64,000 nucleotides of DNA from Geodermatophilus poikilotrophus. Lineage in GTDB: Bacteria; Actinomycetota; Actinomycetes; Mycobacteriales; Geodermatophilaceae. The notes beneath the pieces were generated by a model. That model was not told the origin of the DNA. It ran no database searches and worked only from the letters and a program-made list of their open reading frames with translations. This document shows positions 1 through 64,000 of the stretch, one piece after another. A program made the translations under genes and the position numbers. How positions within the stretch are numbered: the first letter of the stretch is position 1; each line of letters opens with the position of its first letter. The stretch is from the NCBI RefSeq assembly GCF_900111455.1, contig NZ_FOIE01000007.1, positions 184,959-248,958 of the forward strand, read 5' to 3'.

Positions 1-135
1 TCTGCACGCCCCGCTGAGGCCCCGCGTCGGCCAGGACCTCCGGCACTGGACGCCACCCCCTCCCTGCGCCACCGTCGCCCCGGCCGCTGGCCCACCGGCT
101 GGGGCGGGCCGGGACCTCGCGACGGAGGAGGAGCC

Positions 136-630
136 GTGGCGCGCAAGAGCCTGGACTGCCGGATGGCCCCCAGCGAGCGCAACTGCACCGTGCAGATCTC
201 CGGCGAGGAGGACGAGGTCCTCGAACTGGCGGTGGCGCACGCCGTCGCCGCGCACGGGCACACCGACGGCGCCGAGCTGCGGGAGGGGCTGCGGGCCGCC
301 CTGCGGGAGGAGGAGGGGCTCCTGGCCGAGCCGGGCTCCTTCCTGCAGCTGGTCGAGTTCCACGCCCGCGACCTCGACGGCTTCGGCCGCATCGTGGAGG
401 AGTGGCAGGAGCGGATGGGGCGTGAGACCACCGTCCGCTGGGGTGTGGTCGCCGCCGACCGCCACCGCGCCGGCACCTACGTCGAGATCGTCGCCTTCCC
501 CGACCACGCCTCGGCGATGCGCAACTCCGACCACCCGGTGACCGCGGACTTCGCCAAGCGGATGCAGGAGGTCACCGACGGGGAGGCGTCCTACCGCGAC
601 CTCGACGTCGTCCGCGTGCTGCGGCCCTGA
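136..630 (+). CDS. DUF1059-type small protein
   Basis: A 164-residue soluble protein of unknown function. Residues 1-58 look like the DUF1059 family (RKSLDC start, second Cys at 17, then an acidic GEEDEVLELAVAHAVAAHG stretch ending in a predicted-to-be-ordered helix). Residues 70-160 form a second unit containing FAKRMQEV and DVVRVLRP, similar in pattern to small ferredoxin-like alpha/beta barrels. The GTG start is preceded by GGAGGAGGAG at 123-132, ideally spaced. No membrane segment or signal peptide is visible. It is followed by a hairpin at 645-676, so it is probably monocistronic. The existence of the gene is well supported; its role is unknown. Confidence 0.75.
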   Translation: MARKSLDCRMAPSERNCTVQISGEEDEVLELAVAHAVAAHGHTDGAELREGLRAALREEEGLLAEPGSFLQLVEFHARDLDGFGRIVEEWQERMGRETTVRWGVVAADRHRAGTYVEIVAFPDHASAMRNSDHPVTADFAKRMQEVTDGEASYRDLDVVRVLRP

Positions 631-644
631 CGCCGGTGTCCACC

Positions 645-676
645 GGTCCGCTCCCCGTGCTCGCGGGGTGCGGACC
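645..676 (+). terminator. Hairpin after the DUF1059 gene
   Basis: GGTCCGC-T-CCCCG pairs with CGGGG-T-GCGGACC around a six-base loop, 14 nt after the stop at 630. It lacks a T-tract, as is usual for actinobacterial terminators. It ends 18 nt before the ppiA start, which argues against starting ppiA at the earlier GTG at 668 inside the stem. Confidence 0.5.
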
Positions 677-694
677 AGTGGGAGAGTGGACGTC

Positions 695-1224
<530 letters not shown>

Positions 1225-1228
<4 letters not shown>

Positions 1229-2124
1229 CCACCAGCCCGGACGACGGGGGCGCCGGTCCCGGCCAGCCGCAGCCGGCGCCCCCGACACCGACCTGCTACC
1301 GGCACCCCGACCGGCCCACCCGCATCTCGTGCACCCGCTGTGATCGGCCGATCTGCCCGGAGTGCATGACGCCGGCCTCGGTCGGCTTCCAGTGTCCCGA
1401 CGACGTCCGCGCGGGCAACGCCGGCGTGCGGCAGGTCCGGCAGGCCCCGCTGCTGCAGCGGGCCGGCCGGCGCTTCGGTGCGGTCACGGTCAGCCTCATC
1501 GCGCTCAACGTGGCCATGTTCGTCGCCACCGCCGTCTCCGCGGGCCTGGTCGGCGCGAACCCGCTGGACAACCAGCTGTCGCCGCTGTTCGCCCGACTGG
1601 CGCAGATCCCCGTCCTGGTCGAGCTGGGGGAGGACTGGCGGCTGGTCACGGCGGCGTTCCTGCACATCGGCCTCGTGCACCTGGTGCTCAACATGCTGGC
1701 GCTGCTGGTCTTCGGCTCCGAGCTGGAACGCCAGCTGGGCCGGTGGCGCTACCTCGCCGTCTACCTCGTGTCGCTGCTCGGCGGCGCGGTCGCGCTGCAG
1801 CTGTTCGGTGAGCCGGGACGCCCGGTCGCCGGGGCCTCGGCCGCGATCTACGGCCTGCTCGGCGGGCTCGCCGTCGTCATGCTGGCCCGCCGGGAGGACC
1901 TGCGCGGCCTGCTGACCCTGCTGGCCATCAACGTGCTCATCAGCTTCCTGCCCGGCGTCTCCCTGCTGGGGCACCTGGGCGGGCTGGTGGCCGGCTTCGC
2001 GGCCACGGGGGTGGTCGTGCTGGCCCGGCGGCGCACCGAGCTGCAGGTGCTGGGCCTCATGCTGCTGACGGCACTGCTCGTCGTGGTCGCGCTGACCGTG
2101 TCGACGCTCGTCGTCCTCGGTTGA
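1225..2124 (+). CDS. Rhomboid family intramembrane serine protease with N-terminal zinc ribbon
   Basis: A membrane protease of about 299 residues. The N-terminus carries a B-box-like zinc ribbon (CYRHPDRPTRISCTRC, then CPEC, then a further Cys in FQC). The rhomboid core follows, with six or seven membrane segments. Catalytic landmarks are HLVLNMLALL (oxyanion Asn), GASAAIYGLLGG (nucleophile Ser) and GHLGGLVAGF (catalytic His). No ATG, GTG or TTG lies in frame close upstream of the zinc ribbon. The best start is CTG at 1225, which overlaps the ppiA stop (CTGA) and has GAGGTG at 1211-1216. The internal ATG at 1366 would delete most of the ribbon. The function is certain at family level; the substrate is unknown. 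Confidence 0.9.
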
Positions 2125-2126
2125 GA

Positions 2127-2283
2127 GGACCACCCCTCCCCTCTCGACGGACCCCCTCGCCCCCGCCACTCGCAGGGCTCGCGGCGGGACCCCGCGAGGG
2201 AGCCGTCAGGGCTCGGCGCGGGCCCCTGGAGGGTGGCCGTTCCCGTCCGTCACCAGGCCGGCGGCGAGCCCCTGGACGGGGCC
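2127..2283. repeat. Dispersed GC-rich palindromic element, copy A
   Basis: Begins two bases after the rhomboid stop with AGAGGACC. It contains CCGCCACTCGCAGG, GGCTCGCGGCGGGACC and two GCCCCTGGA(C/G)GG modules, as if two units lie end to end. The same words recur at 2750, 6443, 27374 and 30240. It lies between two convergent genes. Confidence 0.7.
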
Positions 2284-2307
2284 GGCCCCGGACGTCTGCT
2301 CCGTCGG

Positions 2308-2715
2308 TCAGCCGGGACGCAGCGCGTGCAGCGCCCGGGCGACGTCGCCCGGGTCGGCACCCAGGTCCCGGCGGCCGAGGAGCACCAGCTCGCCGTCGTC
2401 GTCCGGTCCGGCGGCGGTGTCCAGCTCCAGCAGCCGGGAGCGCACGCCCCAGCGCCGCGTGTCTCGCACCCGCACCCGCAGCCGCGCCCACGGCAGCTCG
2501 GTGGTGCCGCTGAGCCGGCGGACGGCGACCCCGGCCGGTCCGGCGGCCAGCCGGGGGCGGAGCAGGCGGTCGCGCGCGGCCAGCGCCAGCAGCAGGACGG
2601 CGGCCGCGCCGACGAGGACCCGCCCGAGCGGGTCGAGGAACACGGTCGCCAGCCCCAGCAGGAGCCCCGTGACCGCCGGCACCGCCGACTCCCCGGCGCG
2701 CGGTGACCACTCCAC
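2308..2715 (-). CDS. PH-domain (bPH-like) membrane protein
   Basis: 135 residues, the positional counterpart of mycobacterial Rv0010c, between ppiA and crgA. Residues 10-45 hold two short hydrophobic segments (VTGLLLGLATVFL and VLVGAAAVLLLALAA). The rest is a small beta-rich domain of bacterial PH type (RPRLAAGPAGVAVRRL, then LPWARLRVRVRD). I chose GTG at 2715 because GGGAGG sits nine bases upstream; the longer reading frame to 2754 would run into repeat B. The function of the family is unknown; a membrane-surface scaffold role is a guess. Confidence 0.8.
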   Translation of the reverse strand: MEWSPRAGESAVPAVTGLLLGLATVFLDPLGRVLVGAAAVLLLALAARDRLLRPRLAAGPAGVAVRRLSGTTELPWARLRVRVRDTRRWGVRSRLLELDTAAGPDDDGELVLLGRRDLGADPGDVARALHALRPG

Positions 2716-2749
2716 GCCGTCCAGCCTCCCAGCAGGAGGACCCCGTCCC

Positions 2750-2846
2750 CTCACGCCTCGGGAGAGGACCCCCTGCCCCCCGCCACTCGCAGGCTCGCGG
2801 CGGGACCCTGCAGGGAGCCTGCGAGCCCCTGGACGGGGCCAGGGGA
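2750..2846. repeat. Dispersed GC-rich palindromic element, copy B
   Basis: The cleanest copy: GAGAGGACCCCCTGCC, then CCGCCACTCGCAGG, CTCGCGGCGGGACC, CTGCAGGGAGCCTGCGAG and CCCCTGGACGGGGCC. CCCTGCAGGG and GCCCCTGGACGGGGC are self-complementary. Unlike most copies it sits between two divergent genes rather than after a stop codon. Confidence 0.75.
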
Positions 2847-2916
2847 CGGGTGCGTGGACGTCCTACGATCGGCGCCACGGTGGGTGGACCGCCGCCCACG
2901 TCGACGAGGAGTGGTC

Positions 2917-4077
2917 ATGCGAGATGCCGTCATCTGCGCCGCGGTGCGCACCCCGGTGGGCAAGCGGGGCGGAGGGCTGTCCGGCGTGCACGCCGTGGAC
3001 CTGTCCGCCGCCGTGCTCGACGCCCTGGTGGAACGCACCGGCATCGACCCGGCCGTGGTCGAGGACGTCTTCTGGGGCTGCGTGAGCCAGGTCGGCGAGC
3101 AGACGTTCAACATCGGTCGCAACGCCGTGCTCGCCGCGGGCTGGCCGGAGTCGGTGCCCGGGACGACGATCGACCGGCAGTGCGGCTCCTCGCAGCAGTC
3201 GGTGGCCTTCGCCGCCGCCACGGTCATCAGCGGCCAGGCCGACGTCGTGGTCGCCGGGGGCGTCGAGTCGATGAGCCGGGTCCCGATGGGCGCCGCCCGG
3301 GCGGACGGCTCGGCCGGCAAGCCGTTGGGGCCGCGCTTCCTCGAGCGCTACGGCGGGGTCTTCCCCAACCAGGGCATCGGCGCGGAGATGATCGCCGAGC
3401 GCTGGGGCTTCTCCCGCACCCAACTCGACGAGTACTCGCTCGCCTCGCACGAGAAGGCCGCCAAGGCGCAGGCCGACGGCGCCTTCGAGGAGGAGATCGT
3501 CCCGGTGACCACGCCGGACGGCATCGTGGTGAGCGCCGACGAGGGGATCCGCCCCGGCGGCACCCTGGAGAAGCTGGGGTCGCTGAAGACCCCGTTCAAG
3601 GAGGACGGCGTCATCAGCGCCGGCAACGCCAGCCAGATCTCCGACGGCTCGGCCGCGCTGCTGGTCACCACCTCGGAGCGGGCCCGCGAGCTCGGCCTGC
3701 GCCCGCTGGTGCGCATCCACACGACCGTCATGGCCGGCGACGACCCGGTCATCATGCTGACGGCGCCCATCCCGGCCACGCACAAGCTGTTCCAGCGCTC
3801 AGGCCTGTCGGTCGGGGACATCGGCGTCTTCGAGGTGAACGAGGCGTTCGCGCCGGTGCCGCTGGCCTGGCAGGCCGAGACGGGGGCCGACGCCGGCCGG
3901 CTCAACCCGCGCGGTGGCGCGATCGCGTTGGGCCACCCGCTGGGCGCCTCGGGCGCGCGCATCATGACCACGCTCGTCCACACCATGCAGGCCACCGGCA
4001 CCCGCTACGGCCTGCAGACGATGTGCGAGGGCGGTGGGATGGCCAACGCGACCATCCTGGAGCTCGTCACCGACTGA
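2917..4077 (+). CDS. Acetyl-CoA acetyltransferase / thiolase
   Basis: Thiolase of 386 residues, a normal length. The nucleophilic Cys is in DRQCGSSQQ near residue 89. The C-terminal catalytic pair is in ALGHPLGASGAR (His) and CEGGGMANA (Cys). It is likely to catalyse the last step of fatty acid beta-oxidation or acetoacetyl-CoA formation; substrate class cannot be decided from sequence alone. The ATG at 2917 has GAGGAG at 2906-2911, and an in-frame GTG lies two codons upstream. A -10-like TACGAT lies at 2864. This gene has no counterpart in the mycobacterial ppiA-crgA interval, so it is a lineage-specific insertion into the conserved block. Confidence 0.93.
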   Translation: MRDAVICAAVRTPVGKRGGGLSGVHAVDLSAAVLDALVERTGIDPAVVEDVFWGCVSQVGEQTFNIGRNAVLAAGWPESVPGTTIDRQCGSSQQSVAFAAATVISGQADVVVAGGVESMSRVPMGAARADGSAGKPLGPRFLERYGGVFPNQGIGAEMIAERWGFSRTQLDEYSLASHEKAAKAQADGAFEEEIVPVTTPDGIVVSADEGIRPGGTLEKLGSLKTPFKEDGVISAGNASQISDGSAALLVTTSERARELGLRPLVRIHTTVMAGDDPVIMLTAPIPATHKLFQRSGLSVGDIGVFEVNEAFAPVPLAWQAETGADAGRLNPRGGAIALGHPLGASGARIMTTLVHTMQATGTRYGLQTMCEGGGMANATILELVTD

Positions 4078-4096
4078 GATCTCCACAGGCGCCCGA

Positions 4097-4133
4097 CGAC
4101 GGCCCCCGGTCCCCTGCGGACCGGGGGCCGTCG
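4097..4133 (+). terminator. Strong hairpin after the thiolase gene
   Basis: A perfect 16-bp stem (CGACGGCCCCCGGTCC with its complement) around a CCTGC loop, 20 nt after the stop. It insulates the DnaA-box region from thiolase transcription. Confidence 0.85.
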
Positions 4134-4254
4134 CCGTGCTGGGGACGACGCCTGTGGCGACCGGGATCTGCCGTGGTCAGGCCGCGTGTCGCGCTATCAC
4201 ACGACGGGTACGTCGGCACCTGGGCTCCCGTCCCGCGGCTGGCGCCATGTCGAC

Positions 4255-4473
4255 TCGTCCACAGTTGTGTGCACAGCTGGGGATGGACTCACAGGGGTGT
4301 AGTTACTGGGGTGCCCTTCTCGTCACACCTGCCACACCTCTGGTCAAACCGCAGGTCAGAGCCACGCGGTCGAACACCCGTTCTCCACACGTCGTGGACA
4401 ACCCTGGGGGTTCAGCGCTTTGTCGACCTGTGGACAGCGTCGAGTCGCTGTGCACAACGCTGCTTGTGGACAA
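4255..4473. other. Cluster of DnaA-box-like 9-mers (candidate origin or DnaA-binding locus)
   Basis: Within 220 bp, relative to TTGTCCACA: TCGTCCACA at 4255 (+), TTCTCCACA at 4381 (+), TTGTCCACG at 4393-4401 (-), CTGTCCACA at 4429-4437 (-), TTGTGCACA at 4449-4457 (-) and a perfect TTGTCCACA at 4465-4473 (-). A weaker CTGTGCACA lies at 4268-4276 (-). The interval 4078-4603 has no credible gene and is visibly less GC-rich than its surroundings. It lies between the 3' ends of two convergent genes, each closed by a hairpin. In actinomycetes oriC is normally between dnaA and dnaN, which are not in this window, so this is either the origin in an unusual place or a secondary DnaA-binding site. Confidence 0.65.
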
Positions 4474-4503
4474 CACTGTGCGTATCCGACCGGTGACAGA
4501 CGA

Positions 4504-4535
4504 GAGGCCCCCGTCCCATGTGGGACGAGGGCCTC
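4504..4535 (-). terminator. Hairpin downstream of crgA
   Basis: GAGGCCCCCGTCCC pairs with GGGACGAGGGCCTC with a single mismatch and an ATGT loop. It closes crgA from the right and marks the right edge of the DnaA-box segment. Confidence 0.65.
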
Positions 4536-4603
4536 GTGCAGGGGTACCGCCCCTGCCGGCACCGCCTCGAGCGTGCGGGGAGCGGGGTGGGCGGGGGCCT
4601 ACC

Positions 4604-4876
4604 TCAGCGCCAGCGCATCGACATGACGAGGCCGGCCACCATGAGGCCGAAGCCGATGGCGAAGTTCGCCACGCCGAGGTCGGCCATGAACGGGATGAGC
4701 TCCCCGGCGACGTAGAACACGACGATCCACAGCAGCCCCAGCAGCATCAGGGCGACCATGAGCGGGGCGTACCAGCGCGGGCTCGGCTGGACGGCCCGCG
4801 CGTGCGTCGTCCCGGACTGCAGGGTGCCCTGCGGCGGCGTGTAGACCGACTTCTTGCGCACCTTGGACTTGGGCAC
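4604..4876 (-). CDS. crgA: Cell division protein CrgA
   Basis: 90-residue membrane protein that helps recruit the divisome (in mycobacteria it contacts FtsZ, FtsI and FtsQ). The N-terminus is VPKSKVRKKSVYTPP, the family signature, followed by two transmembrane helices near residues 38-58 and 68-87. The GTG at 4876 has GGAGGGAG seven bases upstream; reading further upstream would run into the divergent DUF881 gene. The 68-bp spacer to that gene contains an 8-bp perfect inverted repeat (GGCCGGTC at 4894-4901, GACCGGCC at 4908-4915) that could serve as a shared operator. Confidence 0.95.
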   Translation of the reverse strand: MPKSKVRKKSVYTPPQGTLQSGTTHARAVQPSPRWYAPLMVALMLLGLLWIVVFYVAGELIPFMADLGVANFAIGFGLMVAGLVMSMRWR

Positions 4877-4944
4877 CGTCGTACTCCCTCCGGGGCCGGT
4901 CCGTCGCGACCGGCCGTGACCGTTCCCCAGCCTAAGCTCCAGGT

Positions 4945-5712
4945 GTGGCCACAGCCCGCACCCTGCGCCCACGGATGACCCGTGGGAGTGCCGCCTGGGC
5001 CGCGCTGGTGCCCGTGGTGGCGCTGGCGGCGGGGTTGCTGTTCGCCACCTCGAGCCAGACCGCCCAGGGCACCGACCTGCGCGGGGGCGAGGCCACCGAG
5101 CTCTCCGCGCTCATCCCTGCCCGGGGGGACGTCGTCGCCGCGCAGGAGGACCAGCTGGCGGCGCTGCAGGCGCAGGTGCAGGCCCTCACCGACCAGGCGG
5201 CGTCCCGCGACGGTGACGTGGCCGCCGCCCGGGACGCCGGTCAGGCCGGAGCGCTGTCCGCCGGCCTGGTGGCCCTCACCGGTCCCGGGGTGGAGATCAC
5301 CCTCGACGACGCGCCGCGGCGGCCGGACGGCTCGCTGCCGATCGGCGCCCGCCCCGACGACGTCGTCATCCACCAGTCCGACGTGCAGGCCGTCGTCAAC
5401 GCCGTGTGGGCCTCCGGCGCGGACGCGGTGGCGATCATGGACCAGCGGCTGATCGCCACCAGCGCCGTCCGCTGCGTCGGCAACGTCCTGCTGCTGCAGG
5501 GCCGCACGTACTCCCCGCCGTTCGTCGTGACCGCCATCGGGGACGCCGACGCCATCCGCGCCCAGCTGGCCGCCTCACCGCAGGTGCAGGTGTTCCGGCA
5601 GGCGGTGGAGGACTACGGGTTGGGCTTCGCCGTCCAGCCGCGGGCGGCGCTCACGCTGCCCGGCTACGACGGCCCACCGGCCATGGAGCACGCCACCGCC
5701 GCTGACGGCTGA
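4945..5712 (+). CDS. DUF881 family membrane-anchored protein
   Basis: 255 residues, matching mycobacterial Rv0012 by position. One N-terminal membrane anchor (residues 16-36), a Gln/Ala-rich coiled-coil stretch (QEDQLAALQAQVQALTDQ) and an extracytoplasmic DUF881 domain (TGPGVEITLDDAPR, then DVQAVVNAVWASGADAV and MDQRLI). The start GTG has no Shine-Dalgarno sequence. TAAGCT at 4933-4938 lies six bases before it, so the mRNA is probably leaderless. The role is unknown; the persistent link with crgA and the pkn operon suggests cell envelope or division. Confidence 0.9.
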   Translation: MATARTLRPRMTRGSAAWAALVPVVALAAGLLFATSSQTAQGTDLRGGEATELSALIPARGDVVAAQEDQLAALQAQVQALTDQAASRDGDVAAARDAGQAGALSAGLVALTGPGVEITLDDAPRRPDGSLPIGARPDDVVIHQSDVQAVVNAVWASGADAVAIMDQRLIATSAVRCVGNVLLLQGRTYSPPFVVTAIGDADAIRAQLAASPQVQVFRQAVEDYGLGFAVQPRAALTLPGYDGPPAMEHATAADG

Positions 5713-5775
5713 GGTCCCGCGCGCCGGGGGCCATGCCCTGGACGGGGCCGGGCAGGGGCACGGGGTCCTTTGGTA
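5713..5775. repeat. Dispersed palindromic element, copy C (inverted, partial)
   Basis: Starts at the DUF881 stop with GGTCCCGCGCG, contains CCCTGGACGGGGCC, and ends in GGGGTCCTTTGG. On the minus strand it reads AAAGGACCCCGTGCCCC, like the head of the other copies. Confidence 0.5.
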
Positions 5776-5785
5776 CACAGGGACC

Positions 5786-6442
5786 GTGAGCCGTCCCGTC
5801 CTGGTCGTCGACAACTTCGACAGCTTCGTCTACAACCTGGTCCAGTACCTGGGCCAGCTGGGCGTGCAGTGCGTCGTGCGGCGCAACGACGCCGTCACCG
5901 TCGACGAGCTGCCCGACCTCGACGTGGCCGGGGTGCTGCTCTCCCCGGGTCCGGGGACGCCCGCGGACGCCGGGGTGACCGTGCCGATGGTCCGGGCCGC
6001 CGCCGAGGCGGGCACGCCGGTCCTGGGCGTGTGCCTGGGCCACCAGGCGATCGGTGCGGCGTTCGGCGCCGAGGTGGTGCGCGCACCGGAGCTGCTGCAC
6101 GGCAAGACCAGCCAGGTGGTGCACGACGGCGTGGGCGTGCTGGCCGGGCTGCCGTCCCCGTTCACCGCGACCCGCTACCACTCCCTCGCCGTCGACCGCG
6201 ACACCGTGCCCGCCGAGCTGGAGGTCACCGGGACGACGCCCTCGGGCATCGTCATGGCGCTGCGGCACCGCGAGCTGCCCATCGAGGGAGTGCAGTTCCA
6301 CCCCGAGTCGGTGCTCACCGAGGGCGGCCACCGGATGCTCGCCACCTGGCTGGAGGCCTGTGGCCTGACCCCGGACCCGGCCGCCGTGGAGGCGGCCAGC
6401 GCCGCGGCCCACCGGCTCACCACGGTGGCCACGACGGCCTGA
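5786..6442 (+). CDS. trpG: Anthranilate / aminodeoxychorismate synthase glutaminase subunit
   Basis: Class I glutamine amidotransferase of 218 residues. It hydrolyses glutamine and channels ammonia to a chorismate-using partner (TrpE or PabB). The catalytic triad is visible: Cys in LGVCLGHQAIG, and His and Glu in VQFHPESVLT. The N-terminal VVDNFDSFVYNLVQYL and LSPGPGTP are canonical. The synthase partner is not adjacent, as in the mycobacterial arrangement, so the protein may serve both folate and tryptophan synthesis. GTG start with AGGGA six bases upstream. Confidence 0.93.
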   Translation: MSRPVLVVDNFDSFVYNLVQYLGQLGVQCVVRRNDAVTVDELPDLDVAGVLLSPGPGTPADAGVTVPMVRAAAEAGTPVLGVCLGHQAIGAAFGAEVVRAPELLHGKTSQVVHDGVGVLAGLPSPFTATRYHSLAVDRDTVPAELEVTGTTPSGIVMALRHRELPIEGVQFHPESVLTEGGHRMLATWLEACGLTPDPAAVEAASAAAHRLTTVATTA

Positions 6443-6503
6443 CGGAGGACCCCCTGCCCCGCCACTCGCAGGCTCGCGGCGGGAGCCTGCAGGGACCGAC
6501 CTC
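6443..6503. repeat. Dispersed palindromic element, copy D
   Basis: Follows the trpG stop directly: GGAGGACCCCCTGCCC, CCGCCACTCGCAGG, CTCGCGGCGGGAGCC, TGCAGGG. It is nearly identical to the first half of copy B, then truncated. Confidence 0.75.
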
Positions 6504-6509
6504 TCGGCA

Positions 6510-6545
6510 GCGGGGCCCCTCCGCGGTGTGGGGGAGGGGCCCCGC
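6510..6545. terminator. Bidirectional terminator between trpG and pknB
   Basis: A perfect 13-bp stem, GCGGGGCCCCTCC at 6510-6522 and its complement at 6533-6545, between the convergent trpG and pknB genes. Confidence 0.8.
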
Positions 6546-6552
6546 TCCCGTC

Positions 6553-8487
6553 TCAGGCCGGCGGTGCGGCGCCCCCGCCTGGCGTCGTCTGGCGAACCGC
6601 CCCGACGGTCATGGTCACGGTGCTGCCCGCATCGGCCTCGCTGCCGCCGGCCGGACTGGTGGAGAGGACCACGCCGACGTCGGCTTCGTCGCCGGCCGGG
6701 ACCTCCCGGACGTCGACCGAGAAGCCGGCGGCCTGCAGCTGCGCCTGGGCCGTCGCCTGGAGCTGACCGACCACGTCCGGGACGGTGACCGTCTCCGGCT
6801 CGGCCGGACCGCTGGAGACCTGCAGGGTGATCGGCTCGTCCGCGGCCGCCTGCTCGCCGCCGGAGGGGTCGGTCGCGACGACGGTGCCCTCGGGCTGGTC
6901 GGACTCCACCTGCTCGGGGGTGACGTTGGTGAAGCCCGCGCTCCGCAGCGCCTGCGTGGCCGCCGCCTGCTGCTGACCGGTCACGTCGGGCACGGCGGCG
7001 GTGCCGTCGGACACCTGCAGCGTCACGGTCGTGCCCGGGTCGACCGACTGACCCTCGCCGGGGGTGACGTCGGTGACCTGGTCGGCGGGCGAGAGCGAGT
7101 CGACCTCCTCGGTCTGCACGTCCTCGAAGCCGGCGTTCGCCAGGGTGGCCTCGGCACGGTCGACGTCCAGGCCGATGACGGCGGGGACCTCCACCGTGTC
7201 CGGGCCGACGCCGACGACCAGGTCGACGGTGCTGCCCTGGGCGACCTGGGTGCCGCTCGACGGGTCGGTGCCCAGGACGGTGTCGACCTGGGACTCGTCA
7301 CCGGTGACCTGGGTGGTCACCGTGCCGACGGTCAGGCCGGCGGCCTCGAGGTTGCGGGTCGCCGTCGCCTGGTCCTGGCCGGCGACGTTCGGCACGGACA
7401 CCTGCGTGGCCGTCGGGGTCGCCGCCGGCGCCTCCTCACCGTCGGAGCCGATCAGCAGCGCCACGGCGATCACGCCGCCGAGGACCAGCACGCCGGCGAT
7501 GACGGCGGCGATGATGCGGTTGCGCCGGCGCTTGCGGGCAGCGTCGTCGTCCTCGTCGTCCCAGTCGCCGTCGCCGTACCCGCCGGGCGGGGTGCCGATG
7601 ATGGCGGTCTTCTCGGCGTCGCCCATCACCGGCGTGGCCTCGACCGGCTGGCCGGCCATCGCCCGCAGCAGGTCGTTGCGCATCTCGGCGGCCGACTGGT
7701 ACCGGTTCGCCGGGTTCTTGCTCAGCGCCTTCAGCAGGATGGCGTCGAGCTCCGGCGGGATGGCCGGGTTCACCGACGACGGCAGGCGCGGGTCCTCGCG
7801 CACGTGCTGGTAGGCCACCGAGACGGGTGAGTCGCCGGTGAACGGCGGCGCCCCGGTGACGAGCTCGTAGAGCAGGCAGCCGACCGAGTACACGTCCGAG
7901 CGGGCGTCGACGCTCTCGCCGCGGGCCTGCTCGGGGGAGAGGTACTGGGCGGTCCCTATCACCGCGGCGGTGGACGTCATGGTCGCGGCGGAGTCCGACA
8001 CCGCCCGGGCGATGCCGAAGTCCATGACCTTGACCGTGCCCTGGGGGGTGACCATCACGTTCCCGGGCTTCACGTCGCGGTGCACGATGCCGTTGCGGTG
8101 GCTGAAGTCCAGGGCGGCGCAGATGTCGGCCGCGAAGTCCATCGCCCGCGCCGGGGAGAGCACGCCCTCCCGGCGGAGCACGTCGCGCAGGGTCTCGCCC
8201 TCGACGTACTCCATGACGATGTACGGGGTGGCGCCGCTGGACGACCGGTCCTCGCCGGTGTCGTACACGGCGACGATCGCCGGGTGGTTGAGCGAGGCCG
8301 CGGCCTGCGCCTCCCGGCGGAAGCGGACCTGGAAGGAGGGGTCGCGGGCGAGCTCGCTGCGCAGCACCTTGACCGCCACCTCGCGGCCGAGGCGCAGGTC
8401 GCGGCCGCGGTGCACCTCGGCCATGCCGCCGCGACCGAGCACCCCGCCGATCTCGTAGCGCTCGCCGAGCACCTGGGGCGTGGTCAT
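6553..8487 (-). CDS. pknB: Ser/Thr protein kinase PknB with four PASTA domains
   Basis: 644 residues. Cytoplasmic kinase domain, residues about 10-270: glycine loop LGRGGMAEV, Lys in VAVKVLR, HRDVKPGN catalytic loop, DFGIARA, and a Thr/Ser-rich activation loop ending GTAQYLSPEQARG. A single membrane helix lies near 320-342, followed by four extracellular PASTA repeats to about 635, each with the VPNVxGxxxxxAxxxLxxAG pattern, and a short Pro/Gly tail. In relatives PknB senses peptidoglycan or lipid II and phosphorylates division and wall enzymes and the FHA proteins. The ATG at 8487 has GAGAGG upstream. A 127-bp gap to pknA, the largest in the operon, leaves room for an internal promoter. Confidence 0.96.
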   Translation of the reverse strand: MTTPQVLGERYEIGGVLGRGGMAEVHRGRDLRLGREVAVKVLRSELARDPSFQVRFRREAQAAASLNHPAIVAVYDTGEDRSSSGATPYIVMEYVEGETLRDVLRREGVLSPARAMDFAADICAALDFSHRNGIVHRDVKPGNVMVTPQGTVKVMDFGIARAVSDSAATMTSTAAVIGTAQYLSPEQARGESVDARSDVYSVGCLLYELVTGAPPFTGDSPVSVAYQHVREDPRLPSSVNPAIPPELDAILLKALSKNPANRYQSAAEMRNDLLRAMAGQPVEATPVMGDAEKTAIIGTPPGGYGDGDWDDEDDDAARKRRRNRIIAAVIAGVLVLGGVIAVALLIGSDGEEAPAATPTATQVSVPNVAGQDQATATRNLEAAGLTVGTVTTQVTGDESQVDTVLGTDPSSGTQVAQGSTVDLVVGVGPDTVEVPAVIGLDVDRAEATLANAGFEDVQTEEVDSLSPADQVTDVTPGEGQSVDPGTTVTLQVSDGTAAVPDVTGQQQAAATQALRSAGFTNVTPEQVESDQPEGTVVATDPSGGEQAAADEPITLQVSSGPAEPETVTVPDVVGQLQATAQAQLQAAGFSVDVREVPAGDEADVGVVLSTSPAGGSEADAGSTVTMTVGAVRQTTPGGGAAPPA

Positions 8488-8614
8488 CGGAGGTCCTCTC
8501 GGGCGGTGCGGTCCTGAGACCGGGCGCGGCCCGGCGGAGCGCAGCGGACGGCTGGGCCGCCGGGCAGCGTAACCGCTGCGGCGCCCACCATCCGGGCGGC
8601 GCGAGGGGCGGGGC

Positions 8615-10438
8615 TCACGCCGCCGGGCCCGATTCCCCAGCCATCTGCTGGCCCTGGGCGTTGCCGGCCGGCGGGTCGGTCGGGCCACCGGGCACGGTCG
8701 CCGTCGGCGTGCTGCCGGGCAGCGTGGGCTCCGGCGTCGTGGCGCCGTCCTCGTCCGTGCCGCTGCCGCCCCCCGTGTCGGTGCCCGGGTCGGTGTCCTG
8801 CCTGTCGCCCTGGCCGTTCCCCCGGCCGTTGCCCTGGCCGTTGCCGCCGTCCTGGTCGCCCTGGCCGCTGCTCGTGCTCGGGGCCGCGGCGGTGGTCCGG
8901 GTCGGGGCCGCGGTGGTCGGGTCCGCGGGGACCTGGTCCTGGTCCCCGGTGCCCCCGTCGCCGGTGCCGGGCGCGTAGTCGGCGGGCGCGTAGTACAGCG
9001 TGACGGCCGAGTCCGGGGCCACGTTGGCGTTGAAGGGGTCGGTGGTGACGACGTCGCCCTCGTCGAGCGCCTGGCCCAGCTCGGCCAGCTGCGCGGCGCT
9101 CGCCTCCTCCGTCGTCACCCGCAGGCCCTGGTCGGTCAGCAGTTGCTCGACGTCGTCGACCGGGTCGCCGACGTAGCCGGTGCTGTCCACGAACACGGTC
9201 CCGGGGGCACTCGGGGCCGACGCCGCGGGTGCCGAGGTTGAGGGAGCGGCGTCGGCGGCGGGGGAGTCCGCCCCGTCGGGACGCAGCAGGGCCCACAGCC
9301 CGCCACCCAGCAGGGCGAGCAGCACCAGGCCGGCGACCAGCCACAGCCAGCGGTTGCGCCGGCGGCCGTCGTCCCGGGTGAGCGGCGCGGCGTACCGGTC
9401 GTCCTCGTCGTCGTCCTCCGTGCGGCGCAGCGGCGGCATGGCGCCCACCGACGTGCGCGCCCCCGTGGCGGTGCCCCCGGCCGAGGCGGCACCCAGCACC
9501 TGGGTGCGGGAGTCGGCGAGGTCGTCGACGACCTCGGTCTGCGCGGTCGGGGCGGCCCCGACCGGGAGCGGCGGGGTCGTCCCCGGCGCGGCGGCGGGCA
9601 GACCGTTCCCGGAGGCCACCGACCGGATGGCGGCGGCGAAGGCGGCGCCGTCGGCGAAGCGGTCGGCCGGGTCCTTGGCCAGGGCGCGCTCGATCAGCTG
9701 TCGCACCGCGGGCGGCACGTTCGCCGGCAGCGGCGGCGGTGGGCGGTTGATGTGCGCCAGGGCCACCGCGACCTGCGACGTCCCGTCGAAGGGCCGGCCG
9801 CCGGTCAGGCACTCGTAGCCGACCACGCCCAGGGAGTAGACGTCGGAGGCGGCGGTGACCTCGAAGCCCTGCGCCTGCTCGGGGGAGAGGTACTGGGCGG
9901 TGCCGACGACCATGCCGGTGCGGGTCAGCGGTGTCGCGTCGCGGGCCCGGGCGATGCCGAAGTCGGTCAGCTTGACGACGCCGTCGGGGCGCACGATGAG
10001 GTTGCCCGGCTTGATGTCGCGGTGGACGACGCCGGCGTGGTGGGCCGCCGACAGCCCGTCGGCCGACTGGCCCAGGACGTGCAGCGTCCAGTCGACCGGG
10101 AGCTTGCCCTCCTCGTGGAGGATCGTGACCAGCGGCTTGCCCTCGACCAGCTCCATGACGAGGAAGGCGAGCTGCGAGCCGCGCTCGTCCTCGGTCTCGC
10201 CGTAGTCGTAGACCGAGGCGATGTTGGGGTGGGACAGCGCGGCGGTGTGCCGGGCCTCGTTGCGGAAGCGGGCCACGAAGCTCGGGTCACCGGTGAACTC
10301 GCTGCGCAGCACCTTGGCGGCGACCACGCGGTCGAGGACGCGGTCCCGCGCCCGCCACACCTCGCCCATGCCGCCGGTGGCGATGGGTGCGGTGATCTCG
10401 TAGCGCCCGGCGAGGATCGTCCCGGTCGACAGTGCCAT
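8615..10438 (-). CDS. pknA: Ser/Thr protein kinase PknA
   Basis: 607 residues. Kinase domain 1-275 with IATGGMGEVWRA, AAKVLRSEF, HRDIKPGN, DFGIARA and GTAQYLSPEQAQG. A Pro/Ala linker and a membrane helix (WLWLVAGLVLLALLGG, about 366-387) follow. Outside the membrane there is one PASTA-like unit (FVDSTGYVGDPVDDVEQLL to AVTLYYAP), then a low-complexity Gly/Asn/Asp/Thr/Pro tail. Mycobacterial PknA lacks an extracellular PASTA unit, so this version may sense the wall itself. The ATG shares a base with the pbpA stop (TGATG), so translation is coupled. Confidence 0.95.
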   Translation of the reverse strand: MALSTGTILAGRYEITAPIATGGMGEVWRARDRVLDRVVAAKVLRSEFTGDPSFVARFRNEARHTAALSHPNIASVYDYGETEDERGSQLAFLVMELVEGKPLVTILHEEGKLPVDWTLHVLGQSADGLSAAHHAGVVHRDIKPGNLIVRPDGVVKLTDFGIARARDATPLTRTGMVVGTAQYLSPEQAQGFEVTAASDVYSLGVVGYECLTGGRPFDGTSQVAVALAHINRPPPPLPANVPPAVRQLIERALAKDPADRFADGAAFAAAIRSVASGNGLPAAAPGTTPPLPVGAAPTAQTEVVDDLADSRTQVLGAASAGGTATGARTSVGAMPPLRRTEDDDEDDRYAAPLTRDDGRRRNRWLWLVAGLVLLALLGGGLWALLRPDGADSPAADAAPSTSAPAASAPSAPGTVFVDSTGYVGDPVDDVEQLLTDQGLRVTTEEASAAQLAELGQALDEGDVVTTDPFNANVAPDSAVTLYYAPADYAPGTGDGGTGDQDQVPADPTTAAPTRTTAAAPSTSSGQGDQDGGNGQGNGRGNGQGDRQDTDPGTDTGGGSGTDEDGATTPEPTLPGSTPTATVPGGPTDPPAGNAQGQQMAGESGPAA

Positions 10439-11880
10439 CAGCCGCCCTGCCCGTCGAGGTAGGCCTGCATGACGTCCCGGGCGATGGGGGCGGAGACGTC
10501 GCCGCCCGTGCCGCCGCCGTTGGCCACGAAGACCGCCACGGCGATCTGGGGGTCGTCGGCCGGGGCGAACCCGATGAACCAGTTGTGGTCGGGGCCGGCG
10601 TTCTCCGCCGTCCCGGTCTTGCCCGCGACCGTCACACCGGGGATCCGGGCGCGCCGGCCGCTGCCGTTCTCCACGACGCTGGTCATCATCTCGGTCAACT
10701 CGCCGGCGACGTCGGCCGAGACCGGTTCGCCGAGTTCGTCGGGGTCGGTCTGGTCGATGACCGACAGGTCCGGCGCGCGCACCTGGTCGACGAGGTAGGG
10801 GCTCATCAGCGTCCCGTCGTTGGCCACCGCGGAGGCGATCATCGCCGCCTGCAGCGGGGTGAGCTGGACGTCCTGCTGGCCGATCGAGCTGACCCCGAGC
10901 TGGGCGTCGTTCTCGATCTCGCCGAGCGTGCTGCCCTCCACGGTCAGCGGGATGTCGAAGCCCTCGCCGGTGATGCCGAAGGCCTCGGCCATCTCCCGCA
11001 CCCGCTCCTCGCCGAGGTCGATGCCGAGCTGGGCGAACGCGGTGTTGCAGGAGATCGTCAGCGCGTCGATCAGGCTCTGCTGGCCGCTGGGGTCGCAGGC
11101 CGAGCCCCCGAAGTTCTCCAGGGTCGACGTCGACTGGGGCAGGGTCAGCTCGTCGGGCGCCGGGACGACGGTGTCGGACGTGTACTCGCCGCTGGCCAGC
11201 GCAGCGGCGGAGACGACCACCTTGAAGATCGAGCCGGGGGAGTAGCGCGCGTCGATCGCCCGGTTGAGCCGGGGGTCGATCTCCAGCGAGTCCAACTGGT
11301 CGGAGTACTCGCGGATGGCGGCCGGTTCGTGGCTGGAGAGCTGGTTCGGGTCGTACGTCGGGGTGCTTGCCATGCCGAGCACCGCGCCGGTCGAGGGGTC
11401 GAGGGCCACGACCGCGCCGGTGACGCCCTCCAGGCCGGCCATCGCCGTCTCCTGCACCGCCGGGTCCGTGGTCAGGACGACGTCGCCGCCGGAGGGGTCC
11501 CGCCCGGTGAACAGGTCGGCGAGGCGCCGGACGAACAGCCGGTCGTCGGTGCCGGAGAGCACCCCGTTCGCGGCCCGCTCCATCTGCACGTTGCCGTACA
11601 CCAGCGAGTAGTAGCCGGTCACCGGGGCCCACACCGGGCCGTTCGCGTACTGGCGCAGGTAGGTGAGCCGGTCGTCGGTCGGGATCGAGTTGGCGATCTC
11701 GGTGCCGGCCACGACGATCGAGCCCCGCTCGCGGTCGTACTCCTCGGCGAGCACGCGGGTGTTGCGGCCGTCGGAGCGCAGCTCCTCGGAGCGGACCACC
11801 TGGATCACGTTGACGTTGACGATCAGCAGCGTGAACAGGACCAGCACGCTGATCGCGACGCGGCGCAGCGGGGCGTTCAC
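10438..11880 (-). CDS. pbpA: Penicillin-binding protein A (class B transpeptidase)
   Basis: 480 residues, the usual length for actinobacterial PbpA. It has one N-terminal membrane anchor (residues 8-30), a short dimerisation region and a transpeptidase domain. Active-site motifs: SIFK (Ser nucleophile) in RYSPGSIFKVV, SCN in LTISCNTAFAQ and KTG in VAGKTGTAE. It crosslinks peptidoglycan with the SEDS protein encoded just upstream. GTG start overlapping the rodA stop (GTGA). Confidence 0.95.
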   Translation of the reverse strand: MNAPLRRVAISVLVLFTLLIVNVNVIQVVRSEELRSDGRNTRVLAEEYDRERGSIVVAGTEIANSIPTDDRLTYLRQYANGPVWAPVTGYYSLVYGNVQMERAANGVLSGTDDRLFVRRLADLFTGRDPSGGDVVLTTDPAVQETAMAGLEGVTGAVVALDPSTGAVLGMASTPTYDPNQLSSHEPAAIREYSDQLDSLEIDPRLNRAIDARYSPGSIFKVVVSAAALASGEYTSDTVVPAPDELTLPQSTSTLENFGGSACDPSGQQSLIDALTISCNTAFAQLGIDLGEERVREMAEAFGITGEGFDIPLTVEGSTLGEIENDAQLGVSSIGQQDVQLTPLQAAMIASAVANDGTLMSPYLVDQVRAPDLSVIDQTDPDELGEPVSADVAGELTEMMTSVVENGSGRRARIPGVTVAGKTGTAENAGPDHNWFIGFAPADDPQIAVAVFVANGGGTGGDVSAPIARDVMQAYLDGQGG

Positions 11881-13298
11881 GTCTGCACCACCTCGGTGGG
11901 GGCGTCACCGAGCGCCGGCTTCGGGGGCCCGGTGGGGGCGGCCGGGCGACGGGCGGCGTCGCTGATCCGCACCAGGACGGCGACCAGCACGAAGTTGGCC
12001 ACCAGCGACGAGCCGCCGTAGGCGAGGAACGGCGTGGTGAGACCGGTCAGCGGCAGCAGTCCGGTGACCCCGCCGAGGACGACGAACACCTGCCAGGCGA
12101 TCGCGAACGACAGGCCCGCGGCCAGCAGCTTGCCGAAGGCGTCGCGGACGATCAACGAGGTCCGCAGGCCGCGCTCGACCAGCACCAGGTAGACGATGAT
12201 CACCGCGACCAGGCCGAACAGCCCCAGCTCCTCGCCGACGGCCGCGGCGATGAAGTCGCTCTTGGCCACCGGCACCTGGTCGGGACGGCCTCCGCCGAGC
12301 CCGGCTCCGAACAGCCCGCCGGTGCCCAGGCCGAACAGCGCCTGCGCCACCTGGAAGCCCGAGCCGTCGTAGTACTCGAACGGGTCGAGCCAGGAGTCGA
12401 CGCGCTGCTGGACGTGGCCGAACAGCTGGTAGGCGATGAGCGCGCCGCCGGCGAACAGCCCCAGGCCGATGACCAGCCAGCTGGCCCGCTCGGTGGCCAC
12501 GTAGAGCATCACGACGAAGATGCCGAACAGCAGCAGCGAGCTGCCCAGGTCGCGCTCGAAGACCAGCACCAGGATCGACAGCCCCCAGGCCACCAGCACC
12601 GGGCCGAGGTCGCGGCCGCGCGGCAGCTCCAGGCCCATGACGCGACGGCTGGCCAGGGCCAGGACGTCGCGCTTGTCGACCAGGTAGGCGGCGAAGAAGA
12701 CGGTCAGGCAGATCTTGGCGAACTCGCCGGGCTGGATGCTGAAGCCGGCCACCCGGATCCAGATCTTGGCGCCGTTGACCTCCGACAGCGAGGCCGGCAG
12801 CACCGCCGGGATGGCCAGCAGCACCAGGCCGATCAGGGCCAGCGTGTAGGCGAACCGGGACAGCAGCCGGTGGTCGCGCAGCACCAGGAGCACGCCGACG
12901 AACAGGACGAGGCCCAGCGTGGCCCACACCAGCTGGACGGGGGCGTCCTCCCGGCTGACCGTGCTGCCCGCCTGCCGGGCGGCCAGGTCGAGCCGGTGGA
13001 TGAAGGACAGCCCGAGGCCGATGAGCAGTGCGACCGCCGGCAGCAGCAGCGGGTCGGCGTAGGGCGCCCACCTGCGGACGACGAGGTGCGCGACGGTCCA
13101 CAGCGCCGTGAACCACAGGCCGAAGGTGGCCAGCTCGGTGGTCAGCGAGCCGGTGACGGTGAGGTCGACGATCGCCTGGGCGACCAGCGTGATGAGGACG
13201 GCGAAGCCGAGCAGGGCCAGCTCGGTGCCCCGGCGCTTGGGCGGGGTCGCCGTCCCCGCTGCTGCGGCGCGGGGGTCGGTCGTGGGGCCGGCGGTCAC
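11877..13298 (-). CDS. rodA: SEDS family peptidoglycan glycosyltransferase RodA/FtsW
   Basis: 473 residues with about ten to twelve membrane helices. SEDS signatures are present: NGAKIWIRVAGFSIQPGEFAK, the ERDLGSSLLLFG segment, and the extracellular GGLFGAGLGGGRPDQ with KSDFIAAAVGEELG. It polymerises glycan strands from lipid II, paired with PbpA. The GTG at 13298 overlaps the pstP stop (GTGA); any longer frame would lie inside pstP. Confidence 0.95.
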   Translation of the reverse strand: MTAGPTTDPRAAAAGTATPPKRRGTELALLGFAVLITLVAQAIVDLTVTGSLTTELATFGLWFTALWTVAHLVVRRWAPYADPLLLPAVALLIGLGLSFIHRLDLAARQAGSTVSREDAPVQLVWATLGLVLFVGVLLVLRDHRLLSRFAYTLALIGLVLLAIPAVLPASLSEVNGAKIWIRVAGFSIQPGEFAKICLTVFFAAYLVDKRDVLALASRRVMGLELPRGRDLGPVLVAWGLSILVLVFERDLGSSLLLFGIFVVMLYVATERASWLVIGLGLFAGGALIAYQLFGHVQQRVDSWLDPFEYYDGSGFQVAQALFGLGTGGLFGAGLGGGRPDQVPVAKSDFIAAAVGEELGLFGLVAVIIVYLVLVERGLRTSLIVRDAFGKLLAAGLSFAIAWQVFVVLGGVTGLLPLTGLTTPFLAYGGSSLVANFVLVAVLVRISDAARRPAAPTGPPKPALGDAPTEVVQT

Positions 13299-14743
13299 TG
13301 GGCCTCCCGGCAGTCCACCCCGGGCTCGAGCGTCGCCGTGGCGCGCTGCGACGTCGGCGCGGGAGCGGTGGGAGCGGCGTCGATGGGAGCGCCGTCGGTC
13401 GGGGCGGCGTCGGTGGGGGCGGCGTCGGTCGGCGCCGCGCCGTCCGGGGCCGGCGGAGGGGACGCCGGGGGTGTCGGGACGGGGGCGGCCGCGGACGGCG
13501 CGGGATCGTCCTCGACGGCGGGGCACAACGGCAGCCGCTGCCCGCGCAGCGTGGAGACGATGCGCTCGGCGTGCTCGGCGTCGATGGCGTCGATGCCGCG
13601 CTGCACCTTGCTCGCGGCGGCCGGCGTGAGGTCGGTGACGGGGAGGTCGGTGACGTCGGAGACCTGGTTGAGGTCCACGCCGAGCAGCGAGGTGTCCAGG
13701 CCGCGGAACACGCTCACCCGCTCCCCGGCGTCGGTCGCCTGCACGCCGACGAACCAGTTCGAGAGCACCCACAGGTAGGCGCCGACGGCGGCCGCGCCGA
13801 GCAGGACGACGGCGGCGAGCGCCCCCAGCACGCGGCGCCGGCGGCGGCGCGGGGACGGCGCGGCCGCCCTGCCGGCACCCCCACCCGACCCGGCGGCCGG
13901 CGGTTCCGGCCGCGGGTCGGCCAGCGCGGCCCGCCCGGCGGCCGAGCGCGGGTCGACCGCGCGCTGCCCGACGTTGTCGCCCGCGGCGCCGTCGACGACC
14001 GGCTCGACCGGGTAGGTGCCCTCGCCGTCGTCCTCCACGACGTCGGCCACGATCACCGTGATGTTGTCGGGCCCGCCGCTGCGCAGCGCCAGCTCGACGA
14101 GCCGGTCGGCGGTCGACTGCGGGTCGGGGTCCTGCAGGGCCTCGGCGAGGGTCTCCTCGCTGACCACGCCGGACAGCCCGTCGGAGCAGAGCAGGTAGCG
14201 GTCGCCGGCGCGGGCCTCGCGCATCGACAGGTCCGGGTCGACGTCCTGGCCGTTGAGGGCGCGCAGCAGCAGCGAGCGCTGCGGGTGGTGGTTGGCCTCC
14301 TCGGGCGTGATGCGCCCGTCGTCGATCAGCGTCTGGACGAACGTGTCGTCGTGGGTGATCTGCTGCAGCACGCCGTCGCGCAGCAGGTAGGCGCGCGAGT
14401 CCCCGACGTGGCACAGCGCCAGCCGGCCGCCGGCGAACAGGACGGCGGTGAGCGTGGTGCCCATGCCCTCGAGCTGCGGCGACTCGCGGATGACCTCGCG
14501 CAGGTGCTCGCTGCCGTCGAAGACCGCCTCGCGCAGCGCCTGCAGCATGTCGCCGGAGGGCGCGTCGTCGTCGAGGTGCTCGAGCGCGGCGATGACGACC
14601 TTGCTGGCGACGTCGCCGGCCGCGTGCCCGCCCATGCCGTCGGCGACGGCGAGCAGCCGCGGCCCGGCGTAGACGGAGTCCTGGTTGTTGCCGCGGACCA
14701 GGCCGCGGTCGGACCGGGCCGCGTAGCGCAGCGCGAGGCTCAT
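13295..14743 (-). CDS. pstP: PP2C-type Ser/Thr protein phosphatase
   Basis: 482 residues. PP2C domain (1-240) with metal-binding motifs NQDS, ADGMGGHAAGD, GDSRAYLL, SDGLSG and GGPDNITVIVAD. A membrane helix near 310-330 and an extracellular segment follow. The last 60 residues are a Pro/Ala/Thr tail with APTDA repeated three times in a row (DNA around 13378-13440), a likely site of length variation. It reverses phosphorylation by PknA and PknB. ATG start; fhaB ends 28 bp upstream. Confidence 0.95.
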   Translation of the reverse strand: MSLALRYAARSDRGLVRGNNQDSVYAGPRLLAVADGMGGHAAGDVASKVVIAALEHLDDDAPSGDMLQALREAVFDGSEHLREVIRESPQLEGMGTTLTAVLFAGGRLALCHVGDSRAYLLRDGVLQQITHDDTFVQTLIDDGRITPEEANHHPQRSLLLRALNGQDVDPDLSMREARAGDRYLLCSDGLSGVVSEETLAEALQDPDPQSTADRLVELALRSGGPDNITVIVADVVEDDGEGTYPVEPVVDGAAGDNVGQRAVDPRSAAGRAALADPRPEPPAAGSGGGAGRAAAPSPRRRRRRVLGALAAVVLLGAAAVGAYLWVLSNWFVGVQATDAGERVSVFRGLDTSLLGVDLNQVSDVTDLPVTDLTPAAASKVQRGIDAIDAEHAERIVSTLRGQRLPLCPAVEDDPAPSAAAPVPTPPASPPPAPDGAAPTDAAPTDAAPTDGAPIDAAPTAPAPTSQRATATLEPGVDCREAQ

Positions 14744-14771
14744 CGGGGGTGGCTCCCCGTGGTGCGGCGGG

Positions 14772-15236
14772 TCACGAGCGCAGCTCCAGGGCGGTCTGTC
14801 CGATGCGGATCGGCTGGCCCGGCCCGACGAGGAGCGGGCCCTGGACGCGCTGCTGGTCGAGGTAGGTGCCGTTGGTGGAGCCGAGGTCCTCGACGTACCA
14901 CTGGCCGCCGCGGTTGGTCAGCCGCGCGTGCCGGGAGCTGGCGAAGTCGTCGGTGAGCACCAGGGTCGAGTCGTCGGCGCGACCGATGAGGATCGGCTGG
15001 TCGCCCAGGGTGATCTTGGTGCCCGTGAGCGGGCCGGCGGTGACGACGAGCGTCTTCGGGCCCCCGCGGGCCTTTTTCTTCCCCGGCGCGGCCGCGCGCG
15101 GCGGCACCGACGCCACCCGCCCGGCGCGGCCGCCGAACAGGTCGGCCCGGACCACCCGGAACGCGGCGAAGATGAACAGCCACAGCAGCAGGAGGAAGCC
15201 GAAGCGGAAGATCTGCAGCACGATCTCGGCCGTCAT
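14772..15236 (-). CDS. fhaB: FHA-domain protein FhaB (FipA)
   Basis: 154 residues. One membrane helix at the N-terminus (residues 8-28), a basic linker (PGKKKARGGP) and one FHA domain. FHA hallmarks: ILIGRADDSTL, SSRHARL and EDLGSTNGTYLD. It binds phosphothreonine on kinase substrates and links them to the divisome. The ATG at 15236 is 13 bp after fhaA. Confidence 0.95.
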   Translation of the reverse strand: MTAEIVLQIFRFGFLLLLWLFIFAAFRVVRADLFGGRAGRVASVPPRAAAPGKKKARGGPKTLVVTAGPLTGTKITLGDQPILIGRADDSTLVLTDDFASSRHARLTNRGGQWYVEDLGSTNGTYLDQQRVQGPLLVGPGQPIRIGQTALELRS

Positions 15237-15249
15237 GGCGCGACCCGCC

Positions 15250-16071
15250 TCACGCGCCGTCCTGCCGGTAGACCAGCACCGAGTGGCCGATGCGGATGAC
15301 GTCGCCGTCGGCGAGCGGCTGGCGGGTGATGCGCCGGCCGTTGACCAGGGTGCCGTTGGTCGACCCGAGGTCCTCGGCGATCGCCGTCCCGTTGTCCAGG
15401 ACGACGTCGACGTGCTTGCGGCTCACCCCGGTGTCCGGGAGCCGGATGTCGGCGTCGGTGCCGCGGCCGATGACGTTGCGCCCGGTGGTCAGCTCGTGCC
15501 GGGTGCCGGGGCCGTCGACGACCAGGACGTGGGTCGCGCCGGGGCGGCTGCCGGCGCGCCCGATCACGCTCGAGGGCGACTGCCGGCCGGTGTCGGTGGC
15601 CATCCGGCCGCCCTGCAGCGGGGGCAGCGGGGGCAGCGGCGGGACGGCGCCGCTGCGGGGGCCGACCGGCTCGTCGAGGCGGGGACCCGGCTTCGCCGAC
15701 GGGTCGGCGACGTGCGAGCTGACCTCGAAGACGCCGGTGGGCAGCTCGTCGTCGCGCTCCAGACGCACCTGCACGGCGTCGAAGACCTGGTAGCCCTCGC
15801 CCTCGATGTGCTCGGTGACCATGTCGGCGAGCTGGGTGGCCAGCTGCTCGGACCACTCGGCGAGGTGCTCGTAGTCCGTGGAGCCCAGTCGGACGTCGTA
15901 GATGTTCGGGGCGAGGACCCGGCCCTCGCCCATCACCGAGCGCTGCTCGTCGGCCTCGCGGGTCAGGGCCTTGGCGATCTCGGCCGGGTGGACCTTGCCC
16001 TTGAAGATCCGGGCGAAGGCCAGTCCGACCATGCCCTCCAGCCGCCGCTCGAAGCGCTGCAGCACACCCAC
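15250..16071 (-). CDS. fhaA: FHA-domain protein FhaA (DUF3662 + FHA)
   Basis: 273 residues. Residues 1-125 are the DUF3662 domain (LQRFERRLEGMVGLAFARIF, then HPAEIAKALTREAD). A Pro-rich linker (PPLPPLPPLQ) follows, then a C-terminal FHA domain with NVIGRGTDADIRL, SRKHVDV and EDLGSTNGTLVN. In mycobacteria FhaA binds phosphorylated MviN/MurJ-type partners and regulates lipid II flipping. GTG at 16071 has GAGGGA six bases upstream; a second in-frame GTG is at 16065. First gene of the leftward operon; its promoter must lie in the 176 bp shared with the divergent tRNA gene. Confidence 0.93.
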   Translation of the reverse strand: MGVLQRFERRLEGMVGLAFARIFKGKVHPAEIAKALTREADEQRSVMGEGRVLAPNIYDVRLGSTDYEHLAEWSEQLATQLADMVTEHIEGEGYQVFDAVQVRLERDDELPTGVFEVSSHVADPSAKPGPRLDEPVGPRSGAVPPLPPLPPLQGGRMATDTGRQSPSSVIGRAGSRPGATHVLVVDGPGTRHELTTGRNVIGRGTDADIRLPDTGVSRKHVDVVLDNGTAIAEDLGSTNGTLVNGRRITRQPLADGDVIRIGHSVLVYRQDGA

Positions 16072-16247
16072 AGTCGCTCCCTCGTGTTCGCGCGGTCGTC
16101 CGGTCTGCCACCGATGATCGTAGCCGTCAACGGACTCGCCAGCCGGGGACCGACTCACGTTCCCCGGGTGCGCACCGGACCCGCCGGGCGGACGTCCGAC
16201 CCCCTCCTCGGGGTCCACGGACCGGCTGCTAGTGTCGTTCCGCGCCA

Positions 16248-16330
16248 GGGCAAGTGGCGGAATGGCAGACGCGCACGGTTCAGGTCCGTGTGTCCGTGAG
16301 GACGTGGGGGTTCAACTCCCCCCTTGCCCA
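16248..16330 (+). tRNA. tRNA-Leu (anticodon CAG)
   Basis: Acceptor GGGCAAG pairs with CTTGCCC and the discriminator base is A. The D-arm region begins TGGCGGAATGGCAGACGC, the anticodon loop is GTTCAGGTC (CAG), and a class II variable arm of Leu type is present. The T-arm is GTGGGGGTTCAACTCCCCC. CCA is not encoded. A -10-like TAGTGT lies at 16230-16235, 12 nt before the 5' end. Confidence 0.96.
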
Positions 16331-16340
16331 CACACAGCGA

Positions 16341-16375
16341 CAGCGAGGCCCCGGGGAGTCCCCGGGGCCTCGCTG
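16341..16375 (+). terminator. tRNA-Leu terminator
   Basis: CAGCGAGGCCCCGGGG pairs almost perfectly with CCCCGGGGCCTCGCTG 11 nt after the tRNA. It may also serve the convergent GGDEF-EAL gene ending at 16407. Confidence 0.8.
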
Positions 16376-16406
16376 CTGTCGTGGTCCCGCCGTCCCGCCC
16401 GGCGGC

Positions 16407-19082
16407 TCAGCGGTGGGCGCGGACGGCACCCACCGCCGGCCGGCGCAGGGCCGCTGCGTCGGCCGGGGGCAGGGGTCGGGACAGCAGGTAGCCCTGCGCC
16501 TGGTCGCACGACTGGTCCTTGAGCCACTCCACCTGCTCGACCTCCTCCACGCCCTCGGCCACCACGGTGAGCCCGAAGGTGTGGGCGGCGCGGATCATGA
16601 GGGCCACGAGCTCGGAGTGCCCGGGCTGCGTCGAGGCGACGAAGCTGCGGTCGATCTTGAGGGTGTCCACCGGCATGTTCCCCAGCTGACCGATCGAGGT
16701 GTAGCCGGTGCCGAAGTCGTCGATCGCGATCGTGATGCCCCGGTCCCGCAGCGCGGCGAGGTGGCCGAACGCCACGGGCTCGTTGACCAGCACGGTCTCG
16801 GTGACCTCCAGGACGAGCAACCGGGGCGGGAGGCCCGACGCCTCCAGGGCGTCCGCGACGTCCTGCAGGATGCGCCGGTCGGCGAGATGGCGGCCGGAGA
16901 CGTTCACCGCGACGGTGGGCTCGGGCTCACCGGGCTCGACCGGGTCCTCGAGCCGCCACTCCGCCAGCTGGCGGGTCGCCTCGTGCAGGACCCAGCGGTC
17001 CAGGTCGCAGATCAGGCTGCTCTCCTCGGCCACGGGGATGAAGTCGTTGGGCGGCACCATCCCCACGCCCGGCCGCTCCCAGCGCACCAGGGCCTCGTAG
17101 CCCTTCAACCGGCCGGCGGACAGGTCGACCACGGGTTGGTAGTGCAGCCGCATCTGGCCGGCGGCCAGGCCGGCGGCGATCGCGGCCGCCATCTCCGACC
17201 GGGCGCTCAGCTGCAGGCGCAGCGCCTCGTCGAACATCTCCGCCCGGCCACGTCCGCGGTCCTTGGCGCGGTAGGCGGCGGTGTCGGCCTCGGCGATGAG
17301 CGCGTCGGCGTCGGTGTCCGCGTCGCGGCAGACGGCGATCCCGATGCTGGCGCCGATCCGCACCTGGCGGCCATCGGCGGTGATCGGCTCGCTGACCGAC
17401 CCGATCAGCCGCTCCGCGAGGCCCTGGAGGTCGCGTCCGGACCCGGCCTCCTCGACGAGGACGACGAACTCGTCCCCACCGAGCCGGCAGACGACGTCCC
17501 CGGGACGCACGGACTCCCTCAGCCGGCGCGCGACCTCCTGCAGCACCTCGTCCCCCGCCGCGTGGCCGTGCCCGTCGTTGACCGCCTTGAAGCCGTCGAG
17601 GTCGACGAACAGCAGGCCGGTCATGGAGCCCGAACGCCGACCGCGGTGCAGCGCAGCCGTGACCAGGGACAGTGCCTGCGCCCGGTTGGGCAGCTCGGTG
17701 AGCGGGTCGTGCGCGGCCTGGTGCGCCAGCGCGGACTGCAGGGTGTCCCGCTGGCGGATGGCGCTGACGAGCTGCTCGACGGACGCGTGGAGGAGCTGGC
17801 CGAGTGGCCCGGGGAGGGGCTCGTCCAGGACGGGGTGGGACAGGTCCCCGCGGCTGATGGCCCGCGCCTGGTGCTGGATGCGGCGCAGCCCGGCGACGGC
17901 CGAGGCGAGGGCCCGCGAGACGGTGCGCACCTCGCGGGGGCCCACGCTCTCCACGTCCACCAGGCTCCCCTGGGTGATGTGCTCGGCCCGGTCGGCGAGC
18001 AGGCCGAGGGCGCGCGAGATGCTCCGCCCGACCCGCAGGGCGCCGAGGAGCGAGACCAGCACGAGCCCGGCACCGAGAGCCAGGAGGAGGTCGCGGTGCT
18101 GCGTGGCCCGGTCGCGGTCCGCGGCGGCGAGGTCCTGGGCCCGGTCCACGGCGCTGTCCAGCAGGCCGGTCAGCGCGGTGTCGCGGGCCGAGGTCGCGAT
18201 CACCAGCCGCACCAGGTCCGGGAGCGGCAACGGAGCCGCGGTGGTGCCGCCGGCCTGGGTGGCCAGCACGCCGTCGACCGTGGTCACCTCCGGGGAGGTG
18301 CTGATCTCCTGCCACTCCGCACGCAGGGCGGCCTGGGCGAGCTGGCTCATCATCTGCTGGGCGTCGGTGTAGGCCGCCCAGCCGGCCCGCCAGTCCTGCC
18401 GGAAGTCGGCCGACCGGTCCCCGCCGAGCTGGGCGCCGAAGAAGTCCGGCATCTGCCGGATGGCCGCCGTGACGAGTTCCCCCACCAGCTGCACGTCGCG
18501 GGTGGCGCTCAGCGTGGCGACCGGGACCTGCTCGGACGCGGCTGCGGCGACCGCCTCCTCCTGTGCGGTGCCCAGGTCGTCGAGGAGCGCCAGGTACCGG
18601 TCGTGGAGGAGGTCCACGCGCAGGTCGTGCGCGTCCACGTGAGCGCGCAGCTCCGCGAGCTCCCCGGCGGCGCGGCCCAGGGGGGACGAGCCGGCGGGAT
18701 CCGCCGGGGCCGAGCTCAGGACGCCGTCGGTCACCGCCCGGCTCTGCTGCAGCAGGCCCAGGACCAGCTGGCGCTGGGCGGCCACCTGCTCGACGGGCAC
18801 CCCGAGCTCGGCCGCGCTGGCCGGGTCCTCGATGACCGTCAGGGACAGCGAGGGGATCACCTCGTGCGCCACCCCGCTGCGGACGGCGTCCAGCTGCGCG
18901 ACGGCACCCACGGCCGCCGCGGCGCGCGCGGCGCTGTCGGCGTCGACCACCGCGGAGCGGACCAGCACCGTGGTCAGCCCGGCGACGCCGAGCAGCGGGA
19001 CGAGCACCAGGGCCGTGAGGTACAGCCAGAGGGGAGCCCCGCGTCGGGCAGCGTGCCCGGCCGGTGGGCGGGTGGAACTCAT
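16407..19082 (-). CDS. Membrane GGDEF-EAL protein with extracytoplasmic sensor
   Basis: 891 residues. Membrane helices near 18-40 and 322-345 enclose a helical periplasmic-type region of about 280 residues, resembling nitrate-sensing (NIT) or four-helix sensors. A HAMP-like linker follows. The GGDEF domain has an intact RLGGDEFVVL near 532 with an RPGD inhibitory site before it. The EAL domain has YEALVRWERP near 660 and DDFGTGYTS. Both catalytic sites look competent, so the protein could make or degrade cyclic-di-GMP in response to an external signal. The ATG at 19082 has no clear ribosome-binding site, so the start is less certain than the gene. Confidence 0.9.
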   Translation of the reverse strand: MSSTRPPAGHAARRGAPLWLYLTALVLVPLLGVAGLTTVLVRSAVVDADSAARAAAAVGAVAQLDAVRSGVAHEVIPSLSLTVIEDPASAAELGVPVEQVAAQRQLVLGLLQQSRAVTDGVLSSAPADPAGSSPLGRAAGELAELRAHVDAHDLRVDLLHDRYLALLDDLGTAQEEAVAAAASEQVPVATLSATRDVQLVGELVTAAIRQMPDFFGAQLGGDRSADFRQDWRAGWAAYTDAQQMMSQLAQAALRAEWQEISTSPEVTTVDGVLATQAGGTTAAPLPLPDLVRLVIATSARDTALTGLLDSAVDRAQDLAAADRDRATQHRDLLLALGAGLVLVSLLGALRVGRSISRALGLLADRAEHITQGSLVDVESVGPREVRTVSRALASAVAGLRRIQHQARAISRGDLSHPVLDEPLPGPLGQLLHASVEQLVSAIRQRDTLQSALAHQAAHDPLTELPNRAQALSLVTAALHRGRRSGSMTGLLFVDLDGFKAVNDGHGHAAGDEVLQEVARRLRESVRPGDVVCRLGGDEFVVLVEEAGSGRDLQGLAERLIGSVSEPITADGRQVRIGASIGIAVCRDADTDADALIAEADTAAYRAKDRGRGRAEMFDEALRLQLSARSEMAAAIAAGLAAGQMRLHYQPVVDLSAGRLKGYEALVRWERPGVGMVPPNDFIPVAEESSLICDLDRWVLHEATRQLAEWRLEDPVEPGEPEPTVAVNVSGRHLADRRILQDVADALEASGLPPRLLVLEVTETVLVNEPVAFGHLAALRDRGITIAIDDFGTGYTSIGQLGNMPVDTLKIDRSFVASTQPGHSELVALMIRAAHTFGLTVVAEGVEEVEQVEWLKDQSCDQAQGYLLSRPLPPADAAALRRPAVGAVRAHR

Positions 19083-19257
19083 GCGGGGTGGGTCGGCCCG
19101 TCCGGCGCGGTGGTTGACCGCGGCTCACCCCCACGGGTCACGTGGACGCCGGGGGTGCGGCCCGGCACCGGTGGCCGGCCGGCGCCGGTGTGCCGGTCGC
19201 GAGGGGCACGCTGCCGGGGGACTGTCCAGCGGCACACCTGCCGACCCCGGCCGTGCC

Positions 19258-19309
19258 CACCGGCGTGACGGGGCCCCGGGGACACCTCCCCGGGGCCCCC
19301 GCGCCGGTG
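19258..19309. terminator. Large inverted repeat upstream of the GGDEF-EAL gene
   Basis: GGGGCCCCGGGGA at 19270-19282 pairs perfectly with 19287-19299. An outer pair, CACCGGCG at 19258-19265 and CGCCGGTG at 19302-19309, extends it. It probably terminates the leftward gene that ends at 19343. The rest of the 260-bp gap must hold the promoter of the GGDEF-EAL gene. Confidence 0.65.
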
Positions 19310-19342
19310 ACCCCCTCCTGGATCGGGGGCGTGGGGCCTCCC

Positions 19343-19729
19343 TCAGGCCGTACCGGCCCGCTCCTGCAGGAAGGCCGCGGAGTCGTAGTAGGTGCGGACC
19401 CCGGTGAGCCGGTCCTCGTCGCCCTCGATGACGGTCACCCCGCGGTACCGGAACGGTTTGCCGCTGCGCAGGGTGCCGGTCGAGGTCCACTCCAGGGCGG
19501 CGCTGTCCTCGCCGACGACGCTGTGCGTGAAGGTGGTCTCCAGGTCGCCGAAGACGTTGCGGTAGTCCTCCCAGAAGGTCTTCGCGCCGTCCTTGCCCCG
19601 GGTCTCGTGGTGCTCGTCGAGCTTGACCAGCTGGGCGTCGTCCCCGGTGAGGTCCACCATGGGCTGGACGTCGCGGTCGCTGTCGATCCGGTGCAGCGCA
19701 TCGGTGAAGCGCTCGGTCATGGAGTGCAT
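19343..19729 (-). CDS. SnoaL/NTF2-like protein
   Basis: 128 residues with the NTF2/ketosteroid-isomerase-like pattern: an N-terminal helix (MTERFTDALHRID), FWEDYRNVFGDLETTF, EWTSTGTLRSGKPFRYRG and a final Y-D pair in RTYYDSAAF. Members are isomerases, hydrolases or ligand binders; no specific reaction can be assigned. ATG at 19729 (alternative ATG at 19720). Confidence 0.8.
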   Translation of the reverse strand: MHSMTERFTDALHRIDSDRDVQPMVDLTGDDAQLVKLDEHHETRGKDGAKTFWEDYRNVFGDLETTFTHSVVGEDSAALEWTSTGTLRSGKPFRYRGVTVIEGDEDRLTGVRTYYDSAAFLQERAGTA

Positions 19730-19800
19730 CGGGGTCCCCCGGTCTGCGGCGTGGGCGGTCGGCGTCGGTGTACCCGCTCCAGCCACCCTCACCCCTGCCG

Positions 19801-20265
19801 TCAGGTCAGTCTGCGACGGTCGTCGTCGTCGCCGCGGCCTCGGCCGAGCGTCTGGGCGAGCAGCACCGCGCCCCACGGGCCGATGACCCAGATCGGCCAG
19901 AAGTAGCGGAGCTCCCCCGAGCCGATGACCGTGGCGGTCCAGACCACCAGCACGATGAGGGCGGTCACGGCCCAGTTGCGCCAGGCCGCCTCGCGGGAGG
20001 GCCCGCCGCTCCAGCCTCCGTGGTGCCAGCCGTGGGCGGCGGCGGGCTGCGGAAGGACCGGAGCGGGTGCCGGGGGCTGTGCGGCCGGGCGCGGCAGGTC
20101 GGCGGTGAGCTCCTCGAGCTCACCGTAGGTCCGGGCGGCGTAGGCGCGGGCCAGGCGCTCGTCGTACTCGACGACGGTGAGCCGCCCGGCGCTCATCTGC
20201 TCACCCAGCTGGGCGGCGACGGCGGCGCGGTCGGCGTCGGCGGCGCGCAGGTGCGGCTGGGGCAT
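19801..20265 (-). CDS. DUF1707 membrane protein
   Basis: 154 residues. The N-terminal DUF1707 module (HLRAADADRAAVAAQLGEQ, then GRLTVVEYDERLARAYAARTYGELEELTADLP) resembles the SHOCT fold. A Pro/Ala linker with GWHHGGW leads into two membrane helices (near 95-112 and 120-138). The family is common in actinomycetes and of unknown function. It is divergent from the epimerase gene, with a parS-like palindrome between them. Confidence 0.85.
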   Translation of the reverse strand: MPQPHLRAADADRAAVAAQLGEQMSAGRLTVVEYDERLARAYAARTYGELEELTADLPRPAAQPPAPAPVLPQPAAAHGWHHGGWSGGPSREAAWRNWAVTALIVLVVWTATVIGSGELRYFWPIWVIGPWGAVLLAQTLGRGRGDDDDRRRLT

Positions 20266-20338
20266 CGGGGTGGCCTCCTCGGGTCGGGGCTCCAGTCTTT
20301 CCCGGGGCGGGCCCCCGCGGTACTGACGGACGTCACGG

Positions 20339-20352
20339 GTTCCACGTGGAAC
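20339..20352. promoter_or_regulatory. parS-like centromere site 1
   Basis: GTTCCACGTGGAAC, a perfect 14-bp palindrome matching the parS core bound by ParB. It lies in the 163-bp divergent intergenic region. A second perfect copy is at 41513. The placement fits the origin-proximal gene order. Confidence 0.8.
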
Positions 20353-20428
20353 GCGTCAGGACGGCGGCCCGTGCGAGACCGCCGATCCCGCCGGTGCGGG
20401 AGGCCCGAGGTGTGGTGGGGTGGGACCC

Positions 20429-21346
20429 ATGAGTGCTGCCTGGCCCGCGACCGAGCCCACCGAGGTGGCGATCGCCGCCGGCGACGCGCGGCTGGTGGTC
20501 GACCTGCGCGGCGGCGGGATGCGCACGCTGACCGCCGGCGACCGGGAGCTCCTCGACGGCTACGGCGCGGGCACGGTGCCCGGCGCCAGCCGCGGCCGGG
20601 TGCTGCTGCCCTGGCCCAACCGGATCCGCGACGGCCGCTGGAGCTGGGGCGGCCGGGACCTGCAGCTGGAGCTGGCCGGCCCGGACAAGCCCACCGCGAT
20701 GCACGGGCTGGTCGGCTGGCAGCCGTGGGCGGTGCTCGAGCAGTCCGGCGACGCGGTCACCGTCGGCACCGTCGTCGAGGCCCGCTCCGGCTACCCGTTC
20801 CGGCTCGCCGCGGCGATCGACCACGTGCTCGAGCCGGGCCGCCTCACCGTGACCATGCGGGTCCGCAACGCCGGTGCCGAGCCGGCCCCCTTCGGCGCCG
20901 GCTTCCACCCCTACCTGGCCGTCGGTGCGCAGGAGGACGGCGCCATCGCCGACGCCGAGCTGGAGCTGCCCGCCCGCACCGAGCTGGTGGTGGACGACGG
21001 CGGGCTCCCGACGGGGGAGCGCCGTCCCCTCGCCGGGACCATCGGCCGGATCGGGCACCGCGCCTTCGACACCCCGGTCACCGACCTCGACCGCGACGCC
21101 GACGGCTGGGCGCGGGTGCGGCTGCGGAGCGCGACGCTGGGCACCCTGGAGCTCGCCGTCGACGGGTCCTGGCCGTGGCTGCAGGTCTTCACCGGCGACA
21201 CGTTGCGGCCCGGGCAGCGCCGGCGCAGCGTGGCCGTGGAGCCGATGACCTGCCCGCCCAACGCGCTGGCCGACCACGTCGACCTCGTCGTCCTCGAGCC
21301 GGGCGCGGACTGGACGGGCACCTGGACGCTCGGCTGGAGCGCCTGA
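20429..21346 (+). CDS. Aldose 1-epimerase (galactose mutarotase-like)
   Basis: 305 residues, an all-beta mutarotase fold. Recognisable landmarks: LPWPNRIRDGRW (family NRI/Arg motif), AMHGLVGWQPW (substrate-binding His) and GFHPYLAVG (second His), with a terminal acidic residue near VAVEPMTCPPNAL. Interconverts sugar anomers. ATG at 20429; the next gene begins two bases after its stop, so it heads an operon with the MOSC and S4 genes. Confidence 0.88.
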   Translation: MSAAWPATEPTEVAIAAGDARLVVDLRGGGMRTLTAGDRELLDGYGAGTVPGASRGRVLLPWPNRIRDGRWSWGGRDLQLELAGPDKPTAMHGLVGWQPWAVLEQSGDAVTVGTVVEARSGYPFRLAAAIDHVLEPGRLTVTMRVRNAGAEPAPFGAGFHPYLAVGAQEDGAIADAELELPARTELVVDDGGLPTGERRPLAGTIGRIGHRAFDTPVTDLDRDADGWARVRLRSATLGTLELAVDGSWPWLQVFTGDTLRPGQRRRSVAVEPMTCPPNALADHVDLVVLEPGADWTGTWTLGWSA

Positions 21347-21347
21347 C

Positions 21348-22061
21348 GTGCAGGTCGCCGAGCTGTGGCGCTACCCGGTCAAGTCGCTGCAGGGCCAGCG
21401 CCTGACCACCGTCGACGTCGGGCCGGAGGGGCTGGCCGGGGACCGGCAGTGGGCGCTGTTCGACGTCGCGACCGGCTACGGGCTGACCGCGCGGCGGGTG
21501 CCCGACCTGCTGTTCCTCGCCGGGCGGCTGCGTCCCGACGGGGCCGTCGAGGTGGTGCTCCCGGACGGGACGGTCACGTCCGACGACGCGGCCCTGTCCG
21601 ACTGGCTGGGCCGGTCGGTGGCGCTGCGGGCCGCGGCGGACGCGCCCGGTGAGCGCATGTACGAGAACCCCAACGAGGTCGGCGAGGCCGGCGAGTACGA
21701 CTGGGACGCCTTCCCCGGCGCCCGCGGTGCCTTCCACGACAGCTCGCGCACGCGGGTCTCGCTGGTCTCCGCCGACACGCTGGGCACCTGGGACCGGCGG
21801 CGCTTCCGGGCGAACGTCGTCCTCGACGGGGCGGGGGAGGACGCGCTGGTCGGGCAGCGGGTGCGGCTGGGCGGGGCCGAGCTGGACGTCGTCAAGCAGG
21901 TGGACCGCTGCGTCATGGTCACCCGCCCGCAGCCCGGCGGGATCGGCCGCGACAACCGCGTCCTCAAGACCATCCACCGCGAGCGGGACGGCTGCCTGGC
22001 GATCGGGGCGCTGGTGGCCCGGACCGGCACGGTCGCGGTCGGCGACGTGCTGACAGCATGA
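21348..22061 (+). CDS. MOSC domain protein
   Basis: 237 residues. N-terminal MOSC-N beta-barrel (VAELWRYPVKSLQGQRL, GDRQWALFD) followed by the MOSC domain with the conserved cysteine in VDRCVMVTRPQPGG. The domain is known from molybdenum-cofactor sulfurases and mARC-type reductases; sulfur-carrier or molybdenum-enzyme roles are possible. GTG start; its stop overlaps the next gene's ATG (ATGA). Confidence 0.9.
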   Translation: MQVAELWRYPVKSLQGQRLTTVDVGPEGLAGDRQWALFDVATGYGLTARRVPDLLFLAGRLRPDGAVEVVLPDGTVTSDDAALSDWLGRSVALRAAADAPGERMYENPNEVGEAGEYDWDAFPGARGAFHDSSRTRVSLVSADTLGTWDRRRFRANVVLDGAGEDALVGQRVRLGGAELDVVKQVDRCVMVTRPQPGGIGRDNRVLKTIHRERDGCLAIGALVARTGTVAVGDVLTA

Positions 22062-22282
22062 GCCGCGTGCGCACCGTCGAACTGCGGCCGGGGGAGGAGT
22101 CCATCCGGCTGGGGCAGCTGCTCAAGCTGGTCGACGCCGTCCCGACCGGCGCCCAGGTCAAGGACGTGCTGCTCACCGGCACGGTGCGGGTCAACGGCGA
22201 GCCGGAGGAGCGGCGCGGCCGGCAGGTCCGCAAGGGAGACGTCGTGAGCGTCGAGGGCATGGAGGACGTGCGCGTCGGCTGA
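22058..22282 (+). CDS. Small S4 RNA-binding protein
   Basis: 74 residues forming a single S4 domain (IRLGQLLKLVDAVPTGAQVK, then GTVRVNGEPEERRGRQVRKGD). It resembles the YaaA/RlbA stand-alone S4 proteins associated with ribosome or RNA metabolism. It overlaps the MOSC gene by four bases, so it is coupled to it. Confidence 0.88.
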   Translation: MSRVRTVELRPGEESIRLGQLLKLVDAVPTGAQVKDVLLTGTVRVNGEPEERRGRQVRKGDVVSVEGMEDVRVG

Positions 22283-22296
22283 GTTCCCCGTGGAAC
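22283..22296. promoter_or_regulatory. Degenerate parS-like site
   Basis: GTTCCCCGTGGAAC, one central mismatch from the perfect palindromes at 20339 and 41513. It lies in the short gap between the S4 and aminotransferase genes. Confidence 0.5.
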
Positions 22297-22306
22297 GCTG
22301 TGGCCC

Positions 22307-23494
22307 ATGACGCGCGCCCCGTACCTGTCGTCCCGGCTGCAGGGCTTCGGGACGACGGTCTTCGCCGAGATGAGCGCGCTCGCCGTCGCCACGGGCTCCA
22401 TCAACCTCGGGCAGGGCTTCCCGGACTACCCGGGGCCGCCGGAGGTGCTCGACGTCGCCCGCGCCGCGATCGGCACGGCGCACGACCAGTACCCGCCCGG
22501 CCCGGGCACCCCGGAGCTGCGGTCCGCGGTGGCCGGGCACGTGCAGCGCTTCGGGGGACACACCTACGACCCGGACGCCGAGGTGCTGGTCACCGCAGGG
22601 GCCACCGAGGCGCTGACCGCCGCGCTGCTGGCGCTGCTCGAGCCCGGCGACGAGGTCGTCCTGTTCGAGCCGATGTACGACAGCTACGCGGCGGGCATCG
22701 CGATGGCCGGCGGGGTCGCCCGGCCGGTGCCGCTGCGGCCCCCGGCGTCCGGCACCGGATCGTGGACCTTCGACCCCGCCGAGCTCCGCGCCGCGGTCAC
22801 CCCGCGGGCACGGCTCCTGCTGCTCAACACCCCGCACAACCCCACCGGCAAGGTCTTCACCCGCGCGGAGCTGGGCACGCTGGCCGCGTTGGCGATGGAG
22901 CACGAGCTGCTGGTGCTCACCGACGAGGTCTACGAGCACCTGGTCTTCACGGGCAGCCGGCACGCCTCGCTGGCCACCGTGCCGGGCATGCGGGAGCGGA
23001 CCCTCGTGGTGGGCAGCGCCGGCAAGACCTTCAACGTCACCGGCTGGAAGGTCGGCTGGATCTGCGGGCCGGCGCCGCTGGTGTCCGCCGTCCGCACGGC
23101 CAAGCAGTTCCTCACCTACGTGAACGGCGGACCGTTCCAGCCGGCGGTCGCGGCCGGGCTGCGGCTGCCCGGCGACTACTTCGCCGGCATCGCGCGGGAC
23201 CTGGAGCACCGCCGCGACGTGCTGGTCGAGGGGCTGACCGCCGCGGGCCTGCCGGTGGTGTGCCCGGAGGCGACGTACTTCGCCACGGTCGACGTCCGGC
23301 CGGTGCAGCCCGACGGGGACGGTGTGGCGTTCTGCCGGTCGCTCCCCGAGCGCGCGGGTGTGGTGGCCGTCCCGACCGTGGTCTTCTACTCGTCGGAGCA
23401 CGCGCACCTGGGGCGCCACCTGGTGCGTTTCGCGTTCTGCAAGAGCGACGCCGTGCTGGCCGAGGCGGTCGAGCGACTGGGGAGGATGGGCTGA
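22307..23494 (+). CDS. PLP-dependent class I/II aminotransferase
   Basis: 395 residues, fold type I. Visible landmarks: INLGQGFPDYPGP, TAGATEAL, NTPHNPTGKVF, the TDEVYEHL Asp/Tyr pair, and the Schiff-base Lys in SAGKTFNVTGWKVGW. The closest families are glutamine/methionine transaminases (YbdL, KAT/GTK) and DapC. The next gene is an omega-amidase-like nitrilase, so a GTK-type reaction (glutamine plus an alpha-keto acid such as ketomethiobutyrate) is the favoured reading. The stop overlaps the next start (TGATG). Confidence 0.9.
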   Translation: MTRAPYLSSRLQGFGTTVFAEMSALAVATGSINLGQGFPDYPGPPEVLDVARAAIGTAHDQYPPGPGTPELRSAVAGHVQRFGGHTYDPDAEVLVTAGATEALTAALLALLEPGDEVVLFEPMYDSYAAGIAMAGGVARPVPLRPPASGTGSWTFDPAELRAAVTPRARLLLLNTPHNPTGKVFTRAELGTLAALAMEHELLVLTDEVYEHLVFTGSRHASLATVPGMRERTLVVGSAGKTFNVTGWKVGWICGPAPLVSAVRTAKQFLTYVNGGPFQPAVAAGLRLPGDYFAGIARDLEHRRDVLVEGLTAAGLPVVCPEATYFATVDVRPVQPDGDGVAFCRSLPERAGVVAVPTVVFYSSEHAHLGRHLVRFAFCKSDAVLAEAVERLGRMG

Positions 23495-24279
23495 TGAGGT
23501 TCGCGGTGGTCCAGCACGACATCGTCTGGGAGGACCGGGCGGCGAACTTCGCGCGCCTGGCGCCGCTGGTCGCCCGCGCGGCCGGCGCCGGGGCGGAGTT
23601 CGTGCTGCTCAGCGAGACGTTCTCGACCGGTTTCTCGATGACGCCGGGGATCGGCGAGCCCGAGGACGGCCCGTCGGCGCAGTTCCTGCAGGAGCAGGCG
23701 GCCGGGCACGGCGTCTGGGTGGCCGGCAGCTGCCCGGAGGTCGCCCCGGACACCGGCGGGGCGGGTGGGGGTGACGCAGCGCTGCCCTACAACTCGTTCG
23801 TCCTGGCCGGTCCCGACGGCACGGTGCACCGCTACCGCAAGCTGCACCCGTTCACCCACGGCGGCGAGCACGAGCGCTTCCGGGCCGGAGAGAAGCCGGT
23901 GACCGTGGAGGTCGGCGGCCTGCGGGTGACGCCGTTCATCTGCTACGACCTGCGCTTCGCCGACGTCTTCTGGTCCGCCGCGCTCGACACCGACGTCTAC
24001 CTGGTGACGGCGAACTGGCCGGCCGCCCGCCGGCTGCACTGGCAGACGCTGCTGCAGGCCCGGGCGATCGAGAACCAGGCCTACGTCGTCGGCTGCAACC
24101 GGGTCGGCACCGCGGGCGACGGCACCGAGCACACCGGCGACAGCCGCATCGTCAGCCCGATGGGCGAGCTGCTGGCGACGGCCGCGGGCGTGGAGACGGT
24201 GCTGGTGGCCGACGTCGACCCCGCCGAGGTGGCCGCGACCCGCGAGCGGCTGCGGTTCCTCGCCGACCGGCGGGGCTGA
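23494..24279 (+). CDS. Nitrilase superfamily amidase (omega-amidase-like)
   Basis: 261 residues with the catalytic triad of the carbon-nitrogen hydrolases: Glu in LLSETFSTGF, Lys in RYRKLHPF and Cys in FICYDLRF. The pattern resembles E. coli YafV and mammalian Nit2, which hydrolyse alpha-ketoglutaramate made by glutamine transaminases. An insertion rich in Gly (DTGGAGGGD) lies near residue 90. Translational coupling to the aminotransferase supports a shared pathway. Confidence 0.9.
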   Translation: MRFAVVQHDIVWEDRAANFARLAPLVARAAGAGAEFVLLSETFSTGFSMTPGIGEPEDGPSAQFLQEQAAGHGVWVAGSCPEVAPDTGGAGGGDAALPYNSFVLAGPDGTVHRYRKLHPFTHGGEHERFRAGEKPVTVEVGGLRVTPFICYDLRFADVFWSAALDTDVYLVTANWPAARRLHWQTLLQARAIENQAYVVGCNRVGTAGDGTEHTGDSRIVSPMGELLATAAGVETVLVADVDPAEVAATRERLRFLADRRG

Positions 24280-24320
24280 GCAGGGACCTCCCGCGCGTCG
24301 GTCGCGCCCCCGCTCCCGCC
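24280..24320. repeat. Possible partial dispersed element, copy J
   Basis: Immediately after the nitrilase stop: CAGGGACCTCCCGCGCG, then GCGCCCCCGCTCCCGCC. It shares the GGACC head and position with the family but is short and diverged. It lies between convergent genes. Confidence 0.3.
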
Positions 24321-24322
24321 GC

Positions 24323-24715
24323 TCACCAGGCCACGCCCGGCTCGTAGGTGCCGAAACTCCACTCCTGGCCGCCGGGGTCCAGCACCCGGGCCCGCCGGCT
24401 GTGCCAGATGGTGTTCTCGGGGGCGACGACCGGCCGGCCACCTGCGGCAACGGCCCGCTCGAAGGCCCCGTCGACGTCCTCGACGCGGAGGTAGAGGCCA
24501 CGCCCGGTGGACTCCCCGACCAGGGGTGGGACCTGGTGGTCGGCGGTGTCGCCGGACACCATGAGGACGGCGTCCCCCCAGCGGACCTCCGCGTGGGTCA
24601 CGACGCCGTCGGACCCCTCCTGCCGCCGGACCTCCGAGAACCCGAGGGCGGTCAGCCAGTCCAGGGCGGCACGGGCGTCGCGGTAACTGACGTAGGCGAA
24701 CAGCTGCGCGGTCAC
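24323..24715 (-). CDS. VOC (glyoxalase/bleomycin-resistance fold) protein
   Basis: 130 residues made of two beta-alpha-beta-beta-beta halves: FAYVSYRDARAALDWLTALGF and LYLRVEDVDGAFERAVAAGG, ending RVLDPGGQEWSFGTY. The HAEVRWGDAVLMVSG and final Glu pattern fits metal binding in VOC enzymes. The substrate is unknown. GTG at 24715. Confidence 0.88.
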   Translation of the reverse strand: MTAQLFAYVSYRDARAALDWLTALGFSEVRRQEGSDGVVTHAEVRWGDAVLMVSGDTADHQVPPLVGESTGRGLYLRVEDVDGAFERAVAAGGRPVVAPENTIWHSRRARVLDPGGQEWSFGTYEPGVAW

Positions 24716-24725
24716 CCCGCGCAGG

Positions 24726-25646
24726 CTAGAGGCGGTCCTGGCCCAGGTGGTCCTGGTCGACGTCGACCCGCTCACGGCGCACCTGGTCGCGGACCTGCAC
24801 GTGCTCCTGCACCCACTCGGTGCGCAGCCGCACCCGCTCCACCGGCACGACCTCGGTGCCGATGACGGGCCGCTCGGTGTGCAGCACGATGGTCTCCGGC
24901 AGGCCGCCGGTGCCGACCGTGTCGAGGGCGCCGGCCGTCGCAGGGGCACCGTCGCCCAGGGGGATCTCCTCGATCCGGATCTCCTCGCGGCGGATGGGGA
25001 CGGTGACCTGCACCTCCTCGGTGACCACGTACTTGACCACCCGCACCCGCTTGGCGGCGTAGCGCTCGGTGACCACCCGCAGCTGCTCCTCGCTGCGGGT
25101 CATGGCGCCGTCGGTCGGGGGCGGCGTGGGCACGGCGGCGGCCGGCACGGTCCGGTCGCGGTCGGCCTCCCGGTCGGTACCGGCGGTGTCCTGCCGGGTG
25201 CCGCCCGCCCTGGTGTCGGCCGGCAGCTGGGAGAGGTCACGGGTGGTGGTGTCGTCGCCGGCCAGGGCCGTCGTCGTCCCGGCCGTCGTCGTCCCGGCCG
25301 TCGTGGTCCCGGCCGTCGTCGTCCCTGCCGTCGTCCCGGCGTCCAGGCCGTAGTGCTGGCGCAGCAGCGCCTCGGCCTCGGGGTCGAGGTGCTGGTCGGA
25401 CACCGACGGCGCGGTGCGGACCGCGTCCTTGGTGACCGGCAGGCGCACGCTGCCCTCGGCGAAGGTGGCGTCGATCGCGGGGACGACGGAGTGCCGGGTG
25501 CCGAACAGCCCGGTGGAGACCGCCACCCAGGTGGGGGCGCCGGTGCGGTCGTCGGTGAAGAAGTGCTCGACCGTGCCGATCTTCTCGCCGTCGGGGCCAT
25601 AGGCCGCGCTGCCGATCGCCGCGGACAGTTCTCGCTCGCTCAACAC
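24726..25646 (-). CDS. PRC-barrel and DUF2382 (YsnF-type) stress protein
   Basis: 306 residues. N-terminal PRC-barrel (IGSAAYGPDGEKIGTVEHFFTD split over two strands, then TWVAVSTGLFGTRHSVVPA). A Thr/Gly/Ala linker contains a tandem AGTTT repeat. A C-terminal DUF2382 domain (SEEQLRVVTERYAAKRVRV, VTVPIRREEIRIE, VVPVERVRLRTEWV) follows. The family is typical of general stress regulons. GTG start with GGGGAG eight bases upstream. A 9-bp perfect inverted repeat (GCAGGTCCC at 25669, GGGACCTGC at 25682) sits in its upstream region. Confidence 0.88.
   Translation of the reverse strand: MLSERELSAAIGSAAYGPDGEKIGTVEHFFTDDRTGAPTWVAVSTGLFGTRHSVVPAIDATFAEGSVRLPVTKDAVRTAPSVSDQHLDPEAEALLRQHYGLDAGTTAGTTTAGTTTAGTTTAGTTTALAGDDTTTRDLSQLPADTRAGGTRQDTAGTDREADRDRTVPAAAVPTPPPTDGAMTRSEEQLRVVTERYAAKRVRVVKYVVTEEVQVTVPIRREEIRIEEIPLGDGAPATAGALDTVGTGGLPETIVLHTERPVIGTEVVPVERVRLRTEWVQEHVQVRDQVRRERVDVDQDHLGQDRL
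25266..25337 (+). repeat. 15-bp in-frame tandem repeat
   Basis: Four full units of GGCCGTCGTCGTCCC (one with a base change) plus a partial fifth. On the minus strand they encode the AGTTT repeats in the linker of the DUF2382 protein. The unit length is a multiple of three, so copy changes would keep the frame. Confidence 0.9.
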
Positions 25647-25789
25647 CGGGTCGGCTCCCCTCGTCCTCGCAGGTCCCCCGCGGGACCTGCCGGGTCCAGC
25701 GTGCCCACCCGGGACACCGGCCGAACATGGGTCGCCGCGCGGCGTCCGCCGGTGTGCCGACCCGCTCTCCTCTGCCTACCGTGGCATCC

Positions 25790-27373
25790 GTGACCAGCGA
25801 GCACATCGAGGTCGAGCGCAAGTTCGAGGCCGGCGAGGGTTTCGCCCTCCCGGACCTGACCGGTGTCGGGGAGGTCGCCGCGGTCGGCGACCCGGAGGAG
25901 CAGTCGCTCGAGGCGACCTACTACGACACCCCGGACCTGCGGCTGCTGCGCTCCCACGTGACGCTGCGGCGGCGCACCGGCGGGGCTGACGCCGGCTGGC
26001 ACGTGAAGCTGCCGGCGGCGGCCGGCGCCCGGCGGGAGCTGCACCAGCCGCTGGGTCGCGCGGCCCGCACCGCCCCGCGCGCCGTCGTCGCACCCGTGCT
26101 CGGCCTGCTGGGCACCGCCGCGGCCGAGCCGGTCGCGACCGTCTCCACCCGCCGGGTGGTGCACCGGCTGCTCGACGAGGGCGGCCGGGTGCTGGCCGAG
26201 GTGGCCGACGACGCCGTCGTCGGCACGGCGTTCGCGACCGAGCCCGGCGAGCCGGCCACCGTGACCACCTGGCGCGAGCTCGAGGTCGAGCTGGTCGACG
26301 GTGACGAGGCCCTGCTCGAGGCGGTCACCGAGCGGCTCGTCGCGGCCGGCGCCCGTCCCTCCGCCGTCCCCTCGAAGCTCGGCCGCGTGCTCGACGGGCG
26401 GCTGCCGGCGTCGGCGGCCGCCGCCCCGGAGGCGGCGGACGACGGGAAGACGGGCAAGGGGAAGAAGGGCAAGAAGCAGAAGGCCCCGGTCCGCACCGCC
26501 GGCGAGGTGGTCCTCGGGGCGGTGGCCGGGCAGCTGCAGGCGCTGCGGGACGCCGACCTGGCGGTGCGCGCCGAGCAGCCCGAGGGGGTGCACGACCTGC
26601 GGGTCGCCTGCCGCCGGCTGCGCAGCATCCTCGCCGCCTTCCGCCCGGTGCTCGACCGCGAGCGCACCGACCCGCTGCGCGAGGAGCTGCGGTGGGTGGG
26701 CGCCCAGCTGTCCGGCGCCCGCGACACCGAGGTCGCGCTGACCCACCTGCGGGAGCTGGTGGCGGCCCAGCCGGTGGAGCTCGTGCTCGGCCCGGTCGCC
26801 GCCCGGCTGCAGCAGACCGAGATCAAGGACCACCACGCCGGCGCCGGCCGGGTCACCCGCACGCTCACCGACCGGCGGTACCTCCGGCTGCTCGACGCCC
26901 TGGACGCGCTGCTGGCCGACCCGCCGGTCACCGAGCTGGCCGCAGCGCCCGCCCCGGCGCAGCTGGCCGACGCCGTCCGCCGCACCGGGAAGCGGCTGCG
27001 CCGGGTCGTCGACGCGGCCCGCGAGGCCGAGGGCGACGACCGGCACCACCTGCTGCACGAGGTCCGCAAGGCCACCAAGCGGGTCCGGTACACCGCGGAG
27101 GTCGCGGAGGCCGAGTTCGGTGCGCCGGCGACGGCGCTGGTCGACTGCACCAAGCAGGTGCAGGACCTGCTGGGCGCCGCGCAGGACACCGTCGTCACCC
27201 GGGACGTCGCCGTGCGGGTCGGCCGGGCCGCCTTCGCGGCGGGCGAGAACGCCTGGACCTACGGCCGGCTGCACGGCCTCGAGGAGGCCCGTGCCGAGGC
27301 CGCCGAGGCGGGGTTCTGGACGCTCGAGCGGGGGTTGCGTCGCGCCGTCAAGGCCGTGGCCTCGTTACCCTGA
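25790..27373 (+). CDS. CYTH and CHAD domain protein
   Basis: 527 residues. N-terminal CYTH domain with the EVERKFE signature, YYDTPDLRLLRSHVTLRRR and a terminal Lys in SKLGRVL. A Lys/Gly linker (KTGKGKKGKKQK) leads to a CHAD domain rich in conserved His and Arg (GVHDLRVACRRLRS, HEVRKATKRVRYTAE). CYTH domains hydrolyse or bind triphosphates and CHAD binds polyphosphate granules, so a polyphosphate-associated phosphatase role is likely. TACCGT at 25777-25782 lies seven bases before the GTG and no ribosome-binding site is visible, which suggests a leaderless transcript. Confidence 0.92.
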   Translation: MTSEHIEVERKFEAGEGFALPDLTGVGEVAAVGDPEEQSLEATYYDTPDLRLLRSHVTLRRRTGGADAGWHVKLPAAAGARRELHQPLGRAARTAPRAVVAPVLGLLGTAAAEPVATVSTRRVVHRLLDEGGRVLAEVADDAVVGTAFATEPGEPATVTTWRELEVELVDGDEALLEAVTERLVAAGARPSAVPSKLGRVLDGRLPASAAAAPEAADDGKTGKGKKGKKQKAPVRTAGEVVLGAVAGQLQALRDADLAVRAEQPEGVHDLRVACRRLRSILAAFRPVLDRERTDPLREELRWVGAQLSGARDTEVALTHLRELVAAQPVELVLGPVAARLQQTEIKDHHAGAGRVTRTLTDRRYLRLLDALDALLADPPVTELAAAPAPAQLADAVRRTGKRLRRVVDAAREAEGDDRHHLLHEVRKATKRVRYTAEVAEAEFGAPATALVDCTKQVQDLLGAAQDTVVTRDVAVRVGRAAFAAGENAWTYGRLHGLEEARAEAAEAGFWTLERGLRRAVKAVASLP

Positions 27374-27452
27374 GAGAGGACCCCTCTCCCGTCGGCCTCC
27401 TTGCAGGGTCCTGCCGCGAGCCTGCGAGCGGTGGGAGGCGAGGAGGTCCTTC
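27374..27452. repeat. Dispersed palindromic element, copy E (inverted core)
   Basis: Starts at the CHAD stop with GAGAGGACCCCTCTCCC and ends in GGAGGTCCTTCC. The centre, read on the minus strand, is CCCACCGCTCGCAGG, GCTCGCGGCAGGACC, CTGCAAGG, close to the cores of copies B and D. The element supplies the region in which the next gene's start must lie. Confidence 0.75.
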
Positions 27453-28696
27453 CGCTGTCCCTGATCGGCCTGCTGGGCTTCGCCACCGTCGTCCTCCTGG
27501 CCGTGCTGCTGCTGCACGGCTACCTGTGGTGGCGGCTGGTCCGCAGCACCACCCGGCCGGGCCGCACGCGGCGGCTGCTGACGCTGGGCGTGCTCGTCCT
27601 CGCCGTCCTCCCGGTGGGGGCGGTCCTGCTGCGCCGCGAGGACTCGGTGCTCAGCACCGTGGTGCAGTGGGTCGGCTTCAGCTGGCTGGGCGTCGCGTTC
27701 TACCTCTTCCTGACCCTGCTGGTGCTTGAACCCGTCCGCCTGCTGTTGGGCCGGCGGTTCCGCAGCGCACCGACCGCGGAGCCCGTCGCCGTCCCGGTGG
27801 GAGCCGTGCCCGCGCCGGGGGAGACCCCGGTCCCGGAGGACCGCGGTGTCGCCGACCCCTCGCGGCGCTTGCTGCTGGCCCGCGGTCTCGCCGTCACGGC
27901 CGGCGCCGTCGCGCTGGGGACGGCGGGCACCGGCGCGTACCTGGCCAACAGCGCCCCCGTCGTCCGCCGGGTGCCGGTGACGCTCGCCGGGCTCGACCCG
28001 GCCCTGGACGGCCTGCGCATCGTGACCTTCTCCGACGGCCACCTGTCGGCCATGTCGAGCACCCGGCGGTTCGAGCGGCTGGTGGAGATCGTCAACGCCC
28101 AGCAGCCCGACGTCGTGGCGATCGTGGGCGACCTGGTCGACGGCGAGCTCGGCGAGCTGCGCGAGGAGGTGGCACCGCTGGCCGACCTGGTCAGCGCGCA
28201 GGGCGTCTACTTCGTGACGGGCAACCACGAGTACTTCGTCGACACGACCGCCTGGTTGCGCCACCTGCCCACCCTCGGGGTCCAGGTGCTGCGCAACGAG
28301 CGGGTGCCCATCGTGCGCGGCGGCGCGTCGGTCGACCTGGCCGGCATCGACGACCGGACGGCGATCCGCTCCGGCGTACCCGGTCACGGCGCCGACCTCG
28401 ACACCGCGCTGGACGGCCGCGACGACGCCGTTCCGGTCGTGCTCATGGCCCACCAGCCGGTGCAGGTCGAGCAGGCGGCGGCGGCCGGGGTGGGCCTCCA
28501 GCTGTCCGGGCACACGCACGGCGGCCAGCTGTGGCCCTTCGACTACGCGGTGCGGCTCGACCAGCCGGCGGTGCAGGGGCTGTCCCGGGTCGGCGACACC
28601 CAGCTCTACGTCACGACCGGCGCGGGGTTCTGGGGTCCGCCGATGCGGATCGGCGCGCGGCCCGAGGTCGCGGTCGTCGAGCTCCGCGCCCCCTGA
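27431..28696 (+). CDS. Membrane metallophosphoesterase
   Basis: About 421 residues. Three or four membrane helices in the first 100 residues, a Pro/Val linker, a further hydrophobic segment (RGLAVTAGAVALGTAG, possibly Tat-like with a preceding RR) and a calcineurin-type phosphoesterase domain. Metal-binding motifs: FSDGHL, VGDLVDG, TGNHEY, MAHQP and SGHTHGG. Relatives include YkuE-type phosphodiesterases acting on the outer face of the membrane. The start is ambiguous: GTG at 27431 has no ribosome-binding site, while CTG at 27455 has GAGGAGG at the right distance. Both lie in or at the edge of repeat copy E. Confidence 0.9.
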   Translation: MGGEEVLPLSLIGLLGFATVVLLAVLLLHGYLWWRLVRSTTRPGRTRRLLTLGVLVLAVLPVGAVLLRREDSVLSTVVQWVGFSWLGVAFYLFLTLLVLEPVRLLLGRRFRSAPTAEPVAVPVGAVPAPGETPVPEDRGVADPSRRLLLARGLAVTAGAVALGTAGTGAYLANSAPVVRRVPVTLAGLDPALDGLRIVTFSDGHLSAMSSTRRFERLVEIVNAQQPDVVAIVGDLVDGELGELREEVAPLADLVSAQGVYFVTGNHEYFVDTTAWLRHLPTLGVQVLRNERVPIVRGGASVDLAGIDDRTAIRSGVPGHGADLDTALDGRDDAVPVVLMAHQPVQVEQAAAAGVGLQLSGHTHGGQLWPFDYAVRLDQPAVQGLSRVGDTQLYVTTGAGFWGPPMRIGARPEVAVVELRAP

Positions 28697-28699
28697 GGG

Positions 28700-29266
28700 T
28701 CAGAGCTCACGCAACGCCGACAGCGCCTCCTCCATGACGTCCTCGAGCGACAGCTCGCCGCCGGACTCGGCCCAGCGCAGCAGCGCCTGCGTGTACGCCG
28801 ACAGGTGGGCGGTGACGACCACGGTCGAGGCCGGGTGTCCCTGCTCCCCGTCGCAGAGTGCGTCGAGGAACATCTGCGCCGTCGCCCGCTCGTACTCCGC
28901 CGCTCGGTAGCGCAACCGCGGGGTGGCGGCGATGAGCTGCCAGCGGGCCAGCGCGCCGGACCGGCGCTCCCCCTGCAGGCCCTGGAGGAACTGGCGGAGC
29001 ACGCCGCGCACCCGCTCGCCGAGGGGGAGGTCGGGCGGCACCGACGCGAGCAGGGCGGTGACCTCGGCGCGGTCCGGCGGCGCCATGATCAGGTCGTCCT
29101 TGCTCGGGTAGTGCGCGTAGAAGGTCTGCACCGAGACCCCGGCTGCGCCGGCCAGTCGGGAGATCGGCACGTCCTCGTACCCGCTCTGCCGGAACAGCTC
29201 CATCGCGGTGTCGTAGATCCGCTGGTGCGTCGAGGCGTACTGACGGGCGCGGTGGTCCTGGGCCAC
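28700..29266 (-). CDS. TetR family transcriptional regulator
   Basis: 188 residues. An N-terminal helix-turn-helix (IYDTAMELFRQSGYEDVPIS, LAGAAGVSVQTFYAHYPSKDDL) of classical TetR type is followed by a ligand-binding helical domain ending in LEDVMEEALSALREL. GTG at 29266 with GAGGGGGA six bases upstream. It converges with the metallophosphoesterase gene (stops three bases apart) and diverges from the GntR gene. The inducer and targets are unknown. Confidence 0.92.
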   Translation of the reverse strand: MAQDHRARQYASTHQRIYDTAMELFRQSGYEDVPISRLAGAAGVSVQTFYAHYPSKDDLIMAPPDRAEVTALLASVPPDLPLGERVRGVLRQFLQGLQGERRSGALARWQLIAATPRLRYRAAEYERATAQMFLDALCDGEQGHPASTVVVTAHLSAYTQALLRWAESGGELSLEDVMEEALSALREL

Positions 29267-29340
29267 GACCGGTCCCCCTCTCGTCCGCGGCGCCTCCGGC
29301 GCTCGGCCACTTCTGACAGGGACCGGGCGAGAACGCCGAG

Positions 29341-29362
29341 ACGACACCACATCATGTGTCGT
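29341..29362. promoter_or_regulatory. Candidate TetR operator
   Basis: ACGACAC at 29341-29347 and GTGTCGT at 29356-29362 form a perfect 7-bp inverted repeat. Inside it CACATCATGTG is a second, offset palindrome. It lies 75 bp upstream of the TetR start and within the divergent region, a usual location for autoregulation. Confidence 0.45.
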
Positions 29363-29449
29363 GCCCGGTGCATCCGCAGCACTCCCGTGTCGGCTCCCCG
29401 TCCCGCCGGGGGACGAGCCGGGCGCCGGGGGGACACGGCCGGGTGAGGG

Positions 29450-29478
29450 AGACGTCTGTAGACGACCAGACGTCTACA
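29450..29478 (+). promoter_or_regulatory. Candidate GntR operator
   Basis: Two copies of the palindrome AGACGTCT (29450-29457 and 29468-29475) are 18 bp apart. TGTAGACG (29457-29464) and CGTCTACA (29471-29478) form a perfect 8-bp inverted repeat. The site lies just upstream of the -10-like TACCTT at 29486-29491, so binding would block the gene's own promoter. Confidence 0.6.
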
Positions 29479-29498
29479 CGCGCAGTACCTTTGGGGAC

Positions 29499-30239
29499 GT
29501 GACCAGCGCCGTGTCGGGACCGAAGTACCTGTCGGTCCGCGAGAACCTGCGACGCCGGGTGTCCGCGCTGCCCGAGCACACCCTGCTCCCGCCGGAGCCG
29601 GTGCTGTGCGAGGAGTACGGGGTCAGCCGGATCACGCTGCGCCGTGCCGTCGACGGCCTGGTCGCCGACGGTCACCTCGTGCGCGAGCAGGGCCGGGGCA
29701 CCTACGTGACCCGCCCCGCGATCCGCCACGAGTACCGCGAGAGCTTCGTCCACCGCATCGCCGGGTGGAGCTCGGTGATGACCGAGCAGGGCGCGCAGGT
29801 GGGCACCACGGTGCTGACCCAGCGGATCGTCCCGGTCCAGCCGCCCGTCGCCACCGAGCTGGGTCTGGAGCCCGCGACCGATGTCGTCGAGCTGGTCCGG
29901 CTGCGCAGCGTCGACGGCGCACCCAACCACGTGGCGCACAGCTTCCTGCCGGCCGCCACGTACCCGGAGGCCGCCGAGGTGGACCTGAGCGAGGGCTCGC
30001 TCTACGAGTTCCTCCGGCGGGAGTACTCCGCCGACCTCGCCACCGCCCGGATCGTCGTCGACGTCGGCACCGCGGCGCCGGAGGAGGCCGACCTGCTGCG
30101 GGTGGTCGCGGGTTCGCCGCTGCTGGTGGTCCGGACGACGGTCCGCGACAGCGCCGGCCAGCCCCTCGTGCACAGCTTCTCCCGGCTGCGGCCCGACGTC
30201 AGCCAGGTGGAGTTCGAGGTCTCGGTCAGCGGCCGCTGA
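29499..30239 (+). CDS. GntR family regulator (HutC/UTRA type)
   Basis: 246 residues. Winged helix at the N-terminus (PKYLSVRENLRRRVSALPEHTLLPPE is one continuous helix-turn region; the recognition part is YGVSRITLRRAVDGL, then EQGRGTYV). A UTRA ligand domain follows (VVELVRLRSVDGAPNHVAHSF, then LYEFLRREY) ending in SRLRPDVSQVEFEV. UTRA domains bind small metabolites such as sugar phosphates or amino acid derivatives. GTG at 29499 is preceded by GGGGA and by an operator-like site. Confidence 0.92.
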   Translation: MTSAVSGPKYLSVRENLRRRVSALPEHTLLPPEPVLCEEYGVSRITLRRAVDGLVADGHLVREQGRGTYVTRPAIRHEYRESFVHRIAGWSSVMTEQGAQVGTTVLTQRIVPVQPPVATELGLEPATDVVELVRLRSVDGAPNHVAHSFLPAATYPEAAEVDLSEGSLYEFLRREYSADLATARIVVDVGTAAPEEADLLRVVAGSPLLVVRTTVRDSAGQPLVHSFSRLRPDVSQVEFEVSVSGR

Positions 30240-30375
30240 CGGAGGACCCCCGTCCTCCCCACCCTCCGCAGGCTCAGAGTGCGCCCCTGGACGGGAGCCG
30301 TTCCCGCACCCCACCAGGCTCGCGGCGGGACCCTGCACGGGGCCGTCAGGGCTCGCGGCGAGCCGCTGACCATCG
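30240..30375. repeat. Dispersed palindromic element, copy F (double unit)
   Basis: Directly after the GntR stop: GGAGGACCCCCGTCCTCC, CGCAGGCTC, CGCCCCTGGACGGGAGCC. A second unit then gives CACCAGGCTCGCGGCGGG, ACCCTGCACGGGGCCGTC and AGGGCTCGCGGCGAGCC. The module order matches copy A. Confidence 0.7.
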
Positions 30376-30424
30376 GGCGCGGACTACCGTCGGCGCGGTC
30401 GCTCCCCGTCGTCCCGGAGGTCCC

Positions 30425-30910
30425 ATGCCCCAGCCGGTCACCGTCACCGGGAGCCGCGAGGTGCCCCACGAGCGGCCCCGGGTGTGGCGGGCGCTCGCCG
30501 TCCTGGAGCCGTACTGCGCCGTCTGCGACGTGTCCTACGTCGTCGACGGCCGGGGCGCGCCGGGCCGCGGGACCCGGTTCGTCTGCGTGCCCGGCCGCCT
30601 CGACGACGGCGTGCAGCCACCGGCCGGTTCCCCGCAGGGCGAGATCGTCGAGTGGGTGCCGCAGGAGCGGGTCACCACCCGCCTGCAGCTGACCCCCGAG
30701 ACCTGGACGACGACGATCGAGCTCGCCGACGCCGGGCCCGGCGCCACGCGCGTGACCATCACCGTCAGTCACGAACCGCACTCCGCCGGGGGGCTCCCCC
30801 AGCGGCTCACCCAGCGCCTGATGCGCGGTGGCGTGCGGGAGATGGTGCAGCGCACGGTGGACGGCGAACTCGACCGGTTGCCCGCCCACGTCGCCCGCAC
30901 GCAGGGGTGA
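30425..30910 (+). CDS. SRPBCC family protein
   Basis: 161 residues with the START/polyketide-cyclase fold: VTVTGSREVPHERPRVWRAL, EIVEWVPQERVTTRLQL, TRVTITVSHEP and a final amphipathic helix. Such proteins bind hydrophobic ligands; no ligand can be inferred. ATG at 30425 with GGAGG five bases upstream and a -10-like TACCGT at 30385-30390. Confidence 0.85.
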   Translation: MPQPVTVTGSREVPHERPRVWRALAVLEPYCAVCDVSYVVDGRGAPGRGTRFVCVPGRLDDGVQPPAGSPQGEIVEWVPQERVTTRLQLTPETWTTTIELADAGPGATRVTITVSHEPHSAGGLPQRLTQRLMRGGVREMVQRTVDGELDRLPAHVARTQG

Positions 30911-31037
30911 TCATCTGATCGGGCGAGGCGCGCATCGTCTCCTCGACCGCCGGGTACAGGGGAGCCATGATTCGGAGTGCAGCACCCGGCGCTGTGCCGG
31001 GTGCGGGCGCTCCGGACGGGCTACCGAGGAGTTGGCT

Positions 31038-31310
31038 ATGGAAATCATCGGTTTGATCATCGCGGGACTCATCATCGGCCTGCTGGGGAAGTTCGTCGCC
31101 CCCGGTGCGCGAGACAACACGCCCCTCTGGCTCACGCTGCTGTGCGGCATCGGCGGGGTGCTCATCGGGTACTACCTGAGCGGCGCGCTGGGAGTGGCGG
31201 CCACTCCGGGCATCGACTGGATGAGGTGGATCATCTCCATCATCGTCGCAGCGGTGCTGGTGGTGGCGGCATCGACGCTCACCGGCCGGAACAGCCGCGC
31301 CATCCGCTGA
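31038..31310 (+). CDS. GlsB/YeaQ/YmgE family membrane protein, copy 1
   Basis: 90 residues with three hydrophobic helices: MEIIGLIIAGLIIGLLGKFV, LTLLCGIGGVLIGYYL and WIISIIVAAVLVVAA. Ends in GRNSRAIR. The family (transglycosylase-associated proteins) is stress-linked and of unknown mechanism. ATG with GAGGA seven bases upstream. It is a diverged paralogue of the gene at 31412; the DNA after both stops is also related, so they arose by tandem duplication. Confidence 0.9.
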   Translation: MEIIGLIIAGLIIGLLGKFVAPGARDNTPLWLTLLCGIGGVLIGYYLSGALGVAATPGIDWMRWIISIIVAAVLVVAASTLTGRNSRAIR

Positions 31311-31396
31311 CGCCGGTCCCCCGGGGGGCTCCACAGCTGGACGGAGTCCCCCGGGGTCAGTCGGCCGGACGGGGTCGGCGCCCACGGCCCGTGAGC
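31311..31396 (-). pseudogene. Relic of the 3' end of the MBL-fold gene
   Basis: Read on the minus strand, 31327-31390 encodes GPWAPTPSGRLTPGDSVQL. The functional MBL gene ends GPGTPTPFSRLAPGDSVEL at the equivalent place after the second YeaQ gene. By eye the two DNA stretches match at about 47 of 58 positions. The relic lacks the stop codon (TGG instead of TGA) and has no body. It also forms the hairpin at 31319-31356, now likely to be the terminator of YeaQ copy 1. Confidence 0.75.
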
Positions 31397-31411
31397 ACCA
31401 GGGAGTAGACC

Positions 31412-31681
31412 GTGCAGATCCTCGGCCTCATCGCGGTCGGCTTGGTCATCGGGGCCCTGGCCCGGCTGCTCCAGCCCGGCCGCCAGCGGATGAGCATCCT
31501 CGCCACGATGCTGCTCGGCGTCGCCGGCGCGGTGATCGGCGGTCTCATCGCCGACTGGCTGGACGTCGGCTCGATCACCGAGCTGAACTTCTGGGGCTTC
31601 CTCTTCGCCCTGCTCGCCGCGATCCTGCTCATCGGCGTCGCCGAGGGCGTGGCCGCAGGCCGCAACCGCGCCGTCCGCTGA
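31412..31681 (+). CDS. GlsB/YeaQ/YmgE family membrane protein, copy 2
   Basis: 89 residues, three hydrophobic helices (MQILGLIAVGLVIGALARLL, ATMLLGVAGAVIGGLIA, LFALLAAILLIGVAEGVAA) and the GRNRAVR end. GTG start with GGGAG ahead. A hairpin at 31690-31725 overlaps the end of the convergent MBL gene and is the counterpart of the one after copy 1. Confidence 0.9.
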   Translation: MQILGLIAVGLVIGALARLLQPGRQRMSILATMLLGVAGAVIGGLIADWLDVGSITELNFWGFLFALLAAILLIGVAEGVAAGRNRAVR

Positions 31682-31699
31682 ACCCGGCTCCCCGGGGGC

Positions 31700-32338
31700 T
31701 CAGAGCTCGACCGAGTCTCCCGGGGCCAGCCGGCTGAACGGCGTCGGGGTCCCCGGCCCCCGTTCACCCAGCAGGCCGCCGACGATGCCCAGGCCGGCGT
31801 CGTTGAGCAGCCCGTCGTGGATGGCGTAGGCCTGGTCCGCGTCCACGGCGCGCACGTAGTCGATCACCTCGGCGATCCTCGACCACGGGGCGTGCACCGG
31901 CAGCAGCAGCGTGGCCACCGGCTCGGTGGGGACCGTGAAGGCGTCCCCCGGGTGGAAGACCACGCCACCGACCAGGAACCCGACGTTGCCCACCCGCGGG
32001 ATCTCCGGGTGGATGACCGCGTGCAGCTCCCCGTGCACGGTGACGTCGAACCCGGCGACGGTGAGCGCGTCGCCGTCCCCCACCACGTGCACCCGCCCGG
32101 CCGCGCCGTCGAGCCGGCCGGCCACCGACCCGTTGGTCCAGACCTCCAGCGCGGGGTCGGCGTCCATGGCCGCGCGGAGCACGTCGGGCGCGAAGTGGTC
32201 GGCGTGCTCGTGGGTCATCAGGACCGCGCCCGCCCCGTCCAGCGCCGACGGGTCGGTGAACGCGCCGGGGTCGATGACGAGCCGCCGGTCGTCCTCGCTG
32301 AGGACGACGCAGGCGTGCCCGTGCTTGGTCAGCTCCAT
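31700..32338 (-). CDS. MBL-fold metal-dependent hydrolase (UlaG-like)
   Basis: 212 residues, a compact metallo-beta-lactamase fold. Landmarks: MELTKHGHACVVL start, VIDPGAFTD, metal motif MTHEHADHF, then VHGELHAVIHPE, FHPGDAFTV and a final AIHDGLLN. It resembles the short hydrolases near ascorbate-6-phosphate lactonase UlaG; substrate unknown. ATG at 32338 (alternative ATG at 32347). Its last codons sit inside a hairpin shared with YeaQ copy 2. Confidence 0.9.
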   Translation of the reverse strand: MELTKHGHACVVLSEDDRRLVIDPGAFTDPSALDGAGAVLMTHEHADHFAPDVLRAAMDADPALEVWTNGSVAGRLDGAAGRVHVVGDGDALTVAGFDVTVHGELHAVIHPEIPRVGNVGFLVGGVVFHPGDAFTVPTEPVATLLLPVHAPWSRIAEVIDYVRAVDADQAYAIHDGLLNDAGLGIVGGLLGERGPGTPTPFSRLAPGDSVEL

Positions 32339-32466
32339 GTCTGGCATCCTGCCCGGGCCCCGCGAGACCCGCCCGGCCCGCTCCCGGGTGCACTGCTCCA
32401 CCCGGACGGGTGAGGTGACCGCCGTCGACGGTGACGTCGCAGCGGCGTCCTGCCGACACCTGGGGC

Positions 32467-32691
32467 ATGAGCGCCCCCACCGTCGCCGCCACCGTCGTCG
32501 CCGCCCGCAGCCGCGCCCACGGCCCCACGACCGCCCTGTGGCACGCCGTCTCGCTGCACCGCCCGACCGCCGAGGTCGACGGCGCCTGCGAGCTCACCCT
32601 CTGCGGCTCGCTGGCCCGCATCGACGTCGACCAGCCCTGGCCCACGCCGGCCCGCGACGTATGCCCCGCCTGCGTCGTGCTGACCCGGTAG
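32467..32691 (+). CDS. Small Cys-containing hypothetical protein
   Basis: 74 residues from ATG 32467. The body is TTALWHAVSLHRPTAEVDG then CELTLCG and CPAC near the end. The two Cys pairs (CxxxxC and CxxC) could bind a metal. No family is recognised with confidence. No convincing ribosome-binding site; GGGGC lies just upstream. Coding status is probable because codon third positions are strongly G/C and the Cys pairs look constrained. Confidence 0.5.
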   Translation: MSAPTVAATVVAARSRAHGPTTALWHAVSLHRPTAEVDGACELTLCGSLARIDVDQPWPTPARDVCPACVVLTR

Positions 32692-32849
32692 GGGTCGGCC
32701 CGTCCCGCGGCTCCCCGCGAGCCCGGTGACGTGCTGGAACGGTCACCCCCAGGGTCTCCCGCGGGCCCCGTCCGGAGGCTCGCCGCGCGCCTACGAGCGG
32801 GGCGGAGGACGGGTCCTCCCGCGAGGCGCGGGGGACGGGTGGCCCTCGT
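32692..32849. repeat. Dispersed palindromic element, copy G (inverted, diverged)
   Basis: Fills the gap between the small ORF and the convergent enoyl-CoA hydratase. On the minus strand it reads GGAGGACCCGTCCTCCGC, then GCCTCCGGACGGGGCCCG, then GGGCTCGCGGGGAGCC, in the module order of copy F but more diverged. Confidence 0.5.
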
Positions 32850-33626
32850 TCAGCGACCGGTGAACCGCGGAGCGCGCTTCTCCAGGAAGGCCTCGACGGC
32901 CTCGCGGTGGTCGGCGGTGCGGCCCAGGTCGGTCTGCAGCCCGGCCTCGAGCGCCAGGGTGCCCTCGAGGGAGTCGGTGGCCGCCGTGGCCAGCACGGTC
33001 TTGATGGCCCGGTACGCGGCGGTCGGACCCGCGGCCAGCCGCGCGGCCAGCGTCTGCGCCTCGGCCAGCACCTGCTCGGGCGGCACCACGCGGTGCACCA
33101 GCCCCCACTCGGCGGCGCTCTCGGCGAGGAACGGCTCGGGCAGCAGCAGCAGCTCCGCGGCGCGCGATCCGCCGACGGAGTGCACGAGGCGGGAGGCCAG
33201 GGCCGAGTCGCTGGACAGCCCGATGCCGGCGAAGGCGGTGGTGAACTTGGCGCCGGCGGCGGCCACCCGCAGGTCACCGGCCAGCGCGATGCCGAGCCCG
33301 GCGCCGGCGCAGGCGCCGTTGATGGCCACGACCACCGGCACCCGCAGCCCGGCCAGGGCCAGCACCAGCGGGTTGTACTCCTCCTCGACCACCGACAGCG
33401 ACGTCGCCGCGTCCCCGCGCAGCGCCTCCACGTGCTGGCCGAGGTCCTGACCGACGCAGAAGGCCCGCCCGGTGCCGGTCAGCACCACGGCCCGCACCGA
33501 GCCGTCGGCGGCGACCTCGCGGACGACGTCGAGCAGCTCGCGGCGCGACTGGTGGGTCAGCCCCGGCCGCAGCAGCGTGATCGTGGCGACCCCGCCGGCG
33601 TCCTCACGGGTCACGGTCTCGGGCAC
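32850..33626 (-). CDS. Enoyl-CoA hydratase/isomerase family protein
   Basis: 258 residues, crotonase fold. The oxyanion-hole region is GACAGAGLGIALAGDL and a second signature is FAGIGLSSDSALASRLVHSVG. The Asp in SSDSALA replaces the usual catalytic Glu position of hydratases, a pattern seen in PaaG/PaaB-like isomerases, so isomerisation is at least as likely as hydration. The C-terminus FLEKRAPRFTGR is typical. GTG start with GAGGAGGGG upstream. Confidence 0.9.
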   Translation of the reverse strand: MPETVTREDAGGVATITLLRPGLTHQSRRELLDVVREVAADGSVRAVVLTGTGRAFCVGQDLGQHVEALRGDAATSLSVVEEEYNPLVLALAGLRVPVVVAINGACAGAGLGIALAGDLRVAAAGAKFTTAFAGIGLSSDSALASRLVHSVGGSRAAELLLLPEPFLAESAAEWGLVHRVVPPEQVLAEAQTLAARLAAGPTAAYRAIKTVLATAATDSLEGTLALEAGLQTDLGRTADHREAVEAFLEKRAPRFTGR

Positions 33627-34046
33627 GGTCGCCCCTCCTCGTCGTCCTCGGCGACCCGGCGTGCGGCGGGATCGGCGATCCCGCCCGCTCCCGGGGGCCG
33701 GAAGCGTACGAGACCGGCGATCCCACCGGGGCTGCCCGGGCCGGGCCCGACGGGCGGACCGGTGCGACGACGACCGATGGGCGCGCTGGTCGCGGCGGGA
33801 CACCTCCCGGTCACCCGGCCGTGGCCGGATCGTGACGGACGAGCCCCTCACGGCAGCGGTCGGCCTGGGAGGATGGACGGCGGACGGACGCGGCGCGGGT
33901 CGGGCGCGCGGCGCCGTCCCCCCGGTCGGCGACACGCCCAGCGTCCTGCGCTGATGTGTAGCCCGGCGGGGTGCGGGACATGCAGGGACACGGGGACCGG
34001 CGCCCCGGGCCGGACGGACGGCCGGACAGGCGAGGAGTGAGCCACG
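33627..34046. other. 420-bp intergenic region between divergent echA-like and kinase genes
   Basis: No credible gene. A perfect 9-bp hairpin (GGCGGGATC at 33665, GATCCCGCC at 33677) lies near the hydratase start. A 24-bp stretch at 33706-33729 resembles one at 20371. The remaining DNA must hold promoters for both genes. GAGGAG at 34032-34037 is the kinase ribosome-binding site. Confidence 0.6.
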
Positions 34047-35687
34047 GTGGTGGAGCCGGGTCGGCGCAACCTGGGTGAGCGGTACGAGCTCGCCGAGCTG
34101 ATCGCCGCCGGCGGCATGGGGCAGGTCTGGCGCGGCACCGACGTCCTCCTGGGCCGGCCGGTCGCGGTCAAGGTGCTGCGCAGCGAGTACACCGGCGACC
34201 CGACCTTCCGCGCCCGCTTCCGCGCCGAGGCCCAGCACGCCGCCGGGCTCTCCCACCCGAACATCGCCGCCGTCTTCGACTACGGCGAGACCGAGGCCAC
34301 GGACGGCAGCGGCGAGACGCTGGCCTACCTGGTGATGGAGCTGGTCGAGGGCGAGCCCCTGTCGTCGGTGCTGCAGCGCGAGGGCCGGCTGTCGGCCGCA
34401 GTCGCCCTGTCGCTGCTCGAGCAGACCGCCTCCGCGCTGGCCGAGGCGCACCGGGTCGGGCTGGTGCACCGCGACGTCAAGCCCGGCAACATCCTGGTCC
34501 GCGACGACGGCAGCGTGAAGATCACCGACTTCGGCATCGCGTGGTCGGCCGGCAGCGTGCCGCTCACCCGCACCGGGCAGGTGATCGGGACCCCGCAGTA
34601 CCTCGCCCCGGAGGTCGCCGAGGGCCACCACGCCACCCCGGCCAGCGACGTCTACGCCCTGGGCCTGGTCGGCTACGAATGCCTCACCGGCCACCCCGCG
34701 TTCGACGGCGACAACGCGGTGACGATCGCGCTCAAGCAGGTGCGCGACGACCCCGAGCCGCTGCCCGACGACCTGCCCAGGGACGTGCGCAGGCTGATCC
34801 GCCGCGCGCTGGCCAAGGACCCGACGGCGCGGATGCCCGACGGCGCCGCCTTCGTCGCCGCGATCGAGGACGTCCGGGCCGGCCGTCCCGTCCCCGAGCC
34901 CGCGCCCACGCGCACCGTGGCCGCCGTCCCTGGCCTGCCGCCGGTCGCCGGTCCGGCCGCCGGGCCGGCCGTGCGGACAGCTAGCCCACCGGCGCACCGC
35001 CGCCGGGGCGTGGCCGCGGTCCTCGTGCCGGTGGTGACGCTGCTGCTGGGCGCCGGTGCGGCGGCGGGTGTCTTCGTGGCCGTCTCCGGCGAGGAGGGGG
35101 ACCGCGGGCCCACCGTGGTCGCCGCCCAGACCGAGGACGCCCGGATCGAGCTGGCCGCCGAGGACTACGTCGGCCGGCAGGTCGACGAGACGGCGCTCGC
35201 GCTGTCCGCCCTGGGGCTGCTCGTGCAGCGGGAGGAGGAGGTCACCGGCGACACCGCCCCCGGCGTCGTCACCGCCGTCGACCCGGTCGGCGCGCAGCTG
35301 CGGCCGGGTGACGTCGTGCGGGTCCGCTACGCCGTCGCGCCCGAGCCCTCCCCGCGGCAGCAGCGGAGCTCCTCGCCGGCCACCCGCGTCTCCGAGGACA
35401 CCCCGGACCGGCAGCTGCCGGTCGCCGAGCCCACGCCGACCGAGCCGGAACCCACGCCGACGGCCACGCCGGAGGAGCTGCCGGCCAGCGCCGCGCCGAC
35501 CGAGACGTCGACCCCGCCCGCCACCACCTCGCCGACGGAGTCCGAGACGACGTCGGCGCCGGACAGCACGTCGGGGACGTCGACCCCGCCTCCCGACCCC
35601 TCGGACGGCGACGGCGACGGGGACGGCAGGGATGGCGGCAGCGGTGACGGTGACGGTGACGGCGACTGGGACCGCAGCGAGCGCTGA
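34047..35687 (+). CDS. Ser/Thr protein kinase with one PASTA domain, tandem copy 1
   Basis: 546 residues. Kinase domain 8-270: AAGGMGQVWRGTD, VAVKVLRSEYTGDPTF, HRDVKPGN, DFGIAWS, and activation loop TRTGQVIGTPQYLAPE. A membrane helix lies near 325-350. One extracellular PASTA unit (EDYVGRQVDETALALSALGL to VVRVRYAV) is followed by a Thr/Pro/Glu tail ending in repeated Asp-Gly. Very similar to the next gene throughout the kinase domain, so the pair is a tandem duplication. It probably senses wall or surface signals like PknB. GTG start (a second GTG follows directly). Confidence 0.93.
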   Translation: MVEPGRRNLGERYELAELIAAGGMGQVWRGTDVLLGRPVAVKVLRSEYTGDPTFRARFRAEAQHAAGLSHPNIAAVFDYGETEATDGSGETLAYLVMELVEGEPLSSVLQREGRLSAAVALSLLEQTASALAEAHRVGLVHRDVKPGNILVRDDGSVKITDFGIAWSAGSVPLTRTGQVIGTPQYLAPEVAEGHHATPASDVYALGLVGYECLTGHPAFDGDNAVTIALKQVRDDPEPLPDDLPRDVRRLIRRALAKDPTARMPDGAAFVAAIEDVRAGRPVPEPAPTRTVAAVPGLPPVAGPAAGPAVRTASPPAHRRRGVAAVLVPVVTLLLGAGAAAGVFVAVSGEEGDRGPTVVAAQTEDARIELAAEDYVGRQVDETALALSALGLLVQREEEVTGDTAPGVVTAVDPVGAQLRPGDVVRVRYAVAPEPSPRQQRSSSPATRVSEDTPDRQLPVAEPTPTEPEPTPTATPEELPASAAPTETSTPPATTSPTESETTSAPDSTSGTSTPPPDPSDGDGDGDGRDGGSGDGDGDGDWDRSER

Positions 35688-35795
35688 CGCCCCCGGACGG
35701 GTGGACGTGCCGGTCCGGGGTTTCGGGACCGGCCAGCAGTGGCACCCTGGGCATCCGCCGGGACCGCCCCGAGCGGGTACGGGCAGGGGGAACGG

Positions 35796-37286
35796 GTGGC
35801 CGAGCCGGGGGTCCGCAGGCTCGGCGACCGGTACGAACTGCTCTCCCTCGTCGCCACCGGCGGCATGGGCCAGGTGTGGCGGGCCCACGACGCGCTGCTG
35901 GACCGGCTGGTCGCGGTCAAGCTGCTGCGCAGCGAGTACACCGGCGACCCGACGTTCCTCGCCCGGTTCCGCGCCGAGGCGCAGCACACCGCGCGGTTGG
36001 TGCACCCGAACATCGCGGCCCTGCACGACTACGGCGAGGTCGTCGCGACCGACGGCAGCGGGGAGACCCTCGCCTACCTGGTGATGGAGCTGGTCGAGGG
36101 CGAGCCGCTGTCGGCACTGCTGACCCGCTGCGGCCGCCTCGACCCGCACCGCACGCTGGACATCGTGCGCCAGACCGCCGCGGCGCTGGCCGTGGCGCAC
36201 GCCGCCGGGGTGGTGCACCGCGACGTCAAGCCGGGCAACGTGCTGGTCGGCCGGGACGGCGTCGTCAAGATCACCGACTTCGGGATCGCCTGGTCGGCCT
36301 CGAGCGTGCCGCTCACCCGCACCGGCCAGGTGGTCGGCACCGCCCACTACCTCTCACCGGAGCAGGCCGGGGGCGGCCGGGCCGGGCCGGCCAGCGACGT
36401 CTACGCGCTGGGCGCGATCACCTACGAGTGCCTGGCCGGCCGGCGCGCGTTCGACGGCGAGGGCGCGGTGCAGATCGCCCTGGCCCAGATCCGCGACGAG
36501 CCCGAGCCGCTGCCCGCCGACGTCCCGGAGCCGCTGCGCACGCTCGTCGCCCGCGCCCTGGTCAAGGACCCGGCGCGGCGCTTCCCCGACGGCGCGGCGT
36601 TCCGTGCGGCCGTCGACGCCGTGCGCGCCGGCCGGCCGCTCGCGCCCCTGCCGCCGACCACCGCCGTGCTGCCGGCCGCGAGGGACCGGCGTCGGCTGCT
36701 CGTCCCCGCGGCCGCCCTGCTGCTCGGCGTGGGGCTCGGGATCGGGGCGCTGCAGGTGGTCGGGAGCGAGGACACCGCGACGTCGGCGGCCGTCGCCGGC
36801 ACCGCGGCCCCGACGACGGCCGCGGTCGAGCCGGTGGCGGCGCTCGTGGTCACCGCGGCCGACCACCTCGGGCGCCCGGCCGACGTGGTCGAGGCGGAGC
36901 TGGCGGCGCTCGGCCTGCGGGTGCACCGGCAGACCGTGGAGCGCTCCGACGTCCCCCCGGGTCGGGTGGTCGAGCTGGGGCCGGTCGGCGCGCTGGCGCC
37001 CGGCGACCTGGTCACGCTCACCGTCGCGGTGGCCCCGCCCGCGCCCGCGCCTGCACCGGCGCCCGCGCCGGAGCCCGTCGTCCCGACGTCCGCGCCGGAG
37101 CCCGTCGCCCCGACGTCCGCCCCGCAGCCCGTCGTCCCGGAGGTGCTCAGGGTGCCGGTCCCGCCGGCTCCGGAGCCCGCCCCCGTCCCGGTCCGGGACG
37201 AGGACGCCGAGGACGACGCGGCCCCGGGCAAGAGCAAGGGCAAGGGGAAGCCGGACTCCTCCGGCCGGGGGAACGGCCGGGGCTGA
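35796..37286 (+). CDS. Ser/Thr protein kinase with one PASTA domain, tandem copy 2
   Basis: 496 residues. Kinase domain with ATGGMGQVWRAHD, VAVKLLRSEYTGDPTF, HRDVKPGN, DFGIAWSASSVPLTRTGQ and GTAHYLSPEQAGG. A membrane helix lies near 305-325, followed by one PASTA-like unit (ADHLGRPADVVEAELAALGL to LVTLTVAVA). The tail differs from copy 1: Pro/Ala repeats (EPVVPTSAPEPVAP) and a Lys/Gly end. GTG at 35796 with CAGGGGG upstream. Kinase cores are conserved between the copies while the extracellular tails have diverged. Confidence 0.93.
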   Translation: MAEPGVRRLGDRYELLSLVATGGMGQVWRAHDALLDRLVAVKLLRSEYTGDPTFLARFRAEAQHTARLVHPNIAALHDYGEVVATDGSGETLAYLVMELVEGEPLSALLTRCGRLDPHRTLDIVRQTAAALAVAHAAGVVHRDVKPGNVLVGRDGVVKITDFGIAWSASSVPLTRTGQVVGTAHYLSPEQAGGGRAGPASDVYALGAITYECLAGRRAFDGEGAVQIALAQIRDEPEPLPADVPEPLRTLVARALVKDPARRFPDGAAFRAAVDAVRAGRPLAPLPPTTAVLPAARDRRRLLVPAAALLLGVGLGIGALQVVGSEDTATSAAVAGTAAPTTAAVEPVAALVVTAADHLGRPADVVEAELAALGLRVHRQTVERSDVPPGRVVELGPVGALAPGDLVTLTVAVAPPAPAPAPAPAPEPVVPTSAPEPVAPTSAPQPVVPEVLRVPVPPAPEPAPVPVRDEDAEDDAAPGKSKGKGKPDSSGRGNGRG

Positions 37287-37294
37287 CCGGCCGC

Positions 37295-37993
37295 TCAGCC
37301 CCGGCTGCGGTTGGGGGCCACCCAGAGCGCGGCACCGAGGGCGGCCAGCGCCGCGGTGAGGACGAAGCCGCGGTCGTTGTCCACGCGCGGCAGCACGACG
37401 AGCACCCAGAACACGGCCACGCCGATCAGGCCGGCGGCGGCGACCTTCCACGCCGCGTCCGGGCGCAGCCGGGCGGCAGGCAGGAACCGGCCGGCGAACG
37501 GCAGCCCCCCGAGGAGGGTGGCGAGGGTGGCGAAGACCGCCCACAGCGTCCCCGCGGACCACAGCGGGGTCTCGCCGAAGCCCAGCGTCAGGCCGAGCTG
37601 GAGCAGCAGGAAGGAGAGCGCGATCAGGCCGGCGCCGATGCGGACGGCCCGCTCCTGCGCGGAACGCGGGGCGCGCGAGGGGCGGGGGGTCCGCGGTGTC
37701 CGGGGTGTGCGCGGGGTGCGCGCCCTGCGGGGCGGCCCGGCGGTGCGCGGCAGGCCGAGGGAGTGGTCGGAGGTGTCCGCCGACGGCGACGAGGCGACCC
37801 CGGGCGGGCCGGGCACCGCGCCGACCGGCCCGGTCGGCTGGACCCCGCCGGACACCGGCGCGGCGTCCACGCGCGGCACCTGGTGCGTGCCGGCGACGGA
37901 GGCCGCGGTCGCACCCACCCCGATCTGGTGGGCGCCGGTGTCGGCCGGGTCCCGGGGGGCCGGTGGGTCGGGGGTGGGAGTCGGGTGCGTCAC
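37295..37993 (-). CDS. Hypothetical membrane protein with disordered N-terminus
   Basis: 232 residues. The first 110 are Pro/Ala/Thr-rich and end in TPRTPRTPRTPRPSR, a basic repeat likely to sit on the cytoplasmic face. Four membrane helices follow (IGAGLIALSFLLLQLGL; LWAVFATLATLLGGLPF; VAAAGLIGVAVFWVLVVL; LTAALAALGAALWVA). No family is recognised. GTG start. It faces the kinase pair tail to tail, with nine bases between stops. Confidence 0.75.
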   Translation of the reverse strand: MTHPTPTPDPPAPRDPADTGAHQIGVGATAASVAGTHQVPRVDAAPVSGGVQPTGPVGAVPGPPGVASSPSADTSDHSLGLPRTAGPPRRARTPRTPRTPRTPRPSRAPRSAQERAVRIGAGLIALSFLLLQLGLTLGFGETPLWSAGTLWAVFATLATLLGGLPFAGRFLPAARLRPDAAWKVAAAGLIGVAVFWVLVVLPRVDNDRGFVLTAALAALGAALWVAPNRSRG

Positions 37994-38115
37994 GGATCCT
38001 CCTCGCTCGGACGCGGGCGCGCGCCGGACCGGTTCGTCTCCGCACGCTAGCGGCGCGGCGCCTCGCCACCCGGCAGGAAACGCGGGCGGGCGGACAGCTC
38101 ACTAGGGTCGGCCGG

Positions 38116-39390
38116 GTGGCCGTGCGCGCAGGGATCGTCGTCACCGGGACCGAGGTGCTCACCGGTCGGGTGAGCGACCGCAACGGCCCCTGGCTGGCCG
38201 AGGAGCTGCGCCGGCTCGGCGTGGACGTCGGCGCGGTGCTCGTCGTCGGCGACCGGCCCGAGGACCTGCGCAACGCGCTGCGCTTCCTGGCCGGCGAGGA
38301 CGTCGTCATCACCACCGGGGGGCTCGGCCCGACCGCCGACGACCTGACCGCGGAGGTCGTCGCCGGCGTGCAGGGCCGGCCGTCGTCGGTCGACCCGGAG
38401 CTGGAGCGCCACGTCGCCGGCATCGTCGAGGGGCTCATGGACGGCCGCGGCTGGCGCGCCGACCCGACGGCGACGGCGGCCGGCGTCCGCAAGCAGGCGC
38501 TCGTACCCGAGGGCGCGACGGTGCTGCCGCCGGTCGGGACGGCGCCGGGGCTCGTCGTCCCCCCGGCGGAGGGGCGCGACGGGCCGGTCGTCGTCGTCCT
38601 CCCCGGGCCGCCGTCGGAGCTGCAGGGGATGTGGCCGGCGGCGCTGGACGCCGAGCCGGTGCAGCGTGTGCTGGCCGCGCGCAGCGAGCTGCGCCAGGAG
38701 ACGCTCCGACTGTGGGGGACGCTGGAGTCCCAGCTGGCGGCGACGCTGCGGGAGTCCGAGTTCCCGGGCCTGGAGGTCACCACCTGCCTGCGCGACGGCG
38801 AACTGGAGATCGTCACCCGCTACGGCCCCGACGCCCAGCCGGAGTACGACCGGCTGGTCGGGGCCGTGCGGGAGGCCCACGGGCCGCAGCTGTTCTCGAC
38901 CGGCCCCACGGTCGACGACCTGGTGGCGTCGGCGTTCGCCGACCGAGGGCTGACCGTGGCGACGGCGGAGTCGTGCACCAGCGGGCTGCTGGTGGCCCGG
39001 CTGACCGAGCGGGCCGGGTCGTCGGCGTGGGTGCTCGGCGGGGTGGCCTCGTACGCGAACTCGGCCAAGGAGGCGCTGGTCGGCGTCCCGTCGGAGGTGC
39101 TGGCGTCGCACGGCGCGGTGAGCGCCCAGGTCGCGGCCGCGCTGGCCGAGGGGGCGCGGTCCCGCTTCGGTGCTGACGTGGGGGTCGGCATCACCGGGAT
39201 CGCCGGACCGGGCGGCGGGACGCCGGACAAGCCGGTGGGCACCGTGCACCTGTGCGCCGTCGGGCCGTCCCCCGAGGGGGTGGCGCGCTCGGTCGTGCTG
39301 CCCGGCTCGCGGTCGGCGGTGCGGCACCGGTCGGTCAGCCTGGCGATGCACATGGTGCGCCAGCTCCTGCTCGGCGGGCCGCCGGCATGA
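38116..39390 (+). CDS. cinA: CinA family protein (ADP-ribose pyrophosphatase / NMN amidohydrolase)
   Basis: 424 residues. N-terminal COG1058 (MoCF-like) domain with VVTGTEVLTGRVSDRN and TTGGLGPTADDLT. C-terminal CinA/PncC domain with AESCTSGLLVARL and GITGIAGPGGGTPDKPVG. Family members recycle NMN and hydrolyse ADP-ribose in NAD turnover; the name comes from competence loci. TAGGGT at 38103-38108 is seven bases before the GTG and no ribosome-binding site is present, suggesting leaderless expression. Confidence 0.93.
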   Translation: MAVRAGIVVTGTEVLTGRVSDRNGPWLAEELRRLGVDVGAVLVVGDRPEDLRNALRFLAGEDVVITTGGLGPTADDLTAEVVAGVQGRPSSVDPELERHVAGIVEGLMDGRGWRADPTATAAGVRKQALVPEGATVLPPVGTAPGLVVPPAEGRDGPVVVVLPGPPSELQGMWPAALDAEPVQRVLAARSELRQETLRLWGTLESQLAATLRESEFPGLEVTTCLRDGELEIVTRYGPDAQPEYDRLVGAVREAHGPQLFSTGPTVDDLVASAFADRGLTVATAESCTSGLLVARLTERAGSSAWVLGGVASYANSAKEALVGVPSEVLASHGAVSAQVAAALAEGARSRFGADVGVGITGIAGPGGGTPDKPVGTVHLCAVGPSPEGVARSVVLPGSRSAVRHRSVSLAMHMVRQLLLGGPPA

Positions 39391-39490
39391 GCAAGGACCC
39401 GCCCCTCCCCACCCCTCGCGATCTCGGGGCGGTGCCCTGGAGGGGCCGGGCGCGGCGCTCGTGCAGGACCGCAGGACGAGGTCCTTCCGT
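39391..39490. repeat. Dispersed palindromic element, copy H
   Basis: Follows the cinA stop: CAAGGACCCGCCCCTCCC, then CGGTGCCCTGGAGGGGCCGG, and closes with GACGAGGTCCTTCCG, so AAGGACC and GGTCCTT mark inverted ends. The core is more diverged than in B or D. Confidence 0.55.
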
Positions 39491-39584
39491 GGTCGCCCGG
39501 TGAGGACCCCGCGACGGCATCCGATGACGGGCTGACTGCCGTGGTGGTGCAGTGCCGTGCCCGTCCGCTGCCCCAGGAGGCGCC

Positions 39585-39980
39585 GTGACCACCCTGACGT
39601 TGCACGCGACCGGGCCCGTCGGGCCGGACGAGGTCTGGGAGCGCTACGCCGTCCCGGCGCGCTGGCCGGAGTGGGCTCCGCAGATCACCGGCGTCGAGGT
39701 GCCGGTCGCCCGGCTCGCCGCCGGCGTGCAGGGGCGGGTGCGCGCGCCGCTGGGGGTGACGCTGCCGTTCGTCGTCGACACGGTGGACGAGGCGGCTCGG
39801 CGGTGGTCGTGGACGGTGTCGCTCGGGCCGGTGCGGCTGCGCCTGCTGCACTGGGTCACCGAGGGTCCGGACGGCGGCAGCACGACGGGGCTGCGGATCT
39901 CCGGGCCGGCGCCGTTGGTGGTCGGCTACGCGCCGCTGGCCCAGTTCGCGATCGGCCGGCTGGTCCACCCGCTGCGCTGA
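39585..39980 (+). CDS. SRPBCC family protein
   Basis: 131 residues. START-like fold: TLHATGPVGPDEVWERYAVP, WPEWAPQITGVEV, PFVVDTVDEAARRWSWTV and a C-terminal helix. A small ligand-binding protein of unknown role. GTG with GGAGG five bases upstream. Confidence 0.85.
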   Translation: MTTLTLHATGPVGPDEVWERYAVPARWPEWAPQITGVEVPVARLAAGVQGRVRAPLGVTLPFVVDTVDEAARRWSWTVSLGPVRLRLLHWVTEGPDGGSTTGLRISGPAPLVVGYAPLAQFAIGRLVHPLR

Positions 39981-40192
39981 CGCCCCGGGAGGGGGACGAG
40001 CGGGTGGGTCTGCGAGGGATGCCTCTCGCAGCGGCGGCGCGCAGCGTTCGTGGACGAGCACTTGCGGGTCTCGAGGCATACGGGTGCACGGTGGTCGCCA
40101 GCGACGTCCGCGACTGGTGTCAAGGCCGTCGTGACAGCTGGGGACAGGCTTCTGAGCTGGGGATTTGTGCTGCTGCGGGGTCCCGACTCCAA

Positions 40193-40214
40193 TAGACTTC
40201 GAACACCTGATCGG
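40193..40214 (+). promoter_or_regulatory. -10 hexamer and LexA-like (SOS) box before the HNH gene
   Basis: TAGACT at 40193-40198 is a good -10. TCGAACACCTGATCGG at 40199-40214 matches the actinobacterial SOS box TCGAAC-N4-GTTCGA at 10 of 12 specified positions and would cover the transcription start. Genes of the 13E12 (DUF222-HNH) family are LexA-controlled in mycobacteria. The rest of the 250-bp gap before the gene holds nothing recognisable. Confidence 0.6.
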
Positions 40215-40230
40215 AGTGCTGGGGGGTGTC

Positions 40231-41475
40231 GTGGAGCAGCTGCTGGCCGCTGTGGACGCCCTGGCCGCCGAGAACCTGGGGCCGCTGTTCGGCCCGGCGC
40301 TGCTGGACCGGTTGAGTTCGCTGCTGGCCGCGCAGAACCGGCTGGCCGCCGAGGTCGCCCGCACGGTGCGCGAGGCCGAGGTGTCCGGCGCGGCGGAGGT
40401 CGACGGGCTGCAGACGATGGCCTCCTGGCTGCGCGGGCACGGGCACCTGTCGACGGTTGAGGCGGCGCGGGTGGTGCGCACGGGCCGCGCCCTGGCGCAG
40501 CTGCCCGGCATGGCCGCGGCGTTCGCCGCCGGGACGGTGACCGCCGAGCAGGCGGCGGTGATCGGCCGGGTGGCCGAGCCGGAGCACCTCACCCGCGCCG
40601 CGGAGCAGGGCGTGGACCTGGGCGGCGTGGACACCGTGCTGACGCAGGTGGCCATCACCCGTCCGCACGCCGATGTCGCCAGGGCGGTGCACCACTACCT
40701 GCAGCGCCTCGACGCCGACGGGCCGGAGCCCGATCCGACCGGGGGGCGGCGGCTGGTCATCGCCCGGCACGCCGACGGGTCGATCTCCGGCCGGTTCGAC
40801 CTGGAGGCGGTGGGTGGGGAGAAGCTGCAGGCCGCGCTGGAGTCGGTGGTGCAGGCCGGCCGCTGCGCCGGGGACGAGCGCACCAGGGGCCAGCAGTTGG
40901 CCGATGCGCTGGTGCAGCTGTGCGACAACCAGCTGGCCTCCGGCAACCTGCCGGTGCTGCGCGGGCACAAGCCCCAGGTCATCGTCAAGGTCGGTGTCGA
41001 GGATCTGGTCGACCCCTCGGTCGGCGCCGGTGCCGCCGAGCTGGGGTTTGGTGCGACCGTCTCCGCGGCGCGGGCCCGGTGGCTGGCCTGTGACGGGGTC
41101 GTCACCCGGATCGTGCTGGGCCCGGGCGGGATGCCGCTGGAGCACGGCCGCACCGTGCGCCTGGTGCCTCCGCACGTGCGCCGGGCCGCCGAGGTCCGCG
41201 ACCGCGGCTGCGTGTTCACCGGCTGCGGCGCCCCCACGCACTGGTGCGACGTGCACCACCTGCTCGCCTGGATCGACGGCGGGCAGACCAGCCTGGCCAA
41301 CAGCGCGTTGCTGTGCGAACGGCATCACACCAAGGTCCACCACGGCTTCCGGGTCGAGCGGCAACCCGACGGGCGATGGCGCACCCGGCGCCCGGATGGC
41401 AGCGAGATCCGCACCGGACTCCTGCGCACCGGACCGGGCCGCACCGGCCCACCTCTTCCCGCCGCCGCTGCCTGA
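40231..41475 (+). CDS. DUF222-HNH endonuclease (13E12 repeat family)
   Basis: 414 residues. The N-terminal DUF222 region (about 1-310) begins LLAAVDALAAENL and includes WLRGHGHLSTVEAARVVRTG. A C-terminal HNH nuclease has CVFTGCGAPTHWCDVHHLL, then N-S-ALLCERHH and VHHG. The family is multi-copy in actinomycete genomes and hosts phage or mobile-element attachment in M. tuberculosis. GTG at 40231 has GGGGGG six bases ahead; GTG at 40216 is an alternative. Its SOS-like promoter suggests DNA-damage induction. Confidence 0.92.
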   Translation: MEQLLAAVDALAAENLGPLFGPALLDRLSSLLAAQNRLAAEVARTVREAEVSGAAEVDGLQTMASWLRGHGHLSTVEAARVVRTGRALAQLPGMAAAFAAGTVTAEQAAVIGRVAEPEHLTRAAEQGVDLGGVDTVLTQVAITRPHADVARAVHHYLQRLDADGPEPDPTGGRRLVIARHADGSISGRFDLEAVGGEKLQAALESVVQAGRCAGDERTRGQQLADALVQLCDNQLASGNLPVLRGHKPQVIVKVGVEDLVDPSVGAGAAELGFGATVSAARARWLACDGVVTRIVLGPGGMPLEHGRTVRLVPPHVRRAAEVRDRGCVFTGCGAPTHWCDVHHLLAWIDGGQTSLANSALLCERHHTKVHHGFRVERQPDGRWRTRRPDGSEIRTGLLRTGPGRTGPPLPAAAA

Positions 41476-41507
41476 CCGCTGGCCCCCACCGCCGGGGCCG
41501 CGACCGC

Positions 41508-41531
41508 CGCGCGTTCCACGTGGAACGCGCG
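41508..41531. promoter_or_regulatory. parS-like centromere site 2
   Basis: The 14-bp core GTTCCACGTGGAAC (41513-41526) is embedded in a perfect 24-bp palindrome with CGCGC flanks. It lies between the HNH stop and the next GGDEF-EAL gene, 21 kb from the other perfect copy. Confidence 0.82.
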
Positions 41532-41658
41532 CGACCCGGGCCGGCAGGCGACGGGGGGCGGTGCTCGGCACCCGCTCCGGAGGGCGCCGGTGGGCGCGAT
41601 CGTCGAGCGGTCCTCCGTCCCCTCTGCCTGAATTGCATCCGTGTGGTTACCCTCAGTC

Positions 41659-43854
41659 GTGCGTTGCGCGCCCGGCGCCGTCGTGGGGGACGGTGGCGAG
41701 GCTGCGGTCCCCGGGCGGGACCTGACGCGTGTTCCGCAGGGGTCGAGAGAGCGGGCAGGGGTGCACGGACACGTTCCAGCTGGCCACGTCACACCAGCCG
41801 ACCCCTTCTCCTCGGTCACCGACGCCGTCTACCGGATCGACCGCAGGTGGCGGTTCACCTACGTGAACGCCGCCGCCGCGCGGCTCCTCGGCCGCCGAGC
41901 CGACGACATGATCGGCCGCTATGCCTTCGAGTGCTTCCCGGAGACGCTCGGCACGGTCATCGAGGACGAGTACCGGGCGGTGCTCCTGGACGGGCGGGTC
42001 CGCGAGTTCGACTACTTCTACCCACCGTTGGACCGCTGGTTCGAGATCCGCGCCTTCGCCGACGCCGGCGGTCTGACCGCCGTCCTGCGCGACGTCGACG
42101 ACCAGCGCCGCACCGAACAGCGGCGCCTCGCCGAGCTGCGGCAGCTCGGCGCCGTCCTCGAGGCGCTGCCCCCGGCCACGGTGCTGCTGGCGGGCGACGG
42201 CCGGATCGAGATGACCAACCGGGCGTGGACGGCGAACGGCGAGGCGCTGGAACGCAGCGGCGGCCGGCCGGCCCGGGTCGGCGAGCACTACCTGGACGCG
42301 ATGGCCCGGTACGTCGACGCCGAGCACCACGCCGAGATCGCCGCGGGCCTGCGGCGCCTCGCCGACGGCCTGGTCCCCGGGTCCACGTTCGCCGTCGACT
42401 ACCCGCACCAGGTCGGCCCGGAGCCGGCGTGGTTCCGCCTGCAGGCCGCGCGGGTCGACGCCTCCGACCGGGTCATCGTCACCCACACCGACATCACCGA
42501 GCGGGTGCGCGACCAGCAGGCGCTGGCCTGGCAGGCCAACCACGACGACCTCACCGGACTGCCCAACCGCACCCGCCTGCTCCAGCTGATCCGAGAGGCG
42601 CTGGAGCCGGGTCACGGCCCGGCGGCGTTGCTCTTCCTCGACCTCGACGGGTTCAAGACGGTCAACGACTCGCTCGGCCACGACGTCGGGGACGAGTTGC
42701 TGCGCCAGGTCGGCGGCCGGCTCGCCGAGCAGGTCCGTCCGGGGGACGCCGTGGGCCGGCTGGGCGCCGACCAGTTCCTCGTCCTCGCCCGGAACTGCGA
42801 CATCGCCGAGGCAGCCTCCCTGGCCTTCCGGCTGCAGAGCTCCTTCTCCCGTCCCTTCCACGCCGAGGGCATCTCGGTGCCGCTGTCGGTCAGCATCGGC
42901 GTCGCGGCCGCCCAGCCCGGCGCCGACCGGCCCCACCAGCTGCTCAGCGACGCCGACACCGCCGCCTTCGCCGCGAAGGGCGCCGGCCGCGACCGCGTGC
43001 ACGTCTTCTCCCCGGGGCTGCGCGAGGCGGCGCGCTGGCGGCTGGAGGTCGCCAACCGGCTGCGGGACGGCGCCGTCGACGAGTTCGTCGTCCACTACCA
43101 GCCCGTCGTCCGGGTGGACACCGGCGAGGTCGAGGGCGTGGAGGCGCTGCTGCGCTGGCAGCACCCCGAGCGCGGGCTGCTCGCCCCCGACGCCTTCCTC
43201 TCCGTGGCCGAGGAGACCGGCCAGCTCATCCCGATCACCCGGTGGCTGCTCGGTGAGACGACCCGGCAGGCCGCCGAGTGGGCCGCGCAGGGGCTGCCGC
43301 TGCGCATGTCGGTCAACATCAGCGCCCGGCACTTCTCCGCCGAGACGCTGGTGCGCGACGTGCGGGTGGCGCTGCACGACTCCGGACTGGCCCCGGAGAA
43401 CCTGGTGCTCGAGCTCACCGAGACCAGCGTCGCGGAGGACCCCACCCGGGCCGAGGACCAGCTGTCGATCCTGCAGACCTCCGGGGTGTCGGTCGCGATC
43501 GACGACTTCGGGACCGGCTGGTCCTCACTCGCCCAGCTCCTGGCGCTGCCCGTCGGGACGTTGAAGATCGACCGCTCGCTGCTCACCGCCGCCGCCCGGC
43601 TGGCGTGCAACGGCACCGGGCCGGTGCTCGCCGCCATCGTCTCGCTGGCCCGCACCCTGGGGATCCGCTCGGTCGCCGAGGGCGTCGAGACCGCCGAGCA
43701 CCTGCAGATGGTCCGCGAGGCCGGCTGCGACCTCGCCCAGGGATACCTCCTCGCCCGCCCGATGCCGGCCTCCGAGGTCCTGCGCTGGGCGTCCCGGGTG
43801 CGGGCCGCCGGCGGTGACTCGTGCGCCCTCGCGCTGCAGGCGAGCAGGCGCTGA
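41659..43854 (+). CDS. PAS-PAS-GGDEF-EAL protein with decayed GGDEF
   Basis: About 731 residues, no membrane helix. Two PAS domains (YRIDRRWRFTYVNAAAARLL near 60; VLLAGDGRIEMTNRAW near 180), a GGDEF-like domain whose signature reads RLGADQFLVL, and an EAL domain with GVEALLRWQHPER, DDFGTGWSS and AEGVETAEHL. GADQF instead of GGDEF should abolish cyclase activity, so the protein is probably a PAS-controlled phosphodiesterase. The RPGD motif before it is kept and may still bind cyclic-di-GMP. TACCCT at 41648-41653 precedes GTG 41659 by five bases; GTG 41641 and 41761 are alternatives. Confidence 0.9.
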   Translation: MRCAPGAVVGDGGEAAVPGRDLTRVPQGSRERAGVHGHVPAGHVTPADPFSSVTDAVYRIDRRWRFTYVNAAAARLLGRRADDMIGRYAFECFPETLGTVIEDEYRAVLLDGRVREFDYFYPPLDRWFEIRAFADAGGLTAVLRDVDDQRRTEQRRLAELRQLGAVLEALPPATVLLAGDGRIEMTNRAWTANGEALERSGGRPARVGEHYLDAMARYVDAEHHAEIAAGLRRLADGLVPGSTFAVDYPHQVGPEPAWFRLQAARVDASDRVIVTHTDITERVRDQQALAWQANHDDLTGLPNRTRLLQLIREALEPGHGPAALLFLDLDGFKTVNDSLGHDVGDELLRQVGGRLAEQVRPGDAVGRLGADQFLVLARNCDIAEAASLAFRLQSSFSRPFHAEGISVPLSVSIGVAAAQPGADRPHQLLSDADTAAFAAKGAGRDRVHVFSPGLREAARWRLEVANRLRDGAVDEFVVHYQPVVRVDTGEVEGVEALLRWQHPERGLLAPDAFLSVAEETGQLIPITRWLLGETTRQAAEWAAQGLPLRMSVNISARHFSAETLVRDVRVALHDSGLAPENLVLELTETSVAEDPTRAEDQLSILQTSGVSVAIDDFGTGWSSLAQLLALPVGTLKIDRSLLTAAARLACNGTGPVLAAIVSLARTLGIRSVAEGVETAEHLQMVREAGCDLAQGYLLARPMPASEVLRWASRVRAAGGDSCALALQASRR

Positions 43855-43979
43855 GAGGTCCGGTGCGGGCCCGCCGGCTGCGCCGCCGCACGCCGCGACG
43901 GGCCACCGCACCGGCCGGCCCGCCCCGCTCGACGGGTGTGCCGTCCCCCGTCGAGGTCCCGGCCGGGCAGACTGCCCCC

Positions 43980-44669
43980 GTGACCGACCTGGACGCAGCC
44001 GCGGAGACGGCGCCCGACACCGACGCGCTCGACGGGCGGGCACGCCCGGCGCTGGACCTGCTCATCTGGGACGCGCCGAACATCGACATGACCCTGTCGA
44101 CGGTCATCGGCGCCCGCCCGACCGCGGCGTCGCGCCCCCGGTTCGACGCCATCGCCGCCTGGTTCGTGGAGGGAGCGGGCGACTCCGGCGCGCCCGACGC
44201 CCCCGATGTCGAGGCCTGCGTCTTCGCCAACATCCCGCCCGTGGTGGGCAGCCTGCAGCGCTGGGTGGAGGCGCTGCGCAGCTTCGGCTTCGCCGTCTTC
44301 GCCCGGCCCAAGCAGCAGCCCGACGACGACATCGACCAGGCGATGCTCGACCACATCGACGTCCGCCGGCACAGCCACCGGCTGCGCCGGTTGGTGGTCT
44401 TCTCCGGTGACGGCCGCAACTTCGCCGAGCCGCTGGAGGAGCTGGCCCGCACCGGCACGCAGGTCACGGTGGTCGCCTTCAGCGAGGTCGCCGGCTACGC
44501 GATCGGGTCGGACCTGCTGGAGTTCATCGACATCGAGGACGTGCCGGGCGCCTTCGCCGTCCCGCTGGACCGGGTGCGCCTGGACGCCCTGCCGCCGGAC
44601 GGCGCATGGCTGCGGCCCACCCGCAGCCTGCGGGACTTCGTCAGCTCCTACGTCCGCCGGAACGGCTGA
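43980..44669 (+). CDS. NYN-domain (PIN-like) putative ribonuclease
   Basis: 229 residues. NYN fold: LDLLIWDAPNIDMTL (first acidic cluster), CVFANIPP, then FARPKQQPDDDIDQAMLDHI and VVFSGDGRNFAEPLEELA, with the Asp residues expected to coordinate metal. NYN proteins are RNases or tRNA/rRNA-processing nucleases. GTG 43980 chosen; a GTG at 43938 is possible and neither has a strong ribosome-binding site. The next gene starts five bases after the stop. Confidence 0.85.
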   Translation: MTDLDAAAETAPDTDALDGRARPALDLLIWDAPNIDMTLSTVIGARPTAASRPRFDAIAAWFVEGAGDSGAPDAPDVEACVFANIPPVVGSLQRWVEALRSFGFAVFARPKQQPDDDIDQAMLDHIDVRRHSHRLRRLVVFSGDGRNFAEPLEELARTGTQVTVVAFSEVAGYAIGSDLLEFIDIEDVPGAFAVPLDRVRLDALPPDGAWLRPTRSLRDFVSSYVRRNG

Positions 44670-44674
44670 CCCAG

Positions 44675-46189
44675 GTGTTCGACGAGGGCACCGGGCCGGT
44701 CGCCACCGAGGAGCTGCTGGTCCCGGGCGAGACCTGCTGGCGGATCGAGCGCGCCGACCGGCACGCGGTCTTCGTCGACGCGGCCGACTACTTCGCGGTC
44801 CTGCGGGAAGCGGTGCTGAACGCCCGGCGTCGGGTGCTGTTCATCGGCTGGGACTTCGACCCGCGGATCCGGATGGACCCGCGCGGGGCAGGGCGGCGGC
44901 GCGTCGGCGGACGGCGCCCGGACAAGCTGGGCCGGGTGCTGGAGGAGGCCGTCCGCACCAACCCGGAGCTGGAGATCGGCGTCCTGGTCTGGGACTACGG
45001 CGTCGTCGGCGCGCTCGGCCGCGGCCTGGTGCCGGTCGTGCTGCTCGACCGGCGCACCCCCGACCGGCTGACGATGACGGTGGACACCCACCACCCCGTG
45101 GGCGGCGCCCACCACCAGAAGATCGTGGTCATCGACGACTGCCTGGCCTTCGCCGGCGGCATCGACGTCACCACCGACCGCTGGGACACCTCCGAGCACC
45201 TCGACCGGAACCAGCTGCGGCGCCGTCCCTCGTCGCACCGGCTCACCGGCCCCTGGCACGACGTGACCAGCCTGGTGTCCGGGCCGGCCGCCCGCGCGAT
45301 CGGCGACCTGGCGCGGGAGCGGTGGGAGAGCGGCACCGGGCGGGCGCTGGAGCCGGTCGAGGACGTCGAGGCCTGCTGGCCGGACGTCGAGCCGCTGCTG
45401 ACCGACGTGGACGTCGCCATCTCGCGCACCCGGCCCGAGCACGGCGGGACGAGCCTGGTGCACGAGATCGAGCTGCTGTGGCTGGCGGTCATCGCCGCGG
45501 CCCGGCGCTCGGTCTACATCGAGAGCCAGTACTTCGCCAACCGCCGGATCGCCGAGGCCATCGCCGAGCGGCTGCGCGAGCCCGACGGCCCGGAGTTCGT
45601 CGTCGTCAACCCCGAGACCGCCGAGGGGTGGCTGCAGGAGAAGGCCATGGGCACGGCCCGCGCCAAGCTGCTCGCGCTGGTGCGGGAGGCCGACGTCCAC
45701 GGCCGGTTCCAGCTCTACGTGCCGGTCACCGAGGGACGCCGGCCGATCTACGTGCACGCCAAGGTCACGGTGGTCGACGACCGGCTGCTGCGGATCGGCT
45801 CGTCGAACCTCAACAACCGGTCCATGGGGATGGACACCGAGTGCGACGTGTCCATCGAGGTGCGTCCCGGCGACCCGCGCGCGGAGGAGAAGGCCGCTGC
45901 CGTCACCGGGCTGCGCGACCGGCTGCTGGGCGAGCACCTCGGCGTGCCGCCGTCCGCGGTCGCCGACGCGGTCGAGGCCTGCGGCGGGTCGCTGCTGCAG
46001 GCCGTGGAGAGCCTGCGCCGGCCGATCGGCCGCTCGCTGGTGCCCCTGGCCCCGCCGGACCTCGGCCCGGTGGAGCAGGCGCTGGCCGAGACCGAGCTGC
46101 TCGACGCCGAGCGGACGCCGAACCGGTGGGAACGGGTGCGCCGCAGCTTCCGGCCGCGGGTGCACGGCAGGTCGACCCGCCGCCGCTGA
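44675..46189 (+). CDS. Phospholipase D-like protein (two HKD motifs)
   Basis: 504 residues. Two catalytic HKD motifs, AHHQKIVVIDDCLAFAGG and VHAKVTVVDDRLLRIGSSN, in the PLD order. The N-terminus has VLFIGWDFDPRIRM, typical of PLD enzymes and cardiolipin synthase relatives. No membrane helix or signal peptide is seen, which points to a cytosolic phosphodiesterase on lipids or nucleic acids. Tight spacing after the NYN nuclease suggests a shared task. The basic tail (RVHGRSTRRR) may contact membranes or nucleic acid. Confidence 0.9.
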   Translation: MFDEGTGPVATEELLVPGETCWRIERADRHAVFVDAADYFAVLREAVLNARRRVLFIGWDFDPRIRMDPRGAGRRRVGGRRPDKLGRVLEEAVRTNPELEIGVLVWDYGVVGALGRGLVPVVLLDRRTPDRLTMTVDTHHPVGGAHHQKIVVIDDCLAFAGGIDVTTDRWDTSEHLDRNQLRRRPSSHRLTGPWHDVTSLVSGPAARAIGDLARERWESGTGRALEPVEDVEACWPDVEPLLTDVDVAISRTRPEHGGTSLVHEIELLWLAVIAAARRSVYIESQYFANRRIAEAIAERLREPDGPEFVVVNPETAEGWLQEKAMGTARAKLLALVREADVHGRFQLYVPVTEGRRPIYVHAKVTVVDDRLLRIGSSNLNNRSMGMDTECDVSIEVRPGDPRAEEKAAAVTGLRDRLLGEHLGVPPSAVADAVEACGGSLLQAVESLRRPIGRSLVPLAPPDLGPVEQALAETELLDAERTPNRWERVRRSFRPRVHGRSTRRR

Positions 46190-46236
46190 CCACCGTGCCG
46201 GTGTCCCGGTCCGCGACTCGGCCCGCGCGGCCGCAC

Positions 46237-46277
46237 CCGGGCCCCGCACCCCGGGGGACCGCCGAGGAGGGGCCCGG
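46237..46277. terminator. Hairpin between PLD-like and FNT genes
   Basis: CCGGGCCCC at 46237-46245 pairs with GGGGCCCGG at 46269-46277 between convergent genes. Confidence 0.55.
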
Positions 46278-46283
46278 CGGGAC

Positions 46284-47141
46284 TCAGGCCGCCTGGCGCG
46301 GGCCCGGCACGGCTGCCTCGCGGACCGCTCCCGGGGGCAGCACGGCCGGGTTGCGACCGGCCCGTCCGGCCCGCCCGGCGTAGGCGGCCGCGACCAGGAG
46401 GCCGCCGACGACGTTGCCCGGGATGGTCCACACCAGGTTCCCGGCCAGGTCCCACCATCCCGCGACACCCTCCAGCGCAGCGAGGGAGAACGTCGTCATG
46501 TTGGCGATGGAGTGCTCGAAGCCCGAACCGGTGAACGCGAGCAGCCCCCACCACAGGACCACCAGCTTGGCCCCGTCCGTGGCCGCGCGCGTCGCCATCC
46601 AGACCGCCAGGCACACGAGCGCGTTGCACAGGACCGCCCGCCAGAACAGCTGCGGTCCGGTGGCGGCCGTCTTGCCGTCGACCATGCTGCCCAGCAGCGC
46701 CACGGCCGGCGACGCGCCGGTCGGCCCCGGTCCCGCGCTGAGCACGCCGCTCAGGTGGACGGCGCCGGCGAGGCCCAGCGAACCGATCGCGTTGCCGACG
46801 AGCGACAGGGCACCCACGGTGCCGGCGGAGCGCCAGCCCGAGCTCCGTCGGCTGATGCCGTGCGCCATCACCATGACGTTGCCGGTGAACAGCTCGGCCC
46901 CGGCGAAGACGACGAGGGTGAGCGCGAGGCCGAACACGGCTCCCTGCACCAGCCTGGTCACGGGGGAGCCGGCTGCGGCCAGGGGGGCGGACACGCTGAC
47001 CAGGAGCACGACGGCGATCCCGACGTAACCGCCGGCCAGCACCGAGCTCTTCAGGTAGCCGGCCGGTCCGGTCGCCGCGGCCGCCTTGGCCGCGGCCTGT
47101 TCCGCCAGCTCGGCGGCGGCCTCGGGGACGGTCCGCGGCAT
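46284..47141 (-). CDS. Formate/nitrite transporter (FNT) family channel
   Basis: 285 residues with six membrane helices. Family features: AGGYVGIAVVLLV, FAGAELFTGNVMVM (first selectivity loop), GNAIGSLGLAG, CNALVCLAVWMA, FEHSIANMTTFSL (second loop) and GNVVGGLLVAAAYAG. Conducts small monocarboxylates or nitrite. ATG shares a base with the stop of the upstream PPOX gene (TGATG), so the two are coupled. Confidence 0.92.
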   Translation of the reverse strand: MPRTVPEAAAELAEQAAAKAAAATGPAGYLKSSVLAGGYVGIAVVLLVSVSAPLAAAGSPVTRLVQGAVFGLALTLVVFAGAELFTGNVMVMAHGISRRSSGWRSAGTVGALSLVGNAIGSLGLAGAVHLSGVLSAGPGPTGASPAVALLGSMVDGKTAATGPQLFWRAVLCNALVCLAVWMATRAATDGAKLVVLWWGLLAFTGSGFEHSIANMTTFSLAALEGVAGWWDLAGNLVWTIPGNVVGGLLVAAAYAGRAGRAGRNPAVLPPGAVREAAVPGPRQAA

Positions 47142-47803
47142 CAGTGGCTGCGCTGCCCGGCCGGGGCGTCGCCGGCGGGGACGCCGTCCACCCACGGACG
47201 GGACGAGTGCTTGGCCTTGAAGTAGTCCCCGCCCTTGCGGACGACGTCGTCGGTGCCCCACGCCTGGCGGACCTCGGACCGCTTGACCATCTGCGGGATG
47301 TGCTTCGAGCAGTGGATGTAGGCCTCGACCACGTCGATGGCCACCCACCGCTCGGGACGCCGCCCGCCGTCCTGCAGCAGCCCGTCGAGGACGCTGTCGG
47401 GCAGGTCCGGGCGGGCGAGCAGCTGGTCGTTGTCCAGGATCGAGGCGCGGCCGTTCACGTGCAGCCCGATGGCGTCACCGCAGAAGTCGATGAACAGCAG
47501 GCCGATGTGCCCGTTCTCGGCGATGTTGCCGAGGCTGGCCATGACGCCGTTCCCGCGGTACTCCGGGTAGGCGAGGGTCGTGTCGTCCAGGACGCAGACG
47601 AACCCGGGCGGTCCGGCGCGGAAGGAGCAGTCGGCCTCGCCGGCGCCGTCGGAGGTGGCGACGAAGACCATCTCCATGCGGGCCACGAACTCCCGCATGT
47701 GGTCGTTGAGGTGGTCGAGCATCTGGTGGTTGTAGAAGCCGCGGGCGCGGGCGGTCGTGCCGTACCGCTCCTGCAGCAGGTGCTCGCCGGTCGAGCCAGG
47801 CAT
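47141..47803 (-). CDS. Pyridoxamine 5'-phosphate oxidase-like flavoprotein
   Basis: 220 residues, split beta-barrel of the PNPOx-like group. Landmarks: MVFVATSDGAGEADCSFR, AYPEYRGNGVMASLGNIAEN, IGLLFIDFCGDAIGLHVNGRA and YIHCSKHIP. It most resembles the uncharacterised pyridoxamine-oxidase-like proteins that bind FMN or F420. ATG at 47803 with GAGG upstream. Coupling to an FNT channel hints at redox handling of a small anion. Confidence 0.88.
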   Translation of the reverse strand: MPGSTGEHLLQERYGTTARARGFYNHQMLDHLNDHMREFVARMEMVFVATSDGAGEADCSFRAGPPGFVCVLDDTTLAYPEYRGNGVMASLGNIAENGHIGLLFIDFCGDAIGLHVNGRASILDNDQLLARPDLPDSVLDGLLQDGGRRPERWVAIDVVEAYIHCSKHIPQMVKRSEVRQAWGTDDVVRKGGDYFKAKHSSRPWVDGVPAGDAPAGQRSH

Positions 47804-47837
47804 GGGGGTTCCTCGGGTTCGGAGGGGAGGGGGGCGG

Positions 47838-50531
47838 TCAGCGGGACTCGAGGAGCCGGTCCACGTCGGCCAGGGAGCCGAGTGCCGCCACGGGGGTGTC
47901 CGGCTGGGCCATGAGCGTGGTGAGCGCGCCGGCGTCCAGGGGCCGGGCGAAGAAGTAGCCCTGGCCGATGTCGCAGTGCAGGCTCTGCAGCTCACGCACG
48001 TGCTCGCTGCGCTCGACGCCCTCGGCGACGGTCTCCAGGCGCAGCGTCTTGGCCAGCGCGACGATGGTGCGGGTCACCGCCGACTCCTCGATGTTGGCGC
48101 CACCCAGCCCGTCGACGAAGGACTTGTCGATCTTGAGGATGTCGATGGGGAAGCGCTGCAGGTAGGTCAGCGAGGAGTAGCCGGTGCCGAAGTCGTCGAT
48201 GGCCAGGCGGACGCCCAGCTCCTTGAGCGCCTCGAGGGTGTGGATCGTCGCCGCGGTGTCGTTCATGAGGACGCTCTCGGTGATCTCCAGCACGAGCTGG
48301 TCCGCAGGGAAGCCGGAGTCCTCGAGCGCCGCGGCCACCTCCTCCGCGAGGCGTGGCTGGTGCAGCTGACGGCCCGAGAGGTTGACGCTCATGACCAGCG
48401 GCTCCCGCTCGGGGAACCGGTCGAGCCAGGTCCGGCCCTGCTGGCAGGCGGCGCGCAGCACCCACCGCCCGAGGTCGTTGATCAGGCCGGTCTCCTCGGC
48501 GACCGGGATGAACTCCATCGGCGGGATCAGCCCCCGTTCGGGGTGCACCCACCGGAGCAGGGCCTCGACGCCGATGAGGCTGTTGGTCCGCAGGTCGATC
48601 TGCGGCTGGAAGTGCAGCACGAACTGGTCGCGCTCGAGCGCACGGTGCAGGTCGTTGACGATCTCCAGCCGGCGCACGGCCCCGGCCCGCATGACCGAGT
48701 CGAAGACCTCGTGCCGGGCGCGCCCCGCGTCCTTCGCGCGGTACATGGCCGCATCGGCGTCACGGAGCAGGCCGTGCGCGTCCCCGTCGGTGCCGCTCGA
48801 CAGCGCGATGCCGATGCTGGCGGTGACGAACACCTCGTCGCCGTCCAGGTCGAAGGGCGCGGCGAGCGCACCGGCGAGGCGCTCGGCCAGCCCCTCGACG
48901 TCCCGCTCGTCCACCACGGACTCGGCGAGGATGACGAACTCGTCGCCGCCGAACCGGGCGACGGTGTCGCCCGGCCGGACCACGGCCCGCAACCGCGTGG
49001 CTGCAGCGGCGATCACGGTGTCACCAGCAGCGTGTCCGAGGCTGTCGTTGATCAGCTTGAAGTGGTCGAGGTCGACGAACGCCACCGCGACCCCGCCGCG
49101 GTTGCGCTGAGCCAGGGCCACCTCCAGCCGGTCCAGCAGCAGGACGCGGTTGGGCAGCCCGGTTAGCGGGTCGTGCAGGGCGTGGTGGGTCAGCCTGCCC
49201 TGGGCGAGCTCCCGCTCCACCACGCGGCCCAGCTGGGTGCCGATCTGCCCCATGACCTCGCACAGGGCGTCGTCGGGCTGCAGCGGCTCGGAGGTGAAGA
49301 ACTCCAGGACGGCGGTGACCTCGCTCCCGACCAGCACGGGGAACGCGAAGGCCGCAGCCAGACCGCTGTCCCGGGCGGCGCCGCGCCGGGGGAAGTTGTC
49401 GTCGGTGGTGACGTCGCAGATCCAGCTGGGTTGCTTGGTCGCCAGGACGCGTCCGGGGAGCCCGGTGCCGGCGCGGAACGGCGTCGCCGTGGTGACCTGC
49501 AGGAAGGGCAGGAGCCGATCGTCGTCCGGCCGCACCCAGATGTTGGACGAGCACAGCGTCTCGCCGTCGTCATCGACCAGGTAGATGTGCCCGACCGGCC
49601 ACCCGGTGTGCTCGGCGATCATGCGCAGGCCGGTCTCCAGCGCCTCGCGCCCGCTGGAGGTCTCGTTCGACGCGACGCTGACCCGCTGCAGCAGCCGGAC
49701 GAAGCCGGTCTCCCGGGCGAGCGCCGCCTCGGCCCGCTTGCGCTCGGTGATGTCCCGGAGGATCCCGGTGAAGAACCGCCCCTCGCCCTCGGCCCAGTGC
49801 GACAGCGAGAGCTCCACGGGGAACTCGGTGCCGTCCGCACGCTGGGCGTGCACCTCCACGGCACCCGAGCCGATGACGCGGGGCTCCCCGGTGAGCAGGA
49901 AGCGACCCATGCCGCGCTCGTGGGCGTCGCGGTAGCGCTCGGGCATCAGGACGGTCAGCGGCTTGCCGATGACGTCCTCGGCCGCGTAGCCGAACATCGC
50001 CTCACCGCCGCGGTTCCAGCTGACGATCAGCCCGCGGGCGTCGGCGGAGACGATCGCGTCACTGGCCGACTCGGTGACCGCGCGGTACTTCGTCTCCAGC
50101 TGGTGCAGCGCCGACTCCGTCTGGTGCCGCGGTGCGACGTCCTGGAACCAGAAGACGGCGACCGGCTCGTCCTCGTGGGTCACGAGCGAGCTGACGTAGT
50201 CCACCGTGAGCGTGCTGCGGCCGACCGCGGTGAGGGTGGCCGTGCCACGAGCCGGGCGACCGGAGTGCAGGGGTGCGCAGAGCGGGCAGTCCTCGGCCGG
50301 CTCCCCGGCCGGCCGGCCGTGGTGCTCCTCGTGCACGTGGGCGCCCAGCAGGAGGGGACGGACGGTCCCGAGCAGGCGGGCGGCGGCCTCGTTGGCCAGG
50401 ATGCACCGTCCGGCCGTGTCGACGGCGTAGACGCCCTGGTTCGTCACGGCCAGGAGGCGGTCGGCGAGGGTCGGGACGGCGGTCCCGACCGATCCGCGGG
50501 CACGGCGCCACGGACGGAGCTTGCGGGTCAT
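47838..50531 (-). CDS. PAS-PAS-GAF-GGDEF-EAL protein
   Basis: 897 residues, no membrane helix. PAS 1 (VTNQGVYAVDTAGRCILANE, about 28-120), PAS 2 (SASDAIVSADARGLIVSWNR, about 150-265), GAF (about 285-430, ending LGRVVERELAQG), GGDEF with intact ARFGGDEFVIL near 525 and an RPGD inhibitory site, and EAL with GVEALLRWVHPER near 657 and DDFGTGYSS. Both activities look possible. It is transcribed divergently from a PilZ gene across a 199-bp gap, suggesting a paired producer/receptor module. Confidence 0.92.
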   Translation of the reverse strand: MTRKLRPWRRARGSVGTAVPTLADRLLAVTNQGVYAVDTAGRCILANEAAARLLGTVRPLLLGAHVHEEHHGRPAGEPAEDCPLCAPLHSGRPARGTATLTAVGRSTLTVDYVSSLVTHEDEPVAVFWFQDVAPRHQTESALHQLETKYRAVTESASDAIVSADARGLIVSWNRGGEAMFGYAAEDVIGKPLTVLMPERYRDAHERGMGRFLLTGEPRVIGSGAVEVHAQRADGTEFPVELSLSHWAEGEGRFFTGILRDITERKRAEAALARETGFVRLLQRVSVASNETSSGREALETGLRMIAEHTGWPVGHIYLVDDDGETLCSSNIWVRPDDDRLLPFLQVTTATPFRAGTGLPGRVLATKQPSWICDVTTDDNFPRRGAARDSGLAAAFAFPVLVGSEVTAVLEFFTSEPLQPDDALCEVMGQIGTQLGRVVERELAQGRLTHHALHDPLTGLPNRVLLLDRLEVALAQRNRGGVAVAFVDLDHFKLINDSLGHAAGDTVIAAAATRLRAVVRPGDTVARFGGDEFVILAESVVDERDVEGLAERLAGALAAPFDLDGDEVFVTASIGIALSSGTDGDAHGLLRDADAAMYRAKDAGRARHEVFDSVMRAGAVRRLEIVNDLHRALERDQFVLHFQPQIDLRTNSLIGVEALLRWVHPERGLIPPMEFIPVAEETGLINDLGRWVLRAACQQGRTWLDRFPEREPLVMSVNLSGRQLHQPRLAEEVAAALEDSGFPADQLVLEITESVLMNDTAATIHTLEALKELGVRLAIDDFGTGYSSLTYLQRFPIDILKIDKSFVDGLGGANIEESAVTRTIVALAKTLRLETVAEGVERSEHVRELQSLHCDIGQGYFFARPLDAGALTTLMAQPDTPVAALGSLADVDRLLESR

Positions 50532-50730
50532 GGGACTGCAGATCGGGTGGTGGGCGCGGGACCTTGAGGGCTCGACCGTCGCCTGCCCCCGCCGAGGGGC
50601 GAAGCGGGTCCCGCCGTGAGCGGCACGCCGACCCGACGGTCCTCGGCAGGGGGCGGGACGGGCGGCGGTTACCGTTCCGCCTCGCGGGCCCTCGTCACTG
50701 CCCGTTGCAGCAGCCGAACGGAGGGGCACC

Positions 50731-51363
50731 ATGAACACGCCTGGGGTCGACCACCCGCACCGGGACGGTGAGGTGGAGGTGGTGCTGCCCGGGCACCGGG
50801 TGTCCGTGAACGCCAGGGTCGAGGCCGCCGACGCGGCCACGGTCGTCGTCCGCCCGTCGGTCGGTGAGTTCGCCGGGCAGGTCGTCCGCATCGGCGAGGA
50901 GGTGCAGCTCGTCTGGCACGACGCTCCCGACGTCCGGATGGTGACGGCCGAGGTGGCCACGGTCCAGCACGGCGCCGTACCGCGCTGGCACCTGGACGTC
51001 ACCGCACCCGCCGAGCCGGTCCAGCGCCGGGAGGCCGTCCGCGGCCGCTTCGCGGTGCGGCTCACCGTGACCGTCGACGGCGTCGACCTCGCCGGTGACG
51101 TCCTCGACCTCAGCGAGGCCGGCACCCGCGCCGTCGTCGACGCCTACGGCGCACCTCCGTCGCCGGGTGCCGCAGTCGCCGTCGTCCTGGAGCTGGAGGA
51201 CGGCGCGCTGACCACCTCGGCCGAGGTGGTCTGGTACCAGGTGCGGGGTCGTCGCTGGACGCTGTCCCTGCGCTTCACCGACCTGCCGGAGAAGGACCAG
51301 GACCGGCTGCGCCGCCGCGTGTTCCAGGCGATGCGCGAGGAGCGGGCCCGCGCGGCGACCTGA
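50731..51363 (+). CDS. PilZ domain cyclic-di-GMP receptor, copy 1
   Basis: 210 residues, YcgR-like. N-terminal beta domain (VEVVLPGHRVSVNARVEAAD) followed by a PilZ domain with the binding motifs RREAVR near 98 and DLSEAG near 126. Ends in a helix DRLRRRVFQAMREERARA. Paralogous to the next gene. The start ATG at 50731 lies 199 bp from the divergent GGDEF-EAL gene. Confidence 0.9.
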   Translation: MNTPGVDHPHRDGEVEVVLPGHRVSVNARVEAADAATVVVRPSVGEFAGQVVRIGEEVQLVWHDAPDVRMVTAEVATVQHGAVPRWHLDVTAPAEPVQRREAVRGRFAVRLTVTVDGVDLAGDVLDLSEAGTRAVVDAYGAPPSPGAAVAVVLELEDGALTTSAEVVWYQVRGRRWTLSLRFTDLPEKDQDRLRRRVFQAMREERARAAT

Positions 51364-51398
51364 ACCGGCGGTCCCCCGGGGGAAGGGGACCCCGGTTC
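51362..51398 (+). terminator. Terminator of PilZ copy 1
   Basis: GAACCGG-C-GGTCCCC pairs with GGGGACC-CCGGTTC (one bulged base), starting at the stop codon. It implies that the second PilZ gene needs its own promoter. Confidence 0.75.
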
Positions 51399-51422
51399 CA
51401 CTCAAGCCCGACGCCTGCCCGG

Positions 51423-51510
51423 CCGATCCCAGGACCGTCGTGCATCCCCGGGGACGTGCGGCCGGATCGCCTCCGGCCGCACGCCACCGGGGGACGGTGG
51501 ATCCGATCGG
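51423..51510 (+). promoter_or_regulatory. Structured leader of PilZ copy 2 (candidate riboswitch-like element)
   Basis: Three stems can form. P1 is CCGATC (51423-51428) with GATCGG (51505-51510). P2 is a perfect 11-bp stem, GTGCGGCCGGA (51456-51466) with TCCGGCCGCAC (51472-51482). P3 is CCACCG with CGGTGG just after. P1's 3' strand overlaps the first Gs of the ribosome-binding site GGAGAG (51509-51514). CGGATC (51464-51469) could instead pair with GATCCG (51500-51505), giving a mutually exclusive fold. It does not carry the known GEMM cyclic-di-GMP riboswitch consensus. Confidence 0.45.
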
Positions 51511-51520
51511 AGAGACGAAG

Positions 51521-52156
51521 ATGAGCGTTGCCGGGGTGGACTGGCCAGAGCCGGGCGGTGCAGCCGAGGTCATCCCGCTGGCCCGCGGTGTCGCGCTGCC
51601 CAGTCACGTGGAGGTCTCGGACGGGACCGACCTGCTGGTCCGGCTCGTGCTGGCCGAGTACGCCGAGAAGCTCAAGGTCCAGCCGGGGCACCGCGTCGAG
51701 GTCCTGTGGGGTGGCCCGACGGGCGGGCGGTCGCTCCCCGCGGAGGTGACCGAGGTCCGGTCCGACCCGGAGCTGCGCTGGGTCCTGCAGATCACCGGCC
51801 CGGCCGAGGCCAGCCAGCGGCGTCAGTCGGTGCGTGCCCGTGTCGAGCTCCCGGTCGTGGCCCGGTGCGGAACCGTGCTCATCACCGGTCAGACCGTGGA
51901 TCTCAGCGAGGCCGGCGCCCGCGTCTGGTTCGACGGCTGGGGTCTGCAGCCGCCACCGGGCACCCCCATCGACGTGACCCTGGAGCTGGGGGACGGCACC
52001 TTCAACGCGGCCGGTGAGGTGGTGCGCGTGGAACCCCGGGGACCGCGCTGGCTGATCTCCATGAAGTTCCCGGAGCTGACCGAGCAGGAGCAGGACCGGC
52101 TGCGGCGGCGGGTCTTCGAGGCGCTGCGACTCGAGCGTCTCCGCCAGGCCGACTAG
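51521..52156 (+). CDS. PilZ domain cyclic-di-GMP receptor, copy 2
   Basis: 211 residues. Same layout as copy 1: RRQSVR near 99, DLSEAG near 126 and the C-terminal LTEQEQDRLRRRVFEALRLE helix. The N-terminal domain (VALPSHVEVSDGTDLLVRLV) is more diverged. ATG with GGAGAG six bases upstream, the latter partly enclosed by a potential leader stem. Confidence 0.9.
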   Translation: MSVAGVDWPEPGGAAEVIPLARGVALPSHVEVSDGTDLLVRLVLAEYAEKLKVQPGHRVEVLWGGPTGGRSLPAEVTEVRSDPELRWVLQITGPAEASQRRQSVRARVELPVVARCGTVLITGQTVDLSEAGARVWFDGWGLQPPPGTPIDVTLELGDGTFNAAGEVVRVEPRGPRWLISMKFPELTEQEQDRLRRRVFEALRLERLRQAD

Positions 52157-52185
52157 GAACTGCGCCGGCGGGATAGTCCCGGGGC

Positions 52186-53883
52186 GTGACCGCGCCCGCT
52201 CGCCTGCCCGAGGCCCTGACCTCCCTGAGGGACGCCGTCGCCGCCGCGCCGCTCGGCCTGGCCACGCCGGGGGGCGAGGCGGCCCGCCGTGCGGCCCGCG
52301 GGGTGGTCGAGCAGGTCGACGACTACCTGCTGCCGCGGCTGCGCGACCTGGACGCCCCGCTGCTCACCGTCGTCGGCGGCTCCACCGGGGCCGGCAAGTC
52401 CACCCTGGTCAACAGCATCATCGGGGCACCGGTCACCACCGCGGGCGTGCTGCGGCCGACCACCCGGGCGCCGGTGCTGGTCTGCGCCCGGACCGACCTG
52501 ACGGCCTTCCAGGGCGACCGGGTGCTGCCCGGCCTCGCCCGGGTCACCGGCGGGGCCGGCGGCCCCGGCACGCTGCAGCTGGTGCCGCGGGACGACGTCC
52601 CGCCCGGTCTCGCGCTGCTCGACGCGCCGGACGTCGACTCGGTGGTGGAGTCCAACCGCGAGCTGGCCGCGCAGCTGCTGGCCGCCGCCGACCTGTGGGT
52701 CTTCGTCACCACCGCGGCCCGCTACGCCGACGCCGTGCCGTGGGACGTGCTGCGGACGGCGCAGGAGCGGGGCACCGCGCTGGCCGTCGTGCTGGACCGG
52801 GTGCCGCCCGGCGCCGCCGGCGAGATCGCGCCCGACCTCGCCGGGATGCTCGACCGCGCGGGCCTGACCGGGGTGCGGCTGTTCGTCGTGGAGGAGCGGC
52901 CGCTGGTCGACGGGTTCCTGCCCGCGGACCAGGTCGAACCGCTGCGCGGCTGGCTGCACGCGCTCGCCGCCGACCAGGAGCAGCGCGCCGCCGTCGTCCG
53001 CCAGACGCTGACCGGCGCGCTGGCCAGCCTGGAGGACCGGGTGGCCGGCATCGCCGCCGCCGTCGAGGAGCAGGCGCTGGCCGCCACCGCGCTGCGGGAG
53101 GCTGCGGCGGCGGCCTACACCGCCGCCTACGAGGGCATCGACGAGGGCGTGCGCAGCGGCAGCCTGCTGCGCGGCGAGGTGCTGGCCCGCTGGCAGGAGT
53201 TCGTCGGCACCGGTGAGTGGATGCGGTCGCTGCAGAGCTCGATCGGCCGGGTGCGGGACCGGGTCACCGCCGCCCTCACGGGCCGCCCCTCGCCGGCCGC
53301 AGAGCTGCAGGGTGCGCTGGAGACCAGCGTCGAGACGCTGCTGCGCGCCGAGGCCGACCGCGCCGCCGAGCGCACCGTCACCACCTGGCGCGCGCTGCCC
53401 GGCGGGCCGCCGCTGCTGACCGCGGCGGACGAGCCGCTGGACCGGGTGTCGCCGGACTTCCCGGAGGCCGCGGCGGCGCAGGTCCGCGACTGGCAGGGCT
53501 ACGTGCTCGACCTGGTCCGTGAGGAGGGCGCGGGCAAGCGCACCCAGGCCCGGGTGCTCTCCTGGGGCGTCAACGGCGCCGGCGCCGCGGTCATGGTCGC
53601 CGTCTTCGCGCACACCGGGGGGCTCACCGGTGGTGAGGTGGCGGTGGCCGGCGGGACGACGGCGGTCGGCCAGCGGCTGCTGGAGGCGGTTTTCGGCGAC
53701 GCGGCCGTCCGCTCGCTGGCCGCCCGCGCCCGGGAGGACCTGCAGGCGCGTGCCGACGCGCTGCTGCGCTACGAGCAGGACCGCTTCGACACACTGGTCG
53801 ACGCCGCCGGACCGGGACCCGACGCCGCCCCCGAGCTGCGTGCCGCCGCGGCCGGCCTGGCCGCGGCCCGGGACCGGGCGTGA
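52186..53883 (+). CDS. Dynamin-like GTPase, first of pair
   Basis: 565 residues. P-loop GGSTGAGKSTLVN near 62-75, RPTTRAP switch I, LLDAPDVDSV in place of the DxxG switch II, and a long helical stalk (150 to 450). A weakly hydrophobic segment (VNGAGAAVMVAVFAHTGGL) near 450 could dip into the membrane. It resembles bacterial dynamin/IniA-type GTPases. GATAGT at 52172-52177 precedes the GTG by eight bases with no ribosome-binding site, so a leaderless mRNA is likely. Overlaps the next gene by four bases. Confidence 0.88.
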   Translation: MTAPARLPEALTSLRDAVAAAPLGLATPGGEAARRAARGVVEQVDDYLLPRLRDLDAPLLTVVGGSTGAGKSTLVNSIIGAPVTTAGVLRPTTRAPVLVCARTDLTAFQGDRVLPGLARVTGGAGGPGTLQLVPRDDVPPGLALLDAPDVDSVVESNRELAAQLLAAADLWVFVTTAARYADAVPWDVLRTAQERGTALAVVLDRVPPGAAGEIAPDLAGMLDRAGLTGVRLFVVEERPLVDGFLPADQVEPLRGWLHALAADQEQRAAVVRQTLTGALASLEDRVAGIAAAVEEQALAATALREAAAAAYTAAYEGIDEGVRSGSLLRGEVLARWQEFVGTGEWMRSLQSSIGRVRDRVTAALTGRPSPAAELQGALETSVETLLRAEADRAAERTVTTWRALPGGPPLLTAADEPLDRVSPDFPEAAAAQVRDWQGYVLDLVREEGAGKRTQARVLSWGVNGAGAAVMVAVFAHTGGLTGGEVAVAGGTTAVGQRLLEAVFGDAAVRSLAARAREDLQARADALLRYEQDRFDTLVDAAGPGPDAAPELRAAAAGLAAARDRA

Positions 53884-55478
53884 GGGGACGGACGCCGCTG
53901 CTGGCCGACCGGCTGGCGGCGCTGCGCGAGGCGGTCGAGGTCGCCGACGGCCGCCTCGAGGTGCCCGAGCTCGGCTCGGCCCGGACCCTGCTGGCCAAGG
54001 CCGGAGCCCGCGAGGCCCTCGGCGACGCCACCGTGGTCGCCCTGGCCGGCGCCACCGGCAGCGGCAAGTCCACGTTGTTCAACGCGCTGTCGGGCAGCGA
54101 GGTGAGCACCCCGGGCGTCCGCCGACCGACCACCGGCGTCGCGCACGCCACCGTCTGGGGCGCCGACGAGGCGACCGACCGGCTGCTCGACTGGCTGCAG
54201 GTGCCCCGCCGGCACCGGCACCCCCCCGAGCCGGCGCTGGACGGCCTGGTGCTGCTCGACCTGCCCGACCACGACAGCGTGCGGCTCGAGCACCGGCTGG
54301 AGGTCGACCGGCTGGTGCAGCTGGTCGACGTGCTGGTGTGGGTGCTGGACCCGGAGAAGTACGCCGACGCCGCCGTCCACGAGCGCTATCTGGTGCCGCT
54401 GGCCGGGCACGCGGGCGTGCTGCTCGTCGTCCTCAACCAGGTCGACCGGCTGGACCCCGCGGCCGCGCGGGCCTGCCTGGCCGACCTGCGCGGCCTGCTC
54501 GACCGCGAGGGCCTGGCGGACACGCCGCTGCTGGCCGTCTCGGCGCGCAACGGCACCGGCCTCGGCGAGCTGCGGGCCGATCTGGCCAAGCGGGTGACGG
54601 CCCGGCGGGCGGCGACCGACCGGCTCGCCGCCGACGTCCGGGGGGTCGCCACGGCGCTCGGGGCGCACTGCGCCCCGGACGGCGGGGGAGGGGTGGGCCG
54701 CGCCGAGCACGAGCACCTCACCGACGCGCTGGCCGAGGCCGCCGGGGTGCCCGCGGTCACCGCCGCCGTCGAGCGGTCGGTGCGCCGCAGCGGGACGGCG
54801 GCCACCGGCTGGCCGCTGGTGCGCTGGACCCGCAAGCTGCGCCCGGACCCGCTGGAGCGGCTGCACCTGGGACAGGGCACGGGCGAGGACGGGGCGGCGG
54901 TGGCCCGTACCTCCCTGCCGGCCGCCGGCGCGGTGCAGCGGGCCGGGGTGACCCGGGCGGTGCGCGCGGCGCGCGAGGCCGCCGGTGAGGGTCTGCCCCA
55001 GGCGTGGCGGGACGAGCTGCGGCGCACCGTCGAGGTGTCGGAGGAGCAGCTGGCCGACCGGCTCGACCGGGCCGTCGCCGGCACCGACCTCGGCCCGCAG
55101 CGCACCCCGCTGTGGCAGCGGGCGGTCGGCGGGCTGCAGTGGCTGCTCACCCTGGTCGCGCTGGCGGGGGCGCTGTGGCTGCTGGCCCTGGTGGTCCTCG
55201 GCTTCTTCCAGCTCGACGACGTCGTCCCGCTGCCCCGGGTGGAGGGACTGCCGCTGCCCACGCTGCTGCTGGTCGGCGGGCTGCTGGCCGGGGCGCTGCT
55301 GGCGCTGGTGGCCCGGCCCCTGGTCGGGCTGCGGGCGCGGCGGCGGGCGCGCCGGGCCGAGCAGCGGCTGTACGCGGCGGTGGACGTCGTGGCGCAGGAG
55401 GAGGTGCTCGCGCCGATGGCGGAGGTGCGCGAGGACCACGACCGCTACTGCGCGGCGGTGACCCGCGCGGGGAGGTGA
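53880..55478 (+). CDS. YfjP/Era-like GTPase, second of pair
   Basis: 532 residues. G1 AGATGSGKSTLFNAL, G2-region RRPTTGVAHA, G3 LLDLPDHDSVR, G4 LNQVDRL (NQVD instead of NKxD) and G5 SARNGTG. Two membrane helices near the C-terminus (WLLTLVALAGALWLLALVVLGFF; LLLVGGLLAGALLALVA), then a basic segment. GTG start overlapping the previous stop (GTGA). The two GTPases share P-loop and RPTT motifs and may hetero-oligomerise at the membrane. Confidence 0.9.
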   Translation: MRGRTPLLADRLAALREAVEVADGRLEVPELGSARTLLAKAGAREALGDATVVALAGATGSGKSTLFNALSGSEVSTPGVRRPTTGVAHATVWGADEATDRLLDWLQVPRRHRHPPEPALDGLVLLDLPDHDSVRLEHRLEVDRLVQLVDVLVWVLDPEKYADAAVHERYLVPLAGHAGVLLVVLNQVDRLDPAAARACLADLRGLLDREGLADTPLLAVSARNGTGLGELRADLAKRVTARRAATDRLAADVRGVATALGAHCAPDGGGGVGRAEHEHLTDALAEAAGVPAVTAAVERSVRRSGTAATGWPLVRWTRKLRPDPLERLHLGQGTGEDGAAVARTSLPAAGAVQRAGVTRAVRAAREAAGEGLPQAWRDELRRTVEVSEEQLADRLDRAVAGTDLGPQRTPLWQRAVGGLQWLLTLVALAGALWLLALVVLGFFQLDDVVPLPRVEGLPLPTLLLVGGLLAGALLALVARPLVGLRARRRARRAEQRLYAAVDVVAQEEVLAPMAEVREDHDRYCAAVTRAGR

Positions 55479-55510
55479 GCGCCGGCGAGCCGCCGCCGGG
55501 CTCTCCGGGC

Positions 55511-56014
55511 TCAGTCCGTGCTGCGCGGGACCTCGGGGGCCCGGGGCTCGGGCACCCGGTCCTGCACCGGCTCCAGCGGGCGCAGGCCGTTGGGCAGCAG
55601 GGCCCAGACGTGCTTGCGCCCGGGACGGCTCTCCCAGCCGTAGGCCGTGGAGAGCTGGGCGACCAGGTGCAGGCCCATGCCCCCCAGTGCCGGGTCGCGG
55701 TCGACGGCGGGCACCGGTGGGCGGTCAGGCGCCTCGTCACTGAGGTCGAGCAGCCAGCCGTCGGTGCCCGCGACGACGAGTGCGCGCACCGCGCCGCCGC
55801 CGTGGCGCAGGGCGTTGGACGCCAGCTCCTCGAAGACCAGCAGCAGCCCGTCACGCGCGTCGTCGGTCGACGTCGAGCAGACCGAGGGGTGGGCGATCCT
55901 GGCCCGCAGGTCCGCCCGGACCCGGGAGACGACGTGCATCGCCTCGAGCTGCCAGTGCCACACGTCGCCCCCGAGGGACGGCACGGGTGCGTGCGGCCAC
56001 GGCTCCTGGCCCAA
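55511..56014 (-). CDS. RsbW-like anti-sigma factor / HATPase
   Basis: 167 residues. HATPase fold of the SpoIIAB/RsbW group: N-box EELASNALRHGG near 70 and ATP-lid glycines in DPALGGMGLHLVAQL near 115. Likely phosphorylates an anti-anti-sigma factor or binds a sigma factor. The TTG at 56014 is chosen because GGAGGAGG lies five bases ahead. The stretch is divergent from the GAF-ANTAR gene. Confidence 0.82.
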   Translation of the reverse strand: MGQEPWPHAPVPSLGGDVWHWQLEAMHVVSRVRADLRARIAHPSVCSTSTDDARDGLLLVFEELASNALRHGGGAVRALVVAGTDGWLLDLSDEAPDRPPVPAVDRDPALGGMGLHLVAQLSTAYGWESRPGRKHVWALLPNGLRPLEPVQDRVPEPRAPEVPRSTD

Positions 56015-56170
56015 GGCAACCTCCTCCGCCGTCGCTGGGCGAGCGGGCCGGTTGGAGATCCCCGGCCGGCCCTCTCCTCCATCCTGACCGAAAGGGCCGT
56101 TCCCTGCAGCGGCGACCCCCTGGGCGCGGCCCGGCCCCACGGCGGCGCCGGTCGGGGGCACACTGGCCGC

Positions 56171-56866
56171 GTGCAGGACCTGTGGCGCGACCTGAGCCAG
56201 GTGGTGTGGGCCGACCGTCCCCTGGACGACGTCCTGGGGGAGGTGACGGGCATCGCCGCCCGTACCGTCCCGGGCGCGGAGTCGACCTCGATCACCCTGG
56301 TCCGCGGCGACCGGGCCTTCACCGCCGCGCACACCGGGGAGATGGCCCTGGCCGCCGACGAGATGCAGTACGCGCGCGGCTACGGGCCCTGCATGGACGC
56401 CGGCCGCGCCGGCGTCGTGATCCGGATCGACGACATGCGCACCGAGGAGCGCTACGCCGACTACACCGCCCGGGTCCTCGACGTGGGCGTCCGCAGCTCG
56501 CTGTCGATGCCGCTGCCCTACCAGGGCAGCACGATCGGGGCGCTCAACGTCTACTCGTCGCAGCAGGCCGCCTTCGCCGCACCGGAGTCGGTGGAGGTGG
56601 CGACGGCGGTGGCCGAGGCGGTCGCGGTCGCGGTGGCCAACGCCGACGCGCACGAGCGGCTCGCCGACCACGCCCGCAACATGCGGTTGGCGATGGAGTC
56701 GCGTGCGGTGATCGAGCAGGCGAAGGGGGTGCTCATGGCACAGCGGCACGTGGACGCCGACGCGGCGTTCGAGATCCTGCGGGAGGCCTCGCAGCGCTAC
56801 AACCGCAAGCTGCGGGAGATCGCCCAGGCCATCGTGGACGGCACCCGCGAGGGTCGCGTCCGCTAG
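56171..56866 (+). CDS. GAF and ANTAR domain protein (transcription antitermination)
   Basis: 231 residues. GAF domain (about 10-150; ITLVRGDRAFTAAHTGEMA, YARGYGPCMDAGR, SSLSMPLPYQGSTIGALNVY) and C-terminal ANTAR RNA-binding helices (ESRAVIEQAKGVLMAQRHV, AAFEILREASQRYNRKLREI). ANTAR proteins bind two-hairpin RNAs and prevent termination. GTG start. The stop TAG overlaps the convergent gene's stop in the palindrome CTAG. Confidence 0.92.
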   Translation: MQDLWRDLSQVVWADRPLDDVLGEVTGIAARTVPGAESTSITLVRGDRAFTAAHTGEMALAADEMQYARGYGPCMDAGRAGVVIRIDDMRTEERYADYTARVLDVGVRSSLSMPLPYQGSTIGALNVYSSQQAAFAAPESVEVATAVAEAVAVAVANADAHERLADHARNMRLAMESRAVIEQAKGVLMAQRHVDADAAFEILREASQRYNRKLREIAQAIVDGTREGRVR

Positions 56867-57810
56867 CCGGCCGACCGGGCCAGCGCCTCGATCCGGCCGA
56901 CCAGGAACTCCACCGCCGCGGCGCTGTCCACCGTCTCGGCCACCTCCACCGCGGTGGGGGAGTCCGAGACCGCGCGCCGGTCCACCAGCGTCTGCCCGCG
57001 GCCGGCCCCGAGGGTGGTGTCGACGACGACGTCCCGCCGCACGGTGCCCAGCGTGCCCGGCACGATGGCCTCGGTGAGCGCCAGCGCGTCGTGCAGGACG
57101 ACACCCGAGGTGCCGTAGCTGGTGCGGGCGTGGTCGACGTACTGCTGCAGGATCGCGGCGGCGGTCGCCCCGACCGGGCCGGCCGCGGCGAAGCGGGCGA
57201 TGCCGTCGTCGTCGAGCACGGTGGGCAGCGTGACGTCCAGCCCGACCAGCACGGTGGGGACCCCGGAGCCCAGCACCCGCTGCGCGGCCTCCGGGTCGGC
57301 CCACACGTTGAACTCCGCGGCCGCGGTCACGTTGCCGCCCCGCGCGGCCGAGCCGCCCATGAGCACCAGCCGGCCGATCCGCTCGGCGGCCTCGGGGTAG
57401 GTGGCCAGGAGCAGCGCGACGTTGGTCCACGGACCGATCGCGGCCACCGTCACCGGCGCCTCCGCGGCCAGGAGCACCTCGGCCAGCGAGACCACCGCCG
57501 GGCGCGGGTCCGGTGCGGCCGGCGAGGCCGCCAGCCGGACGCCGCCCAGGCCGGTCTCGCCGTGCACGTGGCCGGCCCGCTCGGGCTGCCGGTACACCAG
57601 CGAGTCACGGGCGCCGGCGGCCACCGGGACGTCGGAGCGCCCGGCCAGGTGCAGCACCCGCAGGGCGTTGTCGGTGGTCTGCGCCAGCTCGACGTTGCCG
57701 TGCACCGTGGTGACCAGGCGCAGGTCGACCTCCGGGCTGGCCAGCGCCAGCAGGATCGCCAGGGCGTCGTCGATGCCGGGGTCGGTGTCGATCACGAGGG
57801 GGGTCGCCAC
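56863..57810 (-). CDS. Inosine-uridine preferring nucleoside hydrolase
   Basis: 315 residues. Ca-binding DTDPGIDDALAI at the N-terminus, TTVHGNV, the central MGGSAARGGNVT and EFNVWADPEAAQ blocks, and a late HDALALTEAI His/Asp. Hydrolyses the N-glycosidic bond of nucleosides. GTG at 57810. Confidence 0.93.
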   Translation of the reverse strand: MATPLVIDTDPGIDDALAILLALASPEVDLRLVTTVHGNVELAQTTDNALRVLHLAGRSDVPVAAGARDSLVYRQPERAGHVHGETGLGGVRLAASPAAPDPRPAVVSLAEVLLAAEAPVTVAAIGPWTNVALLLATYPEAAERIGRLVLMGGSAARGGNVTAAAEFNVWADPEAAQRVLGSGVPTVLVGLDVTLPTVLDDDGIARFAAAGPVGATAAAILQQYVDHARTSYGTSGVVLHDALALTEAIVPGTLGTVRRDVVVDTTLGAGRGQTLVDRRAVSDSPTAVEVAETVDSAAAVEFLVGRIEALARSAG

Positions 57811-57824
57811 GGCTGCCGATCCTG

Positions 57825-59174
57825 TCAGCCGCGCCGGGCGCCCCCGGCGGCGCTCGCACGACGTCCGGCCAGCCGAGTGACCACGTACAGCACGACCCCG
57901 GCCAGCAGCAGCAGCGCGGCGAGGCCCCAGACCTGCGCCTCCTGCTGCCACAGGAGCAGCAGGCAGGAGGCGGTGCCGAGCACCGGCAGCACCGTCGGGG
58001 CGCGGAAGTGCTCGGCCTCCGCGCGGTCGCGGCGCAGCACCAGGACCGCGGTGTTCGTGCTGAGGAAGACGAACAGCAGCAGGAGCACCACGGTGTTGGC
58101 CAGCGTGGACAGGTCGCCGACGAGGGTGAGCGCCATCGCGACCAGCGTGGTGACGGCGATGGCCACCCACGGCGTCCGGCGGTTGGGCAGCACCCGGCCC
58201 AGGACGCCGGGCAGCAGCCGCTGCCCGGCCATCCCGTACGCCATCCGGCTGGCCATGATCATCGTGAGCAGCGCGCCATTGGCCACCGCGACGAGCGCCA
58301 CCGCGCTGAACAGCCGGTCGGGGACCCCGGCGTCCGCGGCGCGCACCACCTCCAGCAGCGGGCCGGTGGAGGCGGCGAGCTCCTCCGGGGGCAGCACCAC
58401 CGAGGCCGCCAGGCCGACCAGCACGTACACCACACCGGCGGTGAGCAGCGCGCCGAACAGCGCCCGCGGGTAGACCCGGCGCACGTCGCGCACCTCCTCG
58501 GCGAGGTTGGCCGAGGTCTCGAAGCCGACGAAGGAGTAGTAGGCCAGCAGCGCGGCGGCCAGCACCGCAGAGGCCGGGGCGACGCCGGGCGTGAACTCCA
58601 CGGTGCGGCCCAGGTCGCCGTCCCCACGGCCGAGGACCAGCGCACCGAGGACGACGACGAGCACCAGGCCCGACACCTCGACCAGGGTCATCACCAGGTT
58701 GGCGCGCAGCGACTCGCGGATCCCCCGGGCGTTGAGCAGCGCCACCAGCAGCAGGAACACCAGCGCGGCCGGCGTCGCGGGCACGTCGAGGAAGACACCC
58801 AGGTAGTCGCCGGCGAAGGCGAGCGCCAGCCCCGCCGCGCTGGTCACCCCGGCAGCGAGCATGCAGAAGCCCACGAGGAACGCGACGAGCGGCTGCCGGA
58901 AGGCCCGCTCGGCGTACACCGCCGACCCGCCGGCGCGCGGGTACTTGGTGGCCAGCTCCGCGTAGGACGCCGCGGTGAGCAGGGCCAGCAGCAGCGCGAC
59001 GAGCAGCGGCACCCAGATCGCCCCGCCCACCTCCGCGGCCACCCGGCCGGCCAGCGCGTAGACGCCGGCGCCGAGGACGTCGCCGAGGATGAAGAGGAAC
59101 AGCAGCGGCCCGGTGACGGCCCGGCGCAGCCGGGTGCCGGTCGGGTCGGCGGGCGGTGCGGCCTGGTCTGTCAC
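57825..59174 (-). CDS. APC family amino acid permease
   Basis: 449 residues with twelve membrane helices. Helix 1 carries the family GDVLGAGVYALAG motif. YSFVGFETSANLAEEV (helix 6) and MIMASRMAYGMA (helix 8) are further signatures. Probably imports an amino acid or amine. It ends 14 bp upstream of the nucleoside hydrolase start on the same strand, so the two likely form an operon. GTG 59174 has only a weak ribosome-binding site. Confidence 0.9.
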   Translation of the reverse strand: MTDQAAPPADPTGTRLRRAVTGPLLFLFILGDVLGAGVYALAGRVAAEVGGAIWVPLLVALLLALLTAASYAELATKYPRAGGSAVYAERAFRQPLVAFLVGFCMLAAGVTSAAGLALAFAGDYLGVFLDVPATPAALVFLLLVALLNARGIRESLRANLVMTLVEVSGLVLVVVLGALVLGRGDGDLGRTVEFTPGVAPASAVLAAALLAYYSFVGFETSANLAEEVRDVRRVYPRALFGALLTAGVVYVLVGLAASVVLPPEELAASTGPLLEVVRAADAGVPDRLFSAVALVAVANGALLTMIMASRMAYGMAGQRLLPGVLGRVLPNRRTPWVAIAVTTLVAMALTLVGDLSTLANTVVLLLLFVFLSTNTAVLVLRRDRAEAEHFRAPTVLPVLGTASCLLLLWQQEAQVWGLAALLLLAGVVLYVVTRLAGRRASAAGGARRG

Positions 59175-59490
59175 CGGTCGAGTCTCGGCAGGGCCGTACG
59201 GCCCGGCAACTCCGCGCGGACCGCTGCGTCCAGGACCCGACACGCCGGGCGCGTCGGGTCGCACCCGGGGGTGACCGGCGCCCCGACCAGCGCGTTCCAC
59301 GCTCGAGGGCGGTGGTCGTGTCGACAAGCGGTCGGCCGGTGGGGCGGGTCACCGTCCGCCCCAGGACGCCGTCGCAACGGTTCGGTCACGCGCGCTCCAG
59401 GAGGTGTCGCAGGAGGCCGTCGCGAGAGGCCGTCGTCCCTACCGTTCTCCCTGTCCGCAGCGACCGCGGCACCGACCTGAGGAGGACGTC

Positions 59491-60171
59491 ATGGCGAACG
59501 ACCGGGCAGTGGCTCCGCGTCCGTCGCGCTCGGCTGACGACCTGACCCTCGGCGGCCTGCTTGACGTGCTGGACCGGGCCGAGCCGCTGCCCGCGCGGAC
59601 CCGGCCGCGTCCCCGCCGCGCGGCCGTGCACCGCACCGGCGGCGCCCGGCGGCCGGCCGCCGTCCGGCCGGTCCCCGTGCCGGCCGTGCGCCCCCGGCCG
59701 GCGCTCCCGGCACCGGCACCGGACACACCGGTCTGGTCCGCGCCGGCCCCTGCCCCGGCGCCCCGGCCGGGCCTGCGCGCCCGGGTGCGGGGCCTGGTCC
59801 GCCGGCTGGCGCTCTGGGGCGCCGGCCCCGACGGTGCCCACCTCGCGTGGGGGCGCCCGGCCTCGACCGCCCCGGCACCCCGCCCCGACGGCCCGGTGGT
59901 CCTCACCGAGCTGCCGAACACCCCCACGATCCGGCCCGCGGCGCCTTCCCCCGCCGCGGCGCTCCGTCCGGCCCGGTACCCCTGGCCGGCTGCCCGCCCC
60001 CGCGTCCCGGTGGTCGCCCCGCTCGCCCGGCAGGTGCCGGCACCGCGGCCCGTCCCCGCACCGAGGACCGCGCAGGGGGGCCGCCCACCGGGAGCCGCTC
60101 GGGCCTCCGCCCCGGCCCGGGCGCGCGGTGATCCGCGACCCCCTCCGGCCCGCGGCCAGCCACCCGGCTGA
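59491..60171 (+). CDS. Pro/Arg/Ala-rich hypothetical protein
   Basis: 226 residues, ATG with TGAGGAGG upstream and a -10-like TACCGT at 59440-59445. A short ordered start (SADDLTLGGLLDVLDRAEPLP) is followed by low-complexity Pro/Arg/Ala. A central island (LRARVRGLVRRLALWGAGPDG) and VLTELPNTPTIRP stand out. No family is recognised. Low-complexity sequence continues in other frames to the terminator at 60663, so a frameshift may have shortened the gene. Confidence 0.55.
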   Translation: MANDRAVAPRPSRSADDLTLGGLLDVLDRAEPLPARTRPRPRRAAVHRTGGARRPAAVRPVPVPAVRPRPALPAPAPDTPVWSAPAPAPAPRPGLRARVRGLVRRLALWGAGPDGAHLAWGRPASTAPAPRPDGPVVLTELPNTPTIRPAAPSPAAALRPARYPWPAARPRVPVVAPLARQVPAPRPVPAPRTAQGGRPPGAARASAPARARGDPRPPPARGQPPG

Positions 60172-60998
60172 CCCGGCACCACCACGGCACCCGCCGCGGA
60201 CGCCGTTCCCCGCACCGCCTCCCGGCCACGGCCGCGCCACCGCCCCCTCCGGTGGCCGCGACCGGAGCCCGGTGGTCCCCGCTCCTCCCGACCGACCCCG
60301 CACCGCCCCTGGCTGTCCCCGACGGGATCTCCCGCCGCCCAGACGTCCCTGCTCCACCGGTACCCGCCTCGACCCCCCGCCGACTGCGCCCCGACGCAGC
60401 GCGCGGACCCTCCAGGGAGGCGGCGACCGCCGAGCGGCACGGCTGTCCGGCGACGGAGACCGTCCGACGGGACGACAGGTCCGCGCCGGTACCCGTTCCC
60501 CGGGTCTCTGACCGGCACCGACCTGGCCGGGCGCCGTCCGGGGCCGGGTCGCCGGCCGGTCGCCGGTGCCGGGAGTCGACCGCAGGAGACCGCCCGGGCA
60601 GGCCGCCCGGGGGCAGTGCGCCGCAGGACGAGCTCCGCACGGGACCCGCCGTCCCCCTCCCGCCGACGGCGGGCGCCCCCGGACCGGGGCGCCCGCCGTC
60701 GGCCGTCGTGGGTGGTGCGTGACAGCCGCGCCCGCTGCGTGACCGGGTCGCCCTCGTCGTGGGGACGACGTCCCACCGGCGCCTCCCGGTCACACGCGGC
60801 CGACGCGGGCGGAGCCTGGATCCCCTGCTGCCGAGGGCGAGCCCGCTCGCAACACCAGTTGTCACATCCGGCACACCAGGTGGCCCCGGACCCCTCGGAC
60901 ATGAGACAAAAGGGGTGCGCGTCCCGGTGCACCGACCGGGTAACCCGGACGGAGTCCCGACGTCCGAGCCCGCCCCCGAGGATGCGAGTGAGTCGACC
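60172..60998. other. 827-bp region without a firmly assigned gene
   Basis: The first 490 bp are GC-rich Pro/Arg-coding-like in all forward frames and may be a decayed 3' part of the preceding gene. A 17-bp perfect hairpin ends it. From 60720 to 60998 the base composition falls and GACAAAAGGGG (60903-60913) is the least GC-rich patch; this must hold the promoter and leader of the SpoIIE phosphatase gene. Confidence 0.5.
60663..60702 (+). terminator. Very strong hairpin terminator
   Basis: A perfect 17-bp stem (CCGACGGCGGGCGCCCC and its complement) around a six-base loop. Confidence 0.85.
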
Positions 60999-63056
60999 GT
61001 GAACCTGGATCGGAGGCCGGCGGAGACCGGGGATCCCGACCCGCAGGCCGCGGCCACCCGCCTGCGCTTCGAGCTGGCCATCGACGCGGCCGGGATCGGC
61101 AGCTTCGACTGGGACCTGGGAACGGGCCGGCTGGAGTGGGACGACCGGCTGCTGGAGATCTTCGGTTACGACCGGGCCGGCTGGCCCGGCACCATCGACG
61201 CCTTCGCCGAGCGGCTCCACCCCGACGACGCGGCCCGCACCCTCGAGGCGCTGCAGGACGCCATCGACACCCAGGGGGAGTACGACGCCGAGTTCCGGAT
61301 CGTCCTGCCCACCGGCGAGACGCGCTGGGTGCAGGGCCGCGGCCGGGCGCTGGCCGACGAGGCGGGGAACTCCGTGCGGCTGCTGGGGGCGGGGTACGAC
61401 ACGACCGAGCACCGGCAAGCGGACGCCCGGGTGGCCCGGGTGCTCGAGTCGATGAACGCCGCGTTCTTCGCCCTGGACCGCGACTGGCGGTTCACCTACG
61501 TCAACGGCGAGGCCGAGCGGGTGCTGCAGCGCTCGCGCGGCGACCTGCTGGGCGGCGACATCTGGGAGCTGTTCCCCGCCGCCGTGGGCAGCGACTTCGA
61601 GGTGCACTACCGCGGCGCGGCAGCCACCGGGCGCGAGCGGGTCTTCGAGGCGTACTACCCGGCGCCGCTGGAGGCCTGGTACGAGGTCCGGGCGTGGCCG
61701 GGGCCCGACGGGCTGTCCGTCTACTTCCTCGACGTCACCGAGCGCCGGGCCGCCGAGGAGCGAGCCCGGGCGAGCGCCGCGCGGCTGGCCCTCATCGCCG
61801 AGGTCGGCGCCGTCACCGGGGAGACGCTGGGCTCCGGAGCGGGGGAGGGCGCCGCCTTGCAGCGGCTGGCCGAGTCCGTCGTCCCCGTGCTGGGGGACTG
61901 GGCGATCGTGAGCCTCGCCGGCGAGGACGGCCGGATGCGCGACGTCGGGAGCTGGCACGCCGACGCGGCGGAGCGGGCGACCGTTGCGCGCTACGCCGAG
62001 CTGCGCCTGGCCGCGCTGGGGCCGGACGCACCGGTCATGCGGGCGCTGGCCTCGGGCCGGACGCTGACCGTCCCCGACGTGGGTGCCGCCGTCGGGCGCA
62101 CCCTGCCCCCGGGCGAGGTCAGCGACGTGTTCTGGGCCCTCGATCCGCGGACGGCGGTGACGCTGCCGCTGGCAGCCCGCGGGCGGACGCTGGGCGCGCT
62201 GAGCGTCTACCGCTCCGCCGGCCGGCTCGCCGCGGACGAGGACGACGTCGCCACCGCCCAGGAGGTCGCCGCGCGCGTCGCGCTGGCGCTCGACAACGCC
62301 CGCCTCTACGAGCAGCAGCGCCGGCTGGCCGAGGGCCTGCAGCGCAGTCTGCTCAGTGCCCCGCCGGCGCCGGACTCCGCGGAGATCGTCGTCCGCTACC
62401 GGCCGGCGATGGAGGTCGCCCAGGTCGGCGGCGACTGGTACGACGCCTTCGTCCAGCCGGCGGGGACGACGGTGCTGGTCATCGGGGACGTCGTCGGACA
62501 CGACACCGAGGCCGCGGCGTCGATGGGGCAGCTGCGCGGGCTGCTGCGCGGCATCGCCTACCGGGACGGCGTCGGGCCGGCGCAGGTGCTCAGCGACCTC
62601 GACCGCGCCGTGCAGGGGCTCGGCATGGCCACGATGGCGACCGCGGCCGTGGCCCGGGTCGAGCAGACACCCGAGCAGCGGGACGCCGGGCTGACCACGC
62701 TGCGCTGGTCCAACGCCGGGCACCCACCGCCGCTGGTGCTGCACACCGACGGCCGGGTGCAGGCGCTGGGCGCCGAACGGCCGGACCTGATGCTGGGCGT
62801 CGACCCGGCCGCGCGGCGCACCGAGAGCGTGGTCACCGTGCGCCGCGGGGCGACCCTGCTGCTCTACACCGACGGTCTGGTGGAGGGCCGCGACCTCCCG
62901 CTCGACGAGGGCATCGGCCGGCTGCGCGCCGCGCTGGCCGAGCTCGGCGACCAGCCGCTGGAGCGGCTGTGCGACGCGGTCATCGAGCGGGTGCGCCCCG
63001 AACGGCTGCAGGACGACATCGCGCTGGTGGCGATCCGCCTCCACCCGCAGGGCTGA
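60999..63056 (+). CDS. PAS-PAS-GAF-SpoIIE (PP2C-type) phosphatase
   Basis: About 685 residues. PAS 1 (IDAAGIGSFDWDLGTGRLEW, near 25-130), PAS 2 (MNAAFFALDRDWRFTYVNGE, near 150-255), GAF (near 270-420) and a SpoIIE/RsbU phosphatase domain with QVGGDWYDAF, VIGDVVGHDTEAAASMGQLR, YTDGLVEGRD and DDIALVAIR. It should dephosphorylate an anti-anti-sigma factor in a partner-switching cascade; an RsbW-like gene lies at 55511. GTG at 60999 is a conservative choice; in-frame GTGs at 60915 and 60927, close to AAAAGGGG, are alternatives. Confidence 0.9.
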   Translation: MNLDRRPAETGDPDPQAAATRLRFELAIDAAGIGSFDWDLGTGRLEWDDRLLEIFGYDRAGWPGTIDAFAERLHPDDAARTLEALQDAIDTQGEYDAEFRIVLPTGETRWVQGRGRALADEAGNSVRLLGAGYDTTEHRQADARVARVLESMNAAFFALDRDWRFTYVNGEAERVLQRSRGDLLGGDIWELFPAAVGSDFEVHYRGAAATGRERVFEAYYPAPLEAWYEVRAWPGPDGLSVYFLDVTERRAAEERARASAARLALIAEVGAVTGETLGSGAGEGAALQRLAESVVPVLGDWAIVSLAGEDGRMRDVGSWHADAAERATVARYAELRLAALGPDAPVMRALASGRTLTVPDVGAAVGRTLPPGEVSDVFWALDPRTAVTLPLAARGRTLGALSVYRSAGRLAADEDDVATAQEVAARVALALDNARLYEQQRRLAEGLQRSLLSAPPAPDSAEIVVRYRPAMEVAQVGGDWYDAFVQPAGTTVLVIGDVVGHDTEAAASMGQLRGLLRGIAYRDGVGPAQVLSDLDRAVQGLGMATMATAAVARVEQTPEQRDAGLTTLRWSNAGHPPPLVLHTDGRVQALGAERPDLMLGVDPAARRTESVVTVRRGATLLLYTDGLVEGRDLPLDEGIGRLRAALAELGDQPLERLCDAVIERVRPERLQDDIALVAIRLHPQG

Positions 63057-63150
63057 GCGGACCCCTCCCGCCATCGAGGGACCCCGTCCTCCGCCCGGCT
63101 CGGGACGGACCGGCGGCGGCACCCTGCAGCGAGGCGTCCCCTCGCCGGCA
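63057..63150. repeat. Dispersed palindromic element, copy I (diverged)
   Basis: Begins at the SpoIIE-phosphatase stop with GCGGACCCCTCCCGCC, then GAGGGACCCCGTCCTCCGCC and GGCACCCTGCAGCGAGG. It shares the head and CCCTGCAG module with copies B and F. Confidence 0.5.
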
Positions 63151-63231
63151 CCGCACCGGACCGACCGCCGGTCCCCGCCACCCGGCCGACCGCCCGTACC
63201 ACCGTGCACCGGTGTCTCGCACGGGCCTTAC

Positions 63232-63259
63232 TGCGAATGATTCTCGTTCTTGCTAGCGT
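63232..63259 (+). promoter_or_regulatory. Zur-like box and -10 of aztD
   Basis: TGCGAATGATTCTCG at 63232-63246 matches the actinobacterial Zur consensus TGAAAATGATTTTCA at 11 of 15 positions. TAGCGT at 63254-63259 is a plausible -10. The location directly before a zinc chaperone gene supports zinc-dependent repression. Confidence 0.6.
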
Positions 63260-63291
63260 CGGCGGCGTCCTCATCCCCTCCTGGAAGGAGT

Positions 63292-63311
63292 GGGCGGGCT
63301 CCGGCCCGCCC
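63292..63311 (+). other. Hairpin between Shine-Dalgarno and start codon of aztD
   Basis: GGGCGGGC and GCCCGCCC form a perfect 8-bp stem with a TCCG loop. The only good ribosome-binding site, GAAGGAG, is at 63284-63290, 30 nt from the ATG. With the hairpin folded, the remaining distance is 10 nt. Confidence 0.5.
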
Positions 63312-63320
63312 GTACCGACG

Positions 63321-64000
63321 ATGCCGCGCACCCCCACGCCTGCCCGCCCCCTGGCCGCCGCGGGCCTCGCCCTGCCGCTGTTGCTCACCGCCTGCGGCAC
63401 CGGCGGGAGCGGCGCGAGTGGCGCGTCCCCGTCCGCGCCCGCCGAGCCGACCCCGGCCTCCGACGTCCGGGAGGTGGCGGCGAGCAGCCCCCGGCTCGCG
63501 CTGACCCACGACGGCGGGGTGCGGGTCCTCGACGCGACCACCCTGGAGACCGTCGCGGACCTGCCGCTCGCCGGCTTCAACCGGCTCAACGCGGCCGGCG
63601 ACGGGCGGCACCTGCTGGTCAGCACGCAGGGCGGCTTCCGGGTCCTCGACGCGGGCACGTGGACCGAGCCGCACGGCGACCACGGCCACCACTACACGTC
63701 GGCGCCGCAGCTCACCGACGTCCTGCACCCCGCCGAGGAGCCGGGGCACGTCGTCGCCCACGACGGGCACACGGCCCTCTTCGACGACGGCACCGGCGAG
63801 GTCGTCGTCCTCGACAGCGACCGGGTGGCCGCGGGCGCCGACGGCGCGCGGCGGCTGACCACCCCCTCGCCGCACCACGGCGTCGCGGTCGCGCTCGGGG
63901 ACGGCACCCTGGTCGTGTCGGAGGGGACCGAGGACGAGCGCACCGGCATCCGGGTGCTCGACGCCGCCGGGGCGGAGGTCGCCTCCTCGGCCGGCTGCCC
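63321..64000 (+). CDS. aztD: Zinc chaperone AztD-like lipoprotein (truncated by window end)
   Basis: Open to the window edge, 226 residues seen. The N-terminus is a lipoprotein signal (ALPLLLTACGTGG; lipobox LTAC). A beta-propeller-like body follows: VRVLDATTLETVADLPL, FNRLNAAGDGRHLLVST, FRVLDAGTWTEP and the His cluster HGDHGHHYTSAPQLTD near residue 117. This matches AztD, the extracytoplasmic zinc chaperone that feeds the AztABC importer. The importer genes are expected just beyond the window. Confidence 0.82.
   Translation, partial: MPRTPTPARPLAAAGLALPLLLTACGTGGSGASGASPSAPAEPTPASDVREVAASSPRLALTHDGGVRVLDATTLETVADLPLAGFNRLNAAGDGRHLLVSTQGGFRVLDAGTWTEPHGDHGHHYTSAPQLTDVLHPAEEPGHVVAHDGHTALFDDGTGEVVVLDSDRVAAGADGARRLTTPSPHHGVAVALGDGTLVVSEGTEDERTGIRVLDAAGAEVASSAGC

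What the first reader, a model, noticed from the sequence alone, without database searches (positions are those of the whole stretch)
4255..4473. DnaA-box cluster outside the dnaA-dnaN interval
Six 9-mers within one mismatch of TTGTCCACA, one of them perfect, plus one weaker site, lie in 220 bp of relatively AT-richer, gene-free DNA between two convergent genes, each ended by a hairpin. The surrounding gene order is the origin-proximal block. Actinomycete oriC normally lies next to dnaA, so this could be the origin itself, a relocated origin, or a DnaA-titrating or regulatory locus.
Basis: partly seen in the sequence, partly recalled or inferred. Interest (0 to 1): 0.72.

Follow-up and report, generated by a model that had tools for sequence, protein, structure and literature searches.

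The report
DnaA–McdR control site beside crgA
A cluster of binding sites for the DNA-replication starter protein DnaA, some 32 kilobases from the normal replication origin, turns out to be a control element found in the same place in many actinobacteria and joined to a site that matches the motif of a cell-division checkpoint regulator, so it may be where these bacteria link replication to division.

Summary
In detail: six boxes, one perfect, in 219 bp; 200 shuffles of the window never exceed three per 220 bp. The locus is not dnaA-dnaN: dnaA lies about 32 kb to the left and its downstream gap keeps an origin-like layout. The cluster lies 3' of crgA in a Geodermatophilus genome. Spacing of 138 then 36 bp recurs in 56 of 63 family genomes. 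In 49 genomes outside the family, 38 have two or more boxes within 400 bp 3' of crgA; the 5' side has 0 of 49. A pattern scan, stopped at 120 rows, returned only Actinomycetota; 104 rows lie at the crgA 3' end.

The element also carries a palindrome matching the published McdR motif (PMC9040748), whose overproduction raises origin copy number. Mycobacterial DnaA is known to bind this locus (PMC7738170). My searches found no paper joining the two facts.

Best reading: a conserved DnaA control element gated by McdR. Gating, and titration versus nucleotide exchange, are inferred. It is probably not the origin, although raw GC skew has a local minimum here.

The parts
4255..4263 (+). DnaA box 1, TCGTCCACA (1 mismatch); anchor of the widely shared core
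   Evidence: in other actinobacteria a box starts 38-41 bp before the palindrome centre in 106 of 116 segments
4267..4275 (+). degenerate box 2, GTGTGCACA (2 mismatches), 12 bp after box 1
   Evidence: many other actinobacteria have a better box here
4287..4304 (.). palindrome ACTCACAGGGGTGTAGTT, 2 mismatches to the published McdR motif AATnACAnnnnTGTnATT
   Evidence: motif from PMC9040748
4351..4358 (+). word GCAGGTCA, present in 48 of 63 family elements (genus g4 left out); TGACCTGC, its complement, or itself, also in 23 of 28 family stretches after dnaA
4381..4389 (+). DnaA box, TTCTCCACA (1 mismatch), +126 from box 1
4393..4401 (-). DnaA box, TTGTCCACG (1 mismatch), +138 from box 1; spacing kept in 56 of 63 family genomes
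4420..4428 (+). weak box TTGTCGACC (2 mismatches) at the start of the conserved stretch GTCGACCTGTGGA
4429..4437 (-). DnaA box, CTGTCCACA (1 mismatch), 36 bp after the 4393 box; spacing kept in the same 56 of 63
4449..4457 (-). DnaA box, TTGTGCACA (1 mismatch)
4465..4473 (-). perfect DnaA box TTGTCCACA
4091..4139 (.). hairpin at the thiolase 3' end
4504..4535 (.). hairpin at the crgA 3' end
2854..4077 (+). thiolase gene, left neighbour; other neighbours are seen in other families
   Evidence: other left flanks read by eye
4604..4876 (-). crgA (cell division protein CrgA, PF06781); the constant neighbour of the element

Best explanation
This is a DnaA-binding control element outside the origin, kept beside the 3' end of crgA in many actinobacteria. 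Its core is two to three DnaA boxes next to a palindrome that matches the binding motif of the MerR-type cell-cycle regulator McdR (ResR, Rv1830). In most Geodermatophilaceae read here it is about 220 bp long, with further boxes at fixed distances. Proposed working: DnaA loads on the spaced boxes about 15-42 kb from oriC, so the site is copied soon after initiation and draws DnaA away or resets its nucleotide state. McdR, when abundant, occupies the palindrome a few bases from the last core box and weakens or remodels that DnaA complex, so more active DnaA reaches oriC while McdR represses division through whiB2. Shown here: boxes, palindrome, conservation, position. Published elsewhere: DnaA binding at the corresponding mycobacterial locus, and McdR binding to this motif in promoters. 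Inferred: McdR binding at this locus, its effect on DnaA there, and titration versus nucleotide exchange.
For: Six boxes where shuffles give at most three. Spacing 138 then 36 bp (plus or minus 1; up to 2, 1 and 2 mismatches) in 56 of 63 family genomes, genus g4 left out; these genomes are related and no shuffle was run for spacing. In 49 genomes outside the family, 38 have two or more boxes in the 400 bp 3' of crgA (5' side 0 of 49; shuffles mean 0.26, maximum 2) and 34 have the palindrome within 2 mismatches (5' side 0 of 49; shuffles mean 0.06, maximum 1). A pattern built from such flanks, searched without reference to crgA in a collection of 84,980 species, stopped at 120 rows: all Actinomycetota by title; 105 hold crgA in the piece kept and 104 of these lie within 450 bp of its 3' end. 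In 53 whole genomes, most of them used to shape the pattern, it occurs in 19, once each, 0 in the reversed control; 18 of the 19 are at the crgA 3' end (against coordinates). McdR motif, whiB2 repression and raised origin copy number: PMC9040748. DnaA binding at Rv0010c-Rv0011c in vitro, and in vivo for the homologue: PMC7738170. McdR homologue once in 50 of 53 genomes, 48 of 48 good-quality ones, the window's included (alignment of 15). The palindrome also sits beside cofD in four genomes, with whiB on the other side in the one where I tested it, and within 2 mismatches at none of 20 stretches before or after dnaA.
Against: No binding was measured in this organism. McdR binding at this locus is not reported in the text I read; three of five DIP-seq peaks are named there. 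Streptomyces-like genomes keep boxes (6 of 6) and McdR (6 of 6) but not the palindrome (0 of 6 within 3 mismatches). Genus g4 of this family lacks boxes and palindrome (7 of 7) but has McdR in the two genomes tested. Of the 49 genomes outside the family, 11 lack two boxes, 15 lack the palindrome at 2 mismatches and 19 lack the pair (boxes with palindrome within 3). The window's palindrome has 2 mismatches and its box 2 is weak. Raw cumulative GC skew has its local minimum at the element rather than at dnaA in two genomes, which would also fit an origin. McdR's effect on origin copy number could be indirect.
Confidence: 0.55

Rival explanations
1. Plain DnaA sink or nucleotide-exchange element (titration, or datA/DARS-like), with the palindrome serving something unrelated such as a local transcription signal.
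For: Boxes without the palindrome persist in six of six Streptomyces-like genomes. PMC7738170 itself names titration and nucleotide exchange as possibilities for this locus.
Against: The palindrome is within 2 mismatches in 34 of 49 genomes at this place (0 of 49 on the other side of crgA) and box 1 keeps a narrow distance to it (106 of 116 segments at -41 to -38, in a set found by a pattern that fixes the order but leaves the gaps loose). The composite occurs once per genome where found.
Confidence: 0.25
2. The true or an auxiliary replication origin of this lineage.
For: Strongest box cluster on the contig. Raw cumulative GC skew has its local minimum here in the window's genome (about 190 kb on C15) and in the complete relative G082 (about +40 kb, dnaA at 1 kb).
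Against: The stretch after dnaA is conserved, with spaced boxes and a lower minimum 40-bp GC (median 0.46 of 28, range 0.40-0.53, against 0.53 of 63, range 0.43-0.65; the ranges overlap). Fourfold-site skew shows no switch at either place. Related elements exist in genomes that have boxes after dnaA.
Confidence: 0.07
3. Transcriptional control site (DnaA with McdR) for crgA or its left neighbour.
For: In M. tuberculosis the box palindrome is 65 bp upstream of the left gene's start (PMC7738170). The composite also turns up beside DNA polymerase III alpha (4 records), dnaA (1), rnpA (1) and nrdI (1) genes.
Against: It lies at crgA's 3' end and, in this window, between convergent genes; left flanks differ between families. 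No sigma-70-like promoter was scored in the region (other promoter types not covered). PMC7738170 reports no change of either neighbour's expression in dnaA mutants.
Confidence: 0.1
4. Chance or compositional enrichment of boxes.
For: None found.
Against: Shuffles, conserved spacing, pattern scan.
Confidence: 0.01

Closest known systems
Mycobacterial DnaA interaction site Rv0010c-Rv0011c (Hicks et al. 2020, PMC7738170)
   Same: Same place (Rv0011c is crgA: recalled); a cluster of DnaA-box-like sequences; strong DnaA binding in vitro and, for the homologue, in vivo.
   Different: The paper sees 'no obvious correspondence' in other bacterial species and, in the parts I read, names no partner protein. 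Here it is found across many families, longer in Geodermatophilaceae, and carries an McdR-type palindrome.
McdR/ResR operator AATnACAnnnnTGTnATT (PMC9040748, PMC10336103)
   Same: The palindrome in the element matches this motif with 2 mismatches; an McdR homologue is in the genome.
   Different: The operators described lie in promoters (whiB2, rplN and others). This one sits between convergent genes next to DnaA boxes; the word dnaA occurs in neither paper's text.
E. coli datA, DARS1, DARS2 (features recalled)
   Same: Non-coding, extra-origin, a few DnaA boxes at fixed spacing plus a site for a second protein.
   Different: No sequence relation tested; no IHF or Fis site sought; effect on DnaA nucleotide state unknown.
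Streptomyces coelicolor DnaA-box clusters D78, H69, H24 (recalled; the paper is not in the library)
   Same: Extra-origin DnaA clusters in the oriC region; deletion of D78 gave more initiation (recalled). H69 may be this very place.
   Different: Their coordinates could not be checked here; the palindrome is absent in the six Streptomyces-like genomes read.

Membership tests
Counterpart of the mycobacterial Rv0010c-Rv0011c DnaA site | DnaA boxes in the intergenic region at the 3' end of crgA | tested here: met
Counterpart of the mycobacterial Rv0010c-Rv0011c DnaA site | shared core layout: box 1, box 2, GGGGA, palindrome at similar spacing | tested here: met
   box 2 is degenerate in the window
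Counterpart of the mycobacterial Rv0010c-Rv0011c DnaA site | DnaA binding in vitro and in vivo | not testable with these tools
   published for mycobacteria only
McdR/ResR operator | AATnACAnnnnTGTnATT | tested here: met
   with 2 mismatches in the window; 34 of 49 genomes outside the family within 2 mismatches; PMC10336103 says a few mismatches are tolerated
McdR/ResR operator | an McdR homologue in the genome | tested here: met
   C7:253209-253961, MerR_1 domain; that the MerR gene after the BFN gene is Rv1830 is recalled gene order, supported by the other MerR gene being FtsR
McdR/ResR operator | McdR binds it | not testable with these tools
   no binding data for this locus in the text read
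Chromosomal origin oriC | next to dnaA, between dnaA and dnaN in actinomycetes | tested here: not met
   dnaA about 32 kb away
Chromosomal origin oriC | AT-rich unwinding stretch | tested here: inconclusive
   minimum 40-bp GC 0.55 here against 0.45 after dnaA in this genome; family ranges overlap
Chromosomal origin oriC | GC-skew switch | tested here: inconclusive
   raw local minimum here, fourfold-site skew flat
datA/DARS-type element | changes the DnaA nucleotide state | not testable with these tools
   needs biochemistry
datA/DARS-type element | boxes plus a site for a second DNA-binding protein at fixed spacing | tested here: met
   the second protein here would be McdR, not IHF or Fis
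Streptomyces H69 cluster | same chromosomal position | tested here: inconclusive
   boxes beside crgA in 6 of 6 Streptomyces-like genomes, but the published H69 coordinates could not be read

The most novel reading that the evidence does not exclude
An actinobacterial replication-division switch: one composite DNA element beside crgA on which DnaA and the checkpoint regulator McdR meet, so that McdR level sets how much active DnaA reaches oriC. It would explain why McdR overproduction raises origin copy number, and would join two separately published pathways (the DnaA site beside crgA, and McdR/ResR) that these bacteria may use in place of Hda, SeqA, datA and DARS.
Probability: 0.5. Interest if true: 0.9.

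Novelty: new variant of a known kind. Interest (0 to 1): 0.78.

Why it matters
How actinobacteria hold DnaA in check is largely open; the control elements known from E. coli have, as far as I recall, no recognised counterpart there. A composite DnaA/McdR element with one copy per genome and a constant address gives an exact place to test. It offers a candidate mechanism for the published effect of McdR on origin copy number, and a function for the DnaA site that its discoverers left open. Because it sits beside a cell-division gene and shares its palindrome with the whiB promoter region, it could tie initiation to division.

Tried and rejected
Relocated origin: examined by conservation after dnaA, AT-richness and skew, and rejected as the main reading; skew itself stays inconclusive. 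Structured RNA: one sub-threshold Rfam match (6C RNA, 27.7 bits against a gathering score of 47, E 0.21) over the thiolase hairpin, taken as chance. MtrA as the palindrome's partner: its published box is two direct repeats with a 4-bp spacer, not an inverted repeat. WhiA and NrdR were set aside from recalled motifs only. McdR sites around dnaA: none within 2 mismatches in 20 genomes, for the stretches held (150-1,227 bp before dnaA, about 960 bp after). Literature searches: four papers that name both dnaA and Rv1830/ResR/McdR were opened at those words; they list the two separately and do not join them through this site (passages only). Subscription papers, supplements and bioRxiv were not covered.

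Mistakes: one search used an out-of-frame McdR query and is void (redone in frame); one search failed on a file name (redone); one search did not turn plus-strand loci (redone).

Rows left out: the 70 family genomes are those read of 94 with crgA; one search aligned 48 of the 70 by genus; genus g4 (7 genomes, element absent) was left out of the 63; 28 of 30 dnaA loci were read (2 cut) and 26 aligned, mostly one genus (g12: 15), with dnaN's start not found in about half; the 49 genomes outside the family are those fetched of 239 with crgA (the tool's best 30 without the own genome, plus 20 that I picked for family spread); 116 of 120 pattern loci were aligned (4 too near an end). Distances dnaA to crgA cover 59 genomes with both on one contig.

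Full report
Observation. In 200 dinucleotide shuffles of the window no 220-bp stretch holds more than three. The stretch is 60.3% GC in a 75.5% GC window and lies between a thiolase gene and crgA, convergent, each with a hairpin at its end.

Where it is. The window is C15:184959-248958 of a 4.83-Mb, 18-contig genome. Relative G059's contig C14 has the same length, 32,662 bases, as the Geodermatophilus obscurus DSM 43162 record NZ_FRDM01000039.1, and G059 is of the same genus as the window's genome; so the genus is Geodermatophilus by inference. dnaA is at C15:155034-156995 and dnaN begins near 157.7 kb. On the 357.7-kb contig the cluster is the only place with three or more boxes per 500 bp. 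In 800 kb read of relative G082 there are two such places: the crgA element with six and one other with three. In 59 family genomes with both genes on one contig, dnaA and crgA are 15.5-42 kb apart, median 21.4 kb. The 261-bp stretch 4240-4500 has no second match in its genome at E 0.001.

Is it the origin? The stretch after dnaA was read in 28 family genomes and has its own boxes at recurring distances. In 26 of them aligned, 188 of 918 columns reach 90% identity. Its minimum 40-bp GC is lower (median 0.46, against 0.53 in 63 crgA elements), though the ranges overlap. Against this, raw cumulative GC skew has a local minimum at the crgA element both in the own contig and in the complete relative G082. 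A fourfold-site model finds no switch at either place, so skew does not decide. I take dnaA-dnaN as the origin.

Conservation in the family. In 70 genomes of 12 genera, 61 have two or more boxes in the 700 bp 3' of crgA. The spacing 138 then 36 bp recurs in 56 of 63 genomes once genus g4 is left out. The block also keeps words that are not boxes: CACAGCTGGGGACAGA, CACA-N4-TGTAGTTAC, GCAGGTCA, GTCGACCTGTGGA. All seven g4 genomes lack boxes and palindrome; there an open frame runs close to crgA, by eye.

Conservation beyond the family. In 49 genomes from 22 other families, 38 have two or more boxes in the 400 bp 3' of crgA. On the 5' side it is 0 of 49; shuffles give a mean of 0.26 and a maximum of 2. 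The commonest form is two boxes 12-13 bp apart, sometimes an inverted pair, then GGGGA or TGGA, then a palindrome; a few have the order reversed. The genomes of f3, f5 and f44 (four) lack boxes and palindrome; f18 has boxes in two of three and no palindrome; f34 has one box and no palindrome; one of two f27 genomes has the palindrome without boxes; f20 has boxes only.

Pattern scan. A composite pattern (TCCACA, gap, TGKGGA, gap, TNACANNNNTGTNRT), shaped on these flanks but searched without reference to crgA, was run over a collection of 84,980 bacterial and archaeal species. The scan stopped at 120 rows, so the collection was not exhausted. All 120 titles are Actinomycetota, by recalled taxonomy. 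105 hold crgA in the piece kept, and in 104 of these the match lies within 450 bp of the crgA 3' end. Of the other 15, four lie beside DNA polymerase III alpha genes, one beside dnaA, one near rnpA, one near nrdI. The last eight (L201, L219, L222, L225, L228, L272, L282, L287) are unassigned, some of them because the piece ends there. In 53 whole genomes, most of which had helped to shape the pattern, it occurs in 19, once each, 0 in the reversed control; 18 lie at the crgA 3' end and G142's lies 1.6 kb off, by coordinates. The pattern is strict and misses cases: one search finds boxes with palindrome in 30 of 49.

The palindrome. Aligning 116 composite segments gave GAATNACACNNGTGTNATTC; columns that the pattern did not force are also conserved (-9 A 96%, -8 A 77%, +8 T 92%). 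Box 1 starts 38-41 bp before the centre in 106 of 116. Alone, within 2 mismatches, the palindrome occurs in 11 of 15 genomes, one to six sites each, 0 in the control. Four sites lie beside cofD genes, and in the one tested a whiB gene is on the other side; the own genome's site at C14:15531 has the same sequence as that one. This led to PMC9040748 (abstract, passages, section 6 read): McdR (Rv1830, MerR family) binds AATnACAnnnnTGTnATT and represses whiB2, and its overproduction gives filaments and raises copy number near the origin. The motif was derived here before that paper was opened. Within 2 mismatches the palindrome is at none of the stretches held before and after dnaA in 20 genomes. 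In the window it has two mismatches. PMC10336103 (passages read) says ResR/McdR tolerates a few mismatches and is present across actinomycete families.

McdR in these genomes. A MerR protein with a conserved DNA-binding part follows a bifunctional-nuclease gene in 15 of 15 loci aligned; the 16th genome lacks that nuclease gene. An in-frame search finds the MerR protein once in 50 of 53 genomes, 48 of 48 of good quality, at 62-100% identity (one search was out of frame and is void). That this gene is Rv1830 rests on recalled gene order; the other MerR gene of the cluster is FtsR by NCBIfam.

DnaA at this locus. PMC7738170 (abstract, passages, section 9 read) reports by affinity sequencing and gel shift that purified DnaA binds Rv0010c-Rv0011c, and by ChIP-seq that the homologous region is bound in vivo in a second species. 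It describes a palindrome of two box-like sequences there, longer cells in site variants, and an unknown function, and sees no counterpart in other bacteria. In 17 mycobacterial records the element shows box, box pair and McdR-type palindrome in a row. A GAATC that the paper names as a recurrent insertion point matches the first bases of the palindrome: GAATCACA is present in 10 of these 17. I draw no more from it than that the palindrome may matter.

Mechanism. Shown here: a conserved composite architecture at one place. Published elsewhere: DnaA binding at the place, McdR binding to the motif, McdR effect on origin copy number. Inferred: McdR acts at this element, and does so by changing DnaA occupancy or state. 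The Streptomyces-like genomes (named so from genome size and number, not from a title), with boxes and McdR but no palindrome, and genus g4, without the element, limit the claim.

Novelty. Extra-origin DnaA sites are a known kind, and this locus is known in mycobacteria. The conservation across actinobacteria, the fixed architecture and the McdR link are not in the papers that my ten searches found and that I opened (searches). Four papers naming both dnaA and Rv1830/ResR/McdR were opened at those words and treat them separately. Most listed papers were seen only in the listing.

Noticed in passing
L177, L181, L253, L254 (beside DNA polymerase III alpha); L276 (beside dnaA); L213 (near rnpA); L200 (near nrdI): The same DnaA-box plus palindrome composite sits beside other replication genes in a few actinobacterial records, hinting at a small DnaA/McdR regulon.
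   Followed up: partly
C15:156996-157725 (after dnaA) and window 4351-4358: The word TGACCTGC/GCAGGTCA recurs in both places in this family (23 of 28 stretches after dnaA; 48 of 63 elements) and in six of six Streptomyces-like crgA regions, but not after dnaA in four Streptomyces-like genomes. What reads it is unknown.
   Followed up: partly
G000:C14:15531-15550 (L340) and G082:C1:4522981-4523000 (L350): The same McdR-type palindrome in two Geodermatophilus genomes; in L350 it lies between a WhiB gene and a CofD gene. CofD genes flank the palindrome also in L336, L352 and L353.
   Followed up: partly
genus g4 of the family (G003, G014, G022, G029, G036, G040, G050): The element is absent and a different open reading frame runs up to crgA. 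Natural loss could be used to test necessity.
   Followed up: partly
C15:155098-155150 (near the 5' end of the dnaA frame): Two boxes with one mismatch, further ones with two, and an ACACCGGTGT word: a possible autoregulation site.
   Followed up: no
C15 and G082, dnaA to crgA interval: Raw GC skew is mostly negative across this block and turns positive at the crgA element in both genomes; cause unknown.
   Followed up: partly
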